DNA of 33,515 nucleotides, from contig JAJTFW010000042.1 of assembly GCA_021299095.1 (NCBI GenBank), positions 1 through 33,515 on the forward strand, given 5' to 3'. The notes below the pieces were generated by a model that saw only the letters and a list, made by a program, of their open reading frames with translations, was not told the origin of the DNA and ran no database searches. Made by a program: the position numbers and the translations under genes. Positions 1 through 33,515 of this stretch are shown here, one piece after another. How positions within the stretch are numbered: the first letter of the stretch is position 1; each line of letters begins with the position of its first letter. The DNA is from Sphingobacteriales bacterium. GTDB lineage: Bacteria; Bacteroidota; Bacteroidia; AKYH767-A; OLB10.

Positions 1-1146
1 AATTCACCTTGCATGTATTCACACAAGTCTAGGTAGCTGCTGGTGGTGCTCAGCGTACTCTCGGGCAAACCTTTGCCATCCGGATAGCCAGCCTCGGCCA
101 GCAGTTGTTTGGCGCGCTCCGGGTCATATCCATAACCCCTGACCGGTTGTTGCATGAAACCGGGCATTCCCGGAGGAACGAAACCGGAAGTTCCCGGGAT
201 GGCCATTCCATTGCGCAGGAAACGCACCATTTTACCTTTATCGAAACCCATGTTGATGGCTTGCCTGATTTTCAGATTCCGGAGCGGGGAGTCCCTCATC
301 AGTGACGATCCATTATCGATTAATATGCCGAGGTACTCGGTGTTCAGGTAAGGGCTGGTTTCCAGATTGAATTTTCCGCGGTATTTCGGCCTCAACTCTC
401 CTCTGCCATTCAGTAAGTCGTCTTTATAGGAGGCGTCAAGCCCCGAAAAGAAATCAAGTTTTCCTTTCAGGAATTCAAAGAAGGCGCTTTGTTTATCATT
501 GATGAAGCTCACTTGGATGGCATCAAGGTAGGGGAGCGGAATTCCTGATGCGTCGCGCTCAAAGTATCCGGGATTCTTGTGCATGACCAGGGCATTTCGT
601 TCTTCCCAAAATCGAAAGACGAAGGGCCCGGTCCCTATTGGTTGTTTTCTGAAGTCTTTCCCGATCGCGTCAATAACTTCCCGGGGTACGACACTGCAAT
701 AGGGGGAAGCCAATAGCCCCAACATCGGTGGGAAGGGAGTGCTAAGCTGGATGATGAACGTACTATCGTTTGGAGCAGAGAATCCAATCACTTTTCCGCC
801 TGTATCGCGCAGTACAGGCTGGAACACCCATGCTCCTGGAGATGCTGTCGACTCTGAGCAAATCCGTTCAAAACTGTACACAAAGTCTCCTGCGTGTACA
901 GTGCGACCTGCTTTCAATGCGGAGTGTGGATGGAATCGAACCCCAGTATCCAAATTATTCGTATAAGTCTTGCAATCGGAGCTGCCATATATTGGCCTGA
1001 TTGCTGGCAAATGCAGGGTCGAGCGAACTGATTCCTGACGACTCATTGTACCTGAATACTGTGCGTAAATCAGGGGTTTGATCTTTTCTTCCGCAAGAAC
1101 TGATCACTATAAAAGCTAGAAACGTGATTGGTAGCAGGCGAGACAC
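1..1146 (-). pseudogene. ABC transporter substrate-binding lipoprotein (SBP family 5, peptide type), frameshifted, partial
   Basis: In intact form this would be a periplasm-facing lipoprotein that binds oligopeptides or similar solutes for an ABC importer. The N-terminus starting at GTG 1146 reads as a lipoprotein signal ending VISSC, followed by the family opening SSGISSLDPAF. That frame stops at TAA 957-955 after the residues LQDLYE. A second frame is open from about 954 to the window edge and carries the rest of the family pattern: TGVRFH, DFVYSFER, PIGTGPF, DKQSAF, LDASYKDDLL and YLNTEYLG. Compared with the family, about 30 residues that should lie between LYE and TGVRFH are absent, so roughly 90-100 bp seem to be missing and the frame is lost. 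An ATG at 1164 in the same frame is the alternative start, but a TACCTTTG promoter box overlaps its first codons, which favours GTG 1146. The gene continues beyond position 1. The family call is firm; whether the lesion is biological is unknown. Confidence 0.75.
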
Positions 1147-1150
1147 GGGC

Positions 1151-1158
1151 CAAAGGTA
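1151..1158 (-). promoter_or_regulatory. Bacteroidota -7 promoter box (TACCTTTG) for the substrate-binding protein gene
   Basis: An exact match to TAnnTTTG on the minus strand ends 4 bp before GTG 1146. This places the transcription start at or next to the start codon. I see no convincing -33 TTG. Confidence 0.5.
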
Positions 1159-1194
1159 ATTCATAGCTCATCTTTCTGAGAGGGGCCGAATCCC

Positions 1195-1202
1195 TACCTT
1201 TG
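1195..1202 (+). promoter_or_regulatory. Bacteroidota -7 promoter box (TACCTTTG) for mtaB
   Basis: An exact TAnnTTTG match ends 7 bp before ATG 1210, so the mtaB message is predicted to be leaderless or nearly so. It is divergent from the box at 1151-1158, with the same eight bases. Confidence 0.55.
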
Positions 1203-1209
1203 CCGCCCC

Positions 1210-2541
1210 ATGGGATCGGTATCCTTTCATACCTTGGGTTGTAAACTCAATTTCTCGGAAACGTCCACCATTGCCCGGCAGTTTCGCGATGCGGGATGGT
1301 CGCGTGTTGAGTTTCCCGGCCCGGCAGACGTCGTCGTGGTCAACACCTGCTCGGTGACAGAAAACGCCGACCGCGAGTGTAGAACCATCGTGCAGCGTGC
1401 TCGTGCATGCAACTCGGCAGCACGCGTGATTGTTGTAGGTTGTTATGCGCAACTCAAGCCCGAAGAAATTGCTCGTATTCCTGGAGTCTCGCTGGTGTTA
1501 GGAGCAGCTGAAAAGTTCAATGTGCTGGGGTTTTTGGCTGGATTGGATGCCGGTGATGAGCCCCGGATCCAGGCTTGTGAGATCGATCAGGTCAACACCT
1601 TTGTTCCCTCTTTCTCCTCCGGCGATCGTACTCGAACCTTTCTGAAGCTGCAGGATGGGTGCGATTACCAGTGTACTTTCTGTACGATTCCACTAGCGCG
1701 TGGCAAATCACGCAGCGCTACGGTTGCCGCTGCAGTTTCCCAGGTTGTGGAGCTAGTGCAAAAGGGGGTTAGAGAAATAGTACTTACAGGTGTGAATCTT
1801 GGTGATTTCGGAATTGATCCGCTAAGCGGACAACGCGTTGAAACGTTTACACAACTAGTAGCAGCCTTGAATGACATTGCCGGGCTTCAGCGTATCCGGA
1901 TCTCTTCCATTGAGCCGAACCTCCTGACTGAGGAAGTCATCCGCATCATGGCTTCTTCTTCCAGGTGGATGCCGCACCTGCACATGCCGATACAAAGCGG
2001 ATCCGATCGCATCCTTTCCCAAATGCGCAGGCGGTATAGAAGTGCATTGTACGAGGATAAAGTAACGTTAATCCGTTCGCTGATGCCCCACGCTGCCATT
2101 GGGGTTGATGTGATTGTGGGGTTCCCCGGCGAAAGCGATTCGGACTTTCAGGAAACGGTGGATTTTCTTCATCGACTTCCGGTCAGTTACCTGCACGTGT
2201 TCACGTATTCAGAACGGGAAAATACGATAGCTGTCGAATTGCCAGATAGAGTTGATGGTTCCGTTCGTAAACAACGCAACCGGATACTCAGGATTCTTTC
2301 TGCTAAGAAAATGCATGATTTCTCACAGGCATCCATTGGTTCGATTCAGGATGTTTTGTTTGAAGAGGAAGTCCGCGAGGGATTTCTCTATGGTTATACT
2401 CCAAATTATATCCGTGTGAAGTACGCTTACGCGCCCGAATTGCAGGGCAAAATCGTGTCCTGCAAGATTGGCCAGTTTGGCTCGGACGGATTACTGGAAA
2501 TCACTCCGCTCCAGGTGGCTGAACCTATTGCCTATTCCTGA
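1210..2541 (+). CDS. mtaB: tRNA t6A37 methylthiotransferase MtaB
   Basis: This radical SAM enzyme adds a methylthio group to N6-threonylcarbamoyladenosine at position 37 of ANN-decoding tRNAs, giving ms2t6A. The 443-residue protein has the normal length. The N-terminal MTTase domain opens with the MtaB hallmark LGCKLNFSETS and supplies the auxiliary-cluster cysteines Cys11, Cys47 and Cys78 (in VVGCYAQ). The radical SAM CxxxCxxC motif is CDYQCTFC, Cys151/155/158. The motif GVDVIVGFPGES follows in the radical SAM core, and a TRAM-like segment closes the protein. MtaB is preferred over MiaB because of the short N-terminus and the GCKLNFSE motif. It heads a plus-strand cluster with lgt, whose start lies 8 bp downstream. 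Confidence 0.93.
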   Translation: MGSVSFHTLGCKLNFSETSTIARQFRDAGWSRVEFPGPADVVVVNTCSVTENADRECRTIVQRARACNSAARVIVVGCYAQLKPEEIARIPGVSLVLGAAEKFNVLGFLAGLDAGDEPRIQACEIDQVNTFVPSFSSGDRTRTFLKLQDGCDYQCTFCTIPLARGKSRSATVAAAVSQVVELVQKGVREIVLTGVNLGDFGIDPLSGQRVETFTQLVAALNDIAGLQRIRISSIEPNLLTEEVIRIMASSSRWMPHLHMPIQSGSDRILSQMRRRYRSALYEDKVTLIRSLMPHAAIGVDVIVGFPGESDSDFQETVDFLHRLPVSYLHVFTYSERENTIAVELPDRVDGSVRKQRNRILRILSAKKMHDFSQASIGSIQDVLFEEEVREGFLYGYTPNYIRVKYAYAPELQGKIVSCKIGQFGSDGLLEITPLQVAEPIAYS

Positions 2542-2549
2542 CATTTCGT

Positions 2550-3716
2550 ATGTATCCAACGTTATCCGATCTGCTGCGTGACCTGTTTGGTCTTGAAATT
2601 CCATTGCCGATTCAGAGTTTTGGTTTCATGCTGGCAATTTCCTTTCTGGCAGCTGCATATACCCTGCAGCTTGAGCTCAAGCGCAAAGAGAAATTGGGCC
2701 TGCTGGGGAAGATTCGCACCGAGCGTGAGGTTGGTCGGCCTGCGGGAGTCGCTGAGCTGGCATGGTCCTTCGCTACCGGATTTCTCATCGGGTACAAGCT
2801 GATTTATGCTTTTTCGAACTATGGTCGCTTTGTGGAGGATACACAGGGCGTCTTGCTTTCAGTAGAGGGGAATCCGGTCGGAGGAATGCTTGTGGGAGTT
2901 TTGATGGCTTTTTTACACTACCGGGAAAAAGAAAAAGAGAAGCTTCCCGAACCGCGCAAAGTCGTCGAGTACATTCATCCGTACCAAACTGTTTCAAATC
3001 TCACGCTTGTTGCCGCACTCAGCGGAATCATTGGTGCCAAGTTGTTCCATAACCTCGAGAATTTGGATGAATTGGTGGCAGATCCAGTGCACGCTTTAAT
3101 CTCTTTTAGCGGCCTGACCATGTACGGGGGGCTGATTGTCGGTTCAATTGCGGTGATGCGATATGGTTGGAATCGCGGGATGCATCCGTTGATTCTCGCC
3201 GATGCCACGGCCCCCGGACTGATGCTGGCCTATGGTACCGGACGTTTGGGGTGTCAGATTTCGGGCGATGGTGATTGGGGAGTGGTTAATCTCACGCAAA
3301 AACCAGCGGTCTTGAGCTGGCTGCCCGACTGGGCGTGGGCGTATGATTATCCGAACAATGTCATATCGGAAGGTGTGCCGATTCCTGGTTGTGTAGGAAG
3401 CCATTGTATGGTCCTCCCCGAAGCGGTTTGGCCGACACCGCTATACGAGGCCTTGGCTTGTATTTCCCTGTTTATCGTCTTGTGGGCTTTTCGCTCTTCG
3501 TTTCGTATTCCAGGGCAGCTCTTTTCATTTTACCTGCTTTTAAACGGATTCGAACGCTTAATGATTGAGCAGATCCGCGTTAACAACACCTTTTCATTCC
3601 TGGGTATGGAGGTGACTCAAGCCATGGTTATCGCTTCAACGTTGATTGTCGTTGGTCTGATCGGACTATTTGCTGTGAAGAAAATCGCACCATCGCATGA
3701 TCGCTCCGGATCTTAA
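2550..3716 (+). CDS. lgt: prolipoprotein diacylglyceryl transferase
   Basis: Lgt transfers diacylglycerol from phosphatidylglycerol to the lipobox cysteine of prolipoproteins in the inner membrane, the first step of lipoprotein maturation. The 388-residue protein has several hydrophobic helices (about 20-38, 70-88, 110-122, 150-168, 190-204, 225-240, 298-313 and 350-372). The Lgt signature is seen as GTGRLGCQISGDGDWG, and PTPLYEA lies further on. It is longer than E. coli Lgt because of loop insertions, including the cysteine-bearing stretch PGCVGSHC; this is usual for Bacteroidota. Lgt is needed by the several lipoproteins in this window (PstS, the peptide-binding protein, the Omp28-like protein). 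The next gene starts inside its 3' end (20-bp overlap), suggesting translational coupling. Confidence 0.92.
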   Translation: MYPTLSDLLRDLFGLEIPLPIQSFGFMLAISFLAAAYTLQLELKRKEKLGLLGKIRTEREVGRPAGVAELAWSFATGFLIGYKLIYAFSNYGRFVEDTQGVLLSVEGNPVGGMLVGVLMAFLHYREKEKEKLPEPRKVVEYIHPYQTVSNLTLVAALSGIIGAKLFHNLENLDELVADPVHALISFSGLTMYGGLIVGSIAVMRYGWNRGMHPLILADATAPGLMLAYGTGRLGCQISGDGDWGVVNLTQKPAVLSWLPDWAWAYDYPNNVISEGVPIPGCVGSHCMVLPEAVWPTPLYEALACISLFIVLWAFRSSFRIPGQLFSFYLLLNGFERLMIEQIRVNNTFSFLGMEVTQAMVIASTLIVVGLIGLFAVKKIAPSHDRSGS

Positions 3717-4497
3717 TCACATTTGCACATCCGCAAGGCAGGTTGTTGCCTTGGCCGCAGAGTACATTCTCGTAGAGGCCTTGAAGTTTACACCAGACAC
3801 TATCCAACACAAGGGGTTGAATGACTTTGTAAGCCATGTGGATCGGAACAGCGAGGGGATTTTGGTAGAGGGGCTAAAGAATTTGATTCCGGAAGCCGGA
3901 TTTTTTACTGAAGAGGATACGCTTAATACGGGTTTAAAAGAGTGGACCTGGATAATCGATCCGCTTGATGGTACCACCAATTTCATTCACGGAATTCCTG
4001 CCTACTGCGTTAGCGTTGGTCTTTTATACAATCATATTCCCGTCGTTGGCATTGTTCATGAAGTGACTTCGGATAATTGCTATTACGCTTGGAAGGGTGG
4101 TGGAGCCTATTTGAATGGGAGTTTGATTTCCTGCTCCACCGTCGGCGATCTGAGTGAGGGCTTGCTTGCTACGGGATTTCCCTACACCGATTTCAAAAAC
4201 ACACAGGCGTATTTGGAGACCCTTGAGCGTTGCCTGCGCAGTTCACGGGGCGTACGCCGAATCGGCTCAGCTGCTCTCGATCTTGCTTATGTAGCCGAGG
4301 GGAAGTTCGTTGCATTTTTTGAGCAAGGACTAAAGCCCTATGATGTAGCCGGCGGCATCGTAATGGTAGAGGAGGCGGGTGGAACCGTCAGTGGCTTCTA
4401 TTCGGGCGACAATGCACTTTTCGATGGGCGAATTGTGGCGAGTAATGGACCTGTTCATGGACAACTGATCAGGTTGATCAGTCCGGACTTTCGTTAG
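3697..4497 (+). CDS. inositol monophosphatase family protein
   Basis: This is a Mg2+-dependent phosphatase of the IMPase/SuhB family, cytosolic, which hydrolyses inositol phosphate or related sugar phosphates. At 266 residues it has the family length. Metal ligands are visible: Glu72 in FFTEED, Asp88 and Asp91 in IIDPLDGTTNF, and Asp216 in KPYDVAGG (the usual WDVAAG motif with Tyr for Trp). The start at 3697 overlaps the end of lgt by 20 bp. Its TAG stop (4495-4497) overlaps the TAA stop of the convergent phoU gene, so no terminator separates them. The exact substrate cannot be told from sequence; a nucleotide-phosphate (CysQ-like) activity is less likely but possible. Confidence 0.88.
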   Translation: MIAPDLNHICTSARQVVALAAEYILVEALKFTPDTIQHKGLNDFVSHVDRNSEGILVEGLKNLIPEAGFFTEEDTLNTGLKEWTWIIDPLDGTTNFIHGIPAYCVSVGLLYNHIPVVGIVHEVTSDNCYYAWKGGGAYLNGSLISCSTVGDLSEGLLATGFPYTDFKNTQAYLETLERCLRSSRGVRRIGSAALDLAYVAEGKFVAFFEQGLKPYDVAGGIVMVEEAGGTVSGFYSGDNALFDGRIVASNGPVHGQLIRLISPDFR

Positions 4498-5168
4498 GCC
4501 TGTTTCTGCTCTCTTGATTTGTGTTTGAGCACTTTCGCTTCTATATAGAAAATGATTTCCTCTGAAATATTCTTGCACTGATCACCTACGCGTTCCAGTT
4601 TTCGTATAGAACTAAGGAGGTACAGGCTTTGATTAATTCGATCCGGATGATTCTTGATGAATTCAGCGACCGCCTGGTTCGCATTCATATTGATTTCGTC
4701 AAGCAATTCATCTTTTTTGAATACACTACGTGCAAGTCGAGTGTCTTCATTTTCAAAAGCCAGGCGAACCTCTTCCAGAATTTCAATACTTGTGTCGAAC
4801 ATCTCCATCATGCGAGTGGCCTCCAGTAAATCCTTTTCCGGTTCCATCTTTATGTTGAGCACAAATTGACAAATGCCATCTGCGATATCCCCGATCCGCT
4901 CAAGGTTCGAATTGATCTTCAAGCAAGCCAACACAAATCGCAGGTCAATCGCTACCGGGTTAAAAAGGGCGATGGTGTTTTCACAGTCCCTATCCACCTT
5001 TAATTCGAAGGCATTCACGCGTTTCTCATTCACCATGACTTCGCGGGCCAGATCCTTGTCGAGTCGAACAAGTGATTCGCGTGATTTTTCAAGCTGGGTA
5101 CGAACCAGGTGGAACATATCCAGCAGTTCGGTTTTTAGATTTTTAATTTCAGCTTCAAGGTGTGTCAT
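4494..5168 (-). CDS. phoU: phosphate transport system regulator PhoU
   Basis: PhoU is a cytosolic helical protein that links the PstSCAB transporter to the PhoR kinase and holds the Pho response off when phosphate is plentiful. The 224-residue protein is predicted all-helical with two PhoU repeats. Each has a family motif: NLERIGDIADGI near residue 90 and KLERVGDQCKNI near residue 190, which carry the acidic metal-cluster residues. It is the last gene of the pst operon, 35 bp after pstB. Its stop codon overlaps that of the convergent phosphatase gene at 4494-4497. Confidence 0.93.
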   Translation of the reverse strand: MTHLEAEIKNLKTELLDMFHLVRTQLEKSRESLVRLDKDLAREVMVNEKRVNAFELKVDRDCENTIALFNPVAIDLRFVLACLKINSNLERIGDIADGICQFVLNIKMEPEKDLLEATRMMEMFDTSIEILEEVRLAFENEDTRLARSVFKKDELLDEINMNANQAVAEFIKNHPDRINQSLYLLSSIRKLERVGDQCKNISEEIIFYIEAKVLKHKSREQKQA

Positions 5169-5203
5169 TGGAGTCGGGTTTAAGGACTAAAAGAAAAATT
5201 GAA

Positions 5204-5965
5204 TCAGCCGAAACGGCCGGTGATATAGTCTTGGGTGCGCGAATCTGTAGGGTTTGTAAATATTTTCTTTGTGGAGTCGCATTCAACAAGCTCGCCCAAA
5301 TAGAAAAATGCAGTTTTATCACTCACGCGACCAGCCTGCTGCATGTTGTGGGTGACGATGATGATAGTGAATTGCGATTTCAATTCATAGATTAACTCTT
5401 CAACTTTGGAAGTTGATATGGGGTCAAGGGCGGAAGCCGGTTCGTCCATGAGTAAGACGGATGGCTCCGTTGCAATGGCCCTGGCGATACAAAGACGCTG
5501 CTGTTGCCCGCCTGATAGGGCAAGAGCAGATTTTCTTAGGTTGTCTTTTACTTCATCCCAAAGGGCGGCTTGCCTAAGGCAGCGCTCTACTGTTTCATCG
5601 AGCAGATTCTTGTTGTTTACGCCACGAATTTTCAATCCATAAATGACATTTTCGTAAATGCTCTTCGGGAATGGATTGGGCTTCTGGAATACCATTCCTA
5701 CTTTTTTCCTGAGGTCTTCAACCCGCAAATCGCGTTGGTAAATGTCTCTCCCGTCAATAAGGATCTCTCCTTCTTTCCGAAATCCCTCAATCAAGTCGTT
5801 CATCCGATTATATAGGCGGAGAAAGGTTGATTTTCCGCATCCGGACGGGCCGATGAATGCAGTGACCGAGTGTTGTTCGACCGCCAGATTCACGTCTTTG
5901 ATTACATGCGTCTGGTCGTAAAACACATTTACATTCCTGGCTTCAAGTTTCTTGTGCATGTTCAA
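5204..5965 (-). CDS. pstB: phosphate ABC transporter ATP-binding protein PstB
   Basis: PstB is the ATPase of the high-affinity phosphate importer, on the cytosolic face of the PstC/PstA channel. The 253-residue protein has Walker [10 protein letters not shown] (39-47), the Q-loop region [12 protein letters not shown], the signature [14 protein letters not shown], Walker [13 protein letters not shown] and the H-loop [20 protein letters not shown] and the C-terminal tail that allocrine-specific PstB proteins share make the family call secure. It starts 6 bp after the pstA stop, consistent with one transcript. Confidence 0.96.
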
Positions 5966-5971
5966 TACAAA

Positions 5972-6829
5972 TTACCATTTAACTCTGCGTTGCCAGCGGT
6001 TTCTGAAGAAAATGGCAACGCCATTCATCAGAAATGTAACCATCAGCAGAATGATGATGGCAGCAGCTGAGTTGGTGATGAATCCCTGTTGGGGTCGAGA
6101 TACCCAATTGAATATCTGAATTGGAAGTACGGAGAATTCATCCATAGGACTGGAAGGTGCGAATGGGACATAGGCCAATGCACCCACTACAATCAACGGC
6201 GCGGCTTCACCGACTGCTCGGGATAAAGCCAAAATGACTCCGGTTAGAATTCCACCAACGGATGCCGGCAGCACTTGTAGCCAGATGGTTTGCCATTTGG
6301 TGGCGCCCATGGCTAACGAGGCTTCACGGAGGCTTTTGGGTACCGCCCGTACCGATTCTCGTGTGGCTACGATGATGATTGGAAGTATGAGAAGTGCTAG
6401 AGTAAGTGCACCCGCAAGAACACTTTGACCGAGTTTAAGTGTTCGTACAAACAATTCAAGTCCCAACAATCCGTAAATAATGGAGGGGATCCCAGCCAGG
6501 TTCGTGATGTTGATTTCGACCAGGTTGGCGAATCTGTTCTTTCGGCCGTATTCCTCCAGATAAAGCCCGGCCGAAACACCTACCGGTATAGCAATCGCCG
6601 CCGTTAAAAACAGGATCCAACAAGTCCCCATCAAGGCGGTGAAGATTCCAGCTCGCTCGGGGAAACGGGATGGAAGGTTGGTCAGGAAGTCAAGGTCTAT
6701 TCTGCCAATGCCTTTCAGTACAACGTCGCCCACAAAAACGGCAAGCATAATCAAGCCGAACAGGGTGCAAAACAACCCGAAAGCGCGGAATGCCTGGTCT
6801 TTAATCCGATTTGCAGTGACCTTATTCAT
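5972..6829 (-). CDS. pstA: phosphate ABC transporter permease PstA
   Basis: PstA is one of two inner-membrane channel subunits of the phosphate importer. The 285-residue protein shows six hydrophobic segments, with the first at residues 17-38. The cytoplasmic EAA loop that docks on PstB reads SLREASLAMGATKWQT. The motif GIPSIIYGLLGL is characteristic of PstA. Its ATG lies inside the end of pstC (8-bp overlap), so the two permease subunits are probably translationally coupled. Confidence 0.95.
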   Translation of the reverse strand: MNKVTANRIKDQAFRAFGLFCTLFGLIMLAVFVGDVVLKGIGRIDLDFLTNLPSRFPERAGIFTALMGTCWILFLTAAIAIPVGVSAGLYLEEYGRKNRFANLVEINITNLAGIPSIIYGLLGLELFVRTLKLGQSVLAGALTLALLILPIIIVATRESVRAVPKSLREASLAMGATKWQTIWLQVLPASVGGILTGVILALSRAVGEAAPLIVVGALAYVPFAPSSPMDEFSVLPIQIFNWVSRPQQGFITNSAAAIIILLMVTFLMNGVAIFFRNRWQRRVKW

Positions 6830-7697
6830 ACTTCATGCGGTAACGCTTTTTAAACCAGAAGCTGATGTTATTCAGAATGAACGTCAGGACAAAAAGGGAT
6901 ATGCCAGCAGCGAAAATGGTTCGGTACTCAAGAGAACCATGAGGCACATCGCCCATGCTGATTTGCACAATGAACGTGGTAATGGTTTGGATGGGTACAG
7001 TGGGGTCGGCAGTCAGGTTAGGCTGCATACCGGCAGCGATGGCAACAATCATCGTTTCACCTACTGCTCTGGAAATAGCGAGAATCACAGAGACCGTGAT
7101 TCCTGAAGATGCTGCAGGGACTAGTACCTGAAATGCAGTTTGCAGACGTGTTGCGCCCATTCCGTAGGAGGCCTCGCGCAAGGATTTGGGAACGGCATAC
7201 AGTGCATCCTGGCTCAAGGATGAAATGAGTGGAATAATCATGATTCCCATCACAAATCCAGCCCCGAGTGCATTGAATCCGGCAAGGCCGGGTATGAATC
7301 CCTGCAGGAATGGGGTCACTACAGTCAAGGCGAAATATCCGTAAACCACAGTCGGCACTGCGGCTAGAATTTCGAGGATGGGTTTTATGCTGAACGCGAA
7401 ACTTCGCGGAGCATACTCGTTAAGGTAGATAGCGATGGTGAGACCAATCGGTAAAGCAAAAAAAATGGCGATGAAACTGGTTAGTAGCGTGCCTGCCAAT
7501 AGTGGAAGTATGCCAAAGTGTTTCTCCGTAAACAAGGGAGTCCATTGCGTGTCTGTTAGGAAATCAGTGATCGGCACTTCAGAAAAAAACACCACGGCTT
7601 CACTGGCCAATGTGTACAGTATGCCGAGGGTGATGAGTATGGTCAGGCCTGCACAGGCTCCCAATACACCTACAATTAATCGCTCAGGAATTCGCAT
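6822..7697 (-). CDS. pstC: phosphate ABC transporter permease PstC
   Basis: PstC is the partner of PstA in the inner-membrane phosphate channel. The 291-residue protein has an N-terminal helix (residues 9-31) and five more membrane segments. The EAA loop reads SLREASYGMGATRLQT, and ILAAVPTVVYGYFAL is the PstC counterpart of the PstA loop. It follows pstS after a 69-bp gap that contains a stem-loop (7708-7746), a layout in which the binding protein can be made in excess over the membrane subunits. Confidence 0.95.
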   Translation of the reverse strand: MRIPERLIVGVLGACAGLTILITLGILYTLASEAVVFFSEVPITDFLTDTQWTPLFTEKHFGILPLLAGTLLTSFIAIFFALPIGLTIAIYLNEYAPRSFAFSIKPILEILAAVPTVVYGYFALTVVTPFLQGFIPGLAGFNALGAGFVMGIMIIPLISSLSQDALYAVPKSLREASYGMGATRLQTAFQVLVPAASSGITVSVILAISRAVGETMIVAIAAGMQPNLTADPTVPIQTITTFIVQISMGDVPHGSLEYRTIFAAGISLFVLTFILNNISFWFKKRYRMKYE

Positions 7698-7707
7698 GTT
7701 GAAAGCA

Positions 7708-7746
7708 ACGGGAAGCCCGGCAAAGATAACCAGCCGAACTTCCCGT
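7708..7746 (-). promoter_or_regulatory. pstS-pstC intercistronic stem-loop
   Basis: The arms ACGGGAAG (7708-7715) and CTTCCCGT (7739-7746) are perfect inverted repeats of 8 bp enclosing 23 bases. The hairpin sits between the pstS stop and the pstC start and has no U-run, so it is more likely an RNA-processing or 3'-stabilising element than a full terminator. The role is inferred from position. Confidence 0.45.
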
Positions 7747-7766
7747 ATGTAAATTCTCCGTTATGA

Positions 7767-8726
7767 TTACTTGGGCTTCTGAATAAATGCGGCGAATTTT
7801 TCCTGCTGACTCTTGTACTCGGCTTCCGTTAGAGGCACATATCCGACTGCTTTACTGAGTTCGGCTGCCGTCTGCAGGTAGAATTCCACGAAACGGACCA
7901 CTTCTTTACGCTGAGTAGCCTTTGAGTTCACATAGATGTAAAGGGGGCGTGACAGAGGGACATAGGTCTTGTTGATTACGGTTTCGAGACTGGGTGCAAT
8001 GGCGCCTGAACCATTGTCATCTTTTCCATCGTCGACTGGTACTGCCTTGAGCTTGGCTTTGTTTTCTTCATAATAGGCCAATCCGAAGAAGCCTAAAGCG
8101 AATTTGTCGCCCGCCACACCCTGAACAAGCACATTATCATCCTCACTTCCGGTATAATCGCCGCGGCTGCTGTGGCTTTTGCCCACAATGGCTTCAGTGA
8201 AATAATCATAGGTGCCCTATTCAACGCCGGCGCCATACAGGTGGATTTCCTCCTTGGGCCACTCTGGGCGCACCTGATTCCAGTACTTGATTTTATCCTG
8301 CGCTTCGGGCTCCCAGATTTTCTTTAGCTCTGCTACAGTAATTTCCTTGACCCAGTCGTTGGAAGGGTTTACGGCAACCACGAGTCCGTCATATGCAACT
8401 TCCAGCTCGACAAAATCAATCGAATTCAGTTTGCATTGCTCGGCTTCTTCCGATTTGATGGGTCTGGAGGCATCGTTGATGTCCGTTTCCCCCCGAGAGA
8501 ATTTTTTGAATCCACCACCTGTTCCTGAAAGCCCGACAGTGACTTTCACTTCAGGAGCTTCGGCGCGGAACTCTTCCGCTACGGCTTCAGAAATAGGATA
8601 AACGGTGCTTGATCCATCAATGTTGATGGTGCCGCTGATGACTTCAGTCGATTCATTTGTTTTTGAGTTGTTGCCGCCACAGGAGGCAAGAATGGTGGCT
8701 GCGACGATAAACAGGATTTTCTTCAT
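7767..8726 (-). pseudogene. pstS: phosphate ABC transporter substrate-binding lipoprotein PstS, in-frame amber codon
   Basis: PstS captures phosphate on the periplasmic side for PstCAB. The N-terminus is a lipoprotein signal ending TILASC, followed by the PstS opening [15 protein letters not shown] and the loop GTGGGFKKF. At codon 170 (8219-8217) the frame meets TAG. The same frame then continues without a shift as GTYDYF through SRGDYT, VQGVAGDKFALGFFG to the C-terminus at 7767, about 319 codons in total, the usual size. In homologues this point reads D-S-G-T; the Ser, Gly and Thr contact phosphate. Here Asp has become Glu and the Ser codon has become TAG. GTTGATAGTGGC is one plausible ancestral reading, changed by one inserted and one lost base. 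A GTG at 8186 could restart translation, but that product would lack the N-terminal lobe. The rest of the operon is intact, which argues for a sequence error. Confidence 0.8.
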
Positions 8727-8752
8727 GGTGTGTGTTCCAGTTTTTGGTGAGG

Positions 8753-8760
8753 CAAAAGGA
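8753..8760 (-). promoter_or_regulatory. pstS: possible pstS -7 promoter box (TCCTTTTG)
   Basis: This 7-of-8 match to TAnnTTTG lies 26 bp before the pstS ATG. With this box the -33 region falls at the downstream edge of the Pho-box-like repeats at 8787-8809, the arrangement expected of an activator-dependent promoter with a poor -33. Confidence 0.35.
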
Positions 8761-8786
8761 CTTTAATAGGATTACAGTTGCGTTTA

Positions 8787-8809
8787 CTTAATGTTATTAA
8801 AAGGTTAAG
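8787..8809 (-). promoter_or_regulatory. candidate Pho box upstream of pstS
   Basis: Read on the minus strand, heptamers CTTAACC (8809-8803) and AATAACA (8798-8792) start exactly 11 bp apart, with AT-rich spacers TTTT and TTAA. PhoB/PhoP-family regulators bind direct repeats with 11-bp spacing, and TTAACA-like hexamers are the known PhoP repeat of Bacillus. The site is about 60-80 bp before the pstS start, beside a gene pair encoding such a regulator. The binding role is inferred. Confidence 0.5.
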
Positions 8810-8961
8810 AATAGGGGCAACCACGCTTGTTAACCTGGTTGGGCCGATCATCTCTGAAGGCGCTCAAGGCTGTTTGCCGTTTTTTCGCGCCCATTCTTAT
8901 CGAAATCGGGTGGTTTCTTTGTAACAGGTTGAATTACAGTGTGGGACTCTTTTAATCCTCA

Positions 8962-8983
8962 TTTAACTTTGCCGTAACATTGC
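8962..8983 (+). promoter_or_regulatory. candidate Pho box and -7 box upstream of the response regulator gene
   Basis: Heptamers TTTAACT (8962-8968) and CGTAACA (8973-8979) are 11 bp apart and each is followed by TTGC. The exact -7 element TAACTTTG (8964-8971) overlaps the first repeat. If both are real, regulator binding here would block rather than aid this promoter. A weaker box CACTTTTG (8989-8996) lies just downstream and could be the regulated promoter instead. Confidence 0.35.
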
Positions 8984-9013
8984 TTCCTCACTTTTGGGCC
9001 AACAAAGAGCCAA

Positions 9014-9697
9014 ATGTCGAACGAAACCGTAAAAATCCTGCTTGTTGACGATGAGCCGGATATTCTGGAGTTCATGGAGTATAACCTTCGAAAGGAAGGG
9101 TATGAGGTGTTTTTGGCACGAAATGGCAAAGAGGCCCTTGAGATAGCACGAAAAGAACGTCCTCAGCTGGTGATTCTTGACATTATGATGCCTGTTATGG
9201 ATGGGATTGAGGCCTGCAGGCACCTGCGTGAGATGCCGGAATTACAGCATACCATGATCACTTTTCTGACGGCACGCAATGAGGAATACTCGCAAATTGC
9301 AGGTTTTGATGTTGGAGCCGATGATTACATTTCTAAACCGGTGAAACCACGCATTTTGGTTTCACGAATAAAGGCCTTGCTTCGCCGTGTAAACGGAGTG
9401 CAGCCCCAGGCCCCGGTCATTCAAATCGGGAATCTGCGCATCGACCGCGAAAAGTATTTGGTGTATAAAGATGAGATTCCGATCTCTTTTCCCAGGAAGG
9501 AGTTTGAGTTGCTATCACTGCTAACCTCAAAGCCCGGCAAGGTGTTTACGCGTGAAGATATCCTCTCGCGTGTGTGGGGGAACGATATTATCGTAGGTGA
9601 TCGTACCATCGATGTGCATATCCGGAAGATTCGTGAAAAGCTCGGCGATGAGTCAATCAAGACCATCAAGGGGATCGGATACAAGTTCGACATCTGA
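9014..9697 (+). CDS. phoB: PhoB-type response regulator (OmpR family)
   Basis: This cytosolic DNA-binding regulator is activated by phosphorylation from the histidine kinase encoded next to it. The 227-residue protein has a receiver domain (about 6-120) with acidic pair Asp12/Asp13, phospho-acceptor Asp56 in VILDIMMP, and the conserved Lys in ISKPVKP. The C-terminal winged helix (about 130-227) has the expected ending RTIDVHIRKIREKLG, then IKGIGYKFD. Adjacency to the divergent pst operon and Pho-box-like repeats supports a phosphate-starvation role; sequence alone does not separate PhoB from other OmpR-family members. Confidence 0.85.
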   Translation: MSNETVKILLVDDEPDILEFMEYNLRKEGYEVFLARNGKEALEIARKERPQLVILDIMMPVMDGIEACRHLREMPELQHTMITFLTARNEEYSQIAGFDVGADDYISKPVKPRILVSRIKALLRRVNGVQPQAPVIQIGNLRIDREKYLVYKDEIPISFPRKEFELLSLLTSKPGKVFTREDILSRVWGNDIIVGDRTIDVHIRKIREKLGDESIKTIKGIGYKFDI

Positions 9698-9712
9698 TTC
9701 CTTCGGTTGATT

Positions 9713-9747
9713 TTTGTAAATGGTCTAGTAACGACTCGTTACTTTTG
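9713..9747 (+). promoter_or_regulatory. promoter for the sensor kinase gene (TTTG-N23-TACTTTTG)
   Basis: The -33-like TTTG (9713-9716) and exact -7 box TACTTTTG (9740-9747) are separated by 23 bp, within the range described for Bacteroidota. The box ends 4 bp before ATG 9752, so this transcript would be leaderless. The kinase could thus be made apart from phoB, which lies 54 bp upstream. Confidence 0.5.
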
Positions 9748-9751
9748 TTGA

Positions 9752-10801
9752 ATGGGTGAACGTAAGGCCTTACTGACCGGATCCGGTGTGTCTGTTGTAA
9801 TGGCTACAGTGCTCACCGCTACTGTTAGGCTACTTTTCTTTGTTACTGGTTTTTCGTTCGAGTGGATTTATTACCTCCTGTTTTTTACGATTGTATTTGT
9901 CGTTTCTATTGTTACATCCAAATACTTGCATGCACGGTATGTCCGCGAGAGTTTGCAGGATATTTACCACCAGATCCAAGAATTGCGGGGAACAAAAGTC
10001 GTTAGGCCCGCACCATCCGATAGTGTGCCTGCATTATATGCTGAAATCAGTCGTATTCTGAATGACTGGAACAAAGAGTCGCGTTCCGAAATTGATCAGA
10101 TGAAGCAGGTGGAAACCTATCGACGTGATTTTTTGAGTAACGTATCGCACGAGTTGAAGACGCCGATTTTTTCTGTACAAGGATTTGTCCACACGCTGAT
10201 TGACGGCGGAATTGACGATCCGGATATCAACATGCACTACCTGTCAAAGGCTTCCAAAGGTATTGATCGGCTTATCCACATTGTTGAGGACCTTGAGTCG
10301 ATTTCACGTCTTGAAGCCGGAGAGTTGATTTTGGATAAACGGACCTTCGATATCCTGGAACTTGTTTCTGATGTATTCGATTCGCTAGAGTTGCAGGCCA
10401 GGGAAAAACAGGTGTCCTTTCAATCCTCATCCAGCACTGGCGAACGACTCTATGTGTATGCCGACAAGGACCTGATAAGGCAGGTGCTTGTAAATCTGAT
10501 TGTCAATTCAGTGAAGTATGGAGTCAAAGGCGGCGCAACTATTGTTTCGGTCAGCCCTGTGGGAGAGAAAGTGGTGGTTGAGGTATCAGACAACGGGATT
10601 GGAATTGAGAAACGCCATTTGCCCAGGCTATTCGAACGTTTTTACAGGGTCGACAAAAGCCGGTCACGTGAGCAGGGCGGTACCGGGCTTGGGTTGGCCA
10701 TTGTCAAGCACATCCTTGAGGCACACAACGAATCCATCAGTGTGGACAGTGAACCCGGCAAGGGTACTATTTTTGTGTTTTCGCTACTGCAAAGTCGCTG
10801 A
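9752..10801 (+). CDS. phoR: PhoR-type sensor histidine kinase
   Basis: This inner-membrane kinase is the likely partner of the preceding regulator. The 349-residue protein has two adjacent membrane helices (about 12-33 and 36-56) with almost no periplasmic loop, then a helical linker of about 70 residues. The dimerisation domain carries phospho-acceptor His133 in NVSHELKTPIF. The ATPase domain shows the N-box NLIVNSVKYG, G1 VSDNGIGI, the F-box LFERFYRVD and G2 GGTGLGLAIVKHI. The absence of a periplasmic sensor fits PhoR, which senses phosphate through PstSCAB-PhoU. I see no clear PAS domain, so the linker is shorter than in E. coli PhoR. Confidence 0.85.
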   Translation: MGERKALLTGSGVSVVMATVLTATVRLLFFVTGFSFEWIYYLLFFTIVFVVSIVTSKYLHARYVRESLQDIYHQIQELRGTKVVRPAPSDSVPALYAEISRILNDWNKESRSEIDQMKQVETYRRDFLSNVSHELKTPIFSVQGFVHTLIDGGIDDPDINMHYLSKASKGIDRLIHIVEDLESISRLEAGELILDKRTFDILELVSDVFDSLELQAREKQVSFQSSSSTGERLYVYADKDLIRQVLVNLIVNSVKYGVKGGATIVSVSPVGEKVVVEVSDNGIGIEKRHLPRLFERFYRVDKSRSREQGGTGLGLAIVKHILEAHNESISVDSEPGKGTIFVFSLLQSR

Positions 10802-10856
10802 GGGTTTACGGCCGCCGCGCCGGATTGGATATCTTTACACGAATTAACTTACGGCT

Positions 10857-11930
10857 ATGTCAACATCACGCTCTGCAAGTTCCCGCGAACGTAAAGTGAA
10901 GTCATTCGATCCCAATGGTCCTGCCTTGGACGATGCCGGTGTGTTCGGTTTGCCATTCACAACAGAGGAGTCCTCATTGGTCTTGGTCCCGATTCCATGG
11001 GAAGCAACAGTGAGTTACGGGCGTGGAACTGCAGATGGGCCGCAGGCTATTCTGGATTCATCGATGCAGGTTGATTTGTTTCACCCTGAGTTTCCTGAGC
11101 TTTGGAAGTTGGGTGTCGCTATGGATAAAGCACCGGCCGGACTTCGGAAGCTATCCGATAAGAGCAGGAAAAAAGCCGAAAAGGTAATCGATGGTGTTTC
11201 TTCCGGTTTGAGTGTCGGATCTCCTGTCGTTTCAAAACTACTCAGAGAAGTGAACTCGGCTTGTGAGTCGATGGTATCAACTGTACAGAATGCCGTTAGT
11301 GTACACCTGGATGCTAAAAAGCTCGTCGGATTGGTTGGCGGTGATCACAGCACCCCATTGGGATACATGAAAGCACTTGCAGAACGTTACCCCGATTTCG
11401 GCATTCTGCAGATTGATGCACATATGGATCTTCGAAATGCCTACGAAGGCTTTGCCTATTCGCACGCATCAATCATGTACAATGCGCTCCGTATCCCGCA
11501 GGTTAGCAAGCTGGTACAACTCGGGATTCGTGATTCCTGCATCGAGGAACAAAATGTAGTAAAGAAAAGCAAGGGGCGTGTCAAGGTGTTTACTTACGCG
11601 GATGTCGCGCGGAACCGATACGCCGGGATGAATTGGAAAAAGCAATGTAACGATATTATTGCCGCACTTCCCAAAAATGTTTACATCAGTTTTGATATCG
11701 ATGGACTCGACCCCAAGTTGTGCCCGAACACTGGAACCCCGGTAGCCGGAGGTTTCGAGTTTCATGAAATCACCTTCCTGCTTTCCTTGTTGGCCAATTC
11801 CGGTAAACGCATCATTGGGTTTGATTTGAATGAGGTGGCTCCTGGAAAGACTGACTGGGATGGTAATGTAGGAGCGCGCATGTTGTTCCATCTTTGTGGT
11901 GTCATCGCGCGCTCCAATCGATTGCTTTGA
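10857..11930 (+). CDS. agmatinase/arginase family protein (ureohydrolase)
   Basis: This is a Mn2+-dependent ureohydrolase, cytosolic, that removes urea from agmatine or arginine (formimidoylglutamate is also possible). The 357-residue protein shows the three metal motifs in order: GGDHS, DAHMD (in LQIDAHMDLR) and SFDIDGLDP. The N-terminus has the substrate-side SYGRGTADGPQAIL, typical of the agmatinase branch. It lies 55 bp after phoR and is followed by a strong bidirectional hairpin terminator. A partial promoter box TATCTTTA (10830-10837) precedes it. The agmatinase branch is favoured over arginase, but specificity cannot be fixed here. Confidence 0.85.
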   Translation: MSTSRSASSRERKVKSFDPNGPALDDAGVFGLPFTTEESSLVLVPIPWEATVSYGRGTADGPQAILDSSMQVDLFHPEFPELWKLGVAMDKAPAGLRKLSDKSRKKAEKVIDGVSSGLSVGSPVVSKLLREVNSACESMVSTVQNAVSVHLDAKKLVGLVGGDHSTPLGYMKALAERYPDFGILQIDAHMDLRNAYEGFAYSHASIMYNALRIPQVSKLVQLGIRDSCIEEQNVVKKSKGRVKVFTYADVARNRYAGMNWKKQCNDIIAALPKNVYISFDIDGLDPKLCPNTGTPVAGGFEFHEITFLLSLLANSGKRIIGFDLNEVAPGKTDWDGNVGARMLFHLCGVIARSNRLL

Positions 11931-11946
11931 TTTGTCTTCTGAAATA

Positions 11947-11983
11947 AAATGAAAGAGGCCGGTACTACCGGCCTCTTTCATTT
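11947..11983. terminator. bidirectional hairpin terminator between the agmatinase gene and clpB
   Basis: This is a perfect 18-bp inverted repeat around a single central base (11965), with core GAAAGAGGCCGGTA. A-rich and T-rich flanks serve both directions. The last bases of the clpB reading frame (stop 11984-11982) lie inside the right arm, so the hairpin closes both convergent genes. Confidence 0.85.
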
Positions 11984-14442
11984 AAGCTTCTGCAACAGCT
12001 TCGCCCATGTTTTTAAATGTGAAGTTGTTCAGGGTATCGATATCGATTTCGATGTGTTCTTCCTTGTGGATTGCACCGGATAAAATTTGCTTGCTCAGCT
12101 CATTCATAATTTTTTTCTGAATGACACGCTTCAGTGGTCGTGCTCCGAACTGCGGGTCGTATCCGAGTTGAGCAAGCCATTCGGTAGCTTCTGGGCTTAT
12201 GCTGATGTATATATCATTCTCCTCAAGTCGTTTGGCCAATTGTCCGAATTGCATGCGAACAATGTCTTGTATCTGATGCCGGTCGAGTGGGCTGAACATG
12301 ATGATTTCATCAATGCGGTTTAGGAATTCAGGTCGAATCGACTTTTTAAGTAACTCAAAAACCTCAAGACGCGATTTTGCAAGAATGCTTTCACGGTTCT
12401 CCTCATCGATACTGGCCATGTTGTCTTGAATCAGGTAGGCGCCGATGTTCGAGGTCATGATGATAATGGTATTCTTGAAATTGGCGGTCCTCCCCTTATT
12501 GTCAGTCAATCTGCCATCATCAAGTACCTGCAACAGGATGTTGAATACATCCGGATGAGCTTTTTCAATCTCATCCAATAGGATTACAGAATAGGGTCGA
12601 CGTCGTACGGCCTCTGTAAGTTGTCCGCCTTCGTCGTAGCCAACATAACCGGGAGGTGCGCCTATGAGTCGGCTTACGCTGTGCCTCTCTTGGTATTCGC
12701 TCATATCTATTCGTGTCATCGCGTTGTCGTCGTTGAACAGAAATTCTGCTAGTGCCTTGGCCAATTCAGTTTTTCCGACTCCGGTTGTTCCCAAGAAAAT
12801 GAATGAACCGATTGGTCGTCGTACGTCCTGCAATCCCGCCCTGCTGCGCCTTACTGCATCGGATAATGCTGCAATCGCATCCTCCTGACCTACTACGCGT
12901 TTGTGAAGTTCGGTTTCGAGATGAAGCAGCTTTTCGCGTTCACTTTGTAGCATACGCTTCAGTGGTATCCCTGTCCAGCGGCTGACAACTTCGGCAATGT
13001 CTTCACTGTCGACCTCTTCTTTGATCATCGCCTTGTTTTGCTGCGCATCGATTAGTTTGGTCTGACATTCTGCGAGAGTAGCTTCGGCTTCTTTGATTTT
13101 CCCATAGCGTATCTCGGCAACTTTTCCATAGTCACCGGCCCGCTCGGCCTGGTCAGCTTCCGCTTTGAGGATTTCAATGCTTTCGCGAGTTTGTGTGATG
13201 GTATCTATCACTAGTTTTTCTGATTCCCACCTGCTCTTTATCCGGCTTCGCTCTTCGTTGAGGTTGGCAAGGGTTTCACTGAGCTCTCCGAGCTTTTTTT
13301 CATCTCCCTCACGCTTAATTGCAGCCCGTTCGATTTCAACCTGCATGATGCGGCGTTGAATTTCATCCAATTCTTCCGGCACACTATCCATTTCCAGCCT
13401 GAGTTTCGCTGCCGCCTCATCAATTAGGTCGATGGCTTTATCGGGCAGGAATCGCGCAGTGATGTAACGATCGCTCAGTTCCGCTGCCGCACTCGTTTAG
13501 TGTTGTTGCGCCAATGGCGCGTAATTCACCACGGGCCAAAGCTGGTTTTAGGATGTTTGCTGCATCCATCGCACCTTCACCACCACCGCCAGCACCTACC
13601 AGCGTGTGGATTTCATCGATGAATAATACGATGTCACCTTCAGCCCCAATCACTTCCTTGACAACGGATTTTAATCGCTCTTCGAATTCGCCTTTGTATT
13701 TGGCTCCTGCGATTAATGCACCCATGTCGAGGGAATAGATCACTTTGGACTTCAGGTTCTCGGGTACGTCACCGTTGATGATGCGGTGCGCGAGCCCCTC
13801 TGCGATTGCTGTTTTACCTACACCCGGTTCGCCGATTAGGATCGGGTTGTTTTTTGTGCGTCGCGACAAGATCTGCAATACGCGTCTGATTTCTTCATCG
13901 CGGCCAATGACCGGGTCTAGCTTTCCCTCGTGAGCGAGTTGATTTAAGTTCCGTGCATATTTTTCGAGGGTATTATACGACTCTTCGGCTCCTGAACTTG
14001 TAGCACGAGAGCCCTTTCGGATTTCACGAATAGCAGACCTGATACGACCAGCATCTGCTCCGGCTTGTTTCAGTGCGTCGGACACTCCATCACCTGCGCT
14101 CATCAGTGTTAGTAGAAGATGTTCGACAGTTACAAACTCGTCTTTGAACTCACGAGTCATTTGCAGTGCGTTTTGTAATGCCTGTTGCAGTTTTGTTGAT
14201 AGGTAGGGTTGTCCCCCACTTACTTTAGCATATCCGTTCATCACTGCATCAAGCGATCGGCGTATATCGTTGAGGTTGACCTCGGCTTTCTTCAGCAATA
14301 GGGGTACAACTTCCTCCTCATTTTCAATCAGAGCCTTCAGTACGTGACCGGTTTCGATGGCTTGGTGACCCAGTTGCATGGCCATCCCCTGTGCCTGTTG
14401 AACGGCTTCCTGCGCCTTTACAGTGAATTTGTTGAGGTTCAT
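11982..14442 (-). pseudogene. clpB: ATP-dependent disaggregase ClpB, internal deletion and frameshift
   Basis: ClpB is a hexameric AAA+ chaperone that pulls apart protein aggregates with DnaK. The first piece (14442-13492) has the Clp N-domain (1-145), Walker [10 protein letters not shown] (204-212), Walker [11 protein letters not shown] and ends at sensor 1, GATTLNE. It then shifts and stops shortly after, at 13438. The second piece is open in another frame from 13490 to 11982. It starts [14 protein letters not shown] and includes [22 protein letters not shown], the coiled-coil M domain, Walker A GTTGVGKTE, Walker B VILLDEIEKAHPDV and the C-terminal D2 domain. About 53 residues between sensor 1 and AAAELSDRY, including the arginine-finger segment ALERRF, are absent, so about 158 bp are missing at 13491. 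With them the protein would have about 870 residues, the normal size. As written the product is non-functional. Start ATG 14442 matches family N-termini. Confidence 0.85.
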
Positions 14443-14640
14443 GGTTATATTGTTTTATTATGCACCATCAAAGTTTGTCCCATTCGTATTTTCATTCATA
14501 AACCCTGCTAACTTGTCAGTATTTGAGTTTTCAAGTGTCAAACATGCAGTACAATTGTGTTTTAGATGCCAAACTGTCGCAGGGGAAAAAAGAAAAAGCC
14601 GCCTTACGGGGCGGCTGGTGATGGTGTGGAGTGTATTTGA
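14443..14640. other. intergenic region between clpB and the TonB-like gene
   Basis: About 200 bp without a gene. It holds the terminator of the upstream minus-strand gene and the presumed clpB promoter. On the minus strand AAACTTTG (14476-14469) is a 7-of-8 match to the -7 box, 26 bp before ATG 14442. I see no CIRCE repeat or clear heat-shock site. Confidence 0.4.
14586..14616 (-). terminator. intrinsic terminator after the TonB-like gene
   Basis: On the minus strand the stem AGCCGCC/GGCGGCT (loop of 6) is followed by a T-rich run (TTTTTCTTTTTT). It lies about 25-55 bp after the stop codon of the gene at 14641-15144. Confidence 0.8.
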
Positions 14641-15144
14641 TTAAAAAGTGATGGTCATGGTTCCCTTTTGTTCGAGGGGCATGGTTGTGCCTCCTTCAAA
14701 TGCCGCACTTTCGGCTGCTTGTTTAGCCTTGGTCAACAAATAGGTGCTCATGGTTGTGGTTCCTTCTACACCCGGATCAGCTTTAATCACGTTGCCATAT
14801 TTATTGATGGTGATGGCTACTACAACGATTCCACGTTCCATGGTGAGATTGTCGATTTTGGGTTGCTTTATCAGTTTTCTGCCTGGCATCACAAATGACA
14901 CTCCTTTTTGACCGGTAGCTGTGCTGCCACCTAATCCTCCGGGTTCAACATCAAATTCAATTGATTTGATTTGACCTAGCTGAAAACTCAACAGTGCTCC
15001 TTTGTGAAAGAAGCTCACAGTGTTGTTCTCAATCCGCTGCACCTCTCCATTCATACGTTCGCCCGATTTGGTAATGATTAGGTGCTGGGCCTCGGCTTGT
15101 GTGAGTAGCAAGGTTAAGAGAGCGGAAAAGAAGAATGTTCGCAT
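14641..15144 (-). CDS. secreted protein with TonB C-terminal-like domain
   Basis: A 167-residue protein with a cleavable signal peptide (residues 1-19, ending QAEAQ). Residues 20-65 form a small beta-rich part around the motif SGERMNGEVQ. The C-terminal half (about 95-167) resembles the TonB C-terminal fold, with GIVVVAITINKYGNVIKA and then a helix LLTKAKQAAESAAF. It lacks the uncleaved N-terminal anchor and the proline-rich spacer of a true TonB, so it is unlikely to transduce energy by itself. A periplasmic or envelope location is inferred. It stands alone, with its own terminator and a divergent Nudix gene upstream. Confidence 0.65.
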   Translation of the reverse strand: MRTFFFSALLTLLLTQAEAQHLIITKSGERMNGEVQRIENNTVSFFHKGALLSFQLGQIKSIEFDVEPGGLGGSTATGQKGVSFVMPGRKLIKQPKIDNLTMERGIVVVAITINKYGNVIKADPGVEGTTTMSTYLLTKAKQAAESAAFEGGTTMPLEQKGTMTITF

Positions 15145-15264
15145 TATGGATTCGTTTAGCTATTAAACAAAGAAACGATTCATGTTCAGGTTTCTTATGT
15201 TCATGCCCGGGCGATAAATAACAAGCTGTTGTTAATTGTTATCTTGCGTTGAATTCGTACTAAA

Positions 15265-15918
15265 ATGAGTGGGCTGCCTGATTTCGTTGTTGCGCTTCAA
15301 CGGCGCCTTGGGCTGAACTTGCCCGGCGAACTGGCTCGAGGTCCTTTATCTCCTCCACACCGACCGATCCTTGACGATGTACAAATCGCCAAACGAAATC
15401 CGTTCAAGGCAGCGGTACTCGTTTTACTTTATCCCGAACCTAGCGGTGTTCATCCTTCAATCGCGTTGATTGAGCGAAGTATGGGCGGAGGGGTGCATTC
15501 TGGGCAGATAGCACTCCCCGGAGGAAAGCAGGAGTCAGGCGAATCACTTCTTGGTACGGCTTTGCGTGAAGCACAGGAAGAGATTGGTGTGGATCCTACT
15601 ACAATTCATGTGTTGGGCGAATTGACGCGACTCTATGTACCGCCAAGTAATTTCCTGGTAAATCCGTTTGTCGGTTGGGTCACTCAAAAACCTGATTTCA
15701 ATCCCAACCCGGAGGAGGTAAGCCGCATGATCAGTTTAAACTTAGGTGCTTTTTTGGGAGAACACGCAGTAGTGCGTTCGCGGGTGTCCGGGTTAAATGG
15801 TCATCAATTCGATGTGCCGGCTTTTCAAATTGATGATCACTTGATTTGGGGTGCTACTGCCATGATGCTCGCGGAGCTGTTGCACATCTATGGGGAAACA
15901 CGTTTGGAGGTCGGGTGA
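15265..15918 (+). CDS. CoA pyrophosphatase-type Nudix hydrolase
   Basis: This cytosolic Nudix hydrolase probably cleaves coenzyme A to 4'-phosphopantetheine and 3',5'-ADP. The 217-residue protein has the Nudix box from GGKQESGE to REAQEEIGV, matching Gx5Ex7REUxEExGU. Upstream of the box the stretch HSGQIALPGGK is the pattern of the NudL/PCD1 CoA-diphosphatase group (usually SGQVAFPGG). A signature VPPSNFLVNPFVG in the middle also fits that group. The start ATG 15265 is the first in frame. A partial -7 box TATCTTGC lies 17 bp before it. Confidence 0.85.
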   Translation: MSGLPDFVVALQRRLGLNLPGELARGPLSPPHRPILDDVQIAKRNPFKAAVLVLLYPEPSGVHPSIALIERSMGGGVHSGQIALPGGKQESGESLLGTALREAQEEIGVDPTTIHVLGELTRLYVPPSNFLVNPFVGWVTQKPDFNPNPEEVSRMISLNLGAFLGEHAVVRSRVSGLNGHQFDVPAFQIDDHLIWGATAMMLAELLHIYGETRLEVG

Positions 15919-15921
15919 AAC

Positions 15922-15948
15922 AAAAAACGGGAGTCCTAGGGACTCCCG
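15922..15948 (-). terminator. intrinsic terminator after the Omp28-like gene
   Basis: The stem CGGGAGTCC/GGACTCCCG (15928-15936, 15940-15948) has a 3-base loop. On the minus strand it is followed directly by TTTTTT (15927-15922). It sits about 23 bp after the stop of the minus-strand gene at 15971. It also lies just after the plus-strand Nudix stop, where it lacks a T-run. Confidence 0.9.
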
Positions 15949-15970
15949 CTCTAGACCAACGGACTGGTGT

Positions 15971-16849
15971 TTAGTTCCAGTTTTTCAAGGTGCCAAGCGT
16001 CGCTTCCTGAACGTTAAGCACTTCTTTGCTCGTGGCGTCGCTGATGAAAGCGACAATTTTCCAAGTACTATTTCCTGTACGCTCTGGTACATCAAATTTG
16101 AATGTGAAGGTGCCTGAACCTCCATTCACCATGCTGGCCGGGTTAATGGAGTTTCCCAATGTTCCGGTCAGAACTCGGCGAACAACGTTGGCATGTGTAA
16201 AGTTGTTGATCGGATTCCCCTGGTTAAAAAACGGTGACGAGGGTACGATGTTGTGGTTGTTTGCTTGTGCAAAATTGATACCGTTTGAACTCACCATGTC
16301 TTCTATCAGATAGGCGGTGACATTTCGGGGTGAATTTGCGTTCGTATTAAAGCCTGCCACTACCCAGACAGTTGCGGTTTTATTGGAAACCTTTGAATTG
16401 ATGGCCAATCCGCAATCCGCGGGCTTGCGCAATTCTCCGTCAACAGCATTCGCCCAACGAGTTCCATCAAGAAATGTAGTACCTGCAAACGATTTACGGT
16501 TGATGGTGGCAACTGCCGCTGTGTTTGTACTGCCAAGGTTTTGCAATACACGTGATCCATGGGTAATGGCCATCACATCGCTTAGGTGAAGATTGGCAAC
16601 TGAAACCCGGCCAGGAAAGGTGCGCTGGATCAGTTCTGTGTTTAGTGCGTTCATTGGAGCTTCTCCGTCGGTGACGTCGGTGAATTGCTCAAGCAAGGTG
16701 TTTTTAGTGAATACCGCCGGTACCGGTGTGATGCCGGGCTGGTTGCTTACACGCTCGCGGATATCCATAGATACCGTTTCAGGCGTTTCTTTTTGACATG
16801 AGCTGAACAGTACGATGACTGTTGCGCCGAATAAGAATAACTTGTTCAT
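15971..16849 (-). CDS. Omp28-related lipoprotein lacking the CxxC cysteines
   Basis: A 292-residue envelope lipoprotein. The start at ATG 16849 gives a lipoprotein signal ending LFSSC (Cys at about 21). An in-frame upstream ATG at 17017 would prefix about 56 unlikely residues. Residues 60-75 read LLEQFTDVTDGEAP, the position where Omp28-family proteins carry LLEEFTGxxCxxCP on a thioredoxin-like fold; both cysteines are missing here. The segment SVANLHLSD and the later VVRRVLTGTLGN are also Omp28-like, the latter in the C-terminal beta-domain. Omp28 proteins are Bacteroidota surface or outer-membrane antigens of unclear function. A disulfide or redox role is not possible in this copy. The gene has its own promoter and terminator. 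Family assignment rests on pattern recognition, so moderate confidence. Confidence 0.65.
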   Translation of the reverse strand: MNKLFLFGATVIVLFSSCQKETPETVSMDIRERVSNQPGITPVPAVFTKNTLLEQFTDVTDGEAPMNALNTELIQRTFPGRVSVANLHLSDVMAITHGSRVLQNLGSTNTAAVATINRKSFAGTTFLDGTRWANAVDGELRKPADCGLAINSKVSNKTATVWVVAGFNTNANSPRNVTAYLIEDMVSSNGINFAQANNHNIVPSSPFFNQGNPINNFTHANVVRRVLTGTLGNSINPASMVNGGSGTFTFKFDVPERTGNSTWKIVAFISDATSKEVLNVQEATLGTLKNWN

Positions 16850-16876
16850 GTTGTTGTTTGCGATTCGTTTACAATA

Positions 16877-16904
16877 CAATGTTAGGGGCATACACCGATG
16901 ACAA
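16877..16904 (-). promoter_or_regulatory. possible promoter of the Omp28-like gene (TTG-N17-TAACATTG)
   Basis: On the minus strand TTG (16904-16902) is 17 bp before TAACATTG (16884-16877), a 7-of-8 match to TAnnTTTG. The predicted start of transcription is about 20 bp before ATG 16849. Confidence 0.4.
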
Positions 16905-16954
16905 TTGTTCGATTTGCTACACATGCTTACAGCCGATTTCGCAGCCAATTGTTC
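16902..16954. repeat. direct repeat CAATTGTTC in a divergent intergenic region
   Basis: CAATTGTTC occurs at 16902-16910 and 16946-16954, start to start 44 bp, close to four helical turns. Each copy contains the palindrome CAATTG. The first copy covers the putative -33 of the Omp28-like gene. This could be an operator pair or chance. Confidence 0.3.
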
Positions 16955-17041
16955 ATGCATTATACTGTAAGTGATTGTAAAGCAAATAGATGAAAGGCGG
17001 TATTTCTTACAAATCAAGTGTCAATCGCACACTGCACGTTC

Positions 17042-17049
17042 TATATTTG
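17042..17049 (+). promoter_or_regulatory. -7 promoter box (TATATTTG) for the second Nudix gene
   Basis: An exact TAnnTTTG match ends 6 bp before ATG 17056. It excludes the in-frame ATG at 16990 as the start, since that lies upstream of the promoter, and suggests a leaderless message. Confidence 0.5.
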
Positions 17050-17055
17050 CTAACT

Positions 17056-17535
17056 ATGAACGGCGGACCAATGGACTTGAAGCAGATGATTGTACGTGTG
17101 TACGGATTCCTGCTGAACGATAATGGTGAGATTCTCATTTCGGATGAATTTCACTACGGCATGCGTATGCGAAAATTACCTGGAGGAGGACTCCAGCTGG
17201 GAGAGGGTACTGCCCAAACACTTAGGCGTGAGTTGATGGAGGAAATGGAAGTGGATTTACTCCCGTCGAAGTTGGTGCATACTACCGCTTCTTTCATCCG
17301 CTCTGTGTTCAATCCAGCACACCAGGTCATGGGTGTATATTACCATGTTCCTGTGCAGGACGGTAATCTGATTTCACGGTTCAAACTGGAGCAGGCTGCC
17401 GCCTGTAAAAACGGTGATGTGTTTTTCAGGTGGAGTAGGGTGGGCGAACTGAATCCTTTGGATTTCACCTTCCCGATGGATCAGGAAGCCTGGATGGTGT
17501 TTAAAGGCCAGTACGACTCAGGGTTGTTCACCTGA
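17056..17535 (+). CDS. Nudix hydrolase family protein
   Basis: A Nudix-fold protein of about 159 residues, probably cytosolic, substrate unknown. The box runs from GGLQLGE to RRELMEEMEV. It keeps the catalytic REL-EE residues, but the conserved glycine of the ending ExGU is Glu (EMEV). The start at ATG 17056 is chosen because a -7 box sits just before it; ATG 17071 is the alternative and has a short GGCGGA upstream. The 3' end overlaps the convergent rlpA-like gene by 8 bp (17528-17535), with no terminator between them. Confidence 0.75.
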   Translation: MNGGPMDLKQMIVRVYGFLLNDNGEILISDEFHYGMRMRKLPGGGLQLGEGTAQTLRRELMEEMEVDLLPSKLVHTTASFIRSVFNPAHQVMGVYYHVPVQDGNLISRFKLEQAAACKNGDVFFRWSRVGELNPLDFTFPMDQEAWMVFKGQYDSGLFT

Positions 17536-18180
17536 ACGAAACCGGTGTGGCCTTCATGAAGCCTTTTCGTTCAAACCGATCGGCCGCCCGGATAGCTTCT
17601 TGTTGGTTTGAGAAACCGGTCACCACAAGACTATAGGTTCTCTCAGGACCAAATCCGCTTCCAGTAATCAGCACTTGATCAACATCATCCTCCAGGTATA
17701 ATTCATTGGCTATGTAAAGCATATGAATGATGTCTTTCGTCTTCCATAGCCTGATGGACTCACCCCGAAGGTGTTCCCGGTTTCCAAGGCAATCCAGCAC
17801 ATCTTCACAACGGAAAATACTATCGATAATAGGGTTTAGTTTAAGCAACTGCAGTTGCTCAAGTTCCACAAGGGCGATGCCATGCTGGTAACTTCCTATC
17901 CTGCGTGCGGCCGATTCGCTTAGGTCGATGATGCGCGAACGTATATAGGGCCCCCGGTCGTTGATGCGTACGGTGGTGCTGAGTCTGTTGCTGCAGTGAA
18001 GTCGCTGTTGTCGAAGCGTTCGCCGTTCGCTGTACGTTTCCCATTGAATGAATCGCCGTAATAGGAAGCTCGTCCTTTATTGGTTTTGGGTATTTTTTTT
18101 TCTGTACCTCCCGTAACCAGTAGCAGCGCACTGATTTGAAGTGCGATGAACAGGATGGTATGGCACAGGTTTTTACGCAT
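17528..18180 (-). pseudogene. rlpA: RlpA-like lytic transglycosylase with SPOR-like C-terminus, frameshifted
   Basis: RlpA proteins cut peptidoglycan strands lacking stem peptides, in the periplasm. The first piece (18180 to about 17990) has a signal-like hydrophobic segment (about 9-24), then the double-psi barrel start KGRASYYGDSFNGKRTANGE and FTAA. It then runs out of frame and stops at 17920. The second piece is open in another frame from 17989 to 17528. It begins NRLSTTVRINDRGPYIR and SRIIDLSESAARRIG, the second half of the barrel. It ends with a SPOR-like domain (YSLVVTGFSNQQEA through RFERKGF). About 16 residues of the usual FGTxVxVTN segment are missing at the join, so about 50 bp seem lost near 17986-17991. 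The gene follows the 188-residue unknown gene after 2 bp. Its stop overlaps the convergent Nudix gene. Confidence 0.75.
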
Positions 18181-18182
18181 GT

Positions 18183-18749
18183 TCAGGCTAAGCGGTGGCT
18201 GATGATTTGTTCAATCAGGTCGTGAAGTTGCTGTGGGTGAAACATGCGCCAACGGATCTCATCCAGTTCACCACCATAGGCGAAGTAATAGTCGATGCCA
18301 TACTTTACGAATTCATTGCGCACATGTTCACGAAAATTCAGCGCAGCCACCCAGCCATCCTCTGCATCTTCAAACCATTCTTGATAGTAGCAATCGTCTG
18401 ATCCGTGAAAGTTGAGGACATTCTCTCCGATAAGTACGAATTTCTGTATGCCTTTCCCGATCAACAGGTCGGCCACATCCCGCTTCAGCAACATGATATC
18501 GTTGTGGATTGCATCATTCCACTCACCAATCAACTCGAGCACGGCAAAGCCCGAGTCGTAGTCGGCATACAGGATTTTCATGTACAGGGTGGGCGAGCCG
18601 AACCCGTCCCATTGGGGGTGGATGTAGTAGTTGTAAATGGTATTGGAATACTCGAATTCACTGTATTCGCGACCATAAAATGGTGACCACTCATCCTCAG
18701 CCGAGGTGTACAAATGTCGCCAGTTGTAAAATGGTTCGATTTCCTGCAT
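18183..18749 (-). CDS. conserved hypothetical protein between murQ and rlpA
   Basis: I do not recognise a named domain. The 188-residue product is acidic and rich in Trp, Tyr and Phe, with no signal peptide or membrane segment, so it is probably cytosolic. The N-terminal part (1-60) is aromatic and turn-rich (EPFYNWRHLY, NYYIHPQWDGFGSP). The middle (65-125) looks like alternating strands and a helix: GFAVLELIGEW, DIMLLKRDVADLLI, KFVLIGENVLNF. The C-terminus has an amphipathic helix, HPQQLHDLIEQII. It starts 48 bp after murQ and ends 2 bp before the rlpA-like gene, so it is probably co-transcribed with peptidoglycan-recycling and remodelling genes. The frame is clean over its full length, so it is very likely a real gene. 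Confidence 0.8.
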   Translation of the reverse strand: MQEIEPFYNWRHLYTSAEDEWSPFYGREYSEFEYSNTIYNYYIHPQWDGFGSPTLYMKILYADYDSGFAVLELIGEWNDAIHNDIMLLKRDVADLLIGKGIQKFVLIGENVLNFHGSDDCYYQEWFEDAEDGWVAALNFREHVRNEFVKYGIDYYFAYGGELDEIRWRMFHPQQLHDLIEQIISHRLA

Positions 18750-18797
18750 AGCGTGACTCGGGTAAAGATAAGGACCGAATCAGCCGGAAAAAAACAA

Positions 18798-19617
18798 TCA
18801 GTCTTTTGCGCCGTGTTGAAAATGTTCTATCGCCTTGCGAACACTCCCTGTTTCTTTCAGGAGGGTGGAGGCATTCTCGAGGTTTAAGCCTGTGGCATCC
18901 ATCACCATGCGCGTGCCGCGGTCAATTAGCTTGTTGTTGCTAAGTTGCATATCAACCATGCGGTTTCCCTTAACTCGACCCAGCCTGATCATCAGCGTAG
19001 TTGATATCATGTTGAGTACCAACTTCTGTGCGGTGCCGGCCTTCATGCGGGTGCTGCCTGTTACGAATTCAGGACCTGTTGCTACTACGACAGGGAATTC
19101 AGCGGCTTCAGCAGCCGGACTCCCCGGGTTGCAGGTAATACATCCTGTCAAGTTTCCATTGCGGCGTGCATGTGCCAGGCAACTGACTACGTAAGGTGTT
19201 GTCCCCGATGCTGCGATGCCAATCAGTGAGTCGAGATCGCCGAAGGCGTGCTCCTGTAAATCGGTCCAGCCTGGGATTATCCTCTGCAGACTCAACTGCT
19301 TTGCGGATGGCTGAATCACCGCCTGCAATGAGTCCGATTACGAGTCCGTGAGGAACCCCGTACGTCGGTGGGCATTCTGACGCATCAAGGATTCCCAAGC
19401 GGCCGCTGGTGCCAGCCCCGATGTAAAAAAGCCTTCCGCCCTGCTGCATTCGGGGAAGGACGGCCTCTACAAGTTGTTCTATTTGTGGCAAAGCTTTCTG
19501 CACTGCGATTGCAACTCCATGGTCTTCATCGTTGATGGCAACGAGCAATTCACGAACCGATTTCTGTTCGAGGTTATCGTGCCTCGATTCCGATTCGGTG
19601 AGCCGTTCAATTGCCAT
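18798..19617 (-). pseudogene. murQ: N-acetylmuramic acid 6-phosphate etherase MurQ, frameshifted
   Basis: MurQ splits the lactyl ether of MurNAc-6-phosphate to give GlcNAc-6-phosphate in cell-wall recycling (cytosol). The first piece from ATG 19617 has [16 protein letters not shown] and the SIS-domain motif [16 protein letters not shown], whose Glu matches a catalytic residue, then CPPTYGVP and [16 protein letters not shown]. After GAT-AAT-CCC (about 19273) the sequence leaves frame. The other frame carries [29 protein letters not shown], the signature TGSTRMKAGTAQK and the C-terminus at 18798. Seven bases separate the Asp and Gly codons where homologues have about four codons, so about five bases appear missing near 19272-19278. 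With them restored the protein would have about 275 residues, a normal size. ATG 19617 is 7 bp after the E1 stop, so it is probably co-transcribed. Confidence 0.85.
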
Positions 19618-19624
19618 GAAGAGA

Positions 19625-22054
19625 TTAGTAGATTGATGGATATGACGTGGGGTCGCTCAAATGCATCATGCGATAAGCCGCATCGAAAACGTCTTCGGTA
19701 GATGGTTTTGAGAAATAGTCTCCATCAGAACCATACGCCGGACGATGTGCTTTGGCTGTTAAGGTTACAGGTTCCTGATCCAGGTAACGGAATCCTCCCT
19801 GTATTTCGATTATTTCCTGCAGCATGAATGCAGTTGCACCGCCGGGTACGTCTTCGTCCAATAGCATGAGGCGTCCGGTTTTGCAAAGCGATTCAAGGAT
19901 AGTATGCTTCGTATCGAAGGGCAGTAGGCTGCGCGCATCAATTAGCTCAACATGAATATCATAATCGGTAAGCTGGGCAATCGCTTCCTGCGCGATTCGA
20001 ACGCATGAGCCGTAGGTGACCAATGTAATGTCGTTTCCTTTATGAACAACCTCGGCTTCGCCGATTGGAATACTGAAGTCGCCCAGGTTCTCCGGCATCT
20101 GCTCCTTGATGCGGTAGCCGTTGAGTGGCTCTATAACGAGCGCGGGTTCATCCGATGCAAGGAGTGTGTTGTAGAATCCTGCAGCCTGAGTCATGTTTCT
20201 AGGGACGAGCACATGGATTCCGCGCAGAGCACCAAGTATGAATTGCATGGGCGAGCCGCTATGCCAAACTCCTTCAAGACGATGTCCTCGAGTTGTGATG
20301 ATCAAGGGCGCCTTTTGCCCTCCACGGGTTCGGTACTGGAGGCAGGCAAGGTCGTCTGTCAATACCTGTATTGCGTAGGCGAGGTAATCGAGATACTGTA
20401 TTTCAGCCACAGGACGCAAGCCACGGAGTGCCAGTCCGATTCCTTGGCCGATAATGGTCGCTTCGCGGATCCCGGTGTCGAATACACGCGCATCTCCGTA
20501 CTTGCCCTGCAAGCCTGCATAGGTCTGATTTACTCCGCCGATGTGGCCTACATCTTCACCGAATATGAGCAGTTCGGGCTTACGCTGAAGCTGAACATCC
20601 CAATTGGCCTGAAGTACTTCGCGTCCGTCAACCAATGGGGACTCGTGGTTGTATAATGCTTCAACGGGCTGGTGAAGCGCAGCGCGCTGCTCGCTTTCGC
20701 TATGGAGGTGCGAACTGTAGCGGTTTTCGTTCAACTTTGTAAACGATTTTAGCCAGTCTTGCAGAGCAGTTTTCGAATCAAGTTGTTCGGATCTGACCAG
20801 GCGAAGCGCTTTTTTGGCAGCCACAACCAGGTCCTTTCGTTCAGCATCTGCCGATTCGCTGAGTTTCTGGTTCAGCAGTTCGATAAAACTTCTATTTGCA
20901 CTCGCTCCTGCGAGGGTGCCAAGTAAGGAGGAAAGTTCGTTTTTTTCGTGGTTGATAGAACGAAGATGGGACGACCAGGCCAGCTTGCGCGCTTCTGTGG
21001 CCGACTGCAAAGCCTGTGCTTGAATCGCGTCCAACTCATCCGCAGTGCCCAATGCATTTTCAAGAATCCAGCTTCGAAATTTTCGAACACAGTCGAATTC
21101 TTCTTCCCAGGCCAATCGCTCCGGAGTTTTGTATCGCTCATGCGATCCCGAGGTAGAATGCCCTTGTGGTTGGGTGACTTCTGTGACGTGGAAAAGGACA
21201 GGGATTTGCTGTTCACGACAAATCGCTATGCCACGCTCGTACATATCGACCAGTGCCGGATAATCCCAAGCCCGTGCGGTCATAATGACATATCCGTCCT
21301 TCTCGTCAGTTTTTGCAAAACCGCTTAATACCTCAGCGATGTTCTGCTTGGTTGTTTGATATTTTGCCGGAACCGAAATCCCGTAACCATCGTCCCAAAC
21401 GCTCACGGCCATGGGAACCTGCATGACGCCGGCCGCATTGATGGTTTCAAAAAATAGCCCTTCTGAGGTTGACGCATCACCGATGGTGCCGAAGGCGACT
21501 TCTGTTCCACCCTTGGTGAATTTGTTCATCCGCTTTGCAAGCTCAGGCAATTGACGGTAGACCTTTGATGCTAGCGCAAGTCCGAGCAAACGAGGCATTT
21601 GGCCACCGGTTGGTGAAATGTCGGCCGACGAGTTCTTGCTCTTGGTAAGGTCTTTCCAGGTGCCATCCGCCTCAAGCAAGCGCGTGGCGAAATGGCCGTT
21701 CATGCACCTTCCTGCAGATGAGGGTTCGAGTTCGACATCGGGCGTAGCATACAGCTGCGCAAAAAATTCCTGGATGCTCAGCAGCCCCGAAGCAAACATG
21801 AAGGTCTGGTCTCTGTAATAACCCGAACGGAAATCGCCGTTCTTAAAAACCTTCGCCATAGCCACCTGCGCCAGCTCCTTGCCATCGCCGAAAATGCCGA
21901 ATTTGGCCTTGCCGGTTAACACTTCCTTGCGCCCCATCAGACTAGCTTGTCTGCTTTCGTTCACAAAGCGGAAATCGTCCAGCACCTGAGTCCGGAACTC
22001 GTCAAATGAAATAGCCTGCGTCGTATCAGGGCCTTGGTTCGGATTCTGCACCAT
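19625..22054 (-). CDS. fused 2-oxoacid dehydrogenase E1 component, alpha and beta
   Basis: This thiamine-diphosphate enzyme decarboxylates 2-oxo acids for a lipoamide-linked dehydrogenase complex; branched-chain 2-oxo acids or pyruvate are the likely substrates. The 809-residue product joins E1-alpha (about 1-400) to E1-beta (about 455-809), a fusion common in Bacteroidota. The alpha half has [10 protein letters not shown] and the ThDP-binding segment [18 protein letters not shown] with DDGYGISVP. The beta half has [32 protein letters not shown] and [10 protein letters not shown]. No E2 or E3 gene is nearby. An exact -7 box lies 26 bp upstream, and murQ follows at 7 bp. Confidence 0.9.
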
Positions 22055-22080
22055 GTGGTCTGCGCGTTGAAAGCGGTTCC

Positions 22081-22088
22081 CAAAGGTA
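22081..22088 (-). promoter_or_regulatory. -7 promoter box (TACCTTTG) for the E1 gene
   Basis: An exact TAnnTTTG match on the minus strand lies 26 bp before ATG 22054, in the gap after the prenyltransferase gene. It would drive E1-murQ-unknown-rlpA as one unit. No good -33 TTG is seen. Confidence 0.5.
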
Positions 22089-22123
22089 CAAAATAGGCTT
22101 GTTGGCCGAATCAGTCCTCGTCC

Positions 22124-22984
22124 TCAGAGGACGGCATCGAGGAGTGTAAAGAGGAAAAAGAGGATGCTGGCTAGTCCATTGGAGGTGAAGAAAGCCATGT
22201 TCACTTTACTCAAGTCATTGGGCTTGACCAATCTGTGTTGTGTAAACAGCAAGAGAATGAATATCATGCAGCCCATGTAGTACACAAGGCCAAGTCCGGC
22301 CTGTAGCCCCACCGAAATCAGGAATAAGGCTGATGCAATGTGAAGACTGCGCGAAATCCCCAAGGCTTTCCTGTTGCCAAAACGGGACGGGAGGGAGTGC
22401 AATCCATTGCTCCGGTCAAACTCACTGTCCTGTAGCGCATAAATGATGTCAAATCCACCTACCCAGCACAGTACGGCAGCGGCCAGGTATATAGGAGCAG
22501 GGTGGAAGGTGCCCGTTACTGCGAGCCACGCACCAACTGGCGCCAAACTGAGACCAAGTCCGAGAAATAAATGGCACAAGGATGTGAATCGTTTGGTGTA
22601 AGAGTATCCCAGCACGACGACCAAAGCCACGAAGGAGAGGTAAAAGCAAAGTGGATTGATGAACCAGGTGGTGGTAATGAACGCAACGCAGTTCAGTATG
22701 CAAAAGGCCAATGCGGCGTTGGAGCCGATGATTCCGGAAGGGATTTCTCTTGCAGCTGTACGTGGATTGTGTGCATCGATGTTTCGGTCTGCCCAGCGGT
22801 TGAAGCTCATGGCCGCGCTGCGGGCAAATACCATACAAAGCAGCACCTTGAGTGCCAGGTAAAGCGAGAGGGCCTCGGGAGCCTGCTGAATAGCAAGCAA
22901 AAAGCCCGTCGCTGCAAATGGAAGGGCGAACAGGGTGTGTGAAAACTTAACGAGCGAAAGATAATGGCCTATGGACTTGAACAC
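22124..22984 (-). CDS. UbiA-family prenyltransferase (MqnP-like)
   Basis: This integral membrane enzyme attaches a polyprenyl chain to an aromatic acid in quinone synthesis. The 286-residue protein has many hydrophobic helices and both Asp-rich motifs: NRWADRNID with REIPSG after it, and DSEFDRSNGLHSLP. The pattern is that of the UbiA-like subgroup found in organisms without ubiquinone, which includes the futalosine-pathway enzyme MqnP. Since Bacteroidota use menaquinone, that role is likely but inferred. The start is GTG 22984: it gives the family-like MFKSIGHYLSLVKFSHT, and an exact -7 box ends 6 bp before it. ATG 23023 would overlap the subtilase gene by 14 bp and add 13 poorly conserved residues. 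Confidence 0.85.
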   Translation of the reverse strand: MFKSIGHYLSLVKFSHTLFALPFAATGFLLAIQQAPEALSLYLALKVLLCMVFARSAAMSFNRWADRNIDAHNPRTAAREIPSGIIGSNAALAFCILNCVAFITTTWFINPLCFYLSFVALVVVLGYSYTKRFTSLCHLFLGLGLSLAPVGAWLAVTGTFHPAPIYLAAAVLCWVGGFDIIYALQDSEFDRSNGLHSLPSRFGNRKALGISRSLHIASALFLISVGLQAGLGLVYYMGCMIFILLLFTQHRLVKPNDLSKVNMAFFTSNGLASILFFLFTLLDAVL

Positions 22985-22990
22985 GGATCG

Positions 22991-23023
22991 CAAAAGTAAG
23001 CACCTGCACTTAGCGGCCGCCAA
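22991..23023 (-). promoter_or_regulatory. promoter of the prenyltransferase gene (TTG-N22-TACTTTTG)
   Basis: On the minus strand TTG (23023-23021) and exact box TACTTTTG (22998-22991) are 22 bp apart; the start codon GTG 22984 follows after 6 bp. Part of the promoter lies in the last codons of the subtilase gene. Confidence 0.55.
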
Positions 23024-25196
23024 TCAGCAGGGTGATGCTTTTCGACATAGTGCCAGATTCATCCAGGCGGATGTAGTATAGGCCATCGGGATGCTCGCTC
23101 AGTTCGATTGGAAAACGCCGGCCTTGCAATTGATCACGCTGAAGGAGCAGTTTGCCTTGTGCATCAAAAATGCGCAAACGGGCCTGGTTAACCGGGACTT
23201 CAAGTTCGAGCCAGGTATTACCATTGCTTGGGTTGGGTGCCAATTGGAGTCCGGCACTCTCGGTTGCAGGTAGTGAGGGCAATGCAAGCGGTGCACATCC
23301 GGTCATCAGGCTCAAGGCATCCAGTTTACCATGTCCCCAGTCGTTGTTGGGTAGGTTGGTGCCGGTGAATGCATCGGTGCGGGAGCAAAGCAATACGCGA
23401 TTTCGGATATCCGTCCACGTTGCAAGGGGTTGGGATTCCAGGTAGAGCGCTATGGCTCCTGCAACAGCGGGAGCAGCCGAGGAGGTGCCACCATCGCGGA
23501 TATGAATACTGTCGGCAGCGAGTTTGTATGGCTGGTTTTGTACGAACCAGGCCACACTGCTCAGGCGCAGGGCCGCCATGGTGACTTCTCCGGTCGAGGT
23601 GATATCGGGTTTGGTTCTTCCATCGCGTGTCGGTCCACGGCTGGAAGAAAGCGCCAGCGCACCAACTGTCGTCGGGAATGTTTGTGTGTTCCCGTTCACG
23701 TCAATGTAGTTATTGCGGTTCACATACTGACCGGTGCAGATGACACGTTGTCCGCACTGAAATGAACTGCAGATGTTTTGTTGCACATCAGGCGTGATGT
23801 AGTGGATGATTGGCGGGTAAGCACCTGGCGCAGGTAGGTTGTTGTACACCAGTTCAAAACTCCATGCATCGAACGATCCGCTGCCGCAAGTGTTGATGCG
23901 AAAGAGGTATGTGTTGGAGTCGGGCACGATGTACAGCATCAATCCATAGCGGCCAGCGACATACTCTCGATAGGATTGCATGAGGCCAATGCGGTCACCT
24001 GCGGGCGACTTCAGTGTATCGGTGATGAGTTGGCCCGTGAGTTGACCTGCCGAGAACCAGGGAGTTGTTGCGCGAGTCTGGAAAAAAGGTGCGGGGCTAT
24101 CAGCAGAAACAGAGAGAGAGAGCCCGGCAAAGTCGGCACTGTCTGACCAGCATTCGGCGTAAATCGGATTGTTGTTCGATGACCGGAGCCACGTGAAAAG
24201 CGTGTCGTTTAAGGGTTGGTGGCGAAGGTGGATCGGATAGCCACCCGCATTGCCGGCTGCAGCCACCACCATGCGTCCGTTTTGGGCTGCAATGAGGTTG
24301 TCGATTACTTGTGCAGTAAGGTCCAGTCCATCGTGTGAGCCGAAATACGTTCCGGCACTGATGTTCACCACGCAGGGGAGTCCAAGGCTATCGGATTTGG
24401 AGAAAATGTAGTGTACTGCATCGGCAATGCTACTCAGCCAGGAGTCGTTGTCCAGGCTGAAGTCCAGCGAGACTGCAATGATTTTACTTTTCGGAGCGGC
24501 ACCCCTGTAGGTATACAAAGTGTCGCCACCCGCAGCGGCAATTCCAGTTACATGAGTTCCGTGCGCTGTCTGATCGATGTGAGCGCTGGCTAGTCCGGCG
24601 TCGATATCAGCCTTTGAAAACTCTTGTCCGTAACCATAGGGGGTAGGGGTGTTCGCCGAGTCAGCCAACAGGTGATCCCAAACCCACTCTACACGCGACA
24701 GTCCGGTTGAGTCCAGAAAATCAGGGTGTGTGAAGTCAATTCCGGTATCAATGATTCCCATCACCACATCTTTTCCCTCGTAGGCTTTAGGAAGCGGGGT
24801 TAGTCCCTGATGTACAAGCGAGATACGGTTGTTGGTTCGCATCCTGTCGTTCAACGGCTTTAAGCCAATTTCCGCCGATTCCATTCGGATGATTCCCGGA
24901 ATTTTCGAAAGCGGCATAAGACTATGTGCCGGCAAGGAGGCAGAGGTGATTTGATCAACAGTGTAGCGAATAGTGCCGCCGGCTTGAATGACCTGTTCCG
25001 CTACGAATGATGGCGGCCCTTTAATAAGCACCGATACGGCAAGGTTGGCGCAACTTTCGTCCGTGGCCAGCAGGCTTAGCCTGCGGTCGAGGCAGGTGTT
25101 TTGGGCAAAAAGTGAGAAGGAGCTCAGCAGCGAAAAAAAGCAGATGACAAGCGCGATTTGTCGATGAAAAGGTGTGCGTTGAGCTGGCTGGGTCAT
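23010..25196 (-). CDS. subtilisin-like serine protease (S8) with T9SS sorting domain
   Basis: A secreted endopeptidase of about 728 residues. The start ATG 25196 is chosen because it gives a clean signal peptide (hydrophobic core about 15-30, ending SLFAQ); ATG 25289 would add 31 unlikely residues. After a prodomain-like region the catalytic triad is Asp150 in GIIDTGIDFTHPDF, His212 in AHGTHVTG and Ser572 in GGTSSAAP. The His-Ser distance is large, with an inserted beta-rich domain (about 320-480). The last 75 or so residues (LAPNPSNGNTWLEL, DAQGKLLL, PDGLYYIRL) form the type A C-terminal sorting domain used by the Bacteroidota type IX secretion system, so the protease is expected on the cell surface or outside. 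It is divergent from ettA. Confidence 0.9.
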   Translation of the reverse strand: MTQPAQRTPFHRQIALVICFFSLLSSFSLFAQNTCLDRRLSLLATDESCANLAVSVLIKGPPSFVAEQVIQAGGTIRYTVDQITSASLPAHSLMPLSKIPGIIRMESAEIGLKPLNDRMRTNNRISLVHQGLTPLPKAYEGKDVVMGIIDTGIDFTHPDFLDSTGLSRVEWVWDHLLADSANTPTPYGYGQEFSKADIDAGLASAHIDQTAHGTHVTGIAAAGGDTLYTYRGAAPKSKIIAVSLDFSLDNDSWLSSIADAVHYIFSKSDSLGLPCVVNISAGTYFGSHDGLDLTAQVIDNLIAAQNGRMVVAAAGNAGGYPIHLRHQPLNDTLFTWLRSSNNNPIYAECWSDSADFAGLSLSVSADSPAPFFQTRATTPWFSAGQLTGQLITDTLKSPAGDRIGLMQSYREYVAGRYGLMLYIVPDSNTYLFRINTCGSGSFDAWSFELVYNNLPAPGAYPPIIHYITPDVQQNICSSFQCGQRVICTGQYVNRNNYIDVNGNTQTFPTTVGALALSSSRGPTRDGRTKPDITSTGEVTMAALRLSSVAWFVQNQPYKLAADSIHIRDGGTSSAAPAVAGAIALYLESQPLATWTDIRNRVLLCSRTDAFTGTNLPNNDWGHGKLDALSLMTGCAPLALPSLPATESAGLQLAPNPSNGNTWLELEVPVNQARLRIFDAQGKLLLQRDQLQGRRFPIELSEHPDGLYYIRLDESGTMSKSITLLIGGR

Positions 25197-25223
25197 GCCG
25201 GAGTGGGATTGGGCTAAATGGGA

Positions 25224-25231
25224 TACCTTTG
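25224..25231 (+). promoter_or_regulatory. -7 promoter box (TACCTTTG) for ettA
   Basis: An exact TAnnTTTG match on the plus strand, 58 bp before ATG 25290. It predicts a leader of about 50 bases that contains the palindrome at 25239-25256. Confidence 0.45.
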
Positions 25232-25238
25232 TGGTCCT

Positions 25239-25256
25239 GTTTTCCGCTCGGAAAAC
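25239..25256. repeat. 18-bp perfect palindrome in the subtilase-ettA intergenic region
   Basis: GTTTTCCG-CT-CGGAAAAC is a perfect inverted repeat just downstream of the ettA -7 box. It is not followed by a T-run on either strand, so an operator or a leader hairpin is more likely than a terminator. Confidence 0.45.
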
Positions 25257-25289
25257 CGCCCTTAAAATACACATAACAAGGCTTAACAT

Positions 25290-26969
25290 ATGTCGGACGA
25301 TCGCAAGATAATATTCTCCATGGTCGGGGTGAGTAAAATCTACCCCCCTCAGAAACAGGTACTGAAGAACATTTACCTGAGTTTTTTCTACGGTGCAAAA
25401 ATCGGCATTCTGGGTCTCAACGGATCCGGAAAGTCCACCCTCTTGCGCATCATTGCCGGCCTGGAAAAGTCGTTTCAGGGTGAAGTGGTTTTTTCTCCGG
25501 GATACCGTGTTGGTTACCTTTCTCAGGAACCCGAGCTCGACGAGAATAAAACGGCCCGCGAAATCGTGATGGAGGGTGTGCAGCCCATCGTTGATTTGCT
25601 CAAGGAGTACGAGCAGGTGAATGAAAAGCTTGGTGAGCCGATTGATGACGATGTCATGAATAAGTTGATTGAGCGCCAGGCCGAGTTGATGGATCAGATT
25701 GATGCTGCGGGCGCATGGGAACTTGACAATAAAATCGAAGTGGCGATGGATGCACTGCGCTGTCCCGATCCCGAGACTCCGGTCAATATTCTATCCGGCG
25801 GTGAGCGTCGCCGTTTAGCCCTTTGCCGACTGCTACTGCAGGAGCCTGAAATCCTATTGCTAGACGAACCGACCAACCACCTCGATGCCGAAAGCGTGGA
25901 GTGGCTCGAGCATCACCTGCAACAATACAAGGGAACCGTAATTGCGGTTACTCACGACCGTTACTTCCTCGACAACGTTGCCGGATGGATTCTTGAGCTT
26001 GATCGTGGCGAGGGCATTCCCTGGCAGGGCAATTACAGTAGTTGGCTAGAGCAGAAAGGAAAACGTTTGGAGCAGGAGGAGAAAACCGAGAGTAAGCGAA
26101 GGAAAACACTCGAGCGGGAGCTCGATTGGGTGCGGATGTCTCCCAAAGCCCGTCATGCTAAATCAAAGGCTCGTCTGTCCGCATACGATAAAATGGTTAA
26201 CGAGGAGACTCGTGAGAAAGAAGAGCGACTGGAGTTGTTTATCCCACCTGGCCCCCGTTTGGGAACGCGCGTCATCGAAGCAGAGCATGTCTTTAAGGGG
26301 TATGGCGACCGCCTACTCATCGAGGATCTGAGTTTTTCTTTGCCACAGGCTGGTATTGTCGGAATCATCGGGCCCAATGGTGTGGGTAAAACCACACTGT
26401 TCAGGATGATCATGGGGCTGGAGACAGCTGACAAAGGCGAATTCTCCATCGGTGAAACCGTTCAAATCGGATACGTTGATCAGAGTCACAAAGACCTCCT
26501 GCCTGATAAAACCGTGTTCGAAGTGATTTCCGGAGGAACGGATAGTATCATGATTGGCAACCGTAGCGTGAACGCCAGGAGTTATATCTCCAAGTTCAAT
26601 TTCAATGGTGCCGACCAGGGAAAGAAAGTCGGTGTGCTCTCCGGTGGTGAGCGAAACCGTGTCCACCTGGCCATGACGCTCAAAACAGGCGCTAACGTGC
26701 TGCTGCTTGACGAACCGACCAACGACATTGACATCAATACCCTCCGTGCATTGGAGGAGGCTTTGGAGAACTTTGCCGGTTGTGCGGTAATTATTTCACA
26801 CGACCGCTGGTTCCTCGACCGGGTGTGTACGCATATTCTCGCCTTCGAGGGGGACTCGCAAGTCGTATTTTTTGAAGGCGGATACAGTGAGTACGAAGAA
26901 GCTAAGAAAAAACGGGTCGGAAACGTGGAGCCCAAACGGTTCAGATACAAGAAACTTACCACCACCTGA
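25290..26969 (+). CDS. ettA: energy-dependent translational throttle protein EttA (ABC-F)
   Basis: This ABC-F ATPase binds the ribosomal E site and gates early elongation according to ATP/ADP level. The 559-residue protein has two ABC domains and no membrane segments. Domain 1 has Walker A GLNGSGKST (42-50), signature LSGGERRRLAL and Walker B LLLDEPTNHLD. Between the domains lies the charged linker helix rich in Glu, Lys and Arg (about 250-305). Domain 2 has GPNGVGKTT, LSGGERNRVHLA and LLLDEPTNDID. The N-terminus (VSKIYPPQKQVLKNIYLSFF) and length distinguish EttA from Uup and other ABC-F members. It is 2 bp ahead of hisS, so the two are probably co-expressed. Confidence 0.93.
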   Translation: MSDDRKIIFSMVGVSKIYPPQKQVLKNIYLSFFYGAKIGILGLNGSGKSTLLRIIAGLEKSFQGEVVFSPGYRVGYLSQEPELDENKTAREIVMEGVQPIVDLLKEYEQVNEKLGEPIDDDVMNKLIERQAELMDQIDAAGAWELDNKIEVAMDALRCPDPETPVNILSGGERRRLALCRLLLQEPEILLLDEPTNHLDAESVEWLEHHLQQYKGTVIAVTHDRYFLDNVAGWILELDRGEGIPWQGNYSSWLEQKGKRLEQEEKTESKRRKTLERELDWVRMSPKARHAKSKARLSAYDKMVNEETREKEERLELFIPPGPRLGTRVIEAEHVFKGYGDRLLIEDLSFSLPQAGIVGIIGPNGVGKTTLFRMIMGLETADKGEFSIGETVQIGYVDQSHKDLLPDKTVFEVISGGTDSIMIGNRSVNARSYISKFNFNGADQGKKVGVLSGGERNRVHLAMTLKTGANVLLLDEPTNDIDINTLRALEEALENFAGCAVIISHDRWFLDRVCTHILAFEGDSQVVFFEGGYSEYEEAKKKRVGNVEPKRFRYKKLTTT

Positions 26970-26971
26970 TC

Positions 26972-28348
26972 ATGAAGCCCTCTATTCCGAAGGGAACCCG
27001 CGATTTTTCACCTGCTGAAATGCTCAGGAGGAACTACCTGTTCGGTATCATTCGTACAGCTTTCGCCCGCTTCGGTTATTTACCGCTCGAAACGCCTTCC
27101 ATGGAGCAGCTTTCTACCCTCATGGGTAAATACGGAGAGGAAGGCGACAAGCTCATTTTCAAAGTACTTGATTCAGGTGAATTTCTTGATCATGCTGACC
27201 GTGATGCACTGGCCAAAAATGATAGTAGGAAGTTCGCTGTGTCGGTTGCCGAAAAGGCATTGCGCTACGATTTGACTGTGCCCTTCGCACGCTATGTCGT
27301 GATGCACCAGCATGAAATTGTATTTCCATTCAGGCGATACCAGATTCAGCCCGTTTGGCGTGCCGATCGGCCGCAAAAGGGGCGTTACCGTGAATTTTAC
27401 CAGTGCGATGCCGACGTAATCGGATCAAACTCACTGGTGTGCGAGTCTGAATTGATTCAATTGTTGGAGTTTGTTTTTTCGGCAATCGGGCTCAAGGTCG
27501 TAGTTCAGTTAAACAACCGGAAACTTCTCGCCGGCCTGGCCGAAGTGATGGGTGTTCCGGATCACCTCACCGACATCACCGTGGCTATGGATAAGCTGGA
27601 AAAGGTTGGCCTGGATAAGGTTCGTGAGGAACTGACCGCCAAGGGCATTTCAGCTCAGGCCATGACTATTCTGGAGCCAGTCTTGTTGTTTAAAGGTGTT
27701 ACCAACGATAAGCTGGCCATGCTTGATTCGGTTCTAGCCACATCTGAAACCGGCCGAAAGGGCATTGAGGAAATACGGGCCTTGTTTTCGATGCTTTCAA
27801 ATTTCTCGTTTACTCACCTCAGCTGTGAACTCGATTTGTCACTAGCGCGAGGTTTGAATTACTATACAGGAGCCATCATTGAAGTCAAGGCGGCAGATGA
27901 ACGAACTAGCTTCTCGTCGAGCATCTGCGGTGGTGGGCGCTACGATGACCTGACCGGAATTTTTGGTCTTTCGGGCATGTCCGGTGTGGGTATATCGTTT
28001 GGTGCCGACCGGATTTGTGATGTGATGGAGGAGATCGGATTGTTTCCCGAAAGCCACACCTCAGCGGCAACAGTCATGGCGGTTAATTTTGATGGAGATC
28101 CGGATGGTTCAGTGGCTGCGCTATTGCATCGGCTTCGTATGGCGGGTGTAAATGCGGAGGCGTACCCAGACCCTGTGAAATTGAAGAAGCAATTCGCTTT
28201 TGCCGATGCCAAGGGCATCCGATACGTAATTGTGCGTGGCGATGAAGAGCGCAATAGCGGAATGTTCAACCTGAAGAACCTGGCAGATGGAACCCAGCAC
28301 ACCTACACGGCTGAGGAATTGATCGGGGTTCTCGTTCAGAAAGATTAA
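26972..28348 (+). CDS. hisS: histidine--tRNA ligase
   Basis: This class II synthetase charges tRNA-His with histidine in the cytosol. The 458-residue protein has N-terminal PSIPKGTRDFSP, motif 2 region FRRYQIQPVWRADRPQKGRYREFYQCDADVIG, here split as FRRYQIQPVWR and GRYREFYQCDADVIG, the histidine-binding LARGLNYYTGAIIEV, and motif 3 GVGISFGADRI. The C-terminal 100 residues form the anticodon-binding domain. It is slightly longer than the E. coli enzyme. It is tightly packed between ettA (2 bp) and hutH (5 bp). Confidence 0.95.
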   Translation: MKPSIPKGTRDFSPAEMLRRNYLFGIIRTAFARFGYLPLETPSMEQLSTLMGKYGEEGDKLIFKVLDSGEFLDHADRDALAKNDSRKFAVSVAEKALRYDLTVPFARYVVMHQHEIVFPFRRYQIQPVWRADRPQKGRYREFYQCDADVIGSNSLVCESELIQLLEFVFSAIGLKVVVQLNNRKLLAGLAEVMGVPDHLTDITVAMDKLEKVGLDKVREELTAKGISAQAMTILEPVLLFKGVTNDKLAMLDSVLATSETGRKGIEEIRALFSMLSNFSFTHLSCELDLSLARGLNYYTGAIIEVKAADERTSFSSSICGGGRYDDLTGIFGLSGMSGVGISFGADRICDVMEEIGLFPESHTSAATVMAVNFDGDPDGSVAALLHRLRMAGVNAEAYPDPVKLKKQFAFADAKGIRYVIVRGDEERNSGMFNLKNLADGTQHTYTAEELIGVLVQKD

Positions 28349-28353
28349 TACTC

Positions 28354-29856
28354 ATGGTGCACGAAATCAGTATTGAAGCCTTGCGAATTCCGCAATTGGA
28401 GACCGTTGCTTCGGGAAGCCTGAATATCCGACTCAGTGCCAAAGCCGAAGAACGCATCGCCCGCTGCAGGACATTTCTTGACTCACGAACGGAAAGCGGT
28501 TCGGAGGTTTATTATGGGATTAACACCGGCTTTGGTTCGTTGTACAACCGTACTATTTCAAACGATGACCTGGGCAAGCTTCAGGTCAATCTGATGATGT
28601 CGCATGCCTGTGGAATGGGAGAGGAGGTTCAGGCTGAGATCGTACGTTTGATGCTATTTCTAAAGGTCCAGGGGCTCAGCTATGGTAACAGTGGCGTACA
28701 GGTCGATACCGTAAGGCTGCTGGCCGAATTGTATAATCACGATATCCTTCCGGTTGTCTATCAGCTGGGCTCGCTCGGAGCAAGTGGCGATTTGGCACCA
28801 TTGGCTCATTTATGTCTGCCACTCATCGGAATGGGTGAGGTGCGTTACAAGGGGCGCGTGATGCCAGCAGCTGATGCGCTCTCGGAGGCAGGTCTGCAGG
28901 CAGTCCAATTGCGCTCCAAGGAAGGCTTGGCGTTGCTAAATGGCACGCAGTTCATGAGTGCTTGTGGATGCTGGGCGCTCATTCAGGCTTCCCGACTTGA
29001 GCGTTTTGCCGATCTGATCGCTTCCGTATCTCTGGATGCTTTCGATGGACGCATCGAGCCATTTCACGCTTCGATTCATGCTATTCGGCCACACCCAGGT
29101 CAAATTTCCACTGCCGGTCGTTTTCGGAATCTACTCCACGGAAGTAATCAACTTGCCCAGCCTAAGCAGCATGTACAGGATCCATATGCGTTTCGCTGTA
29201 TCCCACAGGTTCATGGTGCAAGTAAAGATGCGATACAGCATGTTTCGGATGTGCTCGAACGTGAGGTCAACGCAGTGACCGACAACCCCACGGTTTTCCC
29301 GGATGAGGAGCTCATCATTTCGGCCGGTAATTTCCACGGACAGCCTCTGGCTTTAGCGCTCGATTACCTCGCTATCGCCCTGGCTGAGCTTGGGAGTATC
29401 AGTGAGCGCCGAACATATCAGTTGATTAGTGGTCAGCGTGGACTGCCTCCATTCCTTGTGGCGAATGCCGGGCTCGACTCGGGTTTCATGATTCCACAAT
29501 ACACCGCAGCATCGATTGTAAGCCAAAACAAGCAACTCTGTACCCCCGCATCCGTCGATTCGATTGTATCCAGCAACGGACAGGAAGATCATGTCAGTAT
29601 GGGTGCCAATGCCGCTACAAAGCTTCTTCGTGTCGTCGATAATTTGGAACGAATCCTCGCAATCGAATTGATGAACGCTTCGCAGGCATTGAGTTTCCGT
29701 GCGCATCGGTCGTCTACTACAATTGAGGCATTCGTTGGCGAGTACCGGAACACCGTTCCCCTCGTTCAATCCGATCGCATCCTGTTTCCGGATTTGAGAA
29801 ACAGTGTTGCATTCCTACGCACATTCAACATTGATTCCGTCATTCCTAACCCTTGA
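28354..29856 (+). CDS. hutH: histidine ammonia-lyase
   Basis: This cytosolic enzyme removes ammonia from L-histidine to give trans-urocanate, the first step of histidine breakdown. The 500-residue protein has the family length. The self-forming MIO cofactor motif Ala143-Ser144-Gly145 is in GSLGASGDLAPLAH. Other family marks are YGINTGFGSL near the N-terminus, LLNGTQFM, the DNPTVF segment and the SANGQEDHVSMGA-like stretch (here SSNGQEDHVSMGA), which fits histidine rather than phenylalanine lyases. No hutU, hutI or hutG gene is in the window. It lies 5 bp after hisS, an unusual pairing of histidine use and histidine breakdown. Confidence 0.93.
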   Translation: MVHEISIEALRIPQLETVASGSLNIRLSAKAEERIARCRTFLDSRTESGSEVYYGINTGFGSLYNRTISNDDLGKLQVNLMMSHACGMGEEVQAEIVRLMLFLKVQGLSYGNSGVQVDTVRLLAELYNHDILPVVYQLGSLGASGDLAPLAHLCLPLIGMGEVRYKGRVMPAADALSEAGLQAVQLRSKEGLALLNGTQFMSACGCWALIQASRLERFADLIASVSLDAFDGRIEPFHASIHAIRPHPGQISTAGRFRNLLHGSNQLAQPKQHVQDPYAFRCIPQVHGASKDAIQHVSDVLEREVNAVTDNPTVFPDEELIISAGNFHGQPLALALDYLAIALAELGSISERRTYQLISGQRGLPPFLVANAGLDSGFMIPQYTAASIVSQNKQLCTPASVDSIVSSNGQEDHVSMGANAATKLLRVVDNLERILAIELMNASQALSFRAHRSSTTIEAFVGEYRNTVPLVQSDRILFPDLRNSVAFLRTFNIDSVIPNP

Positions 29857-29869
29857 TTTTCACATACCG

Positions 29870-31114
29870 ATGAAATCGAAATTCTTAACCCTTTGCTGCC
29901 TCTTCATTTCAGCTTCCTTATGGTCGCAAACGCCTGCACACCGCCTCGAACTCAGGCCTTATAAACCTGGTTTCTTCGATAAGGATGTTATGACCGGAAT
30001 CGAAAAATTTCAGGAGGTTCAGGTACCGAAAAAAGTAAAACCTGCTCTTAAAATCGATGTTTCTTCCTTCGGCTGGGTTCCGAAATCAGTCGGAGAATTC
30101 AATACGTGGTGGAAAAGCGATCCAATTTCGCAGGGGAACACCGGCACTTGTTGGTCTTTTTCAACCACATCCTTTTTTGAGACCGAAGTGTACCGCCTCA
30201 CGAAACAGACCATCAAAATCTCACCCATGTATACTGCCTATTGGGAGTATGTTGAGAAAGCCAGGGGGTTCGTCGTAAGCCGTGGAGCCAGCAATTTTGA
30301 CGAGGGTTCCGAAGGGAATGCGGTAGTGCGTATTTACAGGAAATATGGTGCAGTTCCACTCGAAAGCTACACAGGAATGCTGCCAGGGCAAACCCACCAC
30401 AACCACGAAACAATGGCCGCCGAAATGAGGGCGTATCTTGCCTCAGTAAAAGCCAACAATGCATGGGATGAACAGGGTGTATTGTCGACCATTCGTTCCA
30501 TCCTTGATCATTATATGAGCGCTCCGCCGGCTGCAGTAGTGGTCAATGGAAAAAGTTTATCGCCACAGCAATACCTCGATCAGGTGCTCAAGCTACGGAT
30601 GGACGATTATGTGGATGTAACCTCAATTATGGCCAAGCCCTACTGGACGCGGGTTGAATACGAAGTGCCCGACAACTGGTGGCACGATAGTTCCTACTAC
30701 AACGTTCCGCTTAACGAGTATATGGATCTGGTAAAGAAGTCCATTCGCAAGGGATATACGCTGATGATTGGCGGTGATGTATCGGAGACTGGCTTCGATG
30801 CCTGGAGTCAGATTGCTGTTGTGCCTAGCTACGACATTCCATCTGCATACATCGACGAAAATGCGCGCATGATGCGTTTCGCCAATGGAAGTACTACCGA
30901 CGACCATGGGATGCACCTGGTGGGATATCTGGAGAAGGATGGTAAGGACTGGTACCTGGTGAAGGATTCCGGAGCCGGTTCGCGCAACTGTGGCAAGGAG
31001 AGCGAGAACTTTGGATTCTACTTCATGCACGAGGATTACGTAAAACTGAAGATGATGGGGGTTCTTGTCCACAAGGACATGGCCGCCGAGTTGCTCAAGC
31101 GGTTCAAGGGCTGA
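29870..31114 (+). CDS. secreted C1-family (papain/bleomycin hydrolase-like) peptidase
   Basis: A cysteine peptidase of 414 residues. The start ATG 29870 gives a signal peptide (core about 5-18, ending SLWSQ); an in-frame ATG at 29804 lies inside hutH and is rejected. The catalytic Cys94 is in QGNTGTCWSFSTT, with the oxyanion Gln88. His346 is in TTDDHGMHLVGY. The third position, usually Asn in VKNSWG, is Asp366 in YLVKDSGAG, and the usual Trp is absent. The motif ISPMYTAYWEY and the C-terminal KLKMMGVLVHKDMA match a Bacteroidota group of C1 peptidases related to aminopeptidase C. An envelope or secreted location is inferred. It follows hutH after 13 bp. Confidence 0.82.
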   Translation: MKSKFLTLCCLFISASLWSQTPAHRLELRPYKPGFFDKDVMTGIEKFQEVQVPKKVKPALKIDVSSFGWVPKSVGEFNTWWKSDPISQGNTGTCWSFSTTSFFETEVYRLTKQTIKISPMYTAYWEYVEKARGFVVSRGASNFDEGSEGNAVVRIYRKYGAVPLESYTGMLPGQTHHNHETMAAEMRAYLASVKANNAWDEQGVLSTIRSILDHYMSAPPAAVVVNGKSLSPQQYLDQVLKLRMDDYVDVTSIMAKPYWTRVEYEVPDNWWHDSSYYNVPLNEYMDLVKKSIRKGYTLMIGGDVSETGFDAWSQIAVVPSYDIPSAYIDENARMMRFANGSTTDDHGMHLVGYLEKDGKDWYLVKDSGAGSRNCGKESENFGFYFMHEDYVKLKMMGVLVHKDMAAELLKRFKG

Positions 31115-31185
31115 GCGGTTCTTGAACGGACGTAGAACTCCTGCGTTTAACTTTTTGACGCAATAGTTGTTTCAACAGAACAACA

Positions 31186-31746
31186 ATGCGCCTCGCACTT
31201 AACAGTTTCCTGTATCCACTCATACGACGAATCATGCCATCGTTACGCCTGAATGCGCCCGACTCCCAACCCATTACGCCTCCGGTATCGGTTTATGACC
31301 TGCCTATACAAACCATGGATGGCAGCACATCAACGCTTGAGGCTTACAAGGGTCGAAAAATCCTTGTAGTGAATACAGCCTCCGAATGTGGCTTCACCCC
31401 ACAGTATACGGAAATGCAATCCCTGCACGAAACGCATGCGGATCACATCGCGGTTTTGGCGTTTCCATGCAATCAATTCGGGGCGCAAGAGCCTGGCGAC
31501 AATCAGGCTGTAATGTCCTTTTGCGAATCACGGTTCGGTGTCAATTTCCCCGTTTACGCTAAGTGTGATGTTGTGGGTGAACATGCCTCTCCACTTTTTT
31601 CTTGGTTGAGTGATCCAGCTCAGAACGGCTGGAATAGTCAGACGCCTACGTGGAATTTTTGTAAGTATGTAATTGATGAAGAGGGCCGACTGTTGTCTGT
31701 ATTAGGTCCTTCGGTTTCTCCGCTCGATCCTTCTATTACCGGTTAA
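31186..31746 (+). CDS. glutathione peroxidase family protein (cysteine type)
   Basis: A thioredoxin-fold peroxidase of 186 residues that reduces hydroperoxides, probably with thioredoxin as donor. The peroxidatic Cys is in VNTASECGFTPQY, followed by FPCNQFGAQEPG and WNFCKYVID (the family WNFxKF), which supply the catalytic Gln, Trp and Asn. The codon is for cysteine, not selenocysteine. A hydrophobic N-terminus (NSFLYPLIRRI) could be a weak anchor; ATG 31234 is an alternative start without it. A TAACTTTTTG element at 31148-31157 resembles the -7 box with one extra T. The next gene begins 3 bp after its stop. Confidence 0.88.
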   Translation: MRLALNSFLYPLIRRIMPSLRLNAPDSQPITPPVSVYDLPIQTMDGSTSTLEAYKGRKILVVNTASECGFTPQYTEMQSLHETHADHIAVLAFPCNQFGAQEPGDNQAVMSFCESRFGVNFPVYAKCDVVGEHASPLFSWLSDPAQNGWNSQTPTWNFCKYVIDEEGRLLSVLGPSVSPLDPSITG

Positions 31747-31749
31747 GGT

Positions 31750-32688
31750 ATGGCTGAGGTCATTTCCGTGCGCGCCCTCCGAAAAACATTCGGTACTTTC
31801 ATTGCTGTTGACGATGTTTCGTTTTCTGTCCAGGCCGGGGAGGTATATGGTTTTCTCGGACCCAATGGTTCTGGGAAAAGCACAACCATTCGTATGATAC
31901 TTTCGCTCATCCGTCCCGATAGCGGAACGGTGCGGCTATTCGGTCAGGATCCTGTGCGCGATTACCGTTCGGTGATGTCCCGCATCGGCTGCATTGTGGA
32001 GAAGCCCGACTTCTACCGTTACCTTACTGCAAAGCAGAATCTATGGGTGCTTTCGCGGTACTCTGGAATGTCCATCAGCCGGAAAAAGGTCGATGAGATG
32101 CTCGAGCTTGTCGGACTCTCCGGTCGCGGAAATGATCAGGTTAAAGGGTACTCGCACGGTATGCGTCAGCGCCTGGGTTTGGCACAGGCTCTCCTTCACA
32201 ATCCCGATCTGATTATTCTCGACGAACCGACCACCGGTCTCGATCCGCAGGGTATCATTGATATCCGAAACCTGATTCTGCACCTGAGCCGTGACCTTGG
32301 GAAAACGGTTTTTCTTTCCTCGCACATCTTGCATGAACTGGAATTGGTGGCCGACAAACTGCTGATTCTCAATAAAGGGAAAGTTGTTTTGGAAGGCAAT
32401 CTTTCCGATCTCATGAATGACGAAGATCACATCGTCGATCTCGAACTTGACGAAATCGGCAAGGCCAGTTCCTGTATTGAGCGCTTTGGTAAGCTCATGG
32501 AGGTCCTGCCGAACGGGTTGCGGGTAAGCATGTTGAAATCGGCCATTCCAGATCTCGTGAACACGCTTGCTGCCCAGGGAGTCCGGATTTCTTCGGTACG
32601 CTCCATGCGTAAACTCGAAGATTTATTCCTGCGGATGACCGAGAGTGCCGAACGTATGCGGATTTCGGTTTCCGCTCCTGTTCAATAA
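31750..32688 (+). CDS. ABC transporter ATP-binding protein
   Basis: A 312-residue ABC ATPase of the type that pairs with ABC-2 permeases for export of drugs, lipids or polysaccharides. Walker A is GPNGSGKST, the signature YSHGMRQRLGLA, Walker B LIILDEPTTGLDP and the H-loop FLSSHIL. The C-terminal 90 residues form an extra domain as in BcrA/CcmA-like ATPases, ending in the RKLEDLFLRMTE motif. No permease gene is adjacent: upstream is a peroxidase gene 3 bp away, downstream a convergent dehydrogenase. The substrate is therefore unknown. Confidence 0.88.
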   Translation: MAEVISVRALRKTFGTFIAVDDVSFSVQAGEVYGFLGPNGSGKSTTIRMILSLIRPDSGTVRLFGQDPVRDYRSVMSRIGCIVEKPDFYRYLTAKQNLWVLSRYSGMSISRKKVDEMLELVGLSGRGNDQVKGYSHGMRQRLGLAQALLHNPDLIILDEPTTGLDPQGIIDIRNLILHLSRDLGKTVFLSSHILHELELVADKLLILNKGKVVLEGNLSDLMNDEDHIVDLELDEIGKASSCIERFGKLMEVLPNGLRVSMLKSAIPDLVNTLAAQGVRISSVRSMRKLEDLFLRMTESAERMRISVSAPVQ

Positions 32689-32710
32689 AAAACGCGGCCG
32701 AGGCCGCGTT
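32687..32710 (-). terminator. intrinsic terminator of the aldehyde dehydrogenase gene
   Basis: The arms AACGCGGCC (32691-32699) and GGCCGCGTT (32702-32710) form a 9-bp stem with a 2-base loop. On the minus strand it is followed by TTTT. It may also stop plus-strand transcripts from the ABC gene, whose stop codon (32686-32688) it borders. Confidence 0.85.
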
Positions 32711-32719
32711 CATGTGTGC

Positions 32720-33515
32720 CTACTCCGCCTGTAGGAAAGGATAACGGTAATCTGTTGGAGGTACGAACGTTTCTTTAATGGTTCGCGGACTCACCCAGCG
32801 CAGCAGGTTTATCATGGAACCGGCTTTGTCGTTTGTACCGGAAGCCCTACCACCTCCGAAAGGCTGTTGCCCGACCACAGCACCTGTACACTTATCGTTG
32901 ATGTAGAAGTTTCCAGCCGCATGTACCAGCTTACGTGTTGCTGTTTGGATTGCATACCGGTCACGGGCAAGAATAGACCCTGTGAGCGCGTAAGTCCCGG
33001 TTTTATCAACCAAATCGCAGGTTTCCTCGAAGGCATTGTCCTCGTAAACGTATAATGTGAGTACGGGTCCGAAGATCTCTTCGCACATGGTTGTATAAAA
33101 AGGGTCCTTGCTCACAATGATGGTCGGTGCAATGAAATACCCCGATTGCTTGTCGTACGTTCCGCCTGCGAAAATTTCGACCTGGTCGGATTTTTGGGCT
33201 TGGTCGATATAAGTGGCGATTTTATCGAATGCTTTTTCGTCGATCACCGCATTGACGAAGTTGCCCATGTCTTCGGTGGGCCCCATTTTCATCGAATTGA
33301 GATCAGCGAGCAATCCTTCCTTCACGTGAGGCCAAAGTGATGCCGGAATGTAGGCGCGTGACGCTGCAGAGCATTTCTGTCCCTGGTATTCGAAAGCACC
33401 ACGGCTTAGCGCCGTGACAATTTCACCCACCGGAGCACTCGGATGCGCCAGGATGAAATCCTTCCCGCCGGTTTCGCCGACAATGCGTGGGTAGGATTTG
33501 TATCGGTGAATATTG
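32720..33515 (-). CDS. pruA: L-glutamate gamma-semialdehyde dehydrogenase (1-pyrroline-5-carboxylate dehydrogenase), 3' part
   Basis: An NAD-dependent aldehyde dehydrogenase of proline breakdown that oxidises glutamate semialdehyde to glutamate. The window holds the last 264 or so codons; the 5' end lies beyond 33515. The frame is open up to the edge, starting NIHRYKSYPRIVGETGGKDF, which contains the GGKDF motif. The catalytic cysteine is in YQGQKCSAASR. Further P5CDH features are EEIFGPVLT, LTGSILARDR, FYINDKCTGAVVGQQPFGG and ASGTNDKAG near the C-terminus. A hairpin terminator follows directly. The specific match to P5CDH (KCTGAVVGQQPFGG) is strong; the eukaryote-like single-domain form is usual in Bacteroidota. 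Confidence 0.92.
   Translation of the reverse strand, partial: NIHRYKSYPRIVGETGGKDFILAHPSAPVGEIVTALSRGAFEYQGQKCSAASRAYIPASLWPHVKEGLLADLNSMKMGPTEDMGNFVNAVIDEKAFDKIATYIDQAQKSDQVEIFAGGTYDKQSGYFIAPTIIVSKDPFYTTMCEEIFGPVLTLYVYEDNAFEETCDLVDKTGTYALTGSILARDRYAIQTATRKLVHAAGNFYINDKCTGAVVGQQPFGGGRASGTNDKAGSMINLLRWVSPRTIKETFVPPTDYRYPFLQAE

Follow-up and report, generated by a model that had tools for sequence, protein, structure and literature searches.

Two arrays of 11-bp direct repeats with a TTAAC core lie in the intergenic region between pstS and a divergently transcribed phoB-type regulator gene of a Sphingobacteriales bacterium. We consider these arrays, with a probability of roughly 0.9, to be PhoB operators (Pho boxes) that activate the divergent pst and phoBR units under low phosphate. 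The repeats are conserved in relatives with a sharp 11-bp period, recur at other phosphate genes and are in register with the -7 promoter element of Bacteroidota.

Gene organization of the pst-phoBR locus

The window, that is, the whole 33.5-kb stretch of DNA analyzed, is contig 38 of a 2.5-Mb genome assembly (93 contigs, 96% complete). On the minus strand, the gene order is pstS-pstC-pstA-pstB-phoU, and on the plus strand a PhoB-type regulator gene is followed by a PhoR-type kinase gene. The genes concerned are as follows.

4494..7697 (-): pstC, pstA, pstB and phoU, the remainder of the pst operon; NCBIfam equivalog matches above cut-offs
7767..8726 (-): pstS, for the phosphate-binding protein; its reading frame contains a TAG at 8217-8219; TIGR02136 match of 175 bits for the portion ahead of the TAG
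9014..9697 (+): phoB-type response regulator of the OmpR family, 227 aa; best NCBIfam match, PhoB
9752..10801 (+): phoR-type sensor histidine kinase, 349 aa; PnpS/WalK/PhoR-type kinase matches below cut-offs

The PF12849 match of pstS spans the in-frame TAG, and the gene was also aligned with its relatives, in which a conserved Ser stands at the position of the TAG (YGAGVE-S-GTYDYF). Two more conserved genes of the window show apparent frameshifts, each probably caused by an indel error: clpB (11982-14442, minus strand) is read in two frames with a break near 13391-13438, and a murQ-like gene (18798-19617, minus strand) in two overlapping frames (19108-19328). Because of these frameshifts, an assembly or sequencing error is a likelier source of the TAG than a dead gene. 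Elsewhere, after ExbD-like genes (L170 2964-3905, G000:C72), lies a gene for another PBP_like_2 protein that is distant from PstS (25% identity), and similar second copies were found in many genomes of the order.

The regulator scored 220.3 bits against the NCBIfam model TIGR02154 (curated cut-off, 296.2) and 216.9 bits against the Bacteroidota PhoB model NF053854 (cut-off, 270). Since both scores are under the PhoB cut-offs, the protein is assigned as PhoB by its best family, its gene order and its regulon. A structure-sequence search with the regulator gave family-level matches only. Matches to the regulator at E<=1e-40 were present in 34 of the 42 genomes of the order, and a phoR-type kinase gene follows phoB in most relatives. 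A PhoR-type kinase partner and linkage to pst are found both in the window and in relatives.

In many relatives, the regulator gene is again divergent to the pst cluster, and what comes first varies: a TonB-dependent receptor gene with a lipoprotein gene, a porin-like gene, or pstS. In same-genus relatives (L141 and L142), the receptor and lipoprotein genes lie between pstS and phoB; the window gap (8727-9013) holds neither, so that pstS adjoins the phoB-divergent promoter region. The same receptor-lipoprotein layout was seen in a Flavobacterium contig, and the lipoproteins are homologous. The layout of the phoBR cluster of F. johnsoniae thus recurs in relatives of the genome studied here. Phosphate depletion strongly induces these F. 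johnsoniae receptor and lipoprotein genes, which belong to the phoBR operon (PMC8115612).

Repeat units and likely -7 elements in the window

Three 11-bp units were identified on the phoB side and four on the pstS side, each array followed by a likely -7 element.

8951..8957 (+): TTTAATC, Pho-box unit 1 in the phoB promoter, one 11-bp step ahead of unit 2
8962..8968 (+): TTTAACT, Pho-box unit 2 in the phoB promoter
8973..8979 (+): CGTAACA, Pho-box unit 3 in the phoB promoter
8989..8996 (+): CACTTTTG, likely phoB -7 element, differing from TAnnTTTG at one position
8803..8809 (-): CTTAACC, Pho-box unit 1 in the pst promoter, which with the following T gives CTTAACCT
8792..8798 (-): AATAACA, Pho-box unit 2 in the pst promoter
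8781..8787 (-): GTAAACG, Pho-box unit 3 in the pst promoter; the match of model R1 (see below) covers 8779-8810
8770..8776 (-): TGTAATC, degenerate Pho-box unit 4 in the pst promoter, in step with the 11-bp grid of the other units
8753..8760 (-): TCCTTTTG, likely pst operon -7 element, differing from TAnnTTTG at one position

A preliminary description of this DNA had reported one pair of repeats on each side, 11 bp apart, with TTTT between the pstS-side units CTTAACC and AATAACA and TTGC after each of the regulator-side units TTTAACT and CGTAACA. Both pairs are present at the positions listed, together with three units on the same 11-bp grid that it had missed (TTTAATC on the plus strand, GTAAACG and TGTAATC on the minus strand). 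Its range of 8787-8983 was slightly off, as the pstS-side repeats span 8809 down to 8770. On the phoB side, unit 1 lines up with the leading unit in most close relatives, and the -7 element CACTTTTG starts 10 nt past the last TTAAC-like core. On the pst side, the -7 element TCCTTTTG is 21 nt past the core of unit 3 and 10 nt past the core of unit 4, which takes up the grid step between unit 3 and this element.

Conservation of the repeats and their 11-bp period

We scored three TTAAC units per site (maximum 15, threshold >=12) and compared spacings of 6-22 bp in the same sequences. Upstream of phoB, 38 of 74 Bacteroidota loci reached the threshold at the 11-bp spacing, against 0-6 loci with any other spacing between 6 and 21 bp and 15 at the harmonic spacing of 22 bp; these loci are related and not independent, and the counts compare spacings rather than give probabilities. 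Roughly half of the phoB loci stayed below the three-unit score, and most of these are distant. At the heads of pst operons, whether linked to phoB or not, the threshold was reached at 11 bp in 16 of 22 cases and at other spacings below 22 bp in 0-4. Among 228 control upstream regions, 13 scored >=12 and four scored >=13, and all four of the latter belong to genes of pst or phoBR clusters.

In most genomes of the same family, the three-unit phoB array ends 32-37 bp ahead of the start codon, as in the examples CTTTAATATTGGATTAACAATTTGGTAATAG and GCTTAATCCTGACTTAACAATTTCATAACAG. The consensus unit is TTAACATTnnn, in which TTAAC and ATT are conserved and the remaining positions are near background. 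TTAAC was used to select the sites; ATT was not, and its conservation is therefore unselected. With three and four direct repeat units and a period of 11 bp, the window arrays have the build of a Pho box, which calls for two such units or more, each of about seven conserved and four variable positions. The core is TTAAC, not the CTGTCAT of the E. coli-type Pho box.

The 11-bp TTAAC repeats at phoB and pst are kept across the order and in other Bacteroidota. The preliminary description, which had made conservation upstream of pstS in relatives one of its tests, is borne out in this respect upstream of phoB and of pst operons. It was also right about the shared T-A-A-C core and the PhoB/PhoP-type spacing, as the period of 11 bp holds in the window and in relatives. 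Its consensus TTAACn-N5-nTAACA is replaced by TTAACATTnnn repeated three or four times.

Genome scans and the predicted Pho regulon

Three models were used for the scans: R1, a sequence-only model built from 33 sites; R2, the model without the sites of the window; and R3, the sites of R1 respaced to 10 bp. In the genome studied here, R1 matched the two window sites, followed by the ppk1 operon, a phosphate-selective porin gene (twice) and a secreted-protein gene. With R2, the top rank still went to the phoB site of the window (8951-8982; E 0.0075); the pstS site was fourth (E 0.11), and the ppk1 operon and a Porin_O_P gene took the ranks between them. Over the 42 genomes of the order, R1 gave 74 matches at E<=0.1 in 33 genomes, some of which are training sites; R3 gave 14 matches in 11 genomes and none in the genome studied here.

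Untrained matches in relatives were located at genes for porin O/P, Ppk1, Metallophos_2 (PlcP-like) proteins, another calcineurin-like phosphoesterase and DUF47 proteins. Other matches have no obvious link to phosphate, and some of them will be due to chance. The PiT-DUF47 operon of the genome studied here carries a three-mismatch array 38 bp ahead of its assumed start. The model scans extended the sites from phoB and pst to ppk1, porin O/P, DUF47/PiT and PlcP-like genes, so that sites stand ahead of phosphate-acquisition genes as well as of the regulator gene. Because TTAAC is nearly palindromic, orientation is weakly determined at some of these sites, notably at the porin and ppk1 genes of the same genome: the porin promoter repeats score 14 in the reverse orientation versus 12, and the ppk1 match is on the strand opposite to the gene.

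A protein of about 117 aa is encoded between the Pho-box match and ppk1 in this genome (L174 1767-2126) and in a relative (G021, L224 1121-1474); the former was without a Pfam match. Two tandem genes (L172 2159-4550; G000:C53:15658-18049) encode secreted proteins of an uncharacterized family starting ...NGLExVIVExYYV..., each with an 11-bp TTAAC array about 64 bp upstream. Such arrays recur at NGLE-family genes within one genus and in the genome studied here, and some members have a T9SS tail. As just six of 37 upstream regions reach the combined score, the NGLE family is a candidate new member of the Pho regulon.

It was also considered that the arrays are operators of another OmpR/PhoB-family regulator, for example an ArcA- or RprY-like protein, that controls phosphate genes. 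Direct repeats of 10-11 bp are used by many members of this family, in some cases with TTAA cores, and a first look gave 31 candidate stretches for the family in the genome studied here. In addition, the Riemerella PhoP study likens its motif to that of E. coli ArcA (PMC9603813). However, the sites occur in the promoter of this very regulator across many Bacteroidota, and elsewhere at phosphate genes, and we regard another regulator as unlikely.

Counts of short patterns

The pattern TAAC-N7-TAAC occurs twice in the window, both times in the pstS-phoB gap, and two of the 12 TAAC-N7-TAACA sites in the 2.5-Mb genome fall within this 287-bp gap. Genome-wide, the latter pattern is not enriched (12 sites versus 28 for the reversed control). 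A three-unit pattern with at most one mismatch has two genome sites, one of which is the pstS-side array. As the pattern was picked after the sequence had been viewed, the conservation tests weigh more than these counts, and because the short pattern is unenriched, significance must come from conservation. NTAACN7TAACA was rejected as a definition of the regulon; it is too weak, being unenriched and having other genome matches without clear phosphate genes. A looser three-unit pattern with three mismatches gave mostly noise (284 sites versus 491 for the reversed control).

TTAAC is a simple sequence, and the intergenic region has a G+C content of 43% against 50% in the window; together with the lack of genome-wide enrichment, this would suit chance repeats in an A+T-rich region, chosen after the fact. 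Chance is nevertheless very unlikely, being already contradicted by the spacing and conservation tests: the 11-bp period is sharp and missing at 10 or 12 bp, the near-fixed distance is kept in relatives, and control genes are almost without arrays.

Register with the -7 element

The -7 element of flavobacterial sigma-A promoters is TAnnTTTG at -12 to -5 (PMC9723704). Among 53 arrays, TAnnTTTG started 10 nt after the third TTAAC core in 10 and 21 nt after it in 15, so that 25 of the 53 have a core promoter element at one of these two offsets; the reversed control pattern occurred at most four times at any offset. Counted upstream from the -7 element, TTAAC units peak at 15, 26, 37 and 48 nt, and the pattern is clearest for pst operons; the control of this -7-centered plot included motif-fetched loci and has its own peak at 37, and cleaner controls are those of the 228 upstream regions and of the grid shift. 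When the grid was shifted by 1-5 bp, the number of fitting promoters fell from 16 to 0-2 of 96. The untrained PlcP-like promoters fit the grid, with perfect -7 elements (TACTTTTG/TATTTTTG) in three genomes. At the ppk1, porin and PiT promoters of the genome studied here, an in-register -7 element was looked for and was absent. Judged from the sequences, the boxes and the promoter often appear to share one 11-bp grid.

That the repeats are themselves core promoter elements (-33/-7) of overlapping promoters is hardly credible: the unit TTTAACTTTG holds a perfect TAnnTTTG (8964-8971) and the units overlap the -33 region, but core elements would not repeat with an 11-bp period as far as 48 nt ahead of a TAnnTTTG element distinct from them, and control promoters are without the array.

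Proposed mechanism and significance

We infer that PhoB binds these arrays, that it activates and does not repress, that the signal is phosphate and that there is a contact with the sigma factor. When phosphate is scarce, PhoR would phosphorylate PhoB, which would line up head to tail along both arrays, on their 11-bp units of the TTAACATTnnn type. Bound PhoB would then activate the divergent pstS-pstCAB-phoU and phoBR units, its own operon included. Both autoregulation and a phosphate regulon are suggested because sites are present at the promoter of the regulator and at phosphate genes. With the last unit 10 nt ahead of a TAnnTTTG-type -7 element, the array may take the place of the -33 element, PhoB replacing or covering this region. 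The last PhoB subunit would then lie beside the primary sigma factor and could assist in its recruitment, the role that PhoB plays in E. coli. Induction at low phosphate by the arrays is suggested only by analogy with the syntenic genes of F. johnsoniae (PMC8115612).

A wider generalization, to which we give slightly better than even odds, is a Bacteroidota-wide Pho operator of three to four TTAACATTnnn units on one 11-bp grid with TAnnTTTG, in which PhoB substitutes for the -33 contact of the unusual primary sigma factor and whose regulon includes uncharacterized members such as the NGLE secreted family. The period, the consensus and the distance to the -7 element would allow Pho regulons to be predicted from the sequences of environmental and host-associated Bacteroidota, even where a genome is known from metagenomes alone. 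Such predictions are testable by mutation of single units. The phosphate-control code of Bacteroidota would thus become readable from sequence.

Comparison with known systems

The Pho-box type itself is already known, and its register with the Bacteroidota -7 element is probably new to specialists. A literature search, with most subscription literature outside its scope, found neither an operator repeat structure nor a promoter position for Bacteroidota. The PhoP box of Bacillus subtilis consists of TTAACA repeats with a period of about 11 bp, in another phylum and with another core promoter. The Pho box of E. coli PhoB contains two 11-bp direct repeats with a CTGTCAT core, 10 bp upstream of the -10 element (PMC4415409, PMC1906773). 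The arrays described here share with it the 11-bp head-to-tail direct repeats and the 10-nt gap to the core promoter element; they differ in having TTAAC instead of CTGTCAT, three or four units, and TAnnTTTG instead of the sigma-70 -10 element.

Phosphate regulation in Bacteroidota has so far been studied by expression and by one DAP-seq study (PMC9603813). The preliminary description had called Pho boxes poorly described in this phylum, which holds, but they are not undescribed: in that study, PhoP of Riemerella anatipestifer gave 583 peaks with TTTAACA as the most conserved motif, likened to ArcA, and was shown by EMSA to bind upstream of its own regulator operon (PMC9603813). The phylum, the core and autoregulatory binding (by EMSA there, predicted here) are common to both systems. 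The 11-bp register, the -7 geometry and a phosphate regulon are not described in the portion available (PMC9603813). PhoB of Bacteroides fragilis, likewise a member of Bacteroidota acting at a pst promoter, binds the pstC promoter directly, as EMSA showed, and pst expression depends on it; a consensus sequence for it was not found in the accessible part of the report (PMC3547664).

The cyanobacterial SphR Pho box (CTTAACCT) is made up of at least three 8-bp repeats with 3-bp linkers (PMC1906773). The 11-bp period, the presence of three or more units and the TTAAC core are the same here, and the first pstS-side unit is identical to the SphR consensus. SphR and the regulator of the window are relatives only at the family level. 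In contrast to the SphR box, the following positions favor ATT in the arrays described here, and the arrays are in register with the Bacteroidota element TAnnTTTG.
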